Made by a program: the position numbers and the translations under genes. The notes below the pieces were generated by a model, which ran no database searches, was not told the DNA's origin, and saw only the letters and a program-made list of their open reading frames with translations. Positions 1-64,000 of a stretch of DNA of 64,000 bases are shown piece by piece. How positions within the stretch are numbered: the stretch's first letter is position 1; each line of letters begins with the position of its first letter. The DNA comes from Candidatus Kapaibacterium sp. (GTDB lineage Bacteria; Bacteroidota; Ignavibacteria; Kapaibacteriales; UBA2268): assembly GCA_937927515.1 (NCBI GenBank), contig CALBDO010000018.1, positions 20,552 through 84,551 on the forward strand, given 5' to 3'.

Positions 1-936
1 TAAAGTGTCGTAAACAATTCCCTCTCTCAGTCCAAATGTTGAAATATGTAGTTTATCGACGTAAACATTTTCCAATACATATTCCAAGATTAATGCTCCA
101 CCAACTATGATATCAGCTCTGTTTGGGTCCATCCCAGGGATTTGTTTTCGTTCTTTAAGAGATTTTGTGTAAATTATCCTGTTTATTGTCTTTTGAATAT
201 CTTTCTTCTCTAATGTATAGCCATTTAATACATCTGGCACTGGTTTGCCATTAGTTTGAAGTGTCATTATTGCAATATTAAGAATAGTGCCAGCGGTGCC
301 AACAAGAGTTTCATATCCTATTTGGTTTATTTTGCTAAAAATAGGTGTCCAAACACCACGAATGTATCTACGGCATTGTTGAATGTTCTCTTCTTTGATA
401 TCATTTAGCAAATCGAAACGAATTGATAGCCTAATAGCCCCTAACTTTTCGCTATGTATGTATAATAAATTTCCTTCTTTTCCAATTATTGTTTCTGTAC
501 TGCCTCCACCGATATCAATAACAAGAGCCTTTTGATTTACTATCGGCATAGAGTGAAGAGTGCCAAGGTAAATCAACCTGCCTTCTTCGATGCCAGAGAC
601 AACTTCAATGTCTATGCCTGTTTCTTTTTTAACAATCTCAATGAATTCGGAGGAGTTTAAAGCCTCGCGGACAGCGCTTGTTGCGACTGCTCTGATTTCT
701 GCACCTTTGCTTTTGGCAATGTCGGCGAATCGTTTTAATGTTTGTACTCCACGGTCTATTGCTTCTTGCGAAAGATATTTGATATCGCCCCCGCTTGCGC
801 CGAGCCTCACTACCTCTTTCTCTCGTAAAATCGTTTGCAACCTTCCTCGGGTGTCGACGCTGGCAATGATTAAATGAAATGAATTGGTGCCCACATCTAT
901 TGCAGCAATTAAAGGGGCTTTCTCAGTTTCGCTCAT
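1..936 (-). CDS. Ppx/GppA family exopolyphosphatase/phosphatase, C-terminus truncated by the window edge
   Basis: Manual reverse-strand translation starts MSETEKAPLIAAIDVGTNSFHLIIASVDTRGRLQTILREKEVVRLG and contains VIDIGGGSTETIIGKEG, both Ppx/GppA signatures. The frame is open to base 1, so it is absent from the ORF track. Confidence 0.93.
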   Translation of the reverse strand, partial: MSETEKAPLIAAIDVGTNSFHLIIASVDTRGRLQTILREKEVVRLGASGGDIKYLSQEAIDRGVQTLKRFADIAKSKGAEIRAVATSAVREALNSSEFIEIVKKETGIDIEVVSGIEEGRLIYLGTLHSMPIVNQKALVIDIGGGSTETIIGKEGNLLYIHSEKLGAIRLSIRFDLLNDIKEENIQQCRRYIRGVWTPIFSKINQIGYETLVGTAGTILNIAIMTLQTNGKPVPDVLNGYTLEKKDIQKTINRIIYTKSLKERKQIPGMDPNRADIIVGGALILEYVLENVYVDKLHISTFGLREGIVYDTL

Positions 937-1144
937 TATCGTTTCTTCCTTCTTGTTTTGATTCACCCTTCAAAACTATTATCTCTTCATCTCGGTATAT
1001 TACTTCTTGGTCGGATTTTATATTCTTCTTTTGTGGTTTAGATGATAGTATCGATAAAGTCCTCAATATCTTTGTAAAAACCACATTTACAATTACTAAA
1101 ATAAATAATACAATAAGCAGAATTAAAACTATATATCTTAACAT
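923..1144 (-). CDS. small single-TM protein of unknown function
   Basis: 73-aa ORF with an N-terminal hydrophobic helix (MLRYIVLILLIVLFILVIVNVVF). It lies between lipoate ligase and ppx on the same strand with short overlaps. Confidence 0.55.
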   Translation of the reverse strand: MLRYIVLILLIVLFILVIVNVVFTKILRTLSILSSKPQKKNIKSDQEVIYRDEEIIVLKGESKQEGRNDNERN

Positions 1145-1887
1145 AATAGTAGATTTTTAAAAACTTCGATAGCTTGGTTGTAGCTGATTTTTCGACCAAC
1201 AATCTCTTCCATAGAAATGCTATGGTTTTTTAAAAAATTACGCAATAATTCTCTTGCATTTTCATCCTTTAAATTAGCTACCTCCGAAATTAGTTCATAT
1301 CCAGTTCCTAAAAGGACCGAGCCGTGTTGGAGTACAGTTTTTCCAATAACTCTTTGTGCACTACCAACAATTTTTTTCCCTTTCCATTCAATTTCATAAC
1401 GAGCCGAACTGGCAAAGCATGAAATTGAAACAGCTTCTCTTTTGTAAAAATCGTTGAAATTAGGTTGTGATTTCTCAAACTCCAAATCATTTGCTCCGAG
1501 CTTTCTCAATCCTTGGACCAAAAAGAAATGTATCTCTCGGTAGATATCTTTCGCAGAGACGACTTGGGAAATCGGCCCGACAAAGCAATATGTTAGCTCG
1601 TTTGCGTGTAGTACTGCTCTTCCACCAGTTGGCCTTTTCACTAAATCGAACCCATACTTTTTTAAACTCTCTGGGTCGAAATCCGTTTCCTTTTGATTTG
1701 CACCAAGCGATATTGCCCAAGGCTTCCAAGCATAGAACCTGAGCATAGGCAGAGTCTTCCCTTCTTCGTGTAAAATTGCTCTTTGATAATCGAATTGCAT
1801 ATTATATGCACCAGTTTGTGCTCCGTCGAAAATTACCTCTATATCATAATTCATTAACTCGCTAATCTTTTTGCCCGATATTATCAT
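1138..1887 (-). CDS. lipoate-protein ligase A family (biotin/lipoate A/B protein ligase)
   Basis: Motifs KRPTGGRAVLHANELTYCFV and KKIVGSAQRVIGKTVLQHGSVLL, typical of LplA/LipM. Confidence 0.9.
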   Translation of the reverse strand: MIISGKKISELMNYDIEVIFDGAQTGAYNMQFDYQRAILHEEGKTLPMLRFYAWKPWAISLGANQKETDFDPESLKKYGFDLVKRPTGGRAVLHANELTYCFVGPISQVVSAKDIYREIHFFLVQGLRKLGANDLEFEKSQPNFNDFYKREAVSISCFASSARYEIEWKGKKIVGSAQRVIGKTVLQHGSVLLGTGYELISEVANLKDENARELLRNFLKNHSISMEEIVGRKISYNQAIEVFKNLLLC

Positions 1888-2047
1888 AAACGTAACTTAA
1901 AAAAGTATTTGACGAAGCTTTGAATTAAATAATTTTTTAAACTTATCTGGTACTTCGAAAATATTAAATATTGGATTTGATGTAGTATTTTGCTTTTTAG
2001 TTCGTCTAAAAATTATTCTGTTTCATATTTGTTGAAGGTTTGGGGCA

Positions 2048-2956
2048 GTGAAGATTTTATTATTTATCTTCTTTTTAAATACACTTTTTTGCTTTTCTTA
2101 CCAAGCACCGATTGATACAGTTTTTTGGTTCTATCCAGGAAGAGGACAAAATTTTGGCCAAGATAGTACCTACTTCCCGATGAATATTTTTAACTTACCT
2201 GATACAAATGCAAGTGAAAACATACCCTCTGCCAATCCTAAAAATATATGTTCAATTGGTTTGGGAGGGGAGATTTGTGTTGGCTTTAAGAATTACTATG
2301 TTTACGATGGCGAAGGAGAGGACTTTACCATTTTCGAAAATGCTTTTATTAACCCGATTACCAAGAAAGTTTTTGCCGAGCCAGCAGTAGTTTCGGTTAG
2401 TGAGGATGGTGTAAACTTTTATGAATTTCCTTGGGATTATTACACTCTCCAAGGGTGTGCTGGAACTAAACCAACAAATGGAAAAGCCAACCCATTCGAC
2501 CCGAAAGTAAGTGGAGGCAATAGCTTCGACCTTGCTGTTTTAGGCTTGAAAAAAATTCGCTACATAAAAATCAAGGATATTTGTGATACGATTTTGAAAA
2601 GTCCGAATCATCCATATTACGACCCAGTTATATCCGGCTTCGACCTCGATTGTGTTGTAGGGTTGAATTTAACTTCTCTCACAGACTTTGCTGAGCTTCC
2701 CCTCGAAAATCACTATTTGGTTAAAAGTTATAAAACATTTTTAAACATTCACAGCGAAAAAGAGTTCCTTCTGCAAATCTATGATGCTTGTGGTAAACTT
2801 CTGCTTTCCGTTGAAACAAAATCAGACAACTACGAAATAGATTTGAGCAAGTTCCATGGGAACATTTTCTTTGGTTTAATCATGTGGCGTAATACAAATG
2901 CAAAATTTACTCACTTTAAAATTTTGAAACTTAATGATGAATTGTTCATTAATTAA
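2048..2956 (+). CDS. secreted cell-surface protein of unknown function
   Basis: GTG start, signal peptide MKILLFIFFLNTLFCFSYQ, and a conserved-looking block EDFTIFENAF...VSEDGVNFYEFPWDY. Confidence 0.7.
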   Translation: MKILLFIFFLNTLFCFSYQAPIDTVFWFYPGRGQNFGQDSTYFPMNIFNLPDTNASENIPSANPKNICSIGLGGEICVGFKNYYVYDGEGEDFTIFENAFINPITKKVFAEPAVVSVSEDGVNFYEFPWDYYTLQGCAGTKPTNGKANPFDPKVSGGNSFDLAVLGLKKIRYIKIKDICDTILKSPNHPYYDPVISGFDLDCVVGLNLTSLTDFAELPLENHYLVKSYKTFLNIHSEKEFLLQIYDACGKLLLSVETKSDNYEIDLSKFHGNIFFGLIMWRNTNAKFTHFKILKLNDELFIN

Positions 2957-4157
2957 ATTAATCGTCGTACTTTTCTCTTTTATCCTATTTTCTTGCTCAG
3001 AGGAAAAGAACTCTTTGCCGTATAATTTATTTGGAAATATCGGCAGAACATCTTCTTACGAGGAATTAGGTAGCTTTTGGACTGGTATTGCCTCCCTCGA
3101 GAAAGCCTCTTGTAGCGACACGAGTGGATTTATCTCATTTCCCCTTGCTCTCTCGGATAATAAATTTGTTACCTCTTCTGCAAATGGAGTTGTTGTTTGT
3201 TTCAAACATTCAAACTTGCTTTGGGAATATCACCTTGATGCAAACGAGTATTTAGTCTCGAGTATCTGTGCTTCCCCAAATGAAGAACTTGTCTTTATAA
3301 CAAATCAGAAAAGAATTTACTCTTTGGATAACAATGGTAAACTCCGTTGGAGGATTATCTTAAATGATTCTTCCGCTTTTTTCACACACTTGTTAGCAAC
3401 TAAAACAGGTGTTTATTTTATATCGCAAAATGATATTTTGTATAAGTTAAGCTACTCTGGTAAGGTTCTATGGCAACTGCAGTTTCCATTATCTTCTACG
3501 AATTATTTTGCAGCTGGAAATGAAGATAGGTTAATAATCAACCTCACAAATGATAAGTTGGGCGAAACCGACACGGTTATTTTAGTTGATGGAAATGGTT
3601 CAATAATCTGGAAGCGTTATTTCGATGGACTGCGTCTTGTACGCTCTCCGATAGTCTGGAAAGACAAAATTTTTGTGTATGGTTACTACGAAGACAAAGG
3701 GCAATTGATAGGCAAACTTATTTCTATGGATTTTAATGGAAAAAAACTATGGTCGAAGGAATTTGGGATAATCCCGCGTTTTTTGTCAATCACGAATGAT
3801 GGAGATTTGTTTTTGATACTATATAACTCTGGATTGGGCGAGAATGTTTCAACGATTTACAAACTTGATGTGTCTGGCAATTTAATTGCTCAGCAACACA
3901 TTAGTACAACCTTTTACTCTCCTCTTTTCATTAGTAAAGAGATTCTTGGTGCAGTTGGTTACACACGTGGTAATCCCGTTATCGTTTTCTTTGGTTTTGA
4001 CCTAAGTTTATGGAAAACAATAGACTTAAGCAAATATCCTTCAATATTGAATATTCCAGCATTTTTAGAGGATTGTACTATGTATTTTGTCGCAGGCAGT
4101 GGTAACTTCTTCGTCAGAATCGACGAAAACCCTATTATCAAACTGCTCCCCTGGTAA
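2934..4157 (+). CDS. lipoprotein with PQQ/beta-propeller-like repeats
   Basis: Lipobox LFSCSEE; repeated YSLDNNGKLRW / YKLSYSGKVLWQL / ILVDGNGSIIWKR / ISMDFNGKKLWSK units. Confidence 0.78.
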   Translation: MMNCSLIKLIVVLFSFILFSCSEEKNSLPYNLFGNIGRTSSYEELGSFWTGIASLEKASCSDTSGFISFPLALSDNKFVTSSANGVVVCFKHSNLLWEYHLDANEYLVSSICASPNEELVFITNQKRIYSLDNNGKLRWRIILNDSSAFFTHLLATKTGVYFISQNDILYKLSYSGKVLWQLQFPLSSTNYFAAGNEDRLIINLTNDKLGETDTVILVDGNGSIIWKRYFDGLRLVRSPIVWKDKIFVYGYYEDKGQLIGKLISMDFNGKKLWSKEFGIIPRFLSITNDGDLFLILYNSGLGENVSTIYKLDVSGNLIAQQHISTTFYSPLFISKEILGAVGYTRGNPVIVFFGFDLSLWKTIDLSKYPSILNIPAFLEDCTMYFVAGSGNFFVRIDENPIIKLLPW

Positions 4158-4179
4158 TCGTTCTCTGCACGCTTAGAAA

Positions 4180-6528
4180 ATGAAACTTTTTGCTCTTTTT
4201 TTCGTTTTTACCATTTCGAATTTTTTTGCACAAAGGTATATGTTTCGGGGTTTCATTTTCTTGTTGGCATTTTGGGTCTGGAGCGTTGTTCAGGTATTTT
4301 CAAATGAATTAAATGCAATAGGAGATAATGCCTCGATTAGTGGTTTTGTTTACGATGCAACTACAAAAGAAATCCTTGTGGGAGCCACTGTTTTTATCGA
4401 AAATACAAAGATAGGGGCATTAACCAACAAAAATGGCTTCTTTTCCTTAAGCAATGTGCCACCTGGAAAATATAAACTGGTAATTTCTTTTGTAGGATAC
4501 GAAAAATTAGTTGATACGATACAATTAACAAAAAATGAGAAAAGAAGAAAGAATTTTTACCTAAATCCAAAAGATTTAACAACCGAAGAGATTAGTATTG
4601 TTGCCGAAAAAGAGATAGAACGTAGGGAAATTACAGTTAGTAAAGTCTCTGTTCCTGTTCAGCAAATATCGAAACTTAGAATCGGGGGTGAATCGGATTT
4701 GTTTCGGTCTTTGCAGTATCTTCCGGGTATTTTAACTTCCTCGCAAATCTCCTCGGGGCTATTTGTTCGGGGTGGCTCCCCAGACCAAAATCTTGTCCTA
4801 TTGGATAATATGATTGTTTACAATCCTTCCCATCTGTTTGGTTTTATTTCAACATTCAATACCGAGGCAATTAAAGACGTGGAGTTAATAAAAGGTGGTT
4901 TTCCCGCCGAGTATGGAGGAAGAATTTCCTCTGTACTCAATGTTACTCAAAAAGAAGGGAATCGCCAAAAAATCACTGGTGGTGCTGGGATTGGGGTAAT
5001 ATCTTCGAAGGCAATGCTCGAAGGACCTCTGCTTAATGGTTCCTGGTTCGTTGCTGCAAGAAGGACTTACGTCGATTTGATAAAAGGATTAATTCCAACA
5101 GACCCCAACGTACCTTTGCCAGATTTTTGGTTTTACGATGTTAATGCCAAATTGACCCAAGAATTTAGCAAGAATAGCAAGTTCAACTTCGGTGGATTTC
5201 AAAGTCAGGATTTATTTGGATACAATGGTTTTGGCATAGATTTTAGTGTACAAATAAAAAACCAAGCTGGCTACGCAAAATTTATTCACATTTTCAATGA
5301 TAATGTTTTCACTTCTACTTCAGTTAGCTTAAATTTTTACAAAAACTCTTTTGTAGGGAAAACCGGTGATTATGTATACAAAATTGAAAACTCCATAAAA
5401 GATTTGAACTTCAAGACAAACATCGATTGGTTTGTGAACGAAAATTTAACTCTTAAATTTGGGTATGAACTTTCCAAATTTAAATTCTCTTATATACAAA
5501 ATTTTGCTGGGACCGAGACAGACACATCCCAAAATTCCGGAGTAACACCCGCCGGTATTTTGGACATTACAGTTTCCGACTGGAACCACAGTCCATTCGT
5601 GCAAGCAAATTATAATCTTTCCGACCTCGTTGGTGTTCAGGTTGGTGGTCGGTTGAACTACTGGACATTAAGTAAGAGTTTGACATTCGACCCAAGAATT
5701 ACATTGAAATATAACTTTGCAAGCAATTTCATTGCAAAATTTGCTTGGGGACTTTATCACCAAAATATTAGACTTGCTACTCAACCAGACTTTTCTTTTT
5801 TCGATACTTGGCTACCGACCGATACAACCGTGCCACCAATTAACTCTCAACATTTGATTCTCTCTCTGGAAACAGAACCAATTAATGGCATAGAACTGCT
5901 TTTCGATGTTTACTATAAAACATTGAAAAATATTACCGAATTGAACTTAAATGTTATTACAGCGAGCAACTCGCGAGATGTTTTCTTTGTCGGCAATGGA
6001 CGCTCTTATGGAGCAGAAATATTCTTGCAAAAAAAGTACGGAAAATTCGCTGGGTGGGTCGGTTATGCTCTGGGCTTTATTTTTGCAAAGTTCGATTCCC
6101 TCAATTATGGCAAAGAGTTTCGTCCCAAATACGATAGACGCCACGATTTTAAAATTGTCCTTCAATATTTGCTAAGTAAAAAATGGGAGTTTTCCGCTAC
6201 CTTTACCTTTCAATCGGGTCAATCCTACACGGGTGTTACTTCCTATTTAATTTCTCGTTTACCAGAGCAGACAGAGGGTCTTGGAAAAGTTATTACATCT
6301 CAGAGGTATGGTCTTAGGCTTCCGCCTTCACACCAACTAAATATCAGTGCTACTTATAACTTCCATACCTTCGGGCTTCCATCGAAAATAATTCTTGATG
6401 TCTATAATGTATACAATCGCCGTGACATTTGGTTCAGATATTACAACACTAATGAAGAAATTCCGAAACTCGAAGACGTAAAATTATTGCCAATAATTCC
6501 AAGCATTTCATATGAAATTAAATTTTAA
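4180..6528 (+). CDS. TonB-dependent receptor with carboxypeptidase-regulatory-like N-terminal domain
   Basis: SGFVYDATTKEILVGATVFIENTKIGALTNKNGFFSLSNVPPGKYKLVISFVGY, plug domain (GLFVRGGSPDQNLVLLDNMIVYNPSHLFGFISTFN), beta-barrel C-terminus. The start may instead be the ATG at 4240. Confidence 0.92.
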   Translation: MKLFALFFVFTISNFFAQRYMFRGFIFLLAFWVWSVVQVFSNELNAIGDNASISGFVYDATTKEILVGATVFIENTKIGALTNKNGFFSLSNVPPGKYKLVISFVGYEKLVDTIQLTKNEKRRKNFYLNPKDLTTEEISIVAEKEIERREITVSKVSVPVQQISKLRIGGESDLFRSLQYLPGILTSSQISSGLFVRGGSPDQNLVLLDNMIVYNPSHLFGFISTFNTEAIKDVELIKGGFPAEYGGRISSVLNVTQKEGNRQKITGGAGIGVISSKAMLEGPLLNGSWFVAARRTYVDLIKGLIPTDPNVPLPDFWFYDVNAKLTQEFSKNSKFNFGGFQSQDLFGYNGFGIDFSVQIKNQAGYAKFIHIFNDNVFTSTSVSLNFYKNSFVGKTGDYVYKIENSIKDLNFKTNIDWFVNENLTLKFGYELSKFKFSYIQNFAGTETDTSQNSGVTPAGILDITVSDWNHSPFVQANYNLSDLVGVQVGGRLNYWTLSKSLTFDPRITLKYNFASNFIAKFAWGLYHQNIRLATQPDFSFFDTWLPTDTTVPPINSQHLILSLETEPINGIELLFDVYYKTLKNITELNLNVITASNSRDVFFVGNGRSYGAEIFLQKKYGKFAGWVGYALGFIFAKFDSLNYGKEFRPKYDRRHDFKIVLQYLLSKKWEFSATFTFQSGQSYTGVTSYLISRLPEQTEGLGKVITSQRYGLRLPPSHQLNISATYNFHTFGLPSKIILDVYNVYNRRDIWFRYYNTNEEIPKLEDVKLLPIIPSISYEIKF

Positions 6529-7408
6529 TTTAGCTATGAAAAAAGCATTGAGTTTATTCTCTCTTTTGTTAGTTCTAATTAGTTGCCAAGATGAACCTCT
6601 TTCAGATTACGTCTCACAATACTACGTGGAGGCTTTTTTAATCGTTGATGAGCCTATCGATAAAATAAAACTTTTCAAAACCCAACCTATACAAGAGAAA
6701 TTTGATTACTCCAAAGCATTTGTTAAAAATGCAGATGTTAGAATTATCGTAGATGGAGAGGAGTATAAATTGGCTCTAAAAGATACTGGCAAAGCCGATG
6801 ATTGGGCATACTTCTTCCCAGATACAAGTATAAAAGTATTACCTAATCGAACTTATAATTTGAAGATAATTACCTCTGATGGTATACAAATTTCGGGGAC
6901 TACAACCACACCAAGTCGTTTCTACTGGCAAGTCCCACCACCAGATACAATATACTTTCCAAAGGACACCTTAAATTTCACAGACAAAGACCCTATTCCA
7001 ATTCGTTGGACATCTGTTAAAGAGGTTCTTTATTATGTTGTTTCTTTGAAATGTTTAGATACACTCGAGTATGGTAAATATCTTTTCCCAGCCAACGAAG
7101 AAAAAAATAGGAGGGTTTATACTCCTTTTGATGAAAATCAAAGAAGGAGAAGGTATTATTATGATTTAACAAGTTGGGATGCTATTCCAAATACTGAGTA
7201 TCCTTTGTATTGGTTATTGTTCAAATGGTTTGGGAAGCATAAAATTATAATCTATTCACCAGATTTCAACTTTCTTCGATGGCTTTTGCAACAATTTCGT
7301 GGAAGCCAAATCAATCCACTTCTAAGTAGCGTCGAGGGTGGAATTGGTGTATTTGGTTCTGCAAGTAAGATTGAAAAGGAGATATTTCTCGTTAAAAATC
7401 AGCCTTGA
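6512..7408 (+). CDS. DUF4249-like lipoprotein partner of the upstream receptor
   Basis: Lipobox LVLISCQDEP; YYVEAFLIVDEPIDKIKLFKTQPI and VRIIVDGEEYKL pattern; overlaps the end of the TonB receptor gene. Confidence 0.75.
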   Translation: MKLNFNLAMKKALSLFSLLLVLISCQDEPLSDYVSQYYVEAFLIVDEPIDKIKLFKTQPIQEKFDYSKAFVKNADVRIIVDGEEYKLALKDTGKADDWAYFFPDTSIKVLPNRTYNLKIITSDGIQISGTTTTPSRFYWQVPPPDTIYFPKDTLNFTDKDPIPIRWTSVKEVLYYVVSLKCLDTLEYGKYLFPANEEKNRRVYTPFDENQRRRRYYYDLTSWDAIPNTEYPLYWLLFKWFGKHKIIIYSPDFNFLRWLLQQFRGSQINPLLSSVEGGIGVFGSASKIEKEIFLVKNQP

Positions 7409-7416
7409 ATAAAATT

Positions 7417-8508
7417 TTAGTGTTTCTCTGCAAGTAGCAATCCTTGGTTCAATATCTCTGTTTGTTCCAAAATTCTCAGATTCTCTATGATAGGTAAAAG
7501 TTCGCCTTCCATCACTTCGCTTAATGTATAGTTTTTCTGTTCACCTTCTAAACGATGGTCGGTCACTCTATTCTGTGGCCAGTTGTATGTTCTTATTTTT
7601 TCCGAGCGGTCACCAGTTTTAACCATTGCTCTTCTTTGGGTGGTTATTTCCTCTTGCTGTTTTTTCAATTCCATTTCATACAGACGTGCTCGCAAGACTT
7701 TCATCGCTTTCTCGCGATTTTTTAATTGCGACCTTTCATCCTGGCAAGATACAACAATACCAGTTGGTAGGTGGGTGATACGAACGGCGGTCTCGACTTT
7801 GTTCACATTTTGGCCACCTTTACCTCCGGAGCGAAATATATCGATACGGAGCTCGTCTTCATTTATTTCAATATCGATTTCATCTGCTTCTGGCAATACA
7901 GCTACTGTAGCTGCCGATGTATGTATTCTGCCATTAGCTTCGGTTTCGGGCACTCGCTGGACCCTATGTACTCCACTTTCGTATTTCATAATTCCATAGA
8001 CATCGTCGCCACTTATCGAAAAAATTATTTCTTTGAAACCACCTCGTTCACCTTCGTTGAAATCTATGACTTCAATTTTAAATCCCATCTTCTCGGCAAA
8101 TTTTTGATACATTCTGAATAAATCACCGACAAATAAGCCAGCCTCGTCGCCACCAGTACCAGCTCGAATCTCCACAATACAGTTTTTTAAATCGTTCATA
8201 TCTCTTGGGATAAGCATTATTTTTAGTTCTTCTTCCAATTGCTCTCTTTTCTTTTGCAAAATTTCAATCTCTTCGTAGGCTAAATCTTTAAGTTCAGGCT
8301 CCACATTTCCTTTCACTAATTCATAATTCGACTCGATTTCATTGGTTACTTTAATGTATTCCTTTGCTTTATTAACTATTGGCGTCAGATACTTAAATTC
8401 TCTTGAATACTCTTTAAATTTCTTTACGTCCTTTAGGATATCAACGTTGTTGAGCTCGTTTTGCACAAATTCATATCTCTCTATCAAATTTTCTAACTTT
8501 TCTTTCAT
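7417..8508 (-). CDS. prfA: peptide chain release factor 1
   Basis: GGQ motif (FRSGGKGGQNVNKVETAVRITHLPTGIVVSCQDERSQ) and RF1-type HRVQRVPETEANGRIHTSAATVAVLPE (PxT anticodon region). Confidence 0.96.
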   Translation of the reverse strand: MKEKLENLIERYEFVQNELNNVDILKDVKKFKEYSREFKYLTPIVNKAKEYIKVTNEIESNYELVKGNVEPELKDLAYEEIEILQKKREQLEEELKIMLIPRDMNDLKNCIVEIRAGTGGDEAGLFVGDLFRMYQKFAEKMGFKIEVIDFNEGERGGFKEIIFSISGDDVYGIMKYESGVHRVQRVPETEANGRIHTSAATVAVLPEADEIDIEINEDELRIDIFRSGGKGGQNVNKVETAVRITHLPTGIVVSCQDERSQLKNREKAMKVLRARLYEMELKKQQEEITTQRRAMVKTGDRSEKIRTYNWPQNRVTDHRLEGEQKNYTLSEVMEGELLPIIENLRILEQTEILNQGLLLAEKH

Positions 8509-8649
8509 AATATTATACCATCTTAAACAAATGAAAGACGAATATTTTTACATTAAAATTTTAATACGAAATCTCAAACTTGTGGTCACTCCCAAATTAA
8601 TCTTCCTAAAAGTTTTTTTAATAATTTTGTATTTTCGATTGTATTTTAT

Positions 8650-9459
8650 ATGTTCACATTAAAACTTTTTAAAATTCTCTTGTTTACTCTTTTTTTATGG
8701 AATTTTTCTTATTCCCAAGTAAAAATTACTATACCACAAACTTTTATTAATCGTGGCCAGCTTGATACTATTGTTGTTTTGGGCGATTTCTCGGGTTTCA
8801 ATTTTGGTAAAATTAATCTTATCTTTCAATTCAATGCTTTTCTAATTGATGTAAAAAAAGTTGTCTCGAACTCTGAGTATCTTATTACAGAATCTGAGCC
8901 AAGTTTTAGAGTTCTGCTGAACAATTTAAGTGATGCAACTCTTCAAATTTCTTCGTCAAGCACAAACAACAATATAAAGAAGGAAAATATTCTCTGCAAG
9001 ATTATAGTTGAGGGTCTGGTCTACAAAGACTCTGTCGATACGATTAAACTTTTGCAGGTAGCGCTCGACGATATCCCTGTTGACTACCTGTTTATCGGTG
9101 GAATTATCAATGTTAGAGGACCACTCGTAGTTCCAGTAAAAAAGAATTACCTATCGGAGGGATTTCCAACTCCTACGTCCAACAGAGTTTACTTCCGATT
9201 CGGCATTGTTGAAAGTTCCGTGGTTGAGATTGTAGTATATAATTCAAATGGAGAAATTGTCTTATCATCAGTTCAAGATGAAGAATACTTTAAAGTTTTG
9301 GGAAAAAATCGAGAGATTTCTCTAAAAGAAAAATTAGACGACGGTGATTATTTATTGGAACTTTCTCTCCCTTTTGATTTATCCAGTGGTGTGTACTTTT
9401 TAGGATTGAACGCTTATTCAATTGGGTCGTTTCGTTCAAAATTTATCATTGTAAAATGA
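8650..9459 (+). CDS. secreted protein with T9SS-like C-terminal sorting domain
   Basis: Signal peptide; C-terminus SEGFPTPTSNRVYFRFGIVESSVVEIVVYNSNGEIV...LSSGVYFLGLNAYSIGSFRSKFIIVK resembles type A sorting domains. Confidence 0.68.
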   Translation: MFTLKLFKILLFTLFLWNFSYSQVKITIPQTFINRGQLDTIVVLGDFSGFNFGKINLIFQFNAFLIDVKKVVSNSEYLITESEPSFRVLLNNLSDATLQISSSSTNNNIKKENILCKIIVEGLVYKDSVDTIKLLQVALDDIPVDYLFIGGIINVRGPLVVPVKKNYLSEGFPTPTSNRVYFRFGIVESSVVEIVVYNSNGEIVLSSVQDEEYFKVLGKNREISLKEKLDDGDYLLELSLPFDLSSGVYFLGLNAYSIGSFRSKFIIVK

Positions 9460-11855
9460 ATAGTCATAAATTTTCCTTTCCATTCAAAATTGCTTACTAT
9501 ATAATTTCTCTTTTTTTGATATTTAATCCCTGTTTGGCCCAGCAAAGAGAAGAAACACAGCTCGAACCCCTAAAATCTTCGAAGACACAATTAGTTAAGA
9601 TACCGGTCGGGAATGAATTTTGGATTTGTTTTATGAAGAATTATCAGGAAAGTGACCCTAAAAGACCCGCAGGTGAGCTTTTCTTGGAGCTTTTCCTTAC
9701 TGGCGAAGAGGATACTAAAGTGATTATTGAGATACCTGGTATAAACTATCGAACAGAAATTTTTGTTCGTGGAAAAACTATTCAAAATGTTCGTATTCCA
9801 TCATTGGCCCAAGTTAAAAGCTTCCATGTTGTTGAAAAGCTAGCTGTACACATTGTTTCTCAGAAACCAATATTCGTTTATGGCTTGAATAGGAGATTTC
9901 AAACCACTGATACATTTCTTGCCTTTCCTGTTGAGGTTCTTGGAACTGATTACAGAGTGATGTGCTACACTGTATCGATTGAAATGCTTCCAATATTTGC
10001 AATCGTCGCCACAGAAAACAACACCGAAGTAACTGTTATCCCTTCTTTTGATACTGAATTTCACCCGGCTAACCAGCCTTTCAAAATTAACTTAAATAAA
10101 GGGGAAGTTTATCAAGTTGCAGCGAAATTTGTCCAATCTCCTAAGTGCGATTTGACTGGTTCTATCGTCCGTGCAAATAAAAAAATTGCTGTTTTTAGCG
10201 GTCATCAATGTGCATATGTCCCAACTAACAAGTCGGCTTGTAATCATCTTGTAGAGCAAATGCCACCTATTCCATCATGGGGTAAGCATTTTTACTTGGG
10301 AATCTTAAAGCCGAGGAGGAATTATACCTTCCGGGTTTTAGCAAATGAACAGGATACAAGAGTTTTTATTGATGGAAATTTAGTGAGAACCCTCGGTGCT
10401 GGCGAATACTTCGATAGTTTGGTCGACAAACCATTGCAAATCACTGCCAACAAACCTATCTTGGTTGCACAGTTCTCCCACGGATACAATATCGGAGATT
10501 CCATTGGCGACCCAATGATGCTGCTTGTTAGTCCCACTCAACAATTCTTGAAAAGTTACCGCTTTGCAACACCTGTGAATGGTGAGTGGCGACACTTTAT
10601 AAACGTTGTCATTCCCACTGTAGCTATTAAAAGTTTGCGTTTAAATGGTGTGCCAGTAGATTCTTCCTTGTTCGAGCAAATTGGAATTAGCCGATATTCA
10701 ATTGGATATTTGCAAGTGGAATATGGCTCGCATTCTATCGAAGCCGATTTACCTTTTGGAATGTATTCTTATGGCTTTGGCTATGGCAAGGACGCTTACG
10801 ATGCTTACGGAACAATGGCTGGACAGTCCTTCATTGAATACGAACCTGCAAAAGATACACTGCCCCCTCTCGTAGATGGCAATCCAACTCCAGATGGATA
10901 TAGGTTGATTATTCGTGACGATAGGGAGGACGATAGCGGTCTTCAAGGTATTTCAATCGTTGAGAAATTGGGATTCGATGTGAATGTTCCAAAAATAGAA
11001 TTGGGTATGCCCCAAGCTCTTATTGAATTAAAACCTACTTTATCTGGTATCTCGTCTCGTCTCTCTTTTATCGTAACGGATTTGGCCTTGAACTTATCAG
11101 AATGGACAATTTGTTATACTTTCGACCCTAATACTGGAGCCACCTACTACCAAATTTACCCCGGCATTTCAGCAAAGTGCAAAGTCAATCCTGGCAACCA
11201 ACTTGGTTTTTTTGGAACTGTCTCCATAGGTATTAATTCACCAAATTTCATCAATACTGGTAATATCTCTGCGTTGGGAAATTTTCAAAGCTCAAGTGGG
11301 TTTGCTGGTTATCTTGGGGCTTATTTCTCAAAATTCCTCAACGAGAAATTCGCCTTCGCCACTAAGTTAACAATCGAAAACTACGGTGGCGATATTGAAG
11401 CGCCAGATACAATTGTGTCTAAAATTCGTCTTACCGATGGTACTTTCGCTTCTTTTAAAGAAGGTCGAAAAATTTCTCTAAATGGCTTATTCCTTGGTTT
11501 ATCTCTTGCCGGTGAATACCATGTAAATTATGGTTTTTATCTTACTTCTGGCTTTGAAATCAATATTACCCTCTCAAAATCTGTAGAGTTTTCTCGGTAC
11601 ATCATCAACCCGCCAAATTACACTTACATTGATGGAAAGCGCTTTTTAATTGATGAGACTAATAATAAATTGCAATCGCTGAATAATTTACGTTTAAACT
11701 TTCTGGTTGGCTTTGGTTTCAATTATTTTTTCCATCGAAGATTTGCAGTGTTTTCGGAAGTTCTATACAAATTTCCTTTCAATAGTTTAGTAAGTGATGC
11801 CGAGTGGCAATATCATAGAATATCCATGAATTTAGGTTTAAAGTGGCGGTTTTAA
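9456..11855 (+). CDS. IgGFc-binding-like N-terminal region fused to a C-terminal outer-membrane beta-barrel
   Basis: N-terminal GNEFWICFMKNYQE...FLTGEEDTKVIIEIPG...IVRANKKIAVFSGHQCAYVP...CNHLVEQMPPIPSWGKHFYLG; C-terminal alternating strands ending NLGLKWRF. 4-nt overlap with the preceding gene. Confidence 0.75.
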   Translation: MNSHKFSFPFKIAYYIISLFLIFNPCLAQQREETQLEPLKSSKTQLVKIPVGNEFWICFMKNYQESDPKRPAGELFLELFLTGEEDTKVIIEIPGINYRTEIFVRGKTIQNVRIPSLAQVKSFHVVEKLAVHIVSQKPIFVYGLNRRFQTTDTFLAFPVEVLGTDYRVMCYTVSIEMLPIFAIVATENNTEVTVIPSFDTEFHPANQPFKINLNKGEVYQVAAKFVQSPKCDLTGSIVRANKKIAVFSGHQCAYVPTNKSACNHLVEQMPPIPSWGKHFYLGILKPRRNYTFRVLANEQDTRVFIDGNLVRTLGAGEYFDSLVDKPLQITANKPILVAQFSHGYNIGDSIGDPMMLLVSPTQQFLKSYRFATPVNGEWRHFINVVIPTVAIKSLRLNGVPVDSSLFEQIGISRYSIGYLQVEYGSHSIEADLPFGMYSYGFGYGKDAYDAYGTMAGQSFIEYEPAKDTLPPLVDGNPTPDGYRLIIRDDREDDSGLQGISIVEKLGFDVNVPKIELGMPQALIELKPTLSGISSRLSFIVTDLALNLSEWTICYTFDPNTGATYYQIYPGISAKCKVNPGNQLGFFGTVSIGINSPNFINTGNISALGNFQSSSGFAGYLGAYFSKFLNEKFAFATKLTIENYGGDIEAPDTIVSKIRLTDGTFASFKEGRKISLNGLFLGLSLAGEYHVNYGFYLTSGFEINITLSKSVEFSRYIINPPNYTYIDGKRFLIDETNNKLQSLNNLRLNFLVGFGFNYFFHRRFAVFSEVLYKFPFNSLVSDAEWQYHRISMNLGLKWRF

Positions 11856-12980
11856 ATGGATTTCGATGTTGTGGTAATTGGCGGCGGAGTGGTTGGTTTG
11901 TCTGCTGCAAACTTTCTCTCAAAGGATTATTCAGTTCTTTTGGTCGAAAAACATCCCTCTTTTGGCTGTGAAACCTCCTCTCGAAATAGCGAGGTAATTC
12001 ATTCTGGTATATATTATCCAAAACACACACTCAAAGCTAAGCTTTGCCGAGAAGGTAACAAATCGCTATATGAGTGGTGTGAAAGGAATAATGTTCCTTT
12101 CAAAAGAATTGGTAAATTGATAGTCGCTGCGGAAACCCAAGAGTTGCCCTTATTGGCCAAACTTTTAGAAAACGCTAAAGATAATGGAATCGATAATATA
12201 TCTATGTTAACTGGTGAAGAAGTATCGAAGATGGAGCCAAATGTCAAATCTATTGCAGGGCTTTGGGTAGAGTCCACTGGAATTGTCGATAGCCATAGAT
12301 TGATGGAATCTATTTTTGCTTCTGCACAGTCCAATGGCTGTAGTTTTGCATTTCGCCACTGTGTCGATGCAATTAGATTTTGTGGAGATTGTTATGAACT
12401 AACCGTTTCAACAGACACTGGAGATGTTTTTTCATTCTCATCTAAGTTTGTTGTAAATTCTGCTGGTTTGTATAGTGACCTTGTTTGTTCTCTTTTAGGA
12501 CTTGATATTGATGCTTTAGGTTATAGGTTGTTATGGGCAAAGGGACATTACTTCAGAGTTCATCCATCCAAACAACATCTTGTAAATCATCTTATATATC
12601 CTGTCCCACCAATAGACTCACCTTTTTTAGGTATTCATCTAACAATTGAACTTAGTGGCGGTTTAAAATTAGGTCCCGATATTGTTTTTCTTGACAAAAG
12701 AATACTAGATTACACAGTTCGAGAAGAACTAAGAGAAATATTTTATCAATCTGTCAGCAGATACCTCACTGGCTTGACCCCATCCGACTTAATGCCAGAC
12801 CAAGCTGGCATCCGTCCAAAGTTGAAGTACTATCGAGAGTATCCCGATTTCATAATCAAAGAAGAAAGTAAAAATGGTTTTCCGGGTTTTATCAACTTAG
12901 TTGGAATAGAATCACCTGGCTTGACTTGTTGCTTGGAAATTGGCAAGTTTGTTGCCAACTTGGTGAATAATATTTCTTAA
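11856..12980 (+). CDS. FAD-dependent oxidoreductase, L-2-hydroxyglutarate oxidase-like
   Basis: Rossmann motif DFDVVVIGGGVVGLSAANFLSKDYSVLLVEKH, then SSRNSEVIHSGIYYPKHTLKAKLCREGN typical of the LhgO family. Confidence 0.87.
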   Translation: MDFDVVVIGGGVVGLSAANFLSKDYSVLLVEKHPSFGCETSSRNSEVIHSGIYYPKHTLKAKLCREGNKSLYEWCERNNVPFKRIGKLIVAAETQELPLLAKLLENAKDNGIDNISMLTGEEVSKMEPNVKSIAGLWVESTGIVDSHRLMESIFASAQSNGCSFAFRHCVDAIRFCGDCYELTVSTDTGDVFSFSSKFVVNSAGLYSDLVCSLLGLDIDALGYRLLWAKGHYFRVHPSKQHLVNHLIYPVPPIDSPFLGIHLTIELSGGLKLGPDIVFLDKRILDYTVREELREIFYQSVSRYLTGLTPSDLMPDQAGIRPKLKYYREYPDFIIKEESKNGFPGFINLVGIESPGLTCCLEIGKFVANLVNNIS

Positions 12981-13029
12981 AAGAAATGACTAAATTTACC
13001 ATCAATGTGTTAATTTTCATTTTCTTTTT

Positions 13030-14328
13030 TTGTTAAAAATGAAAAAAGTACAACCCAAGAAAAAAAGGAAGTCCAAGATTTTTATCTATTTCCTTTGGGG
13101 AATGGTTTTTCTGTTGTTGATAGGCTTAGCTACAGCTGTTTATTTCTCTGTGTTTTATCCTGGGGAGAATTTTAAAACAGATAATTATCAAACTGGTAAT
13201 TTAATAAGTGCTAAGCAAACCGATTCCAATTTCGTCAAAGCTGTTAGCCAGGACTCTACTGATAATTATATAACCTTTAGCAGTTACAACGATTTTGTCA
13301 ATTATGATACTCAAAGTGCAGAGTCCTTGCATCCACGGTATACTGGTCGAAGAATTAACATTGCAATCATAGGACTGGACTCTAGAATTGGTACAAATAG
13401 CAACCACGCCGATGCAAACCATATACTGTCCATTCTCGTAGACAGTGGAAAGATAGAAATTATCTCGGTGCCGAGGGATACTCCAGCAAATGCCGGTTTC
13501 GACGATAGCACTGGGCAGAATAAATTAACAGTTGTTCGCGCTGTTCTTGGTCGCAACGCACATTTATCTGAATTAGCAAGAATCGCACAACTCGACCAAA
13601 TTCATTATTACGTCGAGGTCGTGTTTTCTCAAGTTGTTGGTTTCTTGGAATTTCTTGGTTATCGGGACCCAAAATCGACCCTGCAGTTGCTGCGTTCTCG
13701 GAAAGGACTTGGCGGTGATGATTATCAAAGATGTTACAACCAGGCTCAATTCATTCGTCAGATGATTTTGAAACATTTTAATAAGATAAATGATGGACTT
13801 TTTGGAGATTTGTTGATTCGAGGCGGTTTGTCTCTTGTAAGCACAAATCTAACCTATGATGTTGTGGATAGGATAGTCTCCAAATTAAATATGTATGGTT
13901 TTCCACGTTCCCAATCAGACATATACATCAAGATTCGCCCTCCAATGCAAATGAAATTAAAAGTTTACGACTTTACAGACCAGCAAATTGTTGATAGGCT
14001 AATAAAGCAAATTGAAAATTTTAATATCAAAAATAATGAAAGAGACACGAACCGAGTAGATGTATCTGCTTTGTTGCATAAAACTCTTAGCCTTGCCGAA
14101 GCGGATACTGCCAAAAACCCTAAAAGGGTTGTTACTCGTTTGTCGAATTTTTATAGTCAAAGGGCTTGGTTGCAAATCGAAGACAATAAAGAGAGAGAAA
14201 CCATACGCCAAAGGTTTGAGAATTGCCTTGTTTCTGCCTATAAAAAATTGAATCAGCCCTCAAATGCATTAAGAGTTCAAGAGGAAATTCGTTTGGAAAG
14301 GGAATTTTTTAATCTTAAACATAAATAG
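13030..14328 (+). CDS. LytR-CpsA-Psr (LCP) family protein
   Basis: N-terminal TM helix followed by RRINIAIIGLDSRIGTNSNHADANHILSILVDSGKIEIISVPRDT and YYVEVVFSQVVGFLEFLG. ATG at 13039 is a likely alternative start. Confidence 0.82.
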   Translation: MLKMKKVQPKKKRKSKIFIYFLWGMVFLLLIGLATAVYFSVFYPGENFKTDNYQTGNLISAKQTDSNFVKAVSQDSTDNYITFSSYNDFVNYDTQSAESLHPRYTGRRINIAIIGLDSRIGTNSNHADANHILSILVDSGKIEIISVPRDTPANAGFDDSTGQNKLTVVRAVLGRNAHLSELARIAQLDQIHYYVEVVFSQVVGFLEFLGYRDPKSTLQLLRSRKGLGGDDYQRCYNQAQFIRQMILKHFNKINDGLFGDLLIRGGLSLVSTNLTYDVVDRIVSKLNMYGFPRSQSDIYIKIRPPMQMKLKVYDFTDQQIVDRLIKQIENFNIKNNERDTNRVDVSALLHKTLSLAEADTAKNPKRVVTRLSNFYSQRAWLQIEDNKERETIRQRFENCLVSAYKKLNQPSNALRVQEEIRLEREFFNLKHK

Positions 14329-14338
14329 GTCCTATACT

Positions 14339-14842
14339 ATGAAAACACTTGTTCTAATTAGACATTCAAAATCGGATTGGTCGGACCCAAACTTGACAGA
14401 CATCGAAAGACCTTTGAACAAAAGAGGTAAACGCGATGCTCCATTTATGGCATCTTTAATAAAAGAAAAAGGTCTCGTACCAGATTTAATTCTGACAAGC
14501 CCTGCAGAAAGGGCGTTGCAAACTGTAAAGTATTTTGTCGAAGAGTTTAAGCTCGATAAATCGAAAATAGTAATTCGCGAGGAAATTTATTCACTAGGCT
14601 CTCTTGCAATACGGAAATTGATTTCTCAGATGGACGACAGCCATAATGTAATTTTTCTCTTTGGTCACAACCCAGATTTGAGTACTTTGGCAAATCAATT
14701 ACTCGATGTTTTTATAGAGAATATTCCAACAACAGGAATCGTTTGTATTGATTTTGATTTTGAGAGTTGGAAAGAAATACTTAACAATAAAGGTAAACTT
14801 CGATTTTTTGAATACCCCAAAAAATACTTTAAGAAAAAATAA
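14339..14842 (+). CDS. histidine phosphatase family protein (SixA-like)
   Basis: N-terminal LVLIRHSKSDWSDPNLTDIERPLNKRGKRDA; LFGHNPDLSTLANQL. Confidence 0.9.
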   Translation: MKTLVLIRHSKSDWSDPNLTDIERPLNKRGKRDAPFMASLIKEKGLVPDLILTSPAERALQTVKYFVEEFKLDKSKIVIREEIYSLGSLAIRKLISQMDDSHNVIFLFGHNPDLSTLANQLLDVFIENIPTTGIVCIDFDFESWKEILNNKGKLRFFEYPKKYFKKK

Positions 14843-15643
14843 TTACTTTTTCTCCTGTATATCGGTTTTCAATATGCCACTGATAGAAATTTCTAAATTA
14901 TGATGCAGTTTGTTGTCTCTTACATTGCCTGGATTTTTCTGACTTTTTTTCGAACCTTTAGGGGACTCCGCCTCGGTTATGTAATCCACTTGGTAGGAGT
15001 ACTTTCGCTCGGGCATTTTGCAAGAGACTAATAACTGGTTGATTTTTTCAATTAAAGTTTTAGAAAACTCTTCTGCCTTCTCTTTCGCCGTGATAGTAAT
15101 TTTTTTCTTCTTCTTACCCTCGAGAATAGTTTTGGTTTCCGATTTAAATTGGTTAAGTTCAATTATAAGTTTAATTGTATAATTTAATTTAGGAGTAAAT
15201 TTATTCAAATTGCAGATAAACTGCAATGCATCTCTGCCTGCATTTGTTAAGTCTTGGGTGTTGGCATCAAAACCTTTAACTTTTTTTAGAACCAAGCCAA
15301 CTTCGAATGGGAGGAAATAAAGGGCAACATTTTGTTCTGTATACTGTTCGCCAATAGAAATGTTGATTGTCAAAGGGTCGATACATAACCAATTATCAGA
15401 TTGTACAGAGTATTCCCCAGAAGAACTAAGAGGAATAAAAAAAGAGCCATCAGAGGAGGACTTTACTTGAATCTTCTTGCCATCATTTTGCACTAAAAAA
15501 AATTTTGTTTCAATCGGTGTCATAGTTTTATAATTAAACACACGACCTTTAAGCAGAACAGTAGACTTTATTCCACTGTTCTGCGAAAAAATGGCCGTTA
15601 TGGAGAACAAAAAGCTTAAGATAAAAAAAACGGATAAATTCAT
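14843..15643 (-). CDS. secreted protein with carboxypeptidase-regulatory-like domain, function unknown
   Basis: Signal peptide and LKGRVFNYKTMTPIETKFFLVQNDGKKIQVKSSSDGSFFIPLSSSGEYSV. Confidence 0.62.
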   Translation of the reverse strand: MNLSVFFILSFLFSITAIFSQNSGIKSTVLLKGRVFNYKTMTPIETKFFLVQNDGKKIQVKSSSDGSFFIPLSSSGEYSVQSDNWLCIDPLTINISIGEQYTEQNVALYFLPFEVGLVLKKVKGFDANTQDLTNAGRDALQFICNLNKFTPKLNYTIKLIIELNQFKSETKTILEGKKKKKITITAKEKAEEFSKTLIEKINQLLVSCKMPERKYSYQVDYITEAESPKGSKKSQKNPGNVRDNKLHHNLEISISGILKTDIQEKK

Positions 15644-15667
15644 TTAATAAAAGAAGTTGTGAATAGG

Positions 15668-15763
15668 CTATCTATTCTTCTTCTTGTGTCGGTTTTTACG
15701 CAATCTTTTCTTTCTTTTGTGAGTATTCATTTTGTGTCGTTTCCTTTTTCTCCCGCAAGGCAT
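15668..15763 (-). CDS. 31-aa highly basic AURKAIP1/COX24-domain-like protein (small ribosome-associated protein family)
   Basis: Manual translation MPCGRKRKRHKMNTHKRKKRLRKNRHKKKNR*. It resembles the COX24/AURKAIP1-type small basic protein annotated in Bacteroidota. It is below the ORF-track cutoff and starts 15 nt after the HU stop. Confidence 0.82.
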   Translation of the reverse strand: MPCGRKRKRHKMNTHKRKKRLRKNRHKKKNR

Positions 15764-15778
15764 AGTCAATCCTCTCCT

Positions 15779-16090
15779 TTATTCAATTTCTTTATGATTC
15801 ATATTATGGTTTACCTTTTTCATAAACTCTGGCGATGGTTTAAATATTGGAACTATTCGCTTTTCCAACGGTACAACGTCACCAGTTTTGGGATTTCGTG
15901 CAATACGTGGCTTCCTTTCTTTCGATTTAAATACACCAAAGCCACGCAATTCAATTCTTTTGCCGTTCGACACTGCATTCATAATGGAAGTAAGAACACC
16001 ATCGACAACAGCCTTTGTTTCGATTTTCGTCAAACCCGTTGCTTTTGCTATTTCGTCTACGATGTTCGCCTTTGTCACATTGTTTGCCAT
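15779..16090 (-). CDS. HU family DNA-binding protein
   Basis: MANNVTKANIVDEIAKATGLTKIETKAVVDGVLTSIMNAVSNGKRIELRGFGVFKSKERKPRIARNPKTGDVVPL. Confidence 0.96.
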   Translation of the reverse strand: MANNVTKANIVDEIAKATGLTKIETKAVVDGVLTSIMNAVSNGKRIELRGFGVFKSKERKPRIARNPKTGDVVPLEKRIVPIFKPSPEFMKKVNHNMNHKEIE

Positions 16091-16301
16091 GTTTTCTCAA
16101 TTAATTTAATTATACATAAAGAAATGCAAAATTAAGAAACTTGAATGAATTATAAAACAAAATAATCTACTGTAAGATTGTTGCTTTATTTTAAATAGGT
16201 TTAATGCATTTTTAAAATTGATTTTTGTATTTGAATGCTGATGCATAAATGAATTTTAGACTTTGGGGAATAATTTTAAAAAATATAAAAATAATTTTTT
16301 T

Positions 16302-16342
16302 AAACAAGCGTTTAATTAATTTTTTTAAACAATCGTTTGTTT
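16302..16342. promoter_or_regulatory. two TetR-type operator-like sites upstream of the efflux operon
   Basis: AAACAAGCGTTTAATT (16302-16317) and AAACAATCGTTTGTTT (16327-16342; perfect 6-bp arms AAACAA/TTGTTT) share AAACAANCGTTTNNTT with a 25-bp register, directly upstream of the tetR start. Confidence 0.65.
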
Positions 16343-16360
16343 TAAAAAAATGGAGCAATT

Positions 16361-17008
16361 GTGAGAAATGTAGCACAAAATCCAAAAGAACCAAGGGAAA
16401 GGATACTCGAAGCAGGAGCTTTGCTATTTGCAAAGAAAGGCTATGCTGCGGTGAGTGTGCGTGAAATAGCCGAAGCAGCAAATGTCAATGTTGCAATGAT
16501 ATCATACTATTTTGCTGGGAAGGCTGGTGTTCTAAAAGAAATTATTCTACGCTATTTTGATGATGTGCAAGCGATTTTCGATAAAATTTGGTCTCGAAAA
16601 CTTCGCTCCGAGGAGGCGCTGAAAACGTTTGTTAATGAGCTGGTGGATGTTATGAAGAATAAAACAATCTTTTGCAAAGTTGCTATCACCGAAATGCCTT
16701 TTAATTTGCCAGAATTTTCAGAATTTAAAGCAGAAGTTGCCCGAAGACATGTGGAATATATTCGTCAGGGTTTGCAACTGTTGAAACTATTCGTCGAAGA
16801 CGAACGCCTAAATTCAATCATCGCACCAGCAGCAATTTCTCTGATTTTTTCGCATTTTCTCTTTCTACCGTTCATTGAAAAGGTTTGGAATATCGAAATT
16901 AACGATGAATATTATGATTTGTATGCCAAAACGATTTCCACACTTCTGTTCGATGGTCTAAATGGAATTAAGTCAAGTTTTAAAAATCTCATAGGGGATG
17001 TAAAATGA
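16361..17008 (+). CDS. TetR/AcrR family transcriptional regulator
   Basis: GTG start; RERILEAGALLFAKKGYAAVSVREIAEAANVNVAMISYYFAGKAGVLKEII is a TetR HTH. Confidence 0.93.
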   Translation: MRNVAQNPKEPRERILEAGALLFAKKGYAAVSVREIAEAANVNVAMISYYFAGKAGVLKEIILRYFDDVQAIFDKIWSRKLRSEEALKTFVNELVDVMKNKTIFCKVAITEMPFNLPEFSEFKAEVARRHVEYIRQGLQLLKLFVEDERLNSIIAPAAISLIFSHFLFLPFIEKVWNIEINDEYYDLYAKTISTLLFDGLNGIKSSFKNLIGDVK

Positions 17009-18321
17009 AAAAGATGTTATTTCCTTTTATGTTGTTCATAATTCCGTTTATGGTTTTTGCTCAAAACGAGCTGTCGCTCACTCTCGAGCAAGCAATAAAG
17101 CTCGGATTGGATAATTCCAAAGGTTTAAGAATAGCCGAGTCCAGGATTGCATCTGCAGAGGCAAAATTCAAAGAGGCAAACACTCAGATGTATCCATTAT
17201 TTAAATTTGCAAGCGGTTTTACTCGCCTTAGCCAAGTCGAGCCATTTAAAATCAATTTTCAAGGTCGTGATTTCGAAATTTCTCCAACTATTTTGAATAA
17301 CTATCAATTACGATTTGGAGTACAGTATCCAATATTTACTGGATTTCGTTTGGAGAACACTTCGTCGATGATGGAATTAAATGCAAAAGCCTCGGAAAAG
17401 GATTACGAGGCAGAAAGAAGCAGGTTGGTATATGATATTAAAGTTGCCTACTGGACGATAAAAAATCTCGAAGCAAGTTTGCAGAGCCTAAAAGAAAATA
17501 TTCGTCAACTCAACTCTCATCTAAACGACATTCAGAATTTTTACAAGGCTGGTATGGCTACCGAAAATGAAGTATTAAAAGTAAAAGTTCAGGTTTCAAA
17601 TCTGGAATTGACTAAAATTGACATCGAAAATGCTCTGAATTTAAGTAAAATCAACTTATGCATTTTGCTTGGGTTACCAGCAACTACAAATATTACATTA
17701 ACCAGCGAGTCGAATTTCGAATTGAAAGACTACGATGATTTAAATAAGCTTTTAAATTTCGCTTTTAGTCGTAGGAGCGATTTGCAAGCAATGGAATTGC
17801 GTAAAGAAGCTAGCAGAAAGGCTATTGGAATCGCAAAAAGTGGTTGGTTCCCGCAAATCTTCTTCGGTGCAAATTATAACTACAACAGACCAAACCAAAG
17901 GCTTATGCCTTTGCAAGACAAATTTTATGGTACATGGGATATTAGTATTACTCTCTCGTATGATATTTGGAATTGGATGGGAACGAAATATCAAACTCAG
18001 CAGGCCCAAGAAACTTTTTACCAAGCTGAAATGGCATATCAACAAATGAAAGATGCCATAACGCTTGATGTTTCTCAAAATTATTATGCATACAAAAAAG
18101 CGAAGGAAAAAATAAGCATAGCCAAACTCACAGTACAACAATCAGAGGAGAATTACAGAGTTACAGCAGAAAAGTTTAGAACTGGTTTGGTAACAAGTTC
18201 GGAACTTTTGGACGCAGAAGTTGCTTTATTAAATGCAAAAATCTCATATAATAATTCACTTTTGGAATATGAAATTTCAAAAGCAAGATTAGAAAAATCA
18301 ATCAATTATGTTGAACAATAA
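17005..18321 (+). CDS. TolC family outer membrane efflux protein
   Basis: LTLEQAIKLGLDNSKGLRIAESRIASAEAKFKEA; two coiled-coil repeats; 4-nt overlap with tetR. Confidence 0.94.
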   Translation: MKKMLFPFMLFIIPFMVFAQNELSLTLEQAIKLGLDNSKGLRIAESRIASAEAKFKEANTQMYPLFKFASGFTRLSQVEPFKINFQGRDFEISPTILNNYQLRFGVQYPIFTGFRLENTSSMMELNAKASEKDYEAERSRLVYDIKVAYWTIKNLEASLQSLKENIRQLNSHLNDIQNFYKAGMATENEVLKVKVQVSNLELTKIDIENALNLSKINLCILLGLPATTNITLTSESNFELKDYDDLNKLLNFAFSRRSDLQAMELRKEASRKAIGIAKSGWFPQIFFGANYNYNRPNQRLMPLQDKFYGTWDISITLSYDIWNWMGTKYQTQQAQETFYQAEMAYQQMKDAITLDVSQNYYAYKKAKEKISIAKLTVQQSEENYRVTAEKFRTGLVTSSELLDAEVALLNAKISYNNSLLEYEISKARLEKSINYVEQ

Positions 18322-18333
18322 AAAAGGTGTTTA

Positions 18334-19398
18334 ATGAAAACCAAAACCAAAACAGCCACACTTATTGCAATATTTTTGATATTGGCCTTGTCAGTTGCTT
18401 TGTTACTTAACAATAAGTCGAAAAACATTGCGAAGGCAAAAAAGATTGTAGTTTTAACCAAATTTCCTGTCTACGTCGCAAGGGCAAGCTTCGAAGATAT
18501 AGATTTGAAATTAGAATTTAATGGCACTGTCTATCCGAATGCAGATGTAAATATTGCTTCAGAAACAAATGGCAAAGTCGTGTTTGTAGGTGCAAAGCTT
18601 GGCGACTATGTTTCAAAAGGTGCTTTGCTTGTAAAACTCGACGATAGGATTCGTCTCGCCAACTATCAGACAGCTAAGGCAAATTTCGAAAAAGTTCAAA
18701 AAGACTACGAAAGATATCAACAGTTGTTTAGAGAAAAGTCGATAAGCGAAAGCCAGATGGAACAAATACAATTTCAATATCTAAATGCCGAAGCTCAACT
18801 AAAGATAGCAGAGAAACAATTGGAAGAGTGTCGGATTACTGCTCCTTTCTCTGGATACGTCACTTCTAAAATGGTCGAAGTTGGTCAAGTTGTTTCTCCG
18901 GGTACTCCATTGATGAACCTAATTGATATTGGAACTGTGAAAATCCGAATTCAAGTTCCTGAAAATGAGATTTTAACAATTGGACCAGGCGATGAGGTAA
19001 TAATTAAAACCGAACTTATCCCAAATGAGAGGTACATAGGAAAGATACAAAACGTCGGATTTAAATCGGATGAGTCCAAAACATATCCAGCCGAAATAAT
19101 TGTAAGTAACAAAAGGAACCTTTTGAAGGGAGGTATGTTTGTAAAAGTAGAAATTCCATCAATCAAACGAGGCAGAGCATTACTCATTCCAAGAGAGGCT
19201 TTGGTGGGTAGCAAATTGGAACCAAAAGTATATGTCGTGGAGAATAATCTTGCTAGATTGCGTAACGTCACGCTCGGAAATGACTACGGCAAAAAATTGG
19301 AAATTATCCAGGGGCTCTCCGAGGGAGATTTGGTTGTTGTCGAAGGCTTGCTAAATTTAAAAGATGGTACTTCTGTTGAAATTGTTGAACAAAGGTGA
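18334..19398 (+). CDS. efflux RND transporter periplasmic adaptor subunit (MFP)
   Basis: GTVYPNADVNIASETNGKVVFVGAKLGDYVSKGALLVKLDDR; ITAPFSGYVTSKMVEVGQVVSPGTPLMNLIDIG. Confidence 0.94.
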   Translation: MKTKTKTATLIAIFLILALSVALLLNNKSKNIAKAKKIVVLTKFPVYVARASFEDIDLKLEFNGTVYPNADVNIASETNGKVVFVGAKLGDYVSKGALLVKLDDRIRLANYQTAKANFEKVQKDYERYQQLFREKSISESQMEQIQFQYLNAEAQLKIAEKQLEECRITAPFSGYVTSKMVEVGQVVSPGTPLMNLIDIGTVKIRIQVPENEILTIGPGDEVIIKTELIPNERYIGKIQNVGFKSDESKTYPAEIIVSNKRNLLKGGMFVKVEIPSIKRGRALLIPREALVGSKLEPKVYVVENNLARLRNVTLGNDYGKKLEIIQGLSEGDLVVVEGLLNLKDGTSVEIVEQR

Positions 19399-22300
19399 GG
19401 AAAGCTATGTCTATAACAGAACTTGCAATAAAGAGACCAACGCTCGTAGTAGTTGTTTTTTCTGTTCTTGGGATTCTGGGGATATATGGCTTTGCGCAAT
19501 TAAACTACGAGCTTTTACCGAGATTGACTGCCCCGGTTGTCACAATTCAGACAATCTATCCTGGGGCATCTCCCTATGAAGTTCAAAACAACGTTACCAA
19601 GCCGATAGAGGATGCTATTACTGGGACCGAGCTCATTTCCAACATCCGTTCTATCTCTCGCGAAGGTTTGTCTTTCGTGTTTGTTGAGTTAGAAATGTCT
19701 GCAGATGTTGACAAGTCTCTGCAGGACATACAGAGGCGAGTAAATCAAATTCAAGACCTTTTACCAAGGGAAGCTCGAAAGCCGGTAATTTCAAAAATTG
19801 CATTCGACGAAGTTCCGGTTCTTCGTGTTAACGTGTACAGTCTGCTTCCAGCAAGGGAATTGAAGCAATTTGTAGACAACAATATTTTACCATTGATTTC
19901 AAAATTAAAAGGGGTAGGTTTAGTTCAGGTTCTGGGTGCAGAAGAAAGAGAAATACAAGTAAATATCGATTTAGACAAGCTCAAGGCATATGGGCTGTCT
20001 ATAAACATGTTAGCACAGTCTTTAATTTCTTCAAACTTGGACTTTCCAACAGGTAAAATATCTGCCGACGAGCGTCAGTATGTTGTTCGCATTGCTGGAA
20101 AATTCAAAAGTCTCGAGGATTTGGAAAACCACATTATCGCCAGGAGTAAAACTGGCGGAGAAATTCGCTTTAAAGATATTGCCACAATTCAAGATGGTAC
20201 AAAAGAAATAACAAATGTTAATAGACTTAACAATAAGATTTCACTTGGACTGCAAATCCAAAAGCAAACGGATGCAAACACGGTTGAGGTAAGCAAATTA
20301 GTTCGTAAGGAGCTTGCTAAGCTGGAAAAGGAATATGCAAATATCGGATTGAAGTTCGACATTGCACAAGATAATTCAACCTTTATCATGGAATCTGCAA
20401 ATGCAGTAAAAGTGGACCTTGCTTTGGCTATACTTATTGTTGCTTTTGTGATGTTCATTTTCCTCCACAGCATTAGAAATTCCTTGATTGTTTTAGTTTC
20501 TATTCCCACATCCTTAATTTCTACATTTTTCTTAATGTATATCTTTGGCTTTACGTTGAATACAATATCTCTGCTTGCAATGTCTTTGGTAATTGGTATT
20601 CTTGTCGACGATTCAATTGTTGTTTTAGAGAATATTACAAGGCATTTGGAGATGGGCGAAGACCGTGTAACAGCTGCTATTAGAGGAAGAAATGAAATTG
20701 GTTTCGCTGCACTTTCGATTACCCTCGTCGACGTTGTTGTATTTTTCCCAATGGCTTTGATAACTGGAATGATTGGTAACTTTCTTAGAGAATATGCACT
20801 GGTGGTTGTCTTTTCCACATTGATGAGTTTGTTTGTTTCATTCACAGTTACCCCTTGGCTCGCATCTCGATTTGCAAAAGTGGAGAGCAAGGACTCCAAA
20901 GGATTTATCAAACGTTTCAGTGAATTCGTTGATAAAGTTTATCATAAGCTTGAAAATTATTATGTAGGCGTTTTATCCTGGGCATTAAATAATGGAGGAA
21001 AAGTAATTTTAATCGCTGGTACTCTCCTCATTTTGTCTTTTATGCTTCCCGGTCTTGGTTTTGTTGGTACAGAGTTTATCCCAAATGTAGACCGTGGAGA
21101 AGCTATATTTACAATCGAGACCTCTGTTGGTTCTACAATTGAGAAAACAAACCAATTGTCTTTGCAAGTCGAAGAGCTTTTAAGGAGCCAGCCGGAAGTT
21201 GTTAAAGTTGTATCCAATGTTGGTTTTTCAAGCGAAGGAATTTTAGGGCAATTCCAAAACAACTCCTCGCAAATTCTCGTGCAATTGGTGGACAAGCGCC
21301 TGAGAAACATTTCAACAGACGAATTTGCTCAAATGATGAAGGAGAAGATTAATACCATTCCCGGAATAAGAGTAAAAGCTCAACCAGTTACACTACTTGG
21401 AACTACAACGCGAACTCCTATTCAAATCTTAGTAAGTGGTCCAGATTACGAAAGTGTTTACAAGGGGGCCGAAGTGGTTGATAGCGTAGTCCGAAGTGTA
21501 AAAGGTACTACCGATGTAAGACTTTCGAGCGAGGAGGGAAATCCTGAACTGCGAGTTGAATTCGACCGGGAAAAGTTAGCCCAATTTGGTTTTTCAATTT
21601 TTGAAGTAGCTAATGCACTTCGAATCGCATTAACAGGGAATGATGATTCAAAGTATACCGAAGGAATTAACGACTACCCAATAAGGGTACAACTAAGTAA
21701 GTTCGATAAAACAAATGCAAAAGATGTTGAAAATCTACCGTTTACAAGTAAAGAGGGCAAGGTTATTTTACTCAAACAGTTCGCAAAAGTTTACCAATCG
21801 GTAGGTCCGACCAAATTAGAGAGAGAGAATCGTGCTCCTTCTGTCTATGTTAATTCTATGGTTTTTGGTCGAGCAAGTGGAGATGTTACAAGTGATATAC
21901 GCAAGAGGCTTCAAAGTGTGAAGCTGCCACGCGGAGTCGAATATGAATTCGTTGGCGAGCAGAAAGCCATGATGGACTCCTTCGCAAGTTTACTTACTGC
22001 CTTGATTATAGGTAATATCTTTGTTTATTTGATTTTAGTTGCGCTTTACAATTCATATTTGTATCCTTTTGTAATAATGTTTTCAATCCCTCTTGCAGCA
22101 ATTGGAGCTTTCTTTGGTTTAGCCTTTACTATGAAAACCCTGAACTTATACTCCATACTTGGATTTATCACTCTTGTTGGATTGGTGGCGAAAAACGGAA
22201 TACTACTTGTCGATAGGACAAATTATATGAAATTCGAGAAGGGGCTCGATACTCGGGATGCATTGCTCGAAGCTGGGCAAATGCGACTTCGACCAATATT

Positions 22301-22526
22301 GATGACAACATTTGCTATGGTCTTTGGTCTAATGCCCATTGCTCTTGCTACCTCGGCAGGCTCCGAAGCAAAGTCCAGTCTTGCAGTTGCTATAATTGGC
22401 GGTTTGTTGAGTTCGCTTTTCCTAACATTGGTTGTTGTACCGGTGGTTTATCAAACTTTTGACAAGTGGCGTTTAGCTTTTCAGAAAATATTTCTTAGAA
22501 AGAAAGTTGTCTTGAAATCTGAATAA
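19395..22526 (+). CDS. efflux RND transporter permease (AcrB/HAE1 type); start probably ATG 19407
   Basis: MSITELAIKRPTLVVVVFSVLGILGIYGFAQLNYELLPRLTAPVVTIQTIYPGASPYEV; GILVDDSIVVLENI; full-length 12-TM RND pattern. Confidence 0.96.
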   Translation: MRKAMSITELAIKRPTLVVVVFSVLGILGIYGFAQLNYELLPRLTAPVVTIQTIYPGASPYEVQNNVTKPIEDAITGTELISNIRSISREGLSFVFVELEMSADVDKSLQDIQRRVNQIQDLLPREARKPVISKIAFDEVPVLRVNVYSLLPARELKQFVDNNILPLISKLKGVGLVQVLGAEEREIQVNIDLDKLKAYGLSINMLAQSLISSNLDFPTGKISADERQYVVRIAGKFKSLEDLENHIIARSKTGGEIRFKDIATIQDGTKEITNVNRLNNKISLGLQIQKQTDANTVEVSKLVRKELAKLEKEYANIGLKFDIAQDNSTFIMESANAVKVDLALAILIVAFVMFIFLHSIRNSLIVLVSIPTSLISTFFLMYIFGFTLNTISLLAMSLVIGILVDDSIVVLENITRHLEMGEDRVTAAIRGRNEIGFAALSITLVDVVVFFPMALITGMIGNFLREYALVVVFSTLMSLFVSFTVTPWLASRFAKVESKDSKGFIKRFSEFVDKVYHKLENYYVGVLSWALNNGGKVILIAGTLLILSFMLPGLGFVGTEFIPNVDRGEAIFTIETSVGSTIEKTNQLSLQVEELLRSQPEVVKVVSNVGFSSEGILGQFQNNSSQILVQLVDKRLRNISTDEFAQMMKEKINTIPGIRVKAQPVTLLGTTTRTPIQILVSGPDYESVYKGAEVVDSVVRSVKGTTDVRLSSEEGNPELRVEFDREKLAQFGFSIFEVANALRIALTGNDDSKYTEGINDYPIRVQLSKFDKTNAKDVENLPFTSKEGKVILLKQFAKVYQSVGPTKLERENRAPSVYVNSMVFGRASGDVTSDIRKRLQSVKLPRGVEYEFVGEQKAMMDSFASLLTALIIGNIFVYLILVALYNSYLYPFVIMFSIPLAAIGAFFGLAFTMKTLNLYSILGFITLVGLVAKNGILLVDRTNYMKFEKGLDTRDALLEAGQMRLRPILMTTFAMVFGLMPIALATSAGSEAKSSLAVAIIGGLLSSLFLTLVVVPVVYQTFDKWRLAFQKIFLRKKVVLKSE

Positions 22527-22536
22527 TTTATTTAAA

Positions 22537-22637
22537 AGACTGTCTTGAGGGATATTTTGTAAGTAAGTCAGAAATTTTCTTTAGTACAAATTTGTACGAA
22601 TTAAAGCTTTGTATTAATACCCAACTCAAGACAGTCT
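22537..22637. terminator. probable bidirectional terminator or structured element between convergent genes
   Basis: Perfect 13-bp arms AGACTGTCTTGAG (22537-22549) and CTCAAGACAGTCT (22625-22637), with CTTTTTTTT after the right arm. The 75-nt loop contains the perfect palindrome GTACAAATTTGTAC (22584-22597). Confidence 0.6.
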
Positions 22638-22652
22638 CTTTTTTTTAACCAA

Positions 22653-25600
22653 CTACTCCATGTCGTTAGAGTCCTTTTTTGCGGTACCTTCAAGTAAAGA
22701 TTTGAGTTTGGACTCGAGCATCGAGGAGAATGAGTTCATAAGCGGGTCGTTTACTTTTTTGTAACTGGTGATTAAGCTATCGGCAAGTTTTTGTGCTTCT
22801 TCTTTTTTATTTTGTTTTATCAAGGTATTAATTTGTTGCTCATCGATATACAAAACGTTGCTAAGTATGTCGAACAAATTGTTACGAACTGTATTTTCGT
22901 CCAATTCCAAATTGCTAATCTGACCCGTTTGCACAGCTGTATAGACCAAGTCGTATAATTTCAACAAAGCATTTCTTGCAGAGTTGTAATCCTCGAGGAT
23001 TACATAAGCAGCAGAAGCAACTTTATATGGACCAGTCCTACCGCGAATTTCTTCGCGAATATCATCGTACCTGTATCTGCGAAGTTTGGGATTGTCAATT
23101 AAGTCCTTGCAAGTTTTAATTGCCGAGCTTGCCCAGAACTTTGCTTTTTCGTTCAAGCCAGCTTCTTTGAAAAGAAGAGACAATTGGTATTCCTCGTCAT
23201 AATACATTGGGAAGAGTTTTGGGGAGATATATTTAAGCATTGTATCAAGCACACGTGCAGCCTTTTGTTTGTCTTTCTTTTGCTCGAGCAAATAACCAGC
23301 GTAGTTCATATAGATTTGTCGGTAGCTTTGTATCATTCGTCGATGGACTTCGTCGTAGTAAACGTATTTACCTTTTCCATCTAAGTTTCTCAGTTTAAAT
23401 CCAAAATGAGGTTCTTTGTGGTAATTTGGTGAATTGTCGATATTTAACAAACACTTATCCATTATTTCTTCGTTCATCATTCCAGATTTCAATGCATTTT
23501 GTGGAACTGGGCAGATACGCCACGCCATACCTTCCAAGCGTAGATGCCTTCCTAAACCGGAGAATACATCAGAGCCACAAGTTGTTGAGAAATATACTGG
23601 TCTTTCGAAACGAGTTTGTTGAATTATATCGAGTATTAACTTGTTATTGATGAAGAAAATATAAATTGGCTTTCCATTCCTTTCTGTGTATTTTTTGCCA
23701 ACAAATGTAAATTCCATATATCCTTTGTTTATCAAAGATGTATCATCGGTGTAAAGAGCTAGAATTTCTTTTTTCACTGGTATCCTAATATCTCTTGCTT
23801 CACCGAATTCGTAACTAAGTGCATTTGGGTCGTCTTCGTCGGTTCTTAGCTGTTCATCTTTGAAGCTTAAAGGTATTTTTTTGGCACCCCAAGGCTCTCT
23901 ATTTTTAAGTTGGTCTATATACCATAGTGTTTGACCAAGGCTGAGGTTTACAATTCTGACATCGCGGCGTACACCTGCAACATCTTGAATGAACCACAGT
24001 GGAAATGTATCGTTGTCACCATTGGTAAATACAATAGCGTCTTTTTCAAGACTTTGTAAAATATTGTACGAGTAGTCGAAGGGGAAGTAATTATTAGCTC
24101 GGGTATGTGTGTCCCAACCTCCTATAAGCATATTAATCGGCACCAAAATCCAAGATGCAATTAAACCAAGGCTGACCAAAGGAATTGACCTTGTTTTCTG
24201 TGAAATAAATTCCAAGGCGTAGTAGGTGCCGAGCCCAATCCAAAGACACCAAACCATAAAAGAGCCAGTGTAAAAGTAATCCCTCTCTCGTGGCTGTGGA
24301 TTTTGTTGATTCTGAGCAATCGCAGCTAACACTCCCATCATTAAAAACATAACAAGATAAACAAGTGCCATCTTGGGGTCACGCTTGAAATGATAATAAA
24401 GGCCAAATATTCCAAAAAGTAAGGGAAGAGCGAAGAATCTTATTGGAAATTTATCTGCATAACCATTTTTATAATTTATTGCATCATTTACCTGAGTGAA
24501 CCAAGCCTCCTCTGCATCCTGGACGTCGCTTTCTCTGCCGACAAAATTCCAAAGAAAATATCTCAAGTACATATGGTCTATCTGATATTTCCAAAGGTAA
24601 GCAAGCTCCCCAGAAACATTGACATTATCCCAATGCGGTACACTTACCATCGTACCATTCTTTCTCATTACTTCTTTTGTACCAGGCGGATTCCATTCTC
24701 CATAAACATAATTTCCATTTTCATCTTTTAGATTGTAGTAATATATCTTTAATTCATCATTGTAATCGGTTCTCCTTGGCCAGAGGACTTGTTCGCCGTA
24801 TTGTTCTCTCCCAAGGTAGCTAATCAATTTTTTCATATTTTTGGGTTCGTTTTCGTTCATTGGTGGATTAGCATTAGAGCGAATTAAAATATGTGCGTAG
24901 GTGGTAAAGCCCAAAAATATCAGTAAATAGGACGCAAGAACAAGTTGTAAAAGAGGCTTCTTCTTCTGAGCTGCCCAGATGTAATATGCAACACCCCCAA
25001 AGATTAGCAACAAACCGATTAGGGTCATAATAAAATTATTTTGAATGGGATATTCACGCGCTTCGGTTTTAATAGGAAAATTCCCTGCCAAAAAGCCCGG
25101 TATCCACATTAGAATTACTTTGTAAATAATAAAGAAGCTAACTATTGATAAAATAACCATAATAATAAAAGAGTTGACAGTGACCTCATATTTCCTAAAG
25201 TATACTAAAAGAAAAATTGAAAATATTGTCAAAATAGCCAAGAGGTGTACTCCAATGGATAAACCAATAAGATAGAATATAGTTAAAAGATATCTCTCGC
25301 TGCCGGGTTGGTCGGCTTTTTCGTTCCATACCATCATCAAATACACAACGAGTGTAGTGAAAAGCTGGCTCATAGCATAAACTTCGCTTTCAACTCCATT
25401 GAACCATACAGTATCGCAAAAGGCAAATGCCATAGCACCTGTAAGCGCCGAGCCAAAAACCATTAGTTCCTCAACAACAGAGTTGTATTCTTTCCCACGG
25501 TAATTTTCGATGACTTTAATTATCACCAAATATAAAAGCCAAACGAAAAATGCGGTAGAAAAAACACTAACCATGTTTACTCGCCATCCAAGGTCCCCAA

Positions 25601-25808
25601 ATGGAATGATTATTTGAAATACTTTTGATATAACAAGGAATAATGGTGCTCCGGGTGGGTGTGGTACTTGTTGCCAAGTAGTTGCCGCAGAAAATTCGCC
25701 GCAGTCCCAAAGTGGAACCGATGGTTGTACTGTTAATGAATAAACTATAAAGGTCGCAAGAAAAGATATTATACCGAAAAAGTACTTAATTTTTCTTGTT
25801 CTTGTCAT
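22653..25808 (-). CDS. DUF2723 family membrane protein (TMEM260/protein O-mannosyltransferase-like)
   Basis: FLATFIVYSLTVQPSVPLWDCGEFSAATTWQQVPHPPGAPLFLVISKVFQIIIPFGDLGWRVNMVS is the DUF2723 signature; multiple TM helices. Confidence 0.93.
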   Translation of the reverse strand: MTRTRKIKYFFGIISFLATFIVYSLTVQPSVPLWDCGEFSAATTWQQVPHPPGAPLFLVISKVFQIIIPFGDLGWRVNMVSVFSTAFFVWLLYLVIIKVIENYRGKEYNSVVEELMVFGSALTGAMAFAFCDTVWFNGVESEVYAMSQLFTTLVVYLMMVWNEKADQPGSERYLLTIFYLIGLSIGVHLLAILTIFSIFLLVYFRKYEVTVNSFIIMVILSIVSFFIIYKVILMWIPGFLAGNFPIKTEAREYPIQNNFIMTLIGLLLIFGGVAYYIWAAQKKKPLLQLVLASYLLIFLGFTTYAHILIRSNANPPMNENEPKNMKKLISYLGREQYGEQVLWPRRTDYNDELKIYYYNLKDENGNYVYGEWNPPGTKEVMRKNGTMVSVPHWDNVNVSGELAYLWKYQIDHMYLRYFLWNFVGRESDVQDAEEAWFTQVNDAINYKNGYADKFPIRFFALPLLFGIFGLYYHFKRDPKMALVYLVMFLMMGVLAAIAQNQQNPQPRERDYFYTGSFMVWCLWIGLGTYYALEFISQKTRSIPLVSLGLIASWILVPINMLIGGWDTHTRANNYFPFDYSYNILQSLEKDAIVFTNGDNDTFPLWFIQDVAGVRRDVRIVNLSLGQTLWYIDQLKNREPWGAKKIPLSFKDEQLRTDEDDPNALSYEFGEARDIRIPVKKEILALYTDDTSLINKGYMEFTFVGKKYTERNGKPIYIFFINNKLILDIIQQTRFERPVYFSTTCGSDVFSGLGRHLRLEGMAWRICPVPQNALKSGMMNEEIMDKCLLNIDNSPNYHKEPHFGFKLRNLDGKGKYVYYDEVHRRMIQSYRQIYMNYAGYLLEQKKDKQKAARVLDTMLKYISPKLFPMYYDEEYQLSLLFKEAGLNEKAKFWASSAIKTCKDLIDNPKLRRYRYDDIREEIRGRTGPYKVASAAYVILEDYNSARNALLKLYDLVYTAVQTGQISNLELDENTVRNNLFDILSNVLYIDEQQINTLIKQNKKEEAQKLADSLITSYKKVNDPLMNSFSSMLESKLKSLLEGTAKKDSNDME

Positions 25809-25890
25809 TTTATACCCTTTAAAACAAATTTTATCACATTTAAAAAATGCAATTTAACAACAATCGGCGATTTAGATTAAATTCATTAGC

Positions 25891-27603
25891 CTAATCGATT
25901 TCTATTAGATTGCTTTTCCCGAGGCTAGGTACAAGCACCGTGCCTGTCTTGGTTTTCACTTTATATATTGCCCTAATTTGATATTGATATTTGCCAGAGG
26001 TTTCCAATGTGTCGTGGTAAGTACGTTTATCCTTTGATAATGTTGCAATAGTCTTGTAATTTCCTCCCGGATATTTACGAAGGATTTGATAGCCAAGAAG
26101 ATTATCTACGAGTTCAAATACTTCCCATTCGAGAGATACTAAATTTGGTTTTTGAATACTGAGTTTGAGGTTGGCAATTGGTTTTGGATAGTATATTCTT
26201 AGAGTTGGGTCTCCTATGATTTCCAAATGCATACCCCTTTGCCCATATTTGCTTGTTGAAAGGTAAAGATTTTGATTGTTCGCAGTAGCTAGGAAGGATT
26301 TTGCGAAAGGATAACCAAAATTTAAATGATGCAAATGCCAAAAGGGCCTTCCAATCCATGCAGAAAGTAGTGCGTCGGGAGATGAAGCCACTATTGAACG
26401 TAGGAGGTTGTTTTCTACGTCCCAATCCCAAAAGTATGAACCCAATAGGAAAATAAATGTTGAATGGATATTAAAATTTGCACACTGCTCAGAATTTATT
26501 GAATTCCACAAAGAAGTGTACGAACCGGAATTGCAAGCATAAGAGAAGCAGAAATATTCTTTACTTACATTTTCAAAGTAATTCCCTTCTACGATTGTGT
26601 CGCACAGGGAATAAAAGTTCATCCAAGCATTGGCAGAAAAAATTTCTTCACTTTGCGTTCCAAAGCCGTCGTCAATTAGGCCGTTTAAATTTCTCTGTTT
26701 TTCTCCGTAACGAAAACTGCGATTTTTCTTAAAATAGCTTCTGGTCAATTCTATTTCGCTTTGCTTAAAAAATGTTAGATTTGAAAAATCTATTCTACCC
26801 AATGCAATTTTTAAACTGTCTGGTAAAGTTATTTGGTCGTATTTACCGTCGAATGGAACATTCCAGTTTTCCTCTCTGCTCGCTGTGATATTGTTTTCCA
26901 CTTCGTCGGTTAAAAGTGTATCGTCGATTAAATAAACCAAATCCGAAGGGAATGCACCAAAATGTTCCGTGTGTCCATCAAATGAATAGTTTCCAGTGTA
27001 TGGAACAGCAACTCTTCCAACTAATAAAAGGGCTTTGAAATCGCCAGCCCATCTTCGTTTGTAAGAATTAACAATTCTCTTGACTTTCCGAACTTCTATT
27101 GGATTAAACTTTTCTGCACGGGGAACAATGCGGCTCTCGGCATACCATCCGTCATTTTCTAAGTCGATAATAAATTCATGAAGTTCGTCTTTGATGAATG
27201 GATAAATTGTAGAATCGACTAGAATCAGTGCTTTCCCGTTGTATATAGGTGCTTCCACTTCATATCCTACGATGTAATAGCCGAATGCCTCTATTGTATC
27301 GCTTGCTACTTTGAACCCGTATTCAATTGGGTTGGATTTCTTAATTGTATCAATGATAAATCTTGTCTCAGTGGGATATTTTTCAATCTTTTCCCAATAG
27401 TTTGAATTAATATTCTTCTGTTTTACTATAAAATCACCCACTGTTTTAGTATTATTGAATTTAATTGTAATTTCTACTAAACTGTCGTTGAATTCACGAA
27501 AAGAAAAGATTGGCAAGATTACGAAAGCTTTTGGTTCAAGGGAATGTAATTGAAAAATAACTAATAAAATCAAAAGTGCGAGAATTCTTAATAAAATATT
27601 CAT
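25891..27603 (-). CDS. secreted gingipain (peptidase C25)-fold-like protein
   Basis: KALLLVGRVAVPYTGNYSFDGHTEHFGAFPSDLVYLID...IALGRIDFSNL; YFCFSYACNSGSYTSLWNS; FLLGSYFWDWDVENNLLRSIVAS; C-terminal Fn3-like region. Confidence 0.6.
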   Translation of the reverse strand: MNILLRILALLILLVIFQLHSLEPKAFVILPIFSFREFNDSLVEITIKFNNTKTVGDFIVKQKNINSNYWEKIEKYPTETRFIIDTIKKSNPIEYGFKVASDTIEAFGYYIVGYEVEAPIYNGKALILVDSTIYPFIKDELHEFIIDLENDGWYAESRIVPRAEKFNPIEVRKVKRIVNSYKRRWAGDFKALLLVGRVAVPYTGNYSFDGHTEHFGAFPSDLVYLIDDTLLTDEVENNITASREENWNVPFDGKYDQITLPDSLKIALGRIDFSNLTFFKQSEIELTRSYFKKNRSFRYGEKQRNLNGLIDDGFGTQSEEIFSANAWMNFYSLCDTIVEGNYFENVSKEYFCFSYACNSGSYTSLWNSINSEQCANFNIHSTFIFLLGSYFWDWDVENNLLRSIVASSPDALLSAWIGRPFWHLHHLNFGYPFAKSFLATANNQNLYLSTSKYGQRGMHLEIIGDPTLRIYYPKPIANLKLSIQKPNLVSLEWEVFELVDNLLGYQILRKYPGGNYKTIATLSKDKRTYHDTLETSGKYQYQIRAIYKVKTKTGTVLVPSLGKSNLIEID

Positions 27604-29156
27604 TGCTTAAGAATAAATATTTCTACCCGCCGATTCAACGCTCGTTCTTTGGAGATTGGCTCTCTCTTTCCCCTTCCTTCAATGTTTACAAGATTCGTGT
27701 CTATTTTAAGACAATCAGAGATTGATTTAGCTGTGTTCTTTGCCCTTTGATGAGAGAGCTTCAAATTGTATTCCATTGAACCAACTTCATCAGTATGCCC
27801 AACAACAAGAATTTTGTTGCTAGTATTTTGGGTTAATTTTTTACATATTTCTTGCAAGGCTATTTTGGCATTGTTATCCAGGGTATCGATGTTGTTATCA
27901 AAATACAATCTACCAAGAAGTATTTTGCCTTTGTCTTTTGTAATTGAACGAAGATTGTCCCTATCTGAATTGAAACTTGCTGCTCCTAGGGTATCCACTG
28001 GCTTTAAAATAATGTCATAATTCTGAAAGGTAGTGTTTGGAAACCTATAAGATGAAGTGGTAAACGAGTAAGAATCAAAATTTTTGGAATGAACGAAAAA
28101 GTTGTACTGTGTGTTGTTTGGAACAATGAATGTAAAATGACCATCGTAGACAGTATCTGTAAAAACGTAATCAGTTTCGAAGTTGTCTACGTTGAAAACG
28201 ACAGGTTCATTCACAATCACTTTTTGATTGTTTAACAATGTATAAATTTTTCCGTGTAGGACAAGGTAGGGTAATGGACGGAATTTTTCATCTAATTTAG
28301 CAAAATATATACCTTCGCGGGAAGAAGTTGCATCTCCACTACAAAAGAAGGCAGTATCACCACTTAGGTTTAAATAAAAGGAATTCTCATCCCATTCGGA
28401 ATTAATGAAATCCAATGGTTCTGGCTTCGACCAGTTGAACCAGGTTTCGTCCAATCTCCTAACCATAAATAAATCAAGCTTACCTTTTGTTTGCCGACCA
28501 TTGCTTGCAAAGTATAGTGTTTTGTTGTCGTAAGCAAGGAAGGCTACCAAATCAATACCTTTTGTGTTGATTATACCACCTAGGTTTTGTGGCTGGGTGA
28601 ATTTATTTTTACTTGGGTCGAAAAATGAAATATATAAATCCAAAGAACCGTAAGAATCCTCGCGTTCGAGGCTCATAATCAAAACTCTACCATCTGTAGA
28701 AATTGTTGCAGAGTAGTTCAAACTCTTATTGTAAAAATTTTCTATAACCAATGGTTCAGGTTTTTGCCATATTCCATTTTTATTGATTGAAATAGCAAAG
28801 CAATTTTCGAATTTACCTTCAGAGGTTTGTTGGTAATCACCGTAGACCAGAGCTTTGCGATTATTTGGAAAGATGTAAAGAAATGTATTACTTGAATTTG
28901 TGTTGATGTTGCTTTCAAGTCTTCTTGGTTTGCCCCAGTTACCATTTTGTTTTTTTTCAGATATCCACACATCGTCGTCGTCGTATATACCCCCAGTATT
29001 TTCTGGATGCCATTTTCGGTTGAAATATAATTTTCCCCCGTCGGGGGAAATGACTGGGAAGATAGCAGGTTGATATTGATTAATGACCTCTGGCAATCGC
29101 TCCTTTGAATACGTTGAAAAATAATTTATTAATATTAGACACAATAGGAATAACAT
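27600..29156 (-). CDS. PD40 beta-propeller / regulatory-like domain / OmpA C-terminal domain protein (PorE-like architecture without an obvious TPR)
   Basis: PAIFPVISPDGGKLYFNRKWH propeller blades; C-terminal LYFDNNIDTLDNNAKIALQEICKKL...VVGHTDEVGSMEYNLKLSHQRAKNTAKSI...IEGRGKREPI OmpA domain. Confidence 0.88.
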   Translation of the reverse strand: MLFLLCLILINYFSTYSKERLPEVINQYQPAIFPVISPDGGKLYFNRKWHPENTGGIYDDDDVWISEKKQNGNWGKPRRLESNINTNSSNTFLYIFPNNRKALVYGDYQQTSEGKFENCFAISINKNGIWQKPEPLVIENFYNKSLNYSATISTDGRVLIMSLEREDSYGSLDLYISFFDPSKNKFTQPQNLGGIINTKGIDLVAFLAYDNKTLYFASNGRQTKGKLDLFMVRRLDETWFNWSKPEPLDFINSEWDENSFYLNLSGDTAFFCSGDATSSREGIYFAKLDEKFRPLPYLVLHGKIYTLLNNQKVIVNEPVVFNVDNFETDYVFTDTVYDGHFTFIVPNNTQYNFFVHSKNFDSYSFTTSSYRFPNTTFQNYDIILKPVDTLGAASFNSDRDNLRSITKDKGKILLGRLYFDNNIDTLDNNAKIALQEICKKLTQNTSNKILVVGHTDEVGSMEYNLKLSHQRAKNTAKSISDCLKIDTNLVNIEGRGKREPISKERALNRRVEIFILKQ

Positions 29157-29157
29157 T

Positions 29158-30255
29158 CTACCTTGACGAATGAATTAATCTACAAATCTCGAAAAATTTA
29201 TTGACGTTTTTGCGATAGTCAAATTTGATTTTTACTTTCTCCAGTGCATGAAAGCCCAATGCACTTGCATACACAGGATTTTCGTATATATCACGTATAT
29301 GCCGACAAAGTTGTTTCGTTTCCTTAGGCTCGAATAAAAGACCATTTTCGCCATCGTTTATAATCTCGGGTACTCCCCCGCTACGAGTTGCGATTATGGG
29401 TAGAGAACACGCCATTGCCTCTATTAATACTAAACCGAAGGTCTCTGAAAGTGATGGCATCACAAATACATCAAAGGTACTCATTATTTTAGATATTTCG
29501 GAATTGAAATCAATATATTTAATTTTATCTTCTAATTTTAACCTTTTACTTAACAAGCTTAGCTTTTTAAAATAATTTTTATCATCAATATTACCAACAA
29601 GAACCAAAAGACTATTCTCAATTTTAGCCGTTGCAAAAGCTTCTATTAGCGTTTCTTGCCCTTTCAGGGGTTCTATTCTTCCAATGCAACCAACAACAAA
29701 AGCATCTGGGGGAATATTGTATGCCTTCCTATTTACTATTTTGTTAATCTTTTCTTTTTCGAATTTTTCCCAGTCTACACCATATGGGACAACGAAAACT
29801 TTTTCGGGATTGATTTTAGTCGTTTCTATAAGCATTTGTTTCATAATATTTGTCAAAACAATTGCCCCATCTAAATTCTTGTAAATCAAATCATGGTAAA
29901 TGTCTTTTTTCTTTATTCCAGATTGCATTTGTTGATAAAAAACAACCTTGGGATAGTTTTTGTTCATTTTCTTTGCGAAAACAGCCACTGGCAGAAGGTT
30001 TGTTTTAGGAGCAATACAAATATCAATATTAAATTTCGTGAAAATTTTTCTCAATTGTGTAGCTTGGTAAAAGAAAAAATCAGAAATTTCCACGTGGGCG
30101 AGATTAAGTTGTTTACAAAAGTTGTTTGCTCGTGTATTCTTCTTAGTCACAACTATAGAATTAAAGCCTAGTTCAACAGCATCTTTTGCTCTTAAAATTG
30201 TTTGGATTTCGAGTCCGCCAAATCCAGGTAGATTTACAAGAAAGCAAATATTCAT
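29158..30255 (-). CDS. glycosyltransferase family 4 protein
   Basis: VVPYGVDWEKFEKEK...VGCIGRIEPLKGQETLIEAFA...VFVMPSLSETFGLVLIEAMACSLPIIATRSGGVPEII. Confidence 0.93.
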   Translation of the reverse strand: MNICFLVNLPGFGGLEIQTILRAKDAVELGFNSIVVTKKNTRANNFCKQLNLAHVEISDFFFYQATQLRKIFTKFNIDICIAPKTNLLPVAVFAKKMNKNYPKVVFYQQMQSGIKKKDIYHDLIYKNLDGAIVLTNIMKQMLIETTKINPEKVFVVPYGVDWEKFEKEKINKIVNRKAYNIPPDAFVVGCIGRIEPLKGQETLIEAFATAKIENSLLVLVGNIDDKNYFKKLSLLSKRLKLEDKIKYIDFNSEISKIMSTFDVFVMPSLSETFGLVLIEAMACSLPIIATRSGGVPEIINDGENGLLFEPKETKQLCRHIRDIYENPVYASALGFHALEKVKIKFDYRKNVNKFFEICRLIHSSR

Positions 30256-30416
30256 AATAGATTACTTTTGAAAATTGCAATATTAAGAAACCCAAAGGTT
30301 CAGTGAAACAACAAAGTATAAGGCGAAAAAATAAAAGCAACAATTTTATACAAACATAAAATGTCCAATCAAACAGATTGTTCAAGTGATTAATTTATCT
30401 TTTTAAGAACACGAAT

Positions 30417-32081
30417 ATGAAAAAGGTTGTAATAGTTGGAGGTATGGCTGCTGGTTGCAAGACCGCAGCAAGACTTCGACGTTTGGATTTTGATGCTGAA
30501 ATCACAATTGTGGAAAAGTTGCCTTTTGTTTCCTTCGGCGCTTGTGGTATGCCATTCTATGCTGGTGGCGAAGTAGAAAACTTCGACGAACTAATGTCTA
30601 CTCCTTGGGGTACGGTTCGCTCGCCAGAATATTTCAAAAATGTCATGAATGTTAATGTACTTACAGAAACAGTTTGCTCCAAACTTTATCCCGAACACAA
30701 TTTTATAGAGATTTCAACGAAGGACGGCAGAAAAAAAATATTAAATTACGACTATCTTGTTTTGGCAACAGGTTCAAAACCAATTATTCCAAAATTTCCC
30801 TATGCCGAATCCGAAAAAATTTCCTTTTTCCATTCCCCTCTCGAGGCAAAAAAATTTCGAACTCTTGCCGAACGAGGTCAAATCGGCAAGGTAGTAATAA
30901 TTGGTGGTGGATTTATTGGATGCGAGCTTGCCGAGGCAGTTTCCTCTCTCTGGGGCATAGATACAGTTTTGATTGAAAAGGAAAATGCCCTGTTGACAAA
31001 ATGTTTCGATGTTGAAATTTCAAATCTGCTTCTGTCGATTCTTCAAGAGAATGGAATAAATGTTCTGTTGAATACAAAAGTTGAAAAAATCGAGGTATCA
31101 GAGGACGTTCCAGTTGTTTTCACTGATAAAGGCGTGTTCCATTCGGATTATGTCTTTGTTGCTTTGGGGGTTGAACCAAACACTAGATTAGCACAAATTT
31201 CTGGGATTTCCATTGGTAATCTTGGGGGTATTATCGTAGATAAGTATTTGCGAACAAATTTTGAAAATGTTTTTGCTGCTGGGGATTGCATTGAAACTAT
31301 CAACCTCGTTACTGGGAAGAGTGATGTTTTTGCTTTTGGCTCGCTCGCGAATCGACAAGGCAGAGTAGTTGCAGATAACATATCTGGTTTGCACTCTGAA
31401 TTTCCAGGTGCTGTCGGTGCAATCTCGATAAAAGTTTTTGATACATTTTTTGCTAATGTTGGAATTAACTCTTTTACTTGTCAAGAAAACAATATTGATT
31501 ATGGATTTGCCATCGGAACTTTTTACGACAGAGCCCATTACCACCCCGAAGCGAAAACTTTGTTCGCAAAATTGCTTTATAGGAAGGCTGATGGCAAACT
31601 GCTTGGACTACAACTTTGTGGGAAAGGGGAGGTTACAAGATATATCGATACGTTCTCTGTTTTGCTAAGTAAAGGGTGCGATTATAAAAGCTTGCTTAAC
31701 TTCGAACATTCATATACTCCACCACATTCCTCACCAATTAATCCTTTGAATCATCTTGGGAGCATTATCGAGCTCCAGGAGCGATTTTCTTTCGTTCCAA
31801 TTAGCCCATTAAATCTTCCTTATGTTGCAAAGGATTGTACAATAATTGATTTGAGAAAGGATGTAGAGGTTCGTGAAATCCCATTTAATTTCGATGCAAT
31901 ACGAATTGATTTTGACAATCTTCTCGAGGAGTTTAAAAAATTAGATGGCTTAGACAATATTTTATGCGTTTGTCAAAAAGGTCCAAGGTCGCTACAAGCA
32001 GCTATTTTCCTCAAGCAATTAGGTAAAAGAAATGTTTCGTATTTAGCTGGTGGTGTGCAATTATTATATGCAAAATTTTGA
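30417..32081 (+). CDS. CoA-disulfide reductase-like FAD oxidoreductase with C-terminal rhodanese domain
   Basis: VVIVGGMAAGCKTAARLRRLD; active-site SFGACGMPFYAGG; VVIIGGGFIGCELAE; C-terminal IDLRKDVEVREIPF...CVCQKGPRSLQAAIFLKQLG rhodanese loop. Confidence 0.9.
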   Translation: MKKVVIVGGMAAGCKTAARLRRLDFDAEITIVEKLPFVSFGACGMPFYAGGEVENFDELMSTPWGTVRSPEYFKNVMNVNVLTETVCSKLYPEHNFIEISTKDGRKKILNYDYLVLATGSKPIIPKFPYAESEKISFFHSPLEAKKFRTLAERGQIGKVVIIGGGFIGCELAEAVSSLWGIDTVLIEKENALLTKCFDVEISNLLLSILQENGINVLLNTKVEKIEVSEDVPVVFTDKGVFHSDYVFVALGVEPNTRLAQISGISIGNLGGIIVDKYLRTNFENVFAAGDCIETINLVTGKSDVFAFGSLANRQGRVVADNISGLHSEFPGAVGAISIKVFDTFFANVGINSFTCQENNIDYGFAIGTFYDRAHYHPEAKTLFAKLLYRKADGKLLGLQLCGKGEVTRYIDTFSVLLSKGCDYKSLLNFEHSYTPPHSSPINPLNHLGSIIELQERFSFVPISPLNLPYVAKDCTIIDLRKDVEVREIPFNFDAIRIDFDNLLEEFKKLDGLDNILCVCQKGPRSLQAAIFLKQLGKRNVSYLAGGVQLLYAKF

Positions 32082-32106
32082 TTTTTAGTTTATAGTAACA
32101 TAAAAT

Positions 32107-33300
32107 ATGACTGAGAATCTGAAAATATCAGTAGTTGGTTTAAATATCAAAACCGCTCCTATCCAAGAACTGGAGTACTTACAAATTCCAAGAAAGGATT
32201 TTAATAATATACTAAAATTATTTGCTTCTCAAATAGGCGTCGAGGGAGTTGTCTTTGTTTCTACATGTAATAGAAGCGAAATATATTTCACTCACCACGA
32301 AGAAATCAAGCCATTCGACTTGGTTAAAAATTTTTACATGGAATTTTTGCACAAGGACATAAATGAAAGGGAAAAATTTTTTTATCAATATCAGAATACA
32401 GAAGCAGTGCGACATTTGTTTAGAGTTGTCTCTGGTTTGGACTCTTTGGTAATCGGTGAATATCAAATAGTAGGTCAAGTAAAAGAAGCATACAGCATAG
32501 CTTGCCAGGTGAAAACAGTAGACAAACTGCTTCATAAGTTATTTCACGCAGCCTTTCGTTGTAGCAAAACTATAAGGAATTCGACTTCGATTGGAAAAGG
32601 TAAATTCTCTGTTTCTGGAATTGCAACGGATATTGTTTTGAAATCAATCAAACCAGAGAACACTGTTGCCATTGTTGGCGTGAACGAGAACACATTGATA
32701 CTTTCTGATGAGCTAAAAAATGTAGGTTTCTCAAACTTTTTTTTCATTAATAGAACTTTACACAAAGCTCAGCAATTGGCAGAGAAATTTGGTGGAAATG
32801 CTTTCTCGCTTGCTCAATTGGATGATATTCTTTGCAAAGCAGATATAATATTTACCTCGACTTCTGCTCCAAGCTACATTATCAGTGCCAAATCTCTCAA
32901 TGAATCATTTGAATCTGCTGGAAAGCCGAAAATCATTCTCGACCTTGCTATTCCTCGGGATGTTGAGGTTACTGGATTAAATAAACACATTCAATATTTT
33001 GATATTGAGAAGTTAAAGAATTATTTAGAAGGGCAACAACAAGCAAAGTTGGAGGAAATACCGATTTGTGAAAAGATTATCGACAATGAGGTTTCTGCAT
33101 TTCTTTCTTGGCAGGAGAGTGCAAATGATGAAATTTTCGAGCCTTTTGCGGAAAAATTTGAGCGCATAAGGAAAGAACTTTTGGATGAATATTCACATCT
33201 GCTTCATTCAGACGATTTGGTTTTGGTGGACAAAGTTACTCGCCAGTTGCTTCATAGGGTTAAATCTGTTTTCGTGGCTATTTTAAAGGAAAATAAGTAG
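32107..33300 (+). CDS. hemA: glutamyl-tRNA reductase
   Basis: VVGLNIKTAPIQELEYL; FVSTCNRSEIYF; HLFRVVSGLDSLVIGEYQIVGQVKEAY. Confidence 0.96.
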   Translation: MTENLKISVVGLNIKTAPIQELEYLQIPRKDFNNILKLFASQIGVEGVVFVSTCNRSEIYFTHHEEIKPFDLVKNFYMEFLHKDINEREKFFYQYQNTEAVRHLFRVVSGLDSLVIGEYQIVGQVKEAYSIACQVKTVDKLLHKLFHAAFRCSKTIRNSTSIGKGKFSVSGIATDIVLKSIKPENTVAIVGVNENTLILSDELKNVGFSNFFFINRTLHKAQQLAEKFGGNAFSLAQLDDILCKADIIFTSTSAPSYIISAKSLNESFESAGKPKIILDLAIPRDVEVTGLNKHIQYFDIEKLKNYLEGQQQAKLEEIPICEKIIDNEVSAFLSWQESANDEIFEPFAEKFERIRKELLDEYSHLLHSDDLVLVDKVTRQLLHRVKSVFVAILKENK

Positions 33301-33371
33301 AGTCCTTTGTGCATTTACGAAATTGCATTGCAAATAATTGTGTTACTTTTGCTGAAACTTGCATTTGCTAA

Positions 33372-35216
33372 TTATAAGTTTCGGCAGAAGGTTTTGTCGA
33401 GCTCGTCGATTGTTATCTCGATTATTGTCGGTCTACCGTGCGGGCAAGCAAAAGGAGTTTCGCACTTGAGTAGTTCATCAACAAGCGACTCCATTTCTTC
33501 TTTCGTTAATGCTTGTCCAGTTTTTATTGCAGCTTTGCAACTATACGTTGCAATAAGGTATTCTCTCTTGTTGGATTTCTGAATTTCCGAGGTCTCGATA
33601 AACGATGCAAGAATTTCCCGTAGAATCTGCAGGGGTTCTAATGAAATAATATCAGCTGGAACACTGAGAATTTCTACCTCCCCGTTTGTCATCAGTTCAA
33701 AATGGAAGCCTAAATTGTGCAATTCGCTTTGAATTTCCTTGATAGCTACAAATTCAAAAGGATTCAATTGCATTGTAACTGGGAAAAGCAGCTGTTGTGT
33801 ATTGGTATAATTTCCATATATTGCCTTTTTAGCGCGTTCAAAAAGTATTCTTTCATGTGCCGCGTGCTGGTCCACAATTAATATTCTATCTTCTTTTTCG
33901 ATTAAAATAAATTTGTTGTGTATTTGATAAATGGATTTCCAAGGTTTTTTCTCCTCGAGTGTTTGGTTTAAATCTTTTTCTGGTTTTAGGAGATTTTCCA
34001 ATGTTTTGCTTATCCTATCGGAGGTTGGGTTTGCCGATGTATATTTTAGTCGATTTTTGAAATTTTGTTGCGGTTTATTCCAATGATTTGCTTTCTCTAC
34101 AATCTCACCGGTTATCTTATTAACGAGTTTGAAATTTTCTTCAAAATACCTTTCGTCCGTAGGCACTTTCTGTAGAGGTTCGTACTTAGATTGAATTGTT
34201 ACACCTGGAGCAAGATTGCTTTCGGACAATGCTTTTGATACAGCAGTGTTGATTACATTGAAAATGAACCTTTCATCATCAAATTTCACTTCGTGCTTTT
34301 GAGGATGGACATTCACATCATATTTATGTGGGTCTAGTTCAATATGGAGAAGAAAAAACGGATTGCTTTGCTTTTCGAGGAGATGCTCATAAGCAAGGTA
34401 GACAGCGTATGTTAGCGCTCTGTTTCGGATATTTCTTCCATTCAAATAAAGAAACTGTTCATTTCTTGAAATTTTTGCTAAATGGGGCTGACCTATAAAG
34501 CCCCAAATATGTATGTTAGCATATTCATAGTCGACCGAAATAAGAGAGGAATATACCGTATCGCCAAGTAAATCTTTGATTCTTTCCTTCGGAGCGGAGG
34601 GATAAACATCAAAAATTAGAGAGTCCTCATCGTAGAATACAAATCTAATATCGTTTCTACAAAGAGCTATTTTCATTAATGTGTCCGAAATGTATCGAAA
34701 TTCGGTTAAATCTGATTTGAGGAACTTCCTTCGCGCAGGCACATTGTAGAACAAGTTTTTGACAAACACCTGAGTGCCATTGTCCATTGATATTGGTTCA
34801 ACGATAGGTTCCTTGTTTGGTTCGGAGATAAGTCGCCAGCCGAGTTCATCCTCTGCTCTTTTGGTGCGAATTTCAAGGTTTGATACTGCTGCAATAGAAG
34901 CAAGCGCCTCGCCACGGAAACCATACGTAACAATTGCTTCTAAATCCTCTGGGGTAAAAATTTTACTCGTCGCGTGCCGTTTAATTGATAGCATTAAGTC
35001 CTGCCGACTCATTCCACAGCCGTCGTCGACTATATGAATCAACTGCTTTCCACCTTTGTGTATTACAACAGCAATTGTCTTTGCTCCAGCATCCAAAGAG
35101 TTTTCAACTAATTCCTTGACGACGGATTCAGGCCTTTGCACTACCTCGCCAGCTGCAATTTGATTGGCAATGTATTCTGGCAAAATCTTTATCTTATTTC
35201 CTGTTGTTGCTTCCAA
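33372..35216 (-). CDS. mutL: DNA mismatch repair protein MutL (endonuclease-type)
   Basis: IKILPEYIANQIAAGEVVQRPESVVKELVENSLDAGAKTIAV; GFRGEALASIAAVS; DQHAAHERILFE; C-terminal CPHGRP. Confidence 0.97.
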   Translation of the reverse strand: MEATTGNKIKILPEYIANQIAAGEVVQRPESVVKELVENSLDAGAKTIAVVIHKGGKQLIHIVDDGCGMSRQDLMLSIKRHATSKIFTPEDLEAIVTYGFRGEALASIAAVSNLEIRTKRAEDELGWRLISEPNKEPIVEPISMDNGTQVFVKNLFYNVPARRKFLKSDLTEFRYISDTLMKIALCRNDIRFVFYDEDSLIFDVYPSAPKERIKDLLGDTVYSSLISVDYEYANIHIWGFIGQPHLAKISRNEQFLYLNGRNIRNRALTYAVYLAYEHLLEKQSNPFFLLHIELDPHKYDVNVHPQKHEVKFDDERFIFNVINTAVSKALSESNLAPGVTIQSKYEPLQKVPTDERYFEENFKLVNKITGEIVEKANHWNKPQQNFKNRLKYTSANPTSDRISKTLENLLKPEKDLNQTLEEKKPWKSIYQIHNKFILIEKEDRILIVDQHAAHERILFERAKKAIYGNYTNTQQLLFPVTMQLNPFEFVAIKEIQSELHNLGFHFELMTNGEVEILSVPADIISLEPLQILREILASFIETSEIQKSNKREYLIATYSCKAAIKTGQALTKEEMESLVDELLKCETPFACPHGRPTIIEITIDELDKTFCRNL

Positions 35217-35277
35217 AATTTTCGAAAAAATATTAACTTGTCAATTTCACATTAAGCAAGTTAACAAAAAAGTATTT

Positions 35278-36465
35278 ATGAATAACGAAGCATTGTTTTC
35301 CGAGATTGATGAAATTTTCGACGAGGTGATTAAAATTCGACGAACCTTGCATAGCTTACCAGAACTTTCATTCCAGGAATTCAAAACTACAGAATTCATT
35401 CAGAACTATCTGGAAGATATTGGGATAAAGGCATTTCGACTAACGGAGACAGGTGTTGTTGGACTTCTTGGAGACTTATCTCGTGAAACTTGTATTGCCT
35501 TTCGTGCCGACATAGATGCTTTACCTATCGAGGAACAAACAAATCTGCCTTTCGCCTCGAAAAATAAAGGAATAATGCACGCTTGTGGACACGATTTTCA
35601 CACCTCTATTCTTTTGGGTGCTGCAAGAATCTTGAAAAAATTTGAAACTCGCCTTCATGTTAATATCAAATTGATTTTTCAACCCGGTGAGGAAAAGCTC
35701 CCCGGTGGTGCCTTAAAACTCATTCAAAATGGTGTTCTGAAAAACCCAACCGTTGTTGCAACTTTTGGCGAGCATATCGACCCGGAAACCGAAGTAGGTC
35801 ATATCTCGGTCTCCGGCGGTACAATTATGGCTTCTGCCGATGAGTTGTACTGGGTTATTCGGGGTAAAGGTTGTCACGCTGCTCAACCACATTTGGGCAA
35901 CGACACCATTCGTGCAACAACGGCTCTTTTGGACTCACTTTATAAGTTATCCGATAGAATTCGCGACCCACTCGAGCCATTACTTCTCGCCGTGACTTCT
36001 GTTAACGGCGGAAACGCTACAAATGTTTATCCAAGCGAAGTAAAGCTTTCTGGAACGCTACGAACATTTAATGATGATGTACGTAAATCCGCTCTCGAAA
36101 ACATAAGTAAAATTTGCAAATTTATTGCCAACGCTTACGACCTCGATGTTGAATTTAACCCTTTGTTGGGTTATCCTCCTCTAAAAAATGACATCGCTTT
36201 GTCTAATTATATTAAAGATTTGGGTATCGGACTCCTTGGGAATACAAAAGTGCTTGATTTCAAGCCAAAGCTCTGGGCTGAGGATTTTGCTTTCTATAGT
36301 CAGAAAGTGCCTTCTGTATTCTGGTTCCTCGGAACTAAACCAAAAGGGTACGTTGGTGAGATTTTTGGTTTGCACTCCGCCAAGTTGAATCCTGATGAGC
36401 TTGCAATCAAATTCGGTATTGCTATGTTCGTCAAAATTGCTTTAACATATCAATATGTTCAATGA
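35278..36465 (+). CDS. M20 family metallopeptidase/amidohydrolase
   Basis: IRRTLHSLPELSFQEFKTTEFI; GIMHACGHDFHTSILLGAARIL; QPGEEKLPGGA. The track ORF starts at 35164, but MNNEALFSEIDEIF at 35278 fits family N-termini. Confidence 0.92.
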   Translation: MNNEALFSEIDEIFDEVIKIRRTLHSLPELSFQEFKTTEFIQNYLEDIGIKAFRLTETGVVGLLGDLSRETCIAFRADIDALPIEEQTNLPFASKNKGIMHACGHDFHTSILLGAARILKKFETRLHVNIKLIFQPGEEKLPGGALKLIQNGVLKNPTVVATFGEHIDPETEVGHISVSGGTIMASADELYWVIRGKGCHAAQPHLGNDTIRATTALLDSLYKLSDRIRDPLEPLLLAVTSVNGGNATNVYPSEVKLSGTLRTFNDDVRKSALENISKICKFIANAYDLDVEFNPLLGYPPLKNDIALSNYIKDLGIGLLGNTKVLDFKPKLWAEDFAFYSQKVPSVFWFLGTKPKGYVGEIFGLHSAKLNPDELAIKFGIAMFVKIALTYQYVQ

Positions 36466-37685
36466 ATATAAATGCTGTTAAATTCATCTCAAAATCCTAC
36501 TCTTCTGCGAGTAAGCTCAGAGGATTTGCGGGTTTTGTCTGGTGGGCTGGTGTTGTCAGTATTGCATTGGGGGTAATTGCTTTGGTTTTATCTTTATCAA
36601 TTTTAGACGGATTCTATGATTCCATCGAAGAGAATGCTGTGAGATTTACATCTCACATCAAAATTTATACTTTTAATCGGCAAGCTGTAGTTGACCCAAA
36701 AGCAATAGAGAGCAAAATTCATAACTCTGTTGCCGGTGTACAGTTCGTACTTCCTTCGATTACGAAGGAAGCACTAATTAAGACTAAATCTTTTGTAGAG
36801 GGTATTTCTTTGCAGAATATACATTTCAAAAATATCGAAGGGCTTAGGTTTTTGGGTGTTAAAAAAGATGGCTTGCTTTCTTCGGAGTTTGATGGAATCG
36901 TCGTTGGGAGGATGTTGTCGGATAGGCTGGGTTTAAACCTTGGAGACACGGTGGTTGTGGTCTCTTTTGGTGCTACTGATAGTGTAGTAGTACCTGCTGT
37001 CAAGCTTGCAAAGGTAAAAGTTGCAGGTATTTTTGAATCTGGGATGGCTAAATACGATGATTTGATTGTCTTTGCAAGCGACAAGCTTCTTTCAAGTGTT
37101 TTTGGAGACTTGTCTTCTATCATTAATGCATTCGACATTTACCTCGACGACATAAAAAGAGTAGAGAAAATTTCAAAAGAAATTGAACATAAGCTGGGTT
37201 ATCCTTTCTTTTGTTTTACATATTACGACCTGCATTCATCGATTTTTGCTTGGATTGAATTGCAAAAACAGCCTATACCTTTGGTTCTAAGTCTTATAAC
37301 CATTGTTGCAGTTTTTAATGTTGTAACATTTTTGTTAGTCAGTATTGTAGAAAAAACGAAAAGCATTGGAATACTGTTAACATTAGGTTTAAACTCTCGT
37401 GATGTTGTGTTAATTTTCCTAAGATTAGCCTTTAAAATCACTTTAACTGGGTTGTTAATTGGGATTTTTGTTTCACTTTTGTTTTCGTTTTTACAAAAGG
37501 AATTTCAAATAATTCACCTCGACCCAAAAGTGTATTTCTTCAGTGCTCTTCCAATAACAATATCAGCAAAAAATTACCTCCTCGTTGCGCTCTTTACTTG
37601 TTTACTGTCGTTTGCTGTTTCTGCAATTCCATCTTTTATTGCCTCGAAAATAAAGCCTGTAGAAGCAATAAGGTTTATTAAATGA
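36462..37685 (+). CDS. ABC transporter permease, FtsX/LolC-E-like
   Basis: N-terminal FWWAGVVSIALGVIALVLSLSILDGF and three C-terminal TM helices, FtsX topology. Confidence 0.82.
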   Translation: MNINAVKFISKSYSSASKLRGFAGFVWWAGVVSIALGVIALVLSLSILDGFYDSIEENAVRFTSHIKIYTFNRQAVVDPKAIESKIHNSVAGVQFVLPSITKEALIKTKSFVEGISLQNIHFKNIEGLRFLGVKKDGLLSSEFDGIVVGRMLSDRLGLNLGDTVVVVSFGATDSVVVPAVKLAKVKVAGIFESGMAKYDDLIVFASDKLLSSVFGDLSSIINAFDIYLDDIKRVEKISKEIEHKLGYPFFCFTYYDLHSSIFAWIELQKQPIPLVLSLITIVAVFNVVTFLLVSIVEKTKSIGILLTLGLNSRDVVLIFLRLAFKITLTGLLIGIFVSLLFSFLQKEFQIIHLDPKVYFFSALPITISAKNYLLVALFTCLLSFAVSAIPSFIASKIKPVEAIRFIK

Positions 37686-38350
37686 AGTTGAATCTTGATA
37701 CTTTTCTCCGCTCTTTGCAGTCGGTGTTGGAATCATCAAAATTGAAGGGAATCGATGCGCATATTAAAATGTCCCCAATGATTGACAATGAACCTTATCG
37801 CCCGTTAACCCCTGTTGGAGCAACCAAGCCCAGTTCAGTTTTGCTTCTTCTTGTTGGTAATGATTTAAATTCATTGGATGTACTTTTGACACTGCGTAGT
37901 CCAAATGTTCAGCATCACAAAAGGCAGATTAGTTTTCCTGGTGGTCATTGTGAGAAGGGCGAGAATTATGTTGCTACTGCACTCCGAGAAGCACAAGAAG
38001 AAATTGGATTAAATAGCGATGATATAAGAATAATTGGGATGCTTTCGCCACTTTATGTTCCACCCTCGGAAACCATTGTTTTTCCAATTGTCGGTCATAT
38101 TGCAAGCATTGAAACACTTAAAATTAATTACGATGAGGTCGAGGAAGTAATTTTCCAGCCTCTTTATTACTTTCTCGACGACAGCAAAATAACGATTGAA
38201 AAATGGCTTTGGGAAGGCAAGCAAATTGATGTTCCTTTGTGGAATATTCACAATGATGTTCCACTTTGGGGCGCAACTGCTATGATTTTATCAGAGTTTG
38301 TCGAAATTGTTAAAGATATTTTGTATCAAGGAGATTATGAGCAAGAGTAA
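37682..38350 (+). CDS. Nudix hydrolase, CoA pyrophosphatase (UPF0035)-like
   Basis: VLLTLRSPNVQHHKRQISFPGGHCEKGENYVATALREAQEEIGL contains the UPF0035 segment and a full Nudix box. Confidence 0.92.
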   Translation: MKLNLDTFLRSLQSVLESSKLKGIDAHIKMSPMIDNEPYRPLTPVGATKPSSVLLLLVGNDLNSLDVLLTLRSPNVQHHKRQISFPGGHCEKGENYVATALREAQEEIGLNSDDIRIIGMLSPLYVPPSETIVFPIVGHIASIETLKINYDEVEEVIFQPLYYFLDDSKITIEKWLWEGKQIDVPLWNIHNDVPLWGATAMILSEFVEIVKDILYQGDYEQE

Positions 38351-39356
38351 AAGGAAGAAAAACCTAAATCTTGATGAACTTGTCAATGGAATTCTTAGTT
38401 CCGATATTTCAGTTCTTGCGCGAGCAATAACATTAGTAGAAAGCAATTTAGAATCTCATCAAAAAATATCCCAGCAGTTGTTGAATAATATAATTCAGTA
38501 CTCTGGAAATTCAATCAGAATTGGTATAACTGGTTCGCCGGGTGTTGGTAAAAGTACATTCATTGAAAAATTAGGTTTATTGCTATGTGAGGAGGGAAGG
38601 AGAGTTGCTGTTTTGACTATCGACCCGAGTAGCCCAATATCAAAAGGCTCGATACTTGGAGACAAAACTCGAATGGAAAAGCTCTCTCGTCATCCAAACG
38701 CTTTCATCAGACCATCTCCGACAAGCGGAGCAATGGGAGGAGTTGGGAAAAAGACCCGCGAGTCGATTCTTTTATGCGAAGCTGCAGGTTTTGATGTAGT
38801 AATAGTCGAGACTGTTGGTGTAGGGCAAAGCGAAGTTTTAGTGCGTTCGATGGTCGATTTCTTTGCCTTGTTGATTCTTCCCGGTGGTGGAGATGAATTG
38901 CAAGGCTTTAAGCGTGGCTCTGTCGAACTTGCGGATGCGATAGTTATAAACAAAGCCGATGGGGACAATTTAAATCTTGCAAAAGTTACCCTCAATGAGT
39001 ATCAACAAGCTCTACAGTATATTTCAAATCCAACAGAAGGGTGGAAAACTCGTCTTATTTTAGCATCTGCCATAAATGGTACTGGGATAAATGAGTTTTG
39101 GCAATTAGTAGAAGAGTTTAGAAATAAAACAATCGATACGGGTATATTCCAAGTTCGTAGAAGAGAGCAAATACTTGATTGGTTTTACGAAATGGTAAAG
39201 GAGAATGTATTGAACTTTTTTTTGTCTAACAGGAGAGTTAAAGTTTTGCTTCAAGATTTGGAGCAAGAGATTTTTCTGGGGAAAATTTCTCCATCTTTTG
39301 CAGTTGAAAAACTTTTTGAGAGTCTAAAAAATGAAAATCCTCTTGGCAACAAATAA
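38337..39356 (+). CDS. meaB: methylmalonyl-CoA mutase-associated GTPase MeaB (ArgK family)
   Basis: RIGITGSPGVGKSTFIEKLG; AVLTIDPSSPISKGSILGDKTRMEKLSRHPNAFIRPSPTSGAMGGVGKKTRESILLCEAAGFDVVIVETVGVGQSE. Start corrected to 38337. Confidence 0.94.
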   Translation: MSKSKRKKNLNLDELVNGILSSDISVLARAITLVESNLESHQKISQQLLNNIIQYSGNSIRIGITGSPGVGKSTFIEKLGLLLCEEGRRVAVLTIDPSSPISKGSILGDKTRMEKLSRHPNAFIRPSPTSGAMGGVGKKTRESILLCEAAGFDVVIVETVGVGQSEVLVRSMVDFFALLILPGGGDELQGFKRGSVELADAIVINKADGDNLNLAKVTLNEYQQALQYISNPTEGWKTRLILASAINGTGINEFWQLVEEFRNKTIDTGIFQVRRREQILDWFYEMVKENVLNFFLSNRRVKVLLQDLEQEIFLGKISPSFAVEKLFESLKNENPLGNK

Positions 39357-39939
39357 CAAGCATAAAGTAAATGAAATTAAAGAAAAAATTCTGGAATACG
39401 GTTTGGTTGTTGATTTACTTACTTTATCGGACGTTTCTAATGAGAAAATTGAAATTGAAGAAAATGGCTCGACACTCGAGGAAAATGCACTAATTAAAGC
39501 AAAACAATGCTTTGAACTATTTGGAATACCCTCTGTAGCCGATGATACTGGACTGGAGGTATTTTCCCTTGGTGGCCTACCTGGAGTCCATTCTGCTCGT
39601 TTCGCTGGTCCAAATTCGACAGATGCGGAGAATCGAAAGAAACTTCTCTCGTTGCTCGAGGGTAGAAGCTACGAAGAAAGAAAAGCAAGATTTAGGACTG
39701 TCTTCTGCTATTACGACGGAATTGTGCCAAAATTTTTCGAAGGGCTTTGCAACGGCGTAATAATCGAAGAAGAAAGAGGAGAAAATGGCTTTGGCTACGA
39801 CTCAATTTTTCTACCGAGTGGATACAACATTACGTTTGCACAGATGGATTTGGCAGAAAAAAATAAAATTAGTCATAGAAGCATTGCGGTCGTCAAATTT
39901 GTAAATTTTCTGAACGAACAACACGGTGTGAAAAAATGA
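39331..39939 (+). CDS. rdgB: XTP/dITP diphosphatase (RdgB/HAM1)
   Basis: MKILLATNNKHKVNEIKEKI; SVADDTGLEVFSLGGLPGVHSARFAG; GFGYDSIFLPSGYNITFAQM. Confidence 0.95.
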   Translation: MKILLATNNKHKVNEIKEKILEYGLVVDLLTLSDVSNEKIEIEENGSTLEENALIKAKQCFELFGIPSVADDTGLEVFSLGGLPGVHSARFAGPNSTDAENRKKLLSLLEGRSYEERKARFRTVFCYYDGIVPKFFEGLCNGVIIEEERGENGFGYDSIFLPSGYNITFAQMDLAEKNKISHRSIAVVKFVNFLNEQHGVKK

Positions 39940-41045
39940 GAATAAATGGAATACATTACCAAACAATTTGGGAAACTGATGAAAAGCCGAGCAGTTTAGC
40001 TATCATCGACCAAAGGTTCCTTCCTCATAAATTAAAAATTGTCGAGTTAAAGGATTTAACTGAATTTGTTTTTGCGATTAAGGAAATGCTTGTCCGTGGT
40101 GCACCTTTGATAGGTGTCTTGTCTGCTTATGCACTATATTTTGCAGTCCGGTACTCAGACAAAGTTGATTTTGATGCTAAATTTGCAAATGCGTCAAAAC
40201 TATTGCTCGACTCCCGTCCTACTGCAGTGAATTTGAAAAATTCAATTGAACTTTGCCAAAAGGCTATTTCAAGTTATTCAAATATTGATGAGAAGAAGTC
40301 TTCGTTGCTTGCCACAGCTAGGAAATTGCTTTCAGATGATATTGAAATTTGCAAGAAAATTGGAGAATATGGCTCCAAACTATTAGAAGAGATATATGTT
40401 CGCAAAAGGGGAACAGTCAATGTACTAACTCATTGCAATGCTGGCTGGCTTGCAACAATTGACTACGGAACAGCGCTCTCTCCAATTTATTTTGCCAGAG
40501 ACAGAGGTGTTCCGCTCCATATTTGGGTAGACGAGACCAGACCAAGGCTTCAAGGAGCAAACCTTACGACTTTTGAACTTCTGCATGAATATATTCCTCA
40601 TACCTTGATAGTTGATAATACTGGTGGCTTGTTGATGCAAAAGGGTTTGGTGGACATTGTGATTGTTGGGACAGATAGAACTACGAGGAAAGGAGATGTT
40701 GCAAACAAGATTGGTACATACTTGAAAGCACTTTCAGCATTCGACAATGGTGTGCCTTTTTATGTTGCTCTCCCCTCGAGCTCTATTGATTGGACAATTA
40801 CCGATGCATTCTCACAGATACCCATTGAAGTTCGAAGCGATGATGAGATAAAGTTTGTTTGGGGTAAGTACCAAAATGAACTGACCAAAGTTTTGATTTG
40901 CCCCGAGGAAACAAAATCTCTGAACTACGCATTCGATATTACCCCTGCAAGGTTGATAACTGGTTTCATTACCGAAAGAGGGATTTGTCCAGCATCGGAG
41001 GAGGGACTGTTATCTTTATTCCCAGAATTTAAAACTACACAATGA
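39936..41045 (+). CDS. mtnA: S-methyl-5-thioribose-1-phosphate isomerase
   Basis: IKEMLVRGAPLIGVLSAYALYFA; VLTHCNAGWLATIDYGTALSPIYFARDRGVPLHIWVDETRPRLQGANLTTFEL; VGTDRTTRKGDVANKIGTY. Confidence 0.95.
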   Translation: MRINGIHYQTIWETDEKPSSLAIIDQRFLPHKLKIVELKDLTEFVFAIKEMLVRGAPLIGVLSAYALYFAVRYSDKVDFDAKFANASKLLLDSRPTAVNLKNSIELCQKAISSYSNIDEKKSSLLATARKLLSDDIEICKKIGEYGSKLLEEIYVRKRGTVNVLTHCNAGWLATIDYGTALSPIYFARDRGVPLHIWVDETRPRLQGANLTTFELLHEYIPHTLIVDNTGGLLMQKGLVDIVIVGTDRTTRKGDVANKIGTYLKALSAFDNGVPFYVALPSSSIDWTITDAFSQIPIEVRSDDEIKFVWGKYQNELTKVLICPEETKSLNYAFDITPARLITGFITERGICPASEEGLLSLFPEFKTTQ

Positions 41046-41638
41046 ACGAAGGCTATATAAAGTTTCAATTCAATCAAATCTCAGAAACAGAGCCACCTTT
41101 GAACGAGGTTCTGGATTTGTTGGAACTTCGCACCAAATTGTACGACTTGGGTCTGGTGGGATTTGTTGAAAATGTTTCCTACGGCAATGTAAGCAAGCGT
41201 ATCTCCCAAAACTCGTTTATTATTACTGCATCAAATACTGGCAAAACGAGGGAGATAGGAACGAAAGATTTGGTAACAGTTGTCTCAGTTGATTATGAGA
41301 AAAATTTGGTTAATTTTATCGGAAAATTCCCACCTTCGAGCGAAACACTGACACATTTTGCAATTTACAGCTCCTTTCAATTTGCCTTCTACGTCGTGCA
41401 TTTCCATCATAGAGGGATATGGCAAAAATGGGTGTTCAAGATGCCCACGACCCCTGTTGAATACGAATATGGTACAATTCAACTCGCCCAATCCATTGCA
41501 CAGCTGTCTCCATTTTTTCATGATGACGAGGATGCTGGTGTCGTTGTTCTTGGTGGGCACCACGATGGGATTGTTGTTTTTGGCAAAAGCATTTCAGCAA
41601 TTCTAAAATGCATAGAGAAACTTTTTAAGGGAAATTGA
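41042..41638 (+). CDS. class II aldolase/adducin family protein
   Basis: GFVENVSYGNVSKRISQNSFIITASNTGKTREI; zinc-site-like VVHFHHRGIW; VVVLGGHHDGIVVFGKS. 4-nt overlap with mtnA. Confidence 0.8.
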   Translation: MNEGYIKFQFNQISETEPPLNEVLDLLELRTKLYDLGLVGFVENVSYGNVSKRISQNSFIITASNTGKTREIGTKDLVTVVSVDYEKNLVNFIGKFPPSSETLTHFAIYSSFQFAFYVVHFHHRGIWQKWVFKMPTTPVEYEYGTIQLAQSIAQLSPFFHDDEDAGVVVLGGHHDGIVVFGKSISAILKCIEKLFKGN

Positions 41639-41642
41639 TATA

Positions 41643-43841
41643 CTATTTTATCCTAAAATTCACTCCGAGTGAGATAAATCTTGTAGGTGCTAAATTGCCT
41701 ACTAAGTCAACGTAGTAATAGTCCAGTAGGTTCTGAATGGAGAATGTCACTTCAAAAGGTATGTCAAAGTTCTGGAAATTGTAGCTTAAGTTTAAATCCA
41801 TTAGATGAACTGGAACACGGACGTAATAATCTCTAAGGATAAACCTTAATTGCTCTTCGACTTTTACTATTTTGCTAACATATTTATAGAGCACAGACAT
41901 TTTCAGTTTTTCAAATGATAAGTTCAACCCTGATGTAAAATAGAATTTTGAACGAAATTTCAGAATATCTTTTGTGTTTAAATCCAAGGGGTCCAAATAG
42001 ACAAAGCTCAAGTTGTAGTCAATATTTTTTGATAGTCTGAAATTTGTAGAAAAGTCCAGGCCTTTGATTTCTGCTTCACTAATATTGAAGAATCGTATAG
42101 TCGGTGTCGAAGCGTTTGTATCGAATTGGGGCTCAATTAAATTGTTGTAACGGGAGTAAAAAATAGAAAAATCGAATAGCGATTTCTTGCCAAAGATGTC
42201 TATTTCGAGTGAAGAGCCAATTTCGAAGTTCCAAGACCTCTCGGGTGATAAGTCTGGATTTGGTTCTATGGTGAACCCACTAAAGCGAACTGAGGAAAAT
42301 CGCTCGGAGATGGTAGCAACCCTAAAACCCTTGCCAACAGAGGACCTAAGTACAAGTTTCTCCAATTCCTTGTAAGTAATTCCAAACCTTGGTGATATTT
42401 CGAAATATTTATCGGATGAATCACTTACATCTAAATCTAAACGAATTCCACCAGTTGCATTCAATTTGTTGAACATTTTAAATTCGGCTTGAGTGAAAGT
42501 TGAGAGGACATTTTGTTTCCTTGTTCCATACTGCTGCGAATGAACCCAGTTGTTGATTAAATTGATTCCAGTGGTTAGGAACGAATTTTCAAACAGATGA
42601 TGTGTAATTTGGAATTCATTAAAATTGCTGTAACTAGTCGATTGTCTGTAGTTTATATCCGACTTTGGCAAATTTGATTCAAAATCTGTTGCAAAAAGAG
42701 ATGATTTTGCAGAGAAGAAAGAATTTTTGCCAATTGTAGATAGAAAATCCGCACCAAAGGCAAGTCTGCGTTTTGTGATTCTCCTCGATAGGTCGTAGTC
42801 ATCTGGTGGAAGCGTTGCGTATTGAACACTTTTCCAATAGCTTGCATCATCGGAAAATTTATAATTTAAAAGCGTGAAGAAAGAGAAAGTACTTGCACTT
42901 CCGATTTGATTTATGAATTTTCCAAAGAAGTTTATGCCATTACTTCTATTGAAATTACGATAACTTTCATCATTTAAAAATTGAGTTGCAAGGAGCAATT
43001 TCATTGAATTTCGAGGAAGTAAATAAGTAAGTGCCAAACTGTTTTTTGTTCGAATTTTGTTTGTATATTTCCATTCATCGTATTTTGGCATAGTATAAAA
43101 TCCGGTGCTTGCTTTTGCCAGAAGCAAGGTCTGCTCTTCGGGTATTTTTGTGATAATGTTTACAACTCCACCCATTGCAGAATTTCCGTAAATAGCGGAA
43201 CCAGCGCCTTTAAGAACTTCAACACGGGAGACGATTTCTGGGGGAAATATGTTAATATTAGCTTCGCCAATATCCCCACTTAGGAATGGGAAGCCATCTA
43301 AAAGTAAAGTTACTCTGGACCCCGAGCCAAACTGATAACCGGAGGAGCCACGTATGCTTATGTTATCGGAGTTAACATCCACACTTGGAATGAAGTTCAT
43401 ATACTCTTTAAGTTCATAGTAATTTTTGTTCTGAAAATATTCAGTTTCCAAAACGGACATGGAAACTGGCACATCCGATAAAACTTGCATTCTCCGAGAC
43501 GCAGTGACGACCACTTCCGATTTTATGATATCTTGGTATTGCAGATAGAAATTTATAATTGTATCTTTACTGAGTAAAATTGTCTCTTTCAAAGTCCTGT
43601 AACCCGGAAGCAAAACAATTATCGAGTACCACCCGGGTGTAATTTTAGATATTTGATATCTACCATTTTGGTCCGTAATTGCTCCTAAAATTGTTCCATC
43701 GAGGATGACCCTTGCACCTATCAAGGGCTTGTTGTCTACTTGGTCGTAAATATACCCACTAATTTGTATTTGAGGAAGAAGTAGATTTGGTAGTAATATG
43801 ATAAAATATGCTGTGATGAGAATATTTCGCAACATAATCAT
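41643..43841 (-). CDS. TonB-dependent receptor with carboxypeptidase-regulatory-like domain
   Basis: ISGYIYDQVDNKPLIGARVILDGTILGAITDQNGRYQISKITPGWYSIIVLLPGY; plug VEVLKGAGSAIYGNSAMGGVVNIITK; C-terminal GVNFRIK. Confidence 0.94.
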   Translation of the reverse strand: MIMLRNILITAYFIILLPNLLLPQIQISGYIYDQVDNKPLIGARVILDGTILGAITDQNGRYQISKITPGWYSIIVLLPGYRTLKETILLSKDTIINFYLQYQDIIKSEVVVTASRRMQVLSDVPVSMSVLETEYFQNKNYYELKEYMNFIPSVDVNSDNISIRGSSGYQFGSGSRVTLLLDGFPFLSGDIGEANINIFPPEIVSRVEVLKGAGSAIYGNSAMGGVVNIITKIPEEQTLLLAKASTGFYTMPKYDEWKYTNKIRTKNSLALTYLLPRNSMKLLLATQFLNDESYRNFNRSNGINFFGKFINQIGSASTFSFFTLLNYKFSDDASYWKSVQYATLPPDDYDLSRRITKRRLAFGADFLSTIGKNSFFSAKSSLFATDFESNLPKSDINYRQSTSYSNFNEFQITHHLFENSFLTTGINLINNWVHSQQYGTRKQNVLSTFTQAEFKMFNKLNATGGIRLDLDVSDSSDKYFEISPRFGITYKELEKLVLRSSVGKGFRVATISERFSSVRFSGFTIEPNPDLSPERSWNFEIGSSLEIDIFGKKSLFDFSIFYSRYNNLIEPQFDTNASTPTIRFFNISEAEIKGLDFSTNFRLSKNIDYNLSFVYLDPLDLNTKDILKFRSKFYFTSGLNLSFEKLKMSVLYKYVSKIVKVEEQLRFILRDYYVRVPVHLMDLNLSYNFQNFDIPFEVTFSIQNLLDYYYVDLVGNLAPTRFISLGVNFRIK

Positions 43842-44323
43842 TTTATGGGTTCTTGTTCTGGTAAATCGTAAAAATCTACATAGACGTTAAGGTCCTTAAG
43901 ATAGATACCTTTGTTTATGTAAATGCTATCGGGTACCTTCGACTTTTGGTTTTTCTTGTAAAATCCAATCATTCTTTGCTGAACGATGGTACCGTACCTT
44001 ACGGATGCGAGTATGAACGCTTTTGCCATTGGTGTCCGTTGTATTTTGACTAAGTAGGGAATAGTATCAATAAATCTTGCCAATGTATCGGATAAATATG
44101 CTCTACCTTCGAGAATATCTGCAATAATATTGTATGGTGGGTATTCAGGTACAACCAAAACACGCAATTCTTTGCATGAGTCTTCCTTTGGCCAACTACT
44201 ACTACCAGAAGTGACTATTATAAAACCAGAAACAAAGCTTTCTCTATCCCCATCGTTAGGAGTTACGCCTCCCTGGCAAGATACAAGTATTGCGAAGATT
44301 AGAGATAAAAAAGCAACTTTCAT
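43838..44323 (-). CDS. putative lipoprotein of unknown function, coupled to the TonB receptor
   Basis: Lipobox AILVSCQGG; 4-nt overlap with the receptor start. Confidence 0.6.
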   Translation of the reverse strand: MKVAFLSLIFAILVSCQGGVTPNDGDRESFVSGFIIVTSGSSSWPKEDSCKELRVLVVPEYPPYNIIADILEGRAYLSDTLARFIDTIPYLVKIQRTPMAKAFILASVRYGTIVQQRMIGFYKKNQKSKVPDSIYINKGIYLKDLNVYVDFYDLPEQEPIK

Positions 44324-44382
44324 TTTCTCAAAAAATAAATTAGCTTTAACGAAGTTTTTTGGAGTTTATTGCTGTCATTTAT

Positions 44383-45351
44383 TTAGGGGCGGGTGCCAAG
44401 CCTTAGATTAACATTAACTCCATATTTTTGAATTTGATTCAAAAAGTTTGTTAAAGTTGTCAAAGTTGTATCCAATTGGTTAGACAGTTCTTTGTCGTAA
44501 ATTAATTTGTGTACTAAATTTTTACCTTGCTTAATTTCTTCTACTATGTCAATAACTTCATTTACTGCTTTGTCGAGTGTTTTCAAAGTTGAATTCCCTT
44601 GATGAAGAATAGTTTCAGTCTGCGAGGAAATTGTCTCCAGCTTATTGATAATTAATTGGACTTTTGGTTCATATTTGTAGTAATCGCTTTGCAATTTAGT
44701 GGTAATTTCCTTAATTGATTTTAAAGTTTGATTTATGGTAGTTTGATTGCTTTCTAAAATTTCTCGAGAGATTCTTAAAGCTTGATTTGCATTTTCCAAT
44801 GCTTCTTTTGCATTGCTAAAAAATTGCTTGTCTTCGAGAATTTTGTTTGTAGAAGTTAAAGTTTTGTCAAGTTTACCCATAACAACTTTTGTTTCTTTGA
44901 GAATATCGCCAAGCTCGGAGACAATGACAGCAAAATCAGAGGCTGTTTCTCCGGGTATTTCTTTTGAAATATCAAGCGGGTCGGCTGAACTCCCAGGGTG
45001 AATTTCAATTTTCTTCCCGCCAGTAATTTCAAGTATTGTGATTCTTGCTCGTGCATCGCTTCTTAAATCGTCAGTATTGTCAATTACAGCTTCGACAAGC
45101 ACAGAACCACTATCGTTTTTAATAGAACTTACAGTTCCACGCTTCACACCATTGACAACGACAGGACTTGAAATTTGCAGGCCACCAGAGTTGGGAAATC
45201 GAAATTTGATAGTTTGCATAGAGACGGAGACTTGGTATCCTCGACCCCAAATAATGCCAATTATGAGCAAAATTGTAGCAACAAAAGATACTACACCGAC
45301 TCTAAGCTCAATTTTTTTTATATTTTTCATTTTCCAATCTCTCAAAAACAC
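44383..45351 (-). CDS. MlaD/MCE family protein
   Basis: N-terminal TM, then MQTIKFRFPNSGGLQISSPVVVNGVKRGTVSSIKNDSGSVLVEAVIDNTDDLRSDARARI; long coiled-coil tail. Translation may start at MKNIKK. Confidence 0.88.
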   Translation of the reverse strand: MFLRDWKMKNIKKIELRVGVVSFVATILLIIGIIWGRGYQVSVSMQTIKFRFPNSGGLQISSPVVVNGVKRGTVSSIKNDSGSVLVEAVIDNTDDLRSDARARITILEITGGKKIEIHPGSSADPLDISKEIPGETASDFAVIVSELGDILKETKVVMGKLDKTLTSTNKILEDKQFFSNAKEALENANQALRISREILESNQTTINQTLKSIKEITTKLQSDYYKYEPKVQLIINKLETISSQTETILHQGNSTLKTLDKAVNEVIDIVEEIKQGKNLVHKLIYDKELSNQLDTTLTTLTNFLNQIQKYGVNVNLRLGTRP

Positions 45352-45448
45352 AAATTAATCTAATTTGCTTTAAACGATTTTGGTGAAATTTCGTTTCAAT
45401 TTAAACTTTTTTTTGTAATTTTTCGTTTCTTTTAATTCTTTTTATTAA

Positions 45449-46465
<1,017 letters not shown>

Positions 46466-46495
46466 GATTTGTTCCATAAATTCATTTTTTAAATT

Positions 46496-47683
46496 ATGAT
46501 TCGCTCAATCTATGATTTTAATTTTGAAAACAAGCTAACGCTTGTTCGCGTTGATTTTAATGTTCCTCTTGATGAAAATCATAATGTTTCAGACGACACC
46601 CGAATTGTTGAATCATTAATTACAATAAATAAAATCATCGATGATGGTGGCATCCCAGTTTTAATGTCACATCTTGGTAGACCAAAAGGAACCGTCAATC
46701 CTAAATATTCTTTGAAGCCTGTTGCAAAATATTTGCAGGATAAATTTGGTTATGATGTGCTTTTTGCCGATGATTGTATTGGAGCAGTAGTAGAAAAAAT
46801 AGTTAAATCAGCTGTTCCAGGTCAGGTTGTCCTCCTGGAGAACTTGAGATTTCACAAAGGAGAAGAAGAAAATTCCTTGGAGTTTGCTCGAGAGCTTCGA
46901 AAGCTTGGAGAAGTTTATGTCAATGATGCTTTTGGGACTTGTCATCGAGCTCATGCAAGTATTGATGCACTTCCTCGTTTGTTCGAGGATAGATTCTCGG
47001 GTGCACTTCTTAATAAGGAAATTGAATATCTCGGTCGAGCTGTTAATAACCCTTTGAATCCCTATGTTGTTATAATTGGTGGTGCAAAAATCGTTGGCAA
47101 AATTGATATCATACAGAATTTATCTAAAAAGTGTGATTACATCTTAATTGGAGGAGGGTTAGCCTACACATTCCTAAAAGCGAAAGGACTTAACATAGGC
47201 AATTCAATTTACGAGGAGGATAAAATATCATTGGCGAAGCAATTGCTCGATGACCCTGACGTTGGGAAAAAAATAATTCTCCCCGTTGATGTGATTGTTG
47301 CCGACAAAATGGATAATTCCGCTACAATAGAAAATCGCACGGTCGAAGATATTCCATCTGGATGGATGGGAGTTGATATAGGATTTCAAACACGCGAGAA
47401 ATTTAATAGAATTATTTTAGAAAGTCGAATGGTAGTTTGGAATGGACCAGTTGGTGTTTTTGAAATAGATAAATTTTCCGAAGGTACAAAGTCTATTTCC
47501 TTTGCGTTAACGGAGGCCACAAGTCGCGGTGTTACAACAATTGTTGGTGGAGGCGATAGTGCTTCTGCTATCTCTAAATTAGGTTTAAAAGAAAAAGTTT
47601 CCCACGTTTCTACCGGAGGTGGAGCATCATTGGAATTCCTTAGCGGCAAGCCATTACCCGGAATACTTGCATTGGAAGTATAA
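46496..47683 (+). CDS. pgk: phosphoglycerate kinase
   Basis: KLTLVRVDFNVPLDENHNVSDDTRI; MSHLGRPKG; VLLENLRFHKGEEEN; GGGDSASAI. Confidence 0.97.
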   Translation: MIRSIYDFNFENKLTLVRVDFNVPLDENHNVSDDTRIVESLITINKIIDDGGIPVLMSHLGRPKGTVNPKYSLKPVAKYLQDKFGYDVLFADDCIGAVVEKIVKSAVPGQVVLLENLRFHKGEEENSLEFARELRKLGEVYVNDAFGTCHRAHASIDALPRLFEDRFSGALLNKEIEYLGRAVNNPLNPYVVIIGGAKIVGKIDIIQNLSKKCDYILIGGGLAYTFLKAKGLNIGNSIYEEDKISLAKQLLDDPDVGKKIILPVDVIVADKMDNSATIENRTVEDIPSGWMGVDIGFQTREKFNRIILESRMVVWNGPVGVFEIDKFSEGTKSISFALTEATSRGVTTIVGGGDSASAISKLGLKEKVSHVSTGGGASLEFLSGKPLPGILALEV

Positions 47684-47730
47684 TTTTTAAAAAGGTTTTT
47701 GTTGAATTTTAGTCAATTAGTTTTTCAAAT

Positions 47731-49566
47731 ATGATGAATGACGGTTTAATTGACATAAGTTTATTACCATCCCCTTCTGTAATTCTAAATAATTTGGTGA
47801 TTTTGGAAGCCAACCCTAATTTTTCTAAACTACTTCCTAATAGCAAAGAAATAAAAAAAGGAACAAAGATTACAGAGTTAGGTCTGTTTCGCGAAAATCA
47901 AAACCTATTGGATTTTATCAGTAAAATTGAAAATAAAATTGATTTGGATGACTTTTTGCTAATCCTTTGGAACGGTACCATAGTTTTTGCAACAACAAGA
48001 AATTTTAAGCGAAATGGGAATGATTTAATCCTGGTATCTTTTACTCGCTTTTCTATCTCAAAAGCAGAGGATGCGAGTATGTTACTTGGAGATTTTAAAT
48101 ATGCTCAGGATATTATAGATAAATTCGAATTTTTGATTGCCGTACACGACAGGAATTTGAACTTTGTTTTATGTAATAGAAATTTTGAAAAGTTTTTTGG
48201 CTTGTCTCGGCACGAAATCATCGGGAAAAAAATTTCAGAAGTTTTTGGCGACAATGAAATTTCTCGATTACAAATTGAAACCGATTTAGAGCTGTTTCAA
48301 GGCAAAAAACAGCAAGTACATTTACATTTGAACTTATCTGATAAGAATGGACAAATTCATTACCTTGAACTCAATAAATTTTTAATCAATTTCGGTGGCG
48401 AGGATTTTGTCTTTTGTATAACGATAGACTCAAGCGAGCTCGATTACGTTCGCCAACTTTATCGTGAGAGTTCCACATTGTATCGTGCATTGATAGAAAA
48501 CGCTTTCGATGCGATATATTTAATGGAAGGACGAAAGTACAAATATGTTAATCCACGATTTTGTGAACTTACTGGATATACATTTGAAGAATTGACTTCC
48601 CCTGACTTTGATTTCGAAGTTCTTATACCAGAGGAAAGTAAAAAATTCTTGGAAGAAAGATATAAAGCTCGGCTCGAAGGGAAAGAAATTCCAAATCAAT
48701 ATGAACTTCAACTTCTCCATAAATCCGGTAGGAGAGTATTTGTCGAAGTTAGCACAGTATCCGTCGGAAAACCAGGTGAAGTTTTAGTGATGGGAATAAT
48801 GCGAGACATTACACAGCGAAAACTTTATGAACAACAATTAAAAGAATCTGAGGAAAAACTAAGACAGATGAACCTTGCCAAGGATAAATTTTTCAACATC
48901 ATTGCCCACGACCTACGTGCTCCCATCTCTGGTTTAACCTCGATGACAAAATTGCTTCTGGAAAATTATGAAAATCTTGAACCTGAATATACTAAAGATT
49001 TGCTTTCAAATATCCTCGAAGTATCAAATCAAACATTTAATTTGCTGGAAAACCTTCTTCTTTGGGCAAGAACACAAACTGGAACTATCCCATTTAAACC
49101 AGAGGAAACCGATTTATATGAAGTTGTTCTCGCAAGCAAAGTGCTCAACGAACCTAATGCCAAGCAGAAAGGAATTACCATAAACAACTTGGTTCCAGCA
49201 GATTCCTTTGCTTTCGTTGATAGAAATATGATTACCACCGTGGTGAGAAATTTAATTTCGAATGCAGTTAAATTTTCACCCTCCAATACCGAAATAACCA
49301 TAAAATTGAACGATATTGGTGACTTTTACGAATTAATCGTTTCGGATAAAGGTGTAGGAATGACACCCGAGCAACTCGACAAATTATTTAAATTAGGAGA
49401 AAATATTTCAACAGTGGGTACCCAAGGTGAAAAGGGTAGTGGGATTGGGTTGATTTTATGCCAAGAATTCGTCGAAAGAAATGGTGGAAAGATTCGCATT
49501 GAAAGTCAAGTTGGCGAAGGAACAACATTTTTCATTACATTGCCAAAGAGCAAAATTACTGAATAA
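47731..49566 (+). CDS. PAS-domain sensor histidine kinase (no receiver or response regulator adjacent)
   Basis: PAS repeats (LIENAFDAIYLMEGRKYKYVNPRFCELTGYTFEEL); H-box FFNIIAHDLRAPISGL; N-box RNLISNAVKFSP; G-boxes VSDKGVGM, GEKGSGIGLILCQEFVERNGGKI. Confidence 0.94.
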   Translation: MMNDGLIDISLLPSPSVILNNLVILEANPNFSKLLPNSKEIKKGTKITELGLFRENQNLLDFISKIENKIDLDDFLLILWNGTIVFATTRNFKRNGNDLILVSFTRFSISKAEDASMLLGDFKYAQDIIDKFEFLIAVHDRNLNFVLCNRNFEKFFGLSRHEIIGKKISEVFGDNEISRLQIETDLELFQGKKQQVHLHLNLSDKNGQIHYLELNKFLINFGGEDFVFCITIDSSELDYVRQLYRESSTLYRALIENAFDAIYLMEGRKYKYVNPRFCELTGYTFEELTSPDFDFEVLIPEESKKFLEERYKARLEGKEIPNQYELQLLHKSGRRVFVEVSTVSVGKPGEVLVMGIMRDITQRKLYEQQLKESEEKLRQMNLAKDKFFNIIAHDLRAPISGLTSMTKLLLENYENLEPEYTKDLLSNILEVSNQTFNLLENLLLWARTQTGTIPFKPEETDLYEVVLASKVLNEPNAKQKGITINNLVPADSFAFVDRNMITTVVRNLISNAVKFSPSNTEITIKLNDIGDFYELIVSDKGVGMTPEQLDKLFKLGENISTVGTQGEKGSGIGLILCQEFVERNGGKIRIESQVGEGTTFFITLPKSKITE

Positions 49567-49693
49567 ATTGTCTGGCTAAAATTAGCCAAAAAAGCACTTT
49601 GGTACATATTTAATCAAATAATTGCTTTTTAATCTTCATAAAATTCAATCCTTTTAGCTTTTTACTTAAAATTATATTTGGTTTGAAAGATGT

Positions 49694-49720
49694 TGAAAGT
49701 CTTTATGAATAAGACTTTCA
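49694..49720. promoter_or_regulatory. perfect inverted repeat upstream of flagellin
   Basis: TGAAAGTCTT-tatgaat-AAGACTTTCA: 10-bp perfect arms, 7-nt spacer, no T-tract following. Confidence 0.55.
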
Positions 49721-49748
49721 GAGATATTCTATCGATAAATTTTTCCGC

Positions 49749-49763
49749 TGGCACAGTGATTGA
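49749..49763 (+). promoter_or_regulatory. sigma54-like -24/-12 element upstream of flagellin
   Basis: TGGCAC-AGTGA-TTGA; the -12 GC is GA, otherwise a match to TGGCAC-N5-TTGC. 47 nt upstream of the flagellin ATG. Confidence 0.42.
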
Positions 49764-49810
49764 AAAACATACCTTTGAATTTGAATTAATTGTAATCATG
49801 GAGGTATAAA

Positions 49811-50746
49811 ATGCCATTTGCTATTGGAGGTAACTCAAGAATTAGGACAAACATTCCCGCCGAAAATGCTTACAATTCATTGGAAATATCAAACCGTAAT
49901 ATCTCACTTCGCCAGCTAAGGCTCTCTACCGGTAAGCGAATTAACAATCCCGGTGATGATGTTGCTGGATACATTACCTCTCGTGCCTTGCAATCAAGAA
50001 ACGGAGCAATGAAAGCCGCTCTTCTCGCTGTTAGCGATGCTTTTGCAATTACAAATATTGCAATCGAAGCTCTCGACAACCTGTCTCAGAGATTGATGAT
50101 TATCAAAGATACTGCATCCCAAGCAGCAAGTGGAGCTCTCGGGACAGATGAGTTGGTATCTCTGGCGAAAGCAGCCTATCGTATGGCACAACAAATTCAA
50201 ACCATTGTCGATACCACCGTTTATGGGGGCCGTCAGCTCCTCGATGGCACATTCTCTGCGGATTTTGTAATTGGTATGAACGCAAAATATGATTTAGTTA
50301 CTCTTTCTGTGGACCTAACTACCTATAATGTCGATTATAATATTCCAAGTGGAAGTTTCGATATCAAAGCTATGACATCGCAACACTTCGCTGGGGTTAG
50401 CAATTTAGACCTAACTAGTTTAAATGCAGTGTCATCGACAGACCTTGGAATTTTTTCCACTACTCAAATCAACTTAACTATTCAGAGTTTGAATCAGGCT
50501 TTGCAAAATGTCAACAAAGTTGCTTCTCTGCTTGGTGGCATTAGTAATCGTTTAAGTTCGCAAGAGGATTTGCTGAAAGCTCAAATCACAAATTACAATG
50601 CTGCAATATCCAGAATAGAAGATGCTGATGTTGCTCTCGAGCAACTCGAGCTAATAAAAGCACAATTTTTGCAACAAGCCTCGTTGATTTCGCTTGCTCA
50701 AGCAAATGCCAATCCACAAGCATTTCTGCAATTGATAAGGGGATAA
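49811..50746 (+). CDS. flagellin (short, D0/D1-dominated)
   Basis: N-terminal NIPAENAYNSLEISNRNISLRQLRLSTGKRINNPGDDVAGYITSRALQSR and C-terminal ISRIEDADVALEQLELIKAQFLQQASLISLAQANANPQAFLQLIRG; SD GGAGG upstream. Confidence 0.92.
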   Translation: MPFAIGGNSRIRTNIPAENAYNSLEISNRNISLRQLRLSTGKRINNPGDDVAGYITSRALQSRNGAMKAALLAVSDAFAITNIAIEALDNLSQRLMIIKDTASQAASGALGTDELVSLAKAAYRMAQQIQTIVDTTVYGGRQLLDGTFSADFVIGMNAKYDLVTLSVDLTTYNVDYNIPSGSFDIKAMTSQHFAGVSNLDLTSLNAVSSTDLGIFSTTQINLTIQSLNQALQNVNKVASLLGGISNRLSSQEDLLKAQITNYNAAISRIEDADVALEQLELIKAQFLQQASLISLAQANANPQAFLQLIRG

Positions 50747-50786
50747 AATAAACTGTCTACCCAACTCCTACCATACCTCGAATTAT

Positions 50787-50815
50787 GGCAAATCAAGGGG
50801 GGGATTTGCCTTTTT
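50787..50815 (+). terminator. Rho-independent terminator downstream of flagellin
   Basis: GGCAAATC-aagggggg-GATTTGCC-TTTTT: 8-bp perfect stem followed by a T-run. Confidence 0.85.
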
Positions 50816-50816
50816 C

Positions 50817-52535
50817 TTATAAGATTAACTTTTCCTTCTGATTGAACTTTTTTACTTCCTTGCCAAAGACTATGTAATTTGGAGTAAAAAGTAAAATCTC
50901 CCGATGTTTTAATATCGAACTAATTAATATTTTTTTCGGAACTTTTTTTGAGTAAATGTAGTAAATCACGTAGTAATTTGGATATTTATTTAACCATTTT
51001 ACTTCCTCAAGCCCAACCTTATTTAAAGGAATCGGTAGAAATATGATTTTTTTGGATTTGTTTTTTCCAAAATAAAGACCTTCGGTATACCATGCAAGTT
51101 GTGGGTTGAGCGTGTCCGAATCATTCACTTTGTGGAACACATAAACAACTGTGTCCACATTGTGCTTTTTCAAGAGTGCGGAGGTTTTCTCTCCACCAAA
51201 TACATCGCCAGGAATTCTATTTTCTCTATCCAAGAGTGTAGTAAATATAATAGCAACAGTTATAAGGAATATTACTACAATTATGGATTTTGAACGGTAT
51301 AATGAAATTGTTTTTTTATGCTTTTCAAACCAGTAGATAAAGATTAACAAGATTACAATCGAAGATACAAATATGGATTTTAATACGAAGATTGGATTTA
51401 TTTCCAAGTCTTTTAAAGAAGTTCGTATCTCAGGCGAAAAATACCAGACTATACTTAATATAAAAAATACCATAGAAAAGAAACGAAAAGTCAGGTTTTG
51501 CTTATCTAAAATAAGAGTAACAAATTCCAAAGACAGGTAGAAAGCTGGTATTAACAGATAGAGGGTATAGTATTGCATTTTTGTTGGGGCAAGGGAAAAA
51601 ATAATAATTCCAGAGAGAAACCAAAAAAAGAAGATGTCTGAAAGAAAATTTTGTGTGTAGAAGAAAGACTTGAACCTGGAGGATTTTAATCTCACAAAGA
51701 TATTTAAAAATGAAAATATCAAAATAGGGTTCGAAACAATCAATTGATTTAAGTAATAAAATAACCCTAATGGTTTTGCATTCCCTTCAACAATTGAATA
51801 CAAGTGGGGTGGAAAAAAGGCAGAGATAAATGCACTTCCATATTTAATACTCATATAAATGTACCAGGGAAGCGATATAAAAAAGCCAATCGCAAAGAAG
51901 AGCAACGCTAATTTAAATTTTTTCCGAGAAAAGTAATGATAAATAAAAATCAAAAAAAGTAGTGGGATAAAAGAAAGAACAATTTTGGTCATTAATGCAA
52001 GGGAAAAAGTCAAGGTAATTAAAATGCCATAGGCAATTTCTTTGGTCTTGGAATTTGACTGTAAAAAATTTAAAACTACTACAAGATTCGACACAATAAA
52101 AAAGATTAAAGGAATATCGAGCATTCCTTGCCGTGAGTATGTAAACCAATGGCTCGACAGAAGAAGATTAATTGAAACAAGGAAGGAAGTTTGGGATTCG
52201 AAACAACGAGATATGCAAAGCAAGAATAAAAAAATAATTACAGCGGAAGAAATTATGGAAAAAAGGCGAATCGAAAATAGGTTTACACCAAAAAATTTCA
52301 TATTCAATGCCATTATCCAAGGAACGAGCGGCGGGTATGTAGAAGAGTACAAACCACCGAGGGAGACCGAAGTTTGGTCCCACCAAAGATTTGTGTTTAA
52401 AATCTCGCGTGCTCGATATGCGTATAAACCTTCATCCCAAGGTTGAACCTCGCCTCTTTGAATATTGAATGCAAGCAGTATTATAGCAAGAATGAACGCG
52501 GAAAAACTTATTGATAATAAATCTTTTTGGTTCAT
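50817..52535 (-). CDS. ArnT/PMT-like glycosyltransferase family membrane protein
   Basis: GEVQPWDEGLYAYRAREILNTNLWWDQTSVSLGGLYSSTYPPLVPWIMALNMKFFGVNLFSIRLFS; many TM helices. Confidence 0.85.
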   Translation of the reverse strand: MNQKDLLSISFSAFILAIILLAFNIQRGEVQPWDEGLYAYRAREILNTNLWWDQTSVSLGGLYSSTYPPLVPWIMALNMKFFGVNLFSIRLFSIISSAVIIFLFLLCISRCFESQTSFLVSINLLLSSHWFTYSRQGMLDIPLIFFIVSNLVVVLNFLQSNSKTKEIAYGILITLTFSLALMTKIVLSFIPLLFLIFIYHYFSRKKFKLALLFFAIGFFISLPWYIYMSIKYGSAFISAFFPPHLYSIVEGNAKPLGLFYYLNQLIVSNPILIFSFLNIFVRLKSSRFKSFFYTQNFLSDIFFFWFLSGIIIFSLAPTKMQYYTLYLLIPAFYLSLEFVTLILDKQNLTFRFFSMVFFILSIVWYFSPEIRTSLKDLEINPIFVLKSIFVSSIVILLIFIYWFEKHKKTISLYRSKSIIVVIFLITVAIIFTTLLDRENRIPGDVFGGEKTSALLKKHNVDTVVYVFHKVNDSDTLNPQLAWYTEGLYFGKNKSKKIIFLPIPLNKVGLEEVKWLNKYPNYYVIYYIYSKKVPKKILISSILKHREILLFTPNYIVFGKEVKKFNQKEKLIL

Positions 52536-53384
52536 TTAAGGGAAAAGTTTGCTTTCTTCCACTTGAAGTATTTCAAAAGTGCTATCTTTGTCGTGTACAA
52601 ACGCTACGACTTTCAGTTTCTCTGGTCTCCAGTCTTTATCAAAAGGTATTATATATTCAAATTGTTTTTGGAATATAGTTCCAGCTCGTTGAGAAATATC
52701 AGAAATTTTATCTCCCCAAGTGGAAGTTATTCCACCTCGTAAGACATTATTATGCACATAATCTTCGACATCTGGGGGCGATTTCCTGTCGTCTCTTTGA
52801 TATTGAACGACACTATCTTCGGCAAGATATAGACAAAGATGATAATTTGGGGAGCTATTCTCCAGAAATTTTATTTCAACGAAAGCAGATATTTTCCGAA
52901 GAGTTGGATTGTATGCAGTTGTCAATTTTATGTTTAGTTTAGGTTTGTTCTTGATAAGGTTTACAATCATTGATTCCCACTGGCCTTCCCTTAGAATATG
53001 AGTTTTGTTTGGAAATCCGTAACGATTGACCATTCCGTTGGGATTGCCAGCTTTACTACAGCCGAAAAAGTTGTCCAACTCTGTGCCAATGCTTGTTCGG
53101 AAATCGTATGGATGTTCTGTTGTCGGTTTTGCATAACCTCCGGCGTGGACTGTTAATAGTATGAGGTTCTTTGGATATTTCTCTCGAAGCATGTGTGCTT
53201 TCTCTGCAGCTTCTGGACAATTTCCACAACGAAATCCAGTGTATTCCTCTAATAGTATCTTCTGTTGGTAGCTCGATGTATCTTCGCTTTGATAATTTTC
53301 CAAATATGGTGGTGAAATTTCATCGCAACTTATAACAAATGCCAAAATTAATATCTTACAAACTATGGAATAGTATTTCATCAT
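52536..53384 (-). CDS. Omp28-like outer membrane lipoprotein with thioredoxin-like CxNC motif
   Basis: Start at 53384 (MMKYYS) with SD GGAGGAACAATG on the minus strand rather than the track start at 53465; lipobox VISCDE; ILLEEYTGFRCGNCPEAAEKAHML. Confidence 0.8.
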   Translation of the reverse strand: MMKYYSIVCKILILAFVISCDEISPPYLENYQSEDTSSYQQKILLEEYTGFRCGNCPEAAEKAHMLREKYPKNLILLTVHAGGYAKPTTEHPYDFRTSIGTELDNFFGCSKAGNPNGMVNRYGFPNKTHILREGQWESMIVNLIKNKPKLNIKLTTAYNPTLRKISAFVEIKFLENSSPNYHLCLYLAEDSVVQYQRDDRKSPPDVEDYVHNNVLRGGITSTWGDKISDISQRAGTIFQKQFEYIIPFDKDWRPEKLKVVAFVHDKDSTFEILQVEESKLFP

Positions 53385-53392
53385 TGTTCCTC

Positions 53393-55054
53393 CTAAAATG
53401 AAGTTGTAATTGAAAGGTTGAAGCCATATGAGATTGGCACTTGACGGCAGACACCACCTATGCAAACTATTCCTCCAGTCTCGCGTCCAAACCCAAGGGA
53501 AATTCGTGTTGTCATGCGAATAAATGTAATTATTGCTTTGATGTAGTGTGCCCTAAAGTTTTTGTTGGCATTACCATAATTCCAATGGTCTATGATTGAA
53601 AAATACCAGTGTGGGGCTATGGAATGTTCTATAAGCAAAGCAAGCCAGTTACCATTTTTTTTGTCATCGCTGAGGACTGTGCTATCATTTTTCGACCACA
53701 TGTGTTGAATCTCCCATCGTAATGAATTCCTTCGGTCGATTGAATATATAAACTCCCCAACGAGTGTGTGATTGCGTACTTTCCCATAAAGTGGGGAACC
53801 CTCGTTCTCCATAACGTCTTTGTTATAAATTTGTCCTATGTAGGCAAGAGTAATATCAAGTGGTTTTGAAACTTTTCTTCTCAATTCGAAGAAAACATCT
53901 TGATAAAAAAGTATCTTGCCCAATCCCCAAAAATTTGATTTATAGGTAAAATCATCAATTCTAGTAGTATCTATAGATTTAACAAATGAAAAACCAGCAT
54001 TTAAATTAGTTTCATAGTCGCTTCCAACAAGCGGGAAATTTTTGGGCAGTGTATAGTTAAATTCGATTTGAATCCCTTCCTCGCCATTGCCTTGAGTAGA
54101 AGCAGAGTAAAAAGCTGGAAGTGAATATTGATGTTGCTTGGTAAGAGAGGGTAGGTAATTCAAGAGCAGTTCAAGACTTTTGGCTTCTCTATCGGTACGG
54201 AATTCCATATTGTCGTATCGATGGAAGTTCAAAAGGAGCGAGGCGCCTTCTGTAAATGTCGATATGTTTAAATTTATTCCATTTCCATTGTTGTAACTGA
54301 ATTTGTTTCTGTAAGTTGGGTCATTTATTTTGTGAGCGTATTCAAGATTTAATGAAAGCCAGTCAAAGAATAGCTCGAATCTTGTGGAAAAAGCCAATAC
54401 GTTCTCTGGAAGTTTGTACTTGCTATCTAAATCGGGTTGATACCGACTCACAAGGCTAGCACCTAAGTTAATTGGCATTTTTTGAAATGGCTTTGGAAAG
54501 AGAGCGGAGAGAGAAATTTCTGCATCCAAGCCGCGTACAATTGCCTTGCTCGTGCTCCAAAAATGCCTTTGCTTGCCAATGACACCTTTCATTGCTAAAC
54601 CATCGTAGGGGCTGAATTCTATACGAACTCCTTCCAATGAGTTATCGATACCTAAATTCCTTTCTTCGTATGCTCGAAAGATCATTCCGCTACCAAATTG
54701 CTCGTAAAAATTGCCAACTGTGATGTTGATTAAATCGCTTTTATATGTAAGCGAACGGTATGGAATTCCTGAACCTTGGTAACGCGAATCGAAACCAAGT
54801 ATTGGGTTTTGATAGCTTTCGAATCTAAGGTCTAAATTAAGATTGTTTGTTGATAAGGTTAGAAATAGATAATTGTTGGAAAGGATTTTTTCTGGTGCCT
54901 CGGCAGATTCGATTGTAGAGTCTCGTAGATAGTAATATGAATCTGATTGAAAATTTCCACCTATTTGCAAGCTACCAAGAATTGATTCAGATTTCAACTG
55001 CAGGGTAAGTAATAAAAGTAAACCAAGTGCAAAAAAAAAGGGAAAAGTTTTCAT
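53393..55054 (-). CDS. outer membrane beta-barrel protein of unknown function, paired with the Omp28-like gene
   Basis: Signal peptide; amphipathic strands; C-terminal YGFNLSITTSF; 8-nt gap to the Omp28-like start. Confidence 0.7.
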   Translation of the reverse strand: MKTFPFFFALGLLLLLTLQLKSESILGSLQIGGNFQSDSYYYLRDSTIESAEAPEKILSNNYLFLTLSTNNLNLDLRFESYQNPILGFDSRYQGSGIPYRSLTYKSDLINITVGNFYEQFGSGMIFRAYEERNLGIDNSLEGVRIEFSPYDGLAMKGVIGKQRHFWSTSKAIVRGLDAEISLSALFPKPFQKMPINLGASLVSRYQPDLDSKYKLPENVLAFSTRFELFFDWLSLNLEYAHKINDPTYRNKFSYNNGNGINLNISTFTEGASLLLNFHRYDNMEFRTDREAKSLELLLNYLPSLTKQHQYSLPAFYSASTQGNGEEGIQIEFNYTLPKNFPLVGSDYETNLNAGFSFVKSIDTTRIDDFTYKSNFWGLGKILFYQDVFFELRRKVSKPLDITLAYIGQIYNKDVMENEGSPLYGKVRNHTLVGEFIYSIDRRNSLRWEIQHMWSKNDSTVLSDDKKNGNWLALLIEHSIAPHWYFSIIDHWNYGNANKNFRAHYIKAIITFIRMTTRISLGFGRETGGIVCIGGVCRQVPISYGFNLSITTSF

Positions 55055-55705
55055 TTAATCCTCTGGTTGTTGCAAGACATTTATCAATCTCTGGGTTTCG
55101 TTGGCTAAATTATGTTTGTTCCCGCACATTCGTAAATAGGTCTGGAAATCATTCAAAGATTTAGCTTTTTGTTTTAAATGATAATTGGCAGCGGCTCGCG
55201 CGTAGTATGCAAGGCAAAAATTAGGGTCTATTTCAATTGTTTTATTAAAATCGTTTACAGAACGTTCCCACTCATTTTGATAATAAAAGATTAGACCACG
55301 AGTGTAAAAATATTCAGGCTTTGTTTTAGAAATGTCGATTGCTGAATTAATTGAGCTTATCGCTTGTTGGTTCAATCCAAGTTTGATTTCACAAATAGCT
55401 TTGGCATAGAAAGCGTCAGCAAGTGTTTTATCAAATTTGACAGCATTTTCAAAGTCTTTTATTGCCATATTGCATTGGTCCAGTTTAGCATATGCCAAAC
55501 CTCGTCCGTAGAAAGCGGGAGCATAGGAGCTATGTTTTTCTAAAACCTCAGAGTATAAATCAATAGATTTTTTAAAATCTTTGCTTAGATATGCATCGTA
55601 GGCTTGTTGAATAAGACCTTGCTCTTGAGTCAGTAAATTGGATGCGTAAAAAAATAAAAATATCATCAAATACTTCTTCATTTTTTCTCCAAGATTTGAT
55701 TTCAA
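55055..55705 (-). CDS. TPR repeat protein
   Basis: Repeated YAPAFYGRGLAYAKLDQCNMAIKDFENAVKFD / YARAAANYHLKQKAKSLNDF units. Confidence 0.88.
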   Translation of the reverse strand: MKSNLGEKMKKYLMIFLFFYASNLLTQEQGLIQQAYDAYLSKDFKKSIDLYSEVLEKHSSYAPAFYGRGLAYAKLDQCNMAIKDFENAVKFDKTLADAFYAKAICEIKLGLNQQAISSINSAIDISKTKPEYFYTRGLIFYYQNEWERSVNDFNKTIEIDPNFCLAYYARAAANYHLKQKAKSLNDFQTYLRMCGNKHNLANETQRLINVLQQPED

Positions 55706-55880
55706 AATTACAAAATAATTAAAATTTCATTTTTAAATCTAACATAAATACAAAAGACTATCCCGGCTTGGAGTGGATAAAATAATTGTTAGGATTGATT
55801 AAAATGGAACTGGTTTTTGTCCAAAATATCTTAAAAAAACTACTAATTTTGTATTTTAATTTTAGATAAAAGAGTTACCA

Positions 55881-56903
55881 ATGATTGGATTTCTAAGTGC
55901 TGATTTTGCTATCGATTTGGGTACAGCAAACACATTAATCTATTCTTCTGGGGAAAAGGATATCGTTTTGAACGAACCTTCGATAGTTGCATTTAATAGG
56001 CTCTCCAAAAATATCATTGCAGTAGGCAGAAAAGCTAAAGAGATGCTTGGAAGAACACCTCGAGATATACAGATTATCCGACCGATGCAAGATGGAGCAA
56101 TTGCAGACTTTGAAATTACCGAAAGTATGTTGCGGATATTAATAAAGAATGTAACCCCTTCGTTTCGATATGTTCGGAAAGTCCTCGTTTGTGTTCCTCA
56201 GGGAATAACGGAGGTAGAAAAAAGAGCAGTCCGGGATAGTTGCGAGCATGCTGGCTCGAAGGAAGTCTACTTAATTAGTGAACCGATGGCTGGAGCAATA
56301 GGTGCTGGGCTTGATGTTTTCGAGCCAAAAGGGAATTTGATTGTTGATATTGGAGGAGGTACAACAGAGATTGCTGTGATATCCCTCGGCGGGATTGTTG
56401 TCTCGGAGTCGATTAAGATTGCAGGGGATGAAATGACCGAATCGATTAAAAACTATTTCAAAAAAGAGCATAATCTCGTTATTGGAGACACAACAGCTGA
56501 AAAAATAAAGATAGAGATTGGTTCTGCCTATCCATCGGAAGAAGAAACTGAATTTGAAGTAACTGGCAGAAACCTTGTCAATGGTTTACCAAAATCAATA
56601 ATTTCAACATCAGAAGAAGTGCGAAAAGCATTAGAACCTACATTGAAAGAGATTGTCGATGCTATTCTGAGATTGCTTGAGAAAACTCCGCCAGAACTTG
56701 CAGCGGATATCTACAATACTGGAATAGTATTAAATGGTGGAGGTGCTTTACTAAGAGGAATCGATAAATTGGTTTCCGAGCATACGAGCTTGCCAGTACA
56801 TATATCCGAAGACCCACTAAAATCCGTTGTGCTTGGCGCTGGCAAAGTCCTCGAAGATATTAGTCATTATTCTACGGTTCTTATTCGTGGTGTAAGATAC
56901 TAA
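55881..56903 (+). CDS. mreB: rod shape-determining protein MreB
   Basis: FLSADFAIDLGTANTLIYSSGEKDIVLNEPSIVAF; LIVDIGGGTTEIAVISLGGIVVSESIKIAGDEM. Confidence 0.97.
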   Translation: MIGFLSADFAIDLGTANTLIYSSGEKDIVLNEPSIVAFNRLSKNIIAVGRKAKEMLGRTPRDIQIIRPMQDGAIADFEITESMLRILIKNVTPSFRYVRKVLVCVPQGITEVEKRAVRDSCEHAGSKEVYLISEPMAGAIGAGLDVFEPKGNLIVDIGGGTTEIAVISLGGIVVSESIKIAGDEMTESIKNYFKKEHNLVIGDTTAEKIKIEIGSAYPSEEETEFEVTGRNLVNGLPKSIISTSEEVRKALEPTLKEIVDAILRLLEKTPPELAADIYNTGIVLNGGGALLRGIDKLVSEHTSLPVHISEDPLKSVVLGAGKVLEDISHYSTVLIRGVRY

Positions 56904-56913
56904 TTCTTAACCT

Positions 56914-57855
56914 ATGCAAAGAATATTTGATTTAATTTTAAGATATAAAGAGCACATCCTTTTTTTAGGTCTATTATTCATTTCATTATCATTATTATTA
57001 TTAGGCGATATCAATAAGATAGGTGGTTTTAGAACTCTTGTTATTGCTTCTATTGGTTGGTTTCAGAAAAATGTATTTTTAATACCAAATGTTTCTGCTT
57101 TGAAAAGTGAAAATTCTGCTCTTAGGGAGCTTAATTTTTTTCTTTCACAAAGGGTTATGAATGCTCGGATATCCGAGATTGAAAATCAAGCCTTAAAGAA
57201 CCTCTTGGGATTGAAACAGCGTGTTGACGCTCCATTTGAAGTTGCTCAAGTCGTTGGTTCTGTAACAATTGATATGAGAAATTATATCATCTTGGACAAA
57301 GGCTTGAAATTTGGTATAGATAAGTATATGACAGTTCGCAACGATGCAGGCTTGGTCGGCTCGGTTGTTATTAGCAGTGACAATTATTCATTGGTGGAAA
57401 TAATTTTAAACGCCAAAGTTAAAGTTCCAGCAATGAATTTAAGGAATGGTGTTCTTGGGACAATAAATTGGGATGGTGCAAATCGTCTTTTATTCCGAGA
57501 TGTACCAAAATTTGTAGATGTCAAAATCGGCGACACAATCGTAACCTCGAAACATAGCTTGAAATACATTCCCTATGTTCCAATCGGAACTGTGGTTTCG
57601 GTTGAATCGGAAGAAGGTGAATTATTTGCTGTTATTGGAGTTAAACCATTTGTGAATTTTTCGCTACTCGAGGAAGTTTTTGTTATTAAAAAAGTAATTG
57701 ACCCAGAAATTGTAACATTGATAAATAAGTATGAGCAATTTATAATGAATACAAACTTGCCCCCAGATAAATCTCAAAAATTGAAACCTCGCGAAATAAT
57801 GGAAAAAAAGAAAGCACTTGATTCGCTAAAAAGAATTAAAGCGGGGGAAAAATGA
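56914..57855 (+). CDS. mreC: rod shape-determining protein MreC
   Basis: N-terminal TM plus coiled coil; YIILDKGLKFGIDKYMTVRNDAGLVGSVVIS; VKIGDTIVTSKHSLKYIPYVPIGTV. Confidence 0.9.
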   Translation: MQRIFDLILRYKEHILFLGLLFISLSLLLLGDINKIGGFRTLVIASIGWFQKNVFLIPNVSALKSENSALRELNFFLSQRVMNARISEIENQALKNLLGLKQRVDAPFEVAQVVGSVTIDMRNYIILDKGLKFGIDKYMTVRNDAGLVGSVVISSDNYSLVEIILNAKVKVPAMNLRNGVLGTINWDGANRLLFRDVPKFVDVKIGDTIVTSKHSLKYIPYVPIGTVVSVESEEGELFAVIGVKPFVNFSLLEEVFVIKKVIDPEIVTLINKYEQFIMNTNLPPDKSQKLKPREIMEKKKALDSLKRIKAGEK

Positions 57856-58373
57856 ATAACACCCTCACAGAAGTCACTTTAAAAAATTTTTATTTGAAAT
57901 TTATTTATTATTCAATCGCAACTCTTCTCATATGTGTGTTGCAACTATCTTTTTCTTTTTTAATATCAGTTAAAGGGATTATCCCCGATTTGCTTATTCT
58001 ACTCATAATATGGATTACTCTCCGCGACGGTAAGATTGTCGGCTTGATTTCCGCTTTTTGCATTGGTTTGCTTTATGATTATTTATCTTTGAACATTTTT
58101 GGTGTCAATGCTTTAACCAAGACAATTGTAGCATACGTGTCAGGTTTTTTTTATAAAGAAAACGAATTTTTGAACATTGTAAAAAGCAATAAAATTTTTG
58201 TTATTGTTTTTATCTCGACACTTATTCATAACGTTGTTTATTACCTTTTAATGATAAATTTGACCGAATCAAACCTATGGAACATATATTTTAAATTTGT
58301 TTTCGGAAGTATGATTTATACTTTTGTCTTTTCTCTGACTTCGTTTTTCTTTAGAATTAAAAAGTTCTGGTAG
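57852..58373 (+). CDS. mreD: rod shape-determining protein MreD
   Basis: Position after mreC, 4-nt overlap; IKGIIPDLLILLIIWITLRDGKIVGLISAFCIGLLYDYLSLNIFGVNAL-type multi-TM MreD pattern. Confidence 0.82.
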   Translation: MNNTLTEVTLKNFYLKFIYYSIATLLICVLQLSFSFLISVKGIIPDLLILLIIWITLRDGKIVGLISAFCIGLLYDYLSLNIFGVNALTKTIVAYVSGFFYKENEFLNIVKSNKIFVIVFISTLIHNVVYYLLMINLTESNLWNIYFKFVFGSMIYTFVFSLTSFFFRIKKFW

Positions 58374-58374
58374 C

Positions 58375-58839
58375 TTAGTTTTGTGCTAATATCTTTGTTT
58401 CTATGTAGTTTATTGTCCTTTCAACAATATCAAGAAGTGTTGGGGTATATTTAATGATTTCAGAAAATAGCTCGTAGAAATAATCTGTTGCGTAGTTGTG
58501 TGCAACCTCGTTCCTTAATTCTCTTATGTATTTGAACTCCTTTTCGTCATCAATTATGTTTCTTTTGTATGCGTTTGAAATCCTTTGGGGTACAGAAAAG
58601 TCGTAGCCTTTCGATTCGTAAATGTCAATGAAACGAAATGCTTTTTGTAAAAGTAGGTCGTTTGTTCTTGCAAATCTTGAGCACATTGATTCAATTACTT
58701 CCAATTCCTCCTCGCTATATTCATTTTTTAATGTAAAAAACTTAGATACTTTATTGTATGAATAAATCAACCTTTGAGTAGAGCGCCTCAGCATATCAAC
58801 TACATCACGAGCGTAATCTAAGTATTTTTGCGTTCCCAT
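58375..58839 (-). CDS. HEPN-domain protein, HepT-like toxin candidate
   Basis: C-terminal RELRNEVAHNYATDYFY contains the HEPN R-N-xxx-H motif; overlaps the MNT gene. Confidence 0.78.
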   Translation of the reverse strand: MGTQKYLDYARDVVDMLRRSTQRLIYSYNKVSKFFTLKNEYSEEELEVIESMCSRFARTNDLLLQKAFRFIDIYESKGYDFSVPQRISNAYKRNIIDDEKEFKYIRELRNEVAHNYATDYFYELFSEIIKYTPTLLDIVERTINYIETKILAQN

Positions 58840-59129
58840 ATTAAAATTGCTTGCTCTTCAATTAAATTTATAAATGTTGTTTTGTTATCAAATGTGGAAT
58901 GAACAATGTCTATTTTGGTACCTCCAAGCAAGTCTGAAATATCAATTTTTATTTGTCTTAGTGTCTTGTTTGGAACTGGACTTTGTGTTAGTATTAATAT
59001 ATCTATGTCACTTTCTTCACTCGACAACCCTCGAGAGCGTGAACCATAAATGTAAACTTGTACTTCATCCTCTAACTTTCCAGAAATCACTTCAATTATT
59101 GCTTTTCTTTCGTTTTCAAGTAAATGCAT
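58818..59129 (-). CDS. minimal nucleotidyltransferase (MNT), MntA-like antitoxin candidate
   Basis: VYIYGSRSRGLSSEESDIDILI = GSx10DxD. Track ORF starts at 59222; MHLLENERKAI at 59129 is a more typical start. Confidence 0.82.
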   Translation of the reverse strand: MHLLENERKAIIEVISGKLEDEVQVYIYGSRSRGLSSEESDIDILILTQSPVPNKTLRQIKIDISDLLGGTKIDIVHSTFDNKTTFINLIEEQAILIWERKNT

Positions 59130-59298
59130 AGTCGAATTTATAAAAAATAAACCCAAAAACAAAATTAATTTGAATAGTTGTTGTAAATAAAGAAACAAGT
59201 ACAATATTTTTCTGTTTTGCAATTATTAAAACTACGCCAAAACAGAGCGCTGTTGATGTGTAAGAATCTCAACATATGTGTGTAATTTTCTTGACATC

Positions 59299-60726
59299 CT
59301 ATGTCGCTCTTTTAAATTTTGCAATGTAAAAACCATCAGTAGAATGGATGTGAGGAAATAAGTTAATCTGATGTGAAGATGGTTCGAGGGTTGGTAAATC
59401 TATATTGTAAGCATTGAATGCCAGTGATAAAGGCTCTGGTGCGAAATTATGGTTTTCGCCGAGAAATTTCTCTGCAACAAATTGATTTTCTTCGGGCATG
59501 AGCGAGCAAGTGGCATAAACAAGATATCCATTTGGTTTAACAAAACGGGAATAGAATCTAAGCATTTCGTATTGCTTCGAAGCAAGTTTGTAGAGTTTCT
59601 TTGGTGAAAGCCACCATTTGTGCATCGGATTTCTTCGAGCAGTTCCAATCCCAGAGCAAGGAGCGTCTACAAGCACAATGTCGAAAAAATTTTCTTTTAA
59701 AAGTGATTTTTTCTGTGCCTTGGAAGTGAAAATGTTGGTCTTTATCGACCGAAAGCCAGATAGACGAGCTCTAATGTGAAGCTCTTTAAGCTTTGGCAAA
59801 CTAACATCGTTTGCAATGATAGTGCCTGTGTCCTCCATAATAAACGCAAGGAAAAGAGATTTCCCACCCGCTCCAGCACAGGCATCGAGTATTTTCTGAT
59901 TCTTTTGTGGATTGCAAGCCAGGCATATCAACTGGCTTCCCTCGTCTTGGATTTCTACAACTCGGTTTCTATAGAAAGGATGCTGCATTATGTTCACTCG
60001 CTCTGAAAAGGTAATACCGTATGGCGAGTATTTCGTTGGGTAAGATTGGTAGCCTATTTTTTCAAAATCTGCTATTATTTTTTCTCTTGTGAAGTTTAGT
60101 TTGTTTACCCGGATAGTGAATTGTGATGGGTAAAGCAGACTCTCTGCCAATTCGTAAGGATTTATATCAATTTTCGGGTAAAACCTTACCCACGACTCTA
60201 AAACAAAATCTGGAATTGATAATCTTTTACTTACTTCATATCTCTGTTCATGCTCATCAGAACTTTTGAACAAGCGTTTTACTGTTCTATACTTTTCATC
60301 CAAGTCGAATAATATGTTTCGGATTTTGTCAAAACTAAAGAATCTTTTAGTTTGGTCGATAATATTTTTTTGGAGATGTTCTAATCCATTAGAAACTATG
60401 TAGAGCTTTTCAATAGTGGAAGTAATCGAAGTCAAATTATTAGGATATAATACAATGTTAATGAGTAAAGTTACCAGTAAGTTAAGTTTGTCGGTCTCGA
60501 TATCTTGTTTGATACTGTTGTCTAAGATGATTTTGGTAATGAAGGAAGAAAATTCTAAAAACCTTAGGTGTATGAACAATATTTCCGAGATTATTTTTCT
60601 TTCCTTGCTCCCAATATATTTTTTCTTTCTAAAATACTCAGAGGCAATTGAATCGGAAGGAGCACTCGATTTAAGAATGATATTAGTTAAATCAAGGCAA
60701 TGTTCCAAAAGCGTTTCCAGTTTCAT
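59299..60726 (-). CDS. RsmB/NOP2/Sun family RNA (cytosine-5) methyltransferase
   Basis: VEIQDEGSQLICLACNPQKNQKILDACAGAGGKSLFLA; VDAPCSGIGTARRNP; YATCSLMPEENQFV. Confidence 0.92.
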   Translation of the reverse strand: MKLETLLEHCLDLTNIILKSSAPSDSIASEYFRKKKYIGSKERKIISEILFIHLRFLEFSSFITKIILDNSIKQDIETDKLNLLVTLLINIVLYPNNLTSITSTIEKLYIVSNGLEHLQKNIIDQTKRFFSFDKIRNILFDLDEKYRTVKRLFKSSDEHEQRYEVSKRLSIPDFVLESWVRFYPKIDINPYELAESLLYPSQFTIRVNKLNFTREKIIADFEKIGYQSYPTKYSPYGITFSERVNIMQHPFYRNRVVEIQDEGSQLICLACNPQKNQKILDACAGAGGKSLFLAFIMEDTGTIIANDVSLPKLKELHIRARLSGFRSIKTNIFTSKAQKKSLLKENFFDIVLVDAPCSGIGTARRNPMHKWWLSPKKLYKLASKQYEMLRFYSRFVKPNGYLVYATCSLMPEENQFVAEKFLGENHNFAPEPLSLAFNAYNIDLPTLEPSSHQINLFPHIHSTDGFYIAKFKRAT

Positions 60727-60746
60727 AAAAATTTTGACAAAAATTA

Positions 60747-60777
60747 TTTGCAAATTTATTTAAAATTGTTATTTTTG
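60747..60777 (+). promoter_or_regulatory. Bacteroidota-type housekeeping promoter candidate
   Basis: TTTG (60747-60750)-N19-TATTTTTG (60770-60777), matching TTTG-N19-TAnnTTTG. The region is AT-rich, so chance is possible. Confidence 0.4.
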
Positions 60778-60821
60778 TTTTTTACAGATGTGTTTGAGTA
60801 TTAAAAGTTTTAAAATTGAAT

Positions 60822-60836
60822 TGGCATAATTATTGC
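60822..60836 (+). promoter_or_regulatory. sigma54-type -24/-12 promoter candidate
   Basis: TGGCAT-AATTA-TTGC with exact GG-N10-GC spacing, intergenic, 63 nt upstream of the T9SS-like gene start. Confidence 0.55.
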
Positions 60837-60898
60837 ATTCTTCTTTGTTTGCAAAAAAAAGTAAGCAAGTATGTTGATTTTATTATACAAGGTGATTT

Positions 60899-61474
60899 AT
60901 GAGATACTTCTTTAGAGTTTCTACACTTTTTCTCATAACTTCTTTCTTTGCGGTTGTACCAGGTTTTTCTACCCCTGGTTTGAAAATCGACCGCTCTGTC
61001 ATCGGTTCTGGTGGTATGCTGACTGTTAAAAACTCCGCAAATTTGAACCTGTCTGGTTTATTGGGCCAGGTTGCAATCGACAGGATTTCCAATGGAAATA
61101 GGGTACTTTACCAAGGATTTTGGGTACCCACCGAAACACCCACCGATGTTTCGGAGCCCATATCTCTTAGCAACCAGATTTCCAATTTTCCAAATCCTGC
61201 TTCCTTTTCTACCACCTTCCGTTACACTCTGGAAGAAAATTCTCTCGTCTCTCTCAAAGTTTACGACATTGTTGGAAACCTCGTTAAAATTCTTGTTGAT
61301 GGTTTTCAACCAGCTGGGAACCAAGAAATTGTCTGGGACCTTAAAAACGACAACCTTGTCGATGTACCTTCTGGTAACTACTTTTATGAACTAACTATAA
61401 CATCCGGCCAAATCGCTGGATTTAGCGAAACGAAAACACAAACCTATCGAAATATCCTTGTTATCGTTAAATAA
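60899..61474 (+). CDS. secreted protein with T9SS type A/FlgD-like C-terminal domain
   Basis: Signal peptide; FPNPASFSTTFRYTLEENSLVSLKVYDIVGNLVKILVDGFQPAGNQEIVWDLKNDNLVDVPSGNYFYELTI. Confidence 0.82.
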   Translation: MRYFFRVSTLFLITSFFAVVPGFSTPGLKIDRSVIGSGGMLTVKNSANLNLSGLLGQVAIDRISNGNRVLYQGFWVPTETPTDVSEPISLSNQISNFPNPASFSTTFRYTLEENSLVSLKVYDIVGNLVKILVDGFQPAGNQEIVWDLKNDNLVDVPSGNYFYELTITSGQIAGFSETKTQTYRNILVIVK

Positions 61475-61550
61475 ACTTGATAACAATGTTGAAAATATTA
61501 AATGAATACTATACTATATTTTTATGTTTAACTAATTTAGGGGTCTTAAA

Positions 61551-64000
61551 ATGAAAAGATACTTCTTTTCACTAGTTTTGGCTATCTTAGTTTCCACAAC
61601 TTTGGTCTTCTCTCAAGTTCCTCGCTTGTTGAACTATCAAGCAAACTTGAAAGACCAAAACGACCGTCCTTTTAATGGACAAACTGCAATCACCTTTGCG
61701 ATTTACGAGCAAGAATTTGGAGGTACTCCGATATGGAGTGAAAACCAATTAGTGGATGTCGTCAATGGGTTTATGAATGTCTATCTCGGCAAGGAGAATC
61801 CATTGAACATTCGCTTCGACCGCCCATTGTGGCTACAAATCTCAATCGGAGGAAACGCATTTCCAAGAACACCTCTAACATCCACTCCGTATGCAATGAA
61901 ATCTTTGACCTCTACTAGGTCCGATACTGCTGATATTGCTTTTACTGTCGTTGATGGTGCTATTACTCAAGAGAAACTTGCTCCCGGCGTTCAAGCTTAT
62001 CCTTGGGGACCTGCTGGGGGTGATTTGCAAGGTACGTATCCAAACCCAACTTTGAATCCTACTGCTGTGGTTAGGAATATACCTCCTGGGTCGATTACGC
62101 AGGATAAACTTGCTCCAAATGTCTCCTTCCCACCAAGCGGTCCTGCAAGTGGGGATTTAACTGGTACGTATCCCGACCCATTAATCGCTCCCGGGGCAGT
62201 TAAAACCGACCGAATCTTCAACGGTGCTGTTACTACTCCGAAAATCGCCGATGGTGCCGTAACCACTCCTAAAATAGCAGACGGTGCCGTTACAAATCCA
62301 AAACTTGGACCCGATGCTGTTACTACTGATAAAATTAAAGATGGAGAGGTTTACTTACGTGATTTAAACCAAGAGGTTCATGATTATTTCATTAACGTTG
62401 GTGATGCAGCTGGTGGAGACCTCTACGGTACTTATCCAAATCCAAATGTCGGTGGTTGGCGAGGTATTCCACTGAGTACCGCAGCACCATCCAACGGGCA
62501 GACCTACATCTATGATGCATCAAATAACCAATGGGTTCCATCAAATCTCGATGGGGATGTTGTCGGTCCAATTAATAACAATACTGTTACAAAGTGGTTG
62601 AATGTTCCTTTGTTCTCCACACCAAGTTTCGATGGTGAGGTCTATGTTTATAGTCAAATCACTAATGATTGGCGCCCAGCTTTTGCTTCTGGTGATGTAA
62701 CTGGTCCATACAATAACCTAACTGTCGGTGCTTGGTTAAACGTACCTTTGGCATATCCTCCTTCTAATGTTGGTGAACTATATTGGTTCAATGGTTCCCA
62801 ATGGGTACCCGGGCATATTCAAACTGTAGGACCAATTGTTGGTTTCGGTTATAATGATGGTGTTACTGTGCGACCCTTAAAGATTCGCGACGATGCTGCT
62901 TTCTTGCCCGATGGCAGTGGCTCTGTCCTCTGGTTCAATGGTGCACCAGGTACTGGTCAATGGGTTGCTAATAAGATAACAGACCAAAACGTTGCTAACA
63001 ATGCTGCTATTCAAGGAACTAAAATAGTTCCGAACTTTGGTAGTCAAAACATTATTACCTCGGGAAATCTCTCTGCAAATAATGGGACTTTTACCGGGAA
63101 TATCACCGCTGTCAATGGTCTTTTCCAAGGGAATTTACAGGTAAATGGTAGTTTAGCTGTAACGGGAAATATCAGTGGAACGAACGGAACATTCAGTGGA
63201 AATGTAAATGTTACTGGCAATGTTACTGCTGCAAATGGCATCTTCACAAATGCCACATTCACCGGAGTTTTGGAAGCACAAGGCAATATTACTAACTCTA
63301 CTGGTGATGTTGTAGTCGATGATAACCTAAATGTAACTGGGGATCTAACGGTTAATGGTACAACTAACTTGCAAAATGTTAATGCAGTTAATGTTACCGC
63401 TACAAATGGTGACTTCGACAACTTAACTGTTTATGTGAGTGCAGATATTCAAGGTCCAATTCAAAATTCAATTGGTAACGTTAATGTTACTGATAATTTG
63501 GATGTAATTGGTTCTATTACAGCAACTGGCGACGTAAGTGCTAATAATGGCACATTCAGTGGCAACATTGGAGCAGTGAATGGTAATTTCAGTGGAACAG
63601 TCACAGCTGTTCAATACAATGGAGCATTACAATATAATGTACAAACTGGAGCTGGCTTAACTGGCGGATTATTCAATAACACAGCGAATAGAATATTTGC
63701 TGTTGACCAGGCTTATAATTTTGCTTGGACTGGTAACCAAACCTGGGCTGGGACATCGACGTTCAATGGACCCGTAACAGTTGGTACAATAACTGGCACA
63801 ACTGGAACATTTACAACGTTGAATGCAATGAACTTCAATGGTGGAGCATTTAGTGGAACGAACGGCACATTCAGCGGAAATGTAAATGTTACTGGTAATG
63901 TTACTGCAAATACTGGCCTATTTACTACCGCATCAGTTACTGGTGCATTACAGGCAAGAGGAACAATAACAAATCCCGACGCCGGCGAAGCTGTAGTAGT
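61551..64000 (+). CDS. large repeat-rich secreted surface/adhesin-like protein, truncated by the right window edge
   Basis: Manual translation [66 protein letters not shown]... is open through 64000 (over 810 codons). Contains GDLxGTYPxP, [10 protein letters not shown] and [14 protein letters not shown] repeats. Missing from the ORF track because no stop lies in the window. Confidence 0.9.
61962..62225 (+). repeat. two tandem 132-bp (44-aa) in-frame units in the adhesin
   Basis: ITQEKLAP(G/N)V... begins at 61962 and 62094; [11 protein letters not shown] / [11 protein letters not shown] anchors at 62019 and 62151; both pairs are offset by exactly 132 bp. Confidence 0.75.
62223..62342 (+). repeat. 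four imperfect 30-bp (10-aa) tandem repeats, consensus [10 protein letters not shown]
   Basis: Units begin at 62223, 62253, 62283 and 62313: [10 protein letters not shown] / [10 protein letters not shown] / [10 protein letters not shown] / [10 protein letters not shown]. Confidence 0.85.
63174..63229 (+). repeat. 56-bp dispersed repeat, copy 1 (second copy at 63852-63907)
   Basis: AGTGGAACGAACGG[A/C]ACATTCAG[T/C]GGAAATGTAAATGTTACTGG[C/T]AATGTTACTGC; three mismatches, all at third codon positions, encoding [19 protein letters not shown] in both. Confidence 0.9.
63852..63907 (+). repeat. 56-bp dispersed repeat, copy 2
   Basis: See 63174-63229; in frame in the same ORF. Confidence 0.9.

What the first reader, a model, noticed from the sequence alone, without database searches (positions are those of the whole stretch)
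49694..50815. Solitary flagellin gene with its own regulatory cassette and terminator
A clear flagellin (conserved D0/D1 ends, short middle) stands alone: no hook, basal body, export, cap or chaperone gene lies anywhere in the 64 kb. It has a perfect 10-bp inverted repeat at 49694-49720, a TGGCAC-N5-TTGA sigma54-like element at 49749, a strong SD and a strong terminator. Most Bacteroidota lack flagella, so this is either a flagellated deep-branching lineage or a flagellin-like filament or adhesin. The inverted repeat lies at roughly -67 relative to the predicted TSS, within the range of an upstream activator site.
Basis: partly seen in the sequence, partly recalled or inferred. Interest (0 to 1): 0.6.

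Follow-up and report, generated by a model that had tools for sequence, protein, structure and literature searches.

The report
Early flagellin of a two-flagellin bacterium
This is an ordinary flagellin gene of a fully flagellated, uncultured bacterium (Kapabacteria); it stands apart from the other flagellar genes but carries the same sigma-54 switch as the rod operons, while its sister flagellin uses sigma-28, so the two flagellins are probably made one after the other.

Summary
The gene is real: a 311-aa flagellin at 49811-50746 with intact D0/D1 ends, a sigma54-like site, a strong SD and a terminator. "Solitary" holds only for the 64-kb window. The genome (Kapabacteria) encodes a complete, dispersed flagellum: flgBC-fliEFGHIJ-flgD, flgFGAHI-J-N-K-L-motA, fliPQR-flhBA, flhF-fliA, rpoN, and a second flagellin, fliC2, beside fliS-fliD-flaG. 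The adhesin/exotic-filament reading is not supported.

The sigma54 guess holds up strongly. Across the family, 26 of 30 orthologues (single or first-in-tandem) keep TGGCAY-N5-TTG upstream and none has a sigma28 site. The sister flagellin is the opposite: sigma28 (TAAAGTTT-N11-GCCGATAA-like) in 31 of 35. The rod operons flgB (25/28) and flgF (24/27) share the sigma54 site. So this is the middle-class flagellin of a two-sigma, two-flagellin scheme like Campylobacter FlaB/FlaA or Shewanella FlaA/FlaB; it probably builds the hook-proximal filament (inferred).

The inverted repeat is not supported as a regulator site: it is not conserved within the genus, and about 5 such repeats per 64 kb occur in this genome.

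Interest is modest: a new member of a known kind in an uncultured lineage, with an atypical -12 element.

The parts
49749..49766 (+). sigma54 -24/-12 promoter element TGGCAC-AGTGA-TTGAAAA; predicted TSS near 49775
   Evidence: same element upstream of the orthologues in 26 of 30 family members and upstream of the flgB and flgF operons
49800..49804 (+). Shine-Dalgarno GGAGG
   Evidence: sequence
49811..50746 (+). fliC1: flagellin, 311 aa, D0/D1 with a short middle and no D2/D3
50787..50820 (+). intrinsic terminator (8-bp stem, T-rich tail)
49694..49720 (.). perfect 10-bp inverted repeat with 7-nt loop, centre about -68 from the predicted TSS; probably chance
   Evidence: not conserved; such repeats are common in this genome
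47731..49566 (+). PAS-PAS histidine kinase gene directly upstream; neighbour in 3 of 3 testable congeners, not in other genera; link to fliC1 not shown

Best explanation
fliC1 is one of two flagellins of a normal, complete flagellum whose genes are scattered over the genome. Proposed mechanism: when the export gate and rotor base are in place, an NtrC-type activator (candidate: the response regulator/PAS-kinase pair beside cheR at C3:32893-35416) opens RpoN (sigma54) promoters of the rod operons and of fliC1. After hook completion FliA (sigma28) is freed and turns on fliC2-fliS-fliD. FliC1 is therefore made earlier and forms the first, hook-proximal part of the filament; FliC2 forms the bulk. 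Shown: gene content, the two promoter classes and their conservation. Inferred: sigma-factor dependence, timing, which activator, and position in the filament.
For: Complete flagellar set in the genome with an RpoN carrying an intact ARRTVAKYRE box, a FliA-family sigma factor above its curated cut-off and four strong sigma54 activators. This family: sigma54 site in 24/30 (exact TTGGCAY-N5-TTG) or 26/30 (first T free) fliC1 genes that are single or first in tandem, 0 sigma28; sigma28 (>=13 of 16 matches) in 31/35 fliC2 genes. Shuffles expect 0.15 where 26 were seen and 0.1 where 31 were seen. The position after TGGCAY is a purine in 31/31 flagellin sites although the search did not ask for it, as in the sigma54 consensus. 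flgB operon: sigma54 in 25/28, sigma28 in 0; flgF operon: 24/27 and 1. TTGGCAYR-N4-TTGNWNW occurs 231 times against 22 for the reversed pattern in 24 genomes (summed). The same logic is shown elsewhere: C. jejuni RpoN drives rod, hook and minor flagellin FlaB, FliA drives FlaA (PMC11187230); Shewanella FlaA is FliA-independent and proximal (PMC6299084).
Against: No transcript or filament data. All flagellin sigma54 sites lack the canonical C of TTGC (0/31). Two fliC2 genes also have a sigma54-like site. Four fliC1 genes have no recognisable site. No FlgM was identified. Counts are over related genomes and are not independent events.
Confidence: 0.72

Rival explanations
1. Both flagellins are mixed along the filament, or FliC1 is used under particular conditions (alternative flagellin), and the sigma54 promoter serves nutrient or stress control rather than assembly order.
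For: sigma54 sites also lie before non-flagellar genes (window 60822-60839 before a secreted-looking protein); a histidine kinase gene is the upstream neighbour in the genus.
Against: The same sigma54 element precedes the rod operons flgB and flgF in nearly all flagellated family members; flagellar genes of a congener were reported as largely constitutively expressed over the day (PMC6338057).
Confidence: 0.2
2. FliC1 is not a motility flagellin but a separate surface filament or adhesin.
For: The gene is far from the other flagellar genes; a cell-surface flagellin homologue is among the weaker solved matches (3k8v).
Against: 67% identical to FliC2; best solved matches are ordinary flagellar filaments; among 34 family genomes the four that lack flagellins (G011, G028, G029, G030) also lack flgF and flgB.
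Confidence: 0.03
3. The inverted repeat 49694-49720 with the adjacent kinase forms a dedicated regulatory cassette for fliC1.
For: Repeat centre at about -68; the kinase is a conserved neighbour within the genus.
Against: Repeat absent from the same place in four congeners whose fliC1 is 90-96% identical; perfect 10-bp repeats occur about 5 times per 64 kb; the kinase is no neighbour in other genera.
Confidence: 0.05

Closest known systems
Campylobacter jejuni / Helicobacter pylori FlaB (RpoN class) and FlaA (FliA class)
   Same: Two similar flagellins; one shares sigma54 control with rod genes, the other has sigma28 control; FlhF and an FlgS/FlgR-like kinase/activator pair are present.
   Different: Different phylum; here the sigma28 flagellin sits with fliS-fliD-flaG and the sigma54 one stands alone or in tandem; the -12 element is TTGA/TTGT, not TTGC; expression not tested.
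Shewanella putrefaciens/oneidensis polar flagellins FlaA (FliA-independent, proximal) and FlaB (FliA-dependent, bulk)
   Same: Early and late flagellin from separate promoters.
   Different: In Shewanella flaA lies just upstream of flaB and both depend on RpoN and FlrA (PMC6299084). Here the two genes lie on different contigs with different promoter classes.
Ca. Thermonerobacter thiotrophicus (bin MS-B_bin-24), a congener
   Same: Flagellar genes present and not in one cluster (PMC6338057); orthologue 94% identical with the same sigma54 site (L055).
   Different: The passages of the paper that I read do not discuss flagellin paralogues or promoters.

Membership tests
Bacterial flagellin (FliC) | Flagellin_N and Flagellin_C domains at the two ends | tested here: met
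   both far above cut-off
Bacterial flagellin (FliC) | Fold of a flagellar filament subunit | tested here: met
   model of low confidence (pLDDT 59.7), but the best PDB matches are flagellar filaments, E about 1e-9, TM about 0.7; sequence matches likewise
Bacterial flagellin (FliC) | Genome has rod, ring, export gate, cap and chaperone genes | tested here: met
Bacterial flagellin (FliC) | Protein is in the flagellum | not testable with these tools
   needs proteomics of flagella
sigma54-dependent promoter | GG of -24 and TTG of -12 at fixed spacing | tested here: met
   conserved
sigma54-dependent promoter | C after TTG in the -12 element (TTGC) | tested here: not met
   TTGA here; 0 of 31 flagellin sites have TTGC, though some flgF sites do. 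For this reason I call it sigma54-type, not proven sigma54-dependent
sigma54-dependent promoter | Genome encodes RpoN and AAA+ activators | tested here: met
sigma54-dependent promoter | Transcription lost without rpoN | not testable with these tools
   needs genetics
Two-flagellin scheme of the FlaB(RpoN)/FlaA(FliA) type | One flagellin in the sigma54 class with rod genes, the other in the sigma28 class | tested here: met
   by promoter motif only:
Two-flagellin scheme of the FlaB(RpoN)/FlaA(FliA) type | sigma54 flagellin located next to the hook | not testable with these tools
   needs imaging

The most novel reading that the evidence does not exclude
The sigma54/sigma28 division of flagellins arose more than once on the Bacteroidota side of the tree: in another family of the order (f9: G043, G051, G058) the sigma54 and sigma28 flagellins group with each other and not with the two types of this family (node support 0.954). 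That would mean selection repeatedly builds an early/late flagellin pair. The alternative is gene conversion between paralogues.
Probability: 0.35. Interest if true: 0.45.

Novelty: new member of a known kind. Interest (0 to 1): 0.3.

Why it matters
It shows that a lone flagellin gene in a 64-kb window is an effect of dispersed flagellar genes. It also extends the early/late two-flagellin design, known mainly from Proteobacteria and Campylobacterota (own knowledge plus the papers read), to Kapabacteria, with more than 20 genera in which the promoter logic can be compared. Why many bacteria keep several flagellins is described as mostly unknown (PMC6299084), and a recurrent promoter split would give a clean comparative test.

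Tried and rejected
Inverted repeat as an operator: searched genome-wide (only this copy) and in relatives (not conserved); the first count in the rest of the genome was spoiled by runs of N and was redone. A second motif, TTGGCA-N6-TTTCAW, seen before flhF and some flagellins, gave 6 hits against 0 controls: too few to claim. The structure model is of low confidence and serves only as agreement. The treekit tree finished but its display failed; FastTree was used instead, and its deepest nodes are weak (0.13-0.40), so the FliC1 group is supported only without its earliest branches (0.96). CP058732 is not in the annotated collections; the I. album genome paper is not held.

Full report
Observation. 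The protein has Flagellin_N and Flagellin_C, and its nearest solved relatives are ordinary flagellar filament subunits such as Bacillus subtilis flagellin. The AlphaFold model has low confidence (pLDDT 59.7), so the fold match is agreement only. No other flagellar gene lies in the window.

Not solitary. The window lies in a 2.39-Mb genome, 98% complete, whose nearest named relatives are Ca. Kapaibacterium isolate Ch6 and the MS-B_bin-24 genome; the latter belongs to the Ca. Thermonerobacter thiotrophicus paper. The genome has flgB-flgC-fliE-fliF-G-H-I-J-flgD on C20, flgF-G-A-H-I-J-N-K-L-motA and fliC2-fliS-fliD-flaG on C2, fliP-Q-R-flhB-A on C19, flhF-(MinD-like)-fliA on C10 and rpoN on C22. 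Genes without a family scan (fliE, fliG-J, fliP-R, flhB, flgC, flgB, flgF, flgG) are named from their sequence, size and gene order. A congener was already reported to have flagellar genes that do not form a single cluster and that are transcribed in situ (PMC6338057).

Two promoter classes. fliC1 has TGGCAC-N5-TTGA; fliC2 has TAAAGTTT-N11-GTCGATAA, 15 of 16 matches to the sigma28 consensus. I took 110 flagellin genes from about 45 relatives. In this family, fliC1 genes that are single or first in tandem carry the sigma54 site in 24 of 30 cases (26 of 30 if the first T is free) and never sigma28; second-in-tandem copies (17) carry neither, as expected if co-transcribed; fliC2 genes carry sigma28 in 31 of 35. 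Dinucleotide shuffles expect 0.15 and 0.1 where 26 and 31 were seen in the two order-wide groups. The intergenic regions are otherwise visibly unlike each other.

Link to assembly order. The same sigma54 element precedes the flgB operon in 25 of 28 genomes and lies within 600 bp upstream of flgF in 24 of 27, with sigma28 in 0 and 1. So fliC1 shares its promoter class with the rod genes, and fliC2 is in the late class. In C. jejuni the RpoN class includes rod, hook and the minor flagellin FlaB, and FliA drives FlaA (PMC11187230); in Shewanella putrefaciens the FliA-independent FlaA forms the proximal segment (PMC6299084). By analogy FliC1 should be the early, hook-proximal subunit. That last step is inference.

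Regulator. Four proteins have strong sigma54-activator domains. The one at C3:32893-34320 (receiver-AAA-HTH) lies next to a PAS histidine kinase and near cheR and a CheY-like gene and is my candidate for an FlgR/FlgS-like pair. The kinase just upstream of fliC1 (47731-49566) is a conserved neighbour in the three testable congeners but not in other genera, so a functional link is unproven.

Inverted repeat. It occurs once in the genome, is absent from the same place in four congeners, and perfect repeats of that size occur about 4.7 times per 64 kb. It is best treated as chance until tested.

Atypical -12. No flagellin sigma54 site in the set has TTGC; 19 have TTGT, 11 TTGA, 1 TTGG. Some flgF sites and other genomic sites do have TTGC. 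Genome-wide the element is about ten times more frequent than its reversed control (231 against 22, summed), so RpoN-type sites are real here but relaxed at -12.

Breadth. Outside this family the picture is mixed: one other family (f9) shows the same sigma54/sigma28 split with its own, separately clustering flagellins; others (for example f4, f8, f10) show sigma28-type sites only. Whether the split is old and overwritten by gene conversion, or arose repeatedly, is open.

Verdict. An ordinary, dispersed flagellin in a flagellated lineage, but in the sigma54 class.

Noticed in passing
window 60822-60839, before ORF 60899-61474: A textbook sigma54 site TTGGCATAATTATTGCAT about 60 bp before a small secreted-looking protein with an FlgD-Ig / Por-secretion-tail-like C-terminus.
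   Followed up: partly
L050, L143, L129 (G043, G051, G058): A second family of the order has its own sigma54 flagellin and sigma28 flagellin that cluster together in the tree: recurrent split or gene conversion.
   Followed up: partly
L147, L028, L034, L043 and others: Tandem fliC1 duplicates are common in the family; the second copy has no promoter motif of its own.
   Followed up: partly
upstream of flhF (G000 C10:35121, in L021), L073, L078: Recurring TTGGCA-N6-TTTCAT motif, a possible sigma54 variant or other promoter; 6 hits, 0 controls.
   Followed up: partly
window 50817-52535: Convergent PMT-like glycosyltransferase gene, syntenic with fliC1 in congeners; no link to flagellin glycosylation shown.
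   Followed up: no
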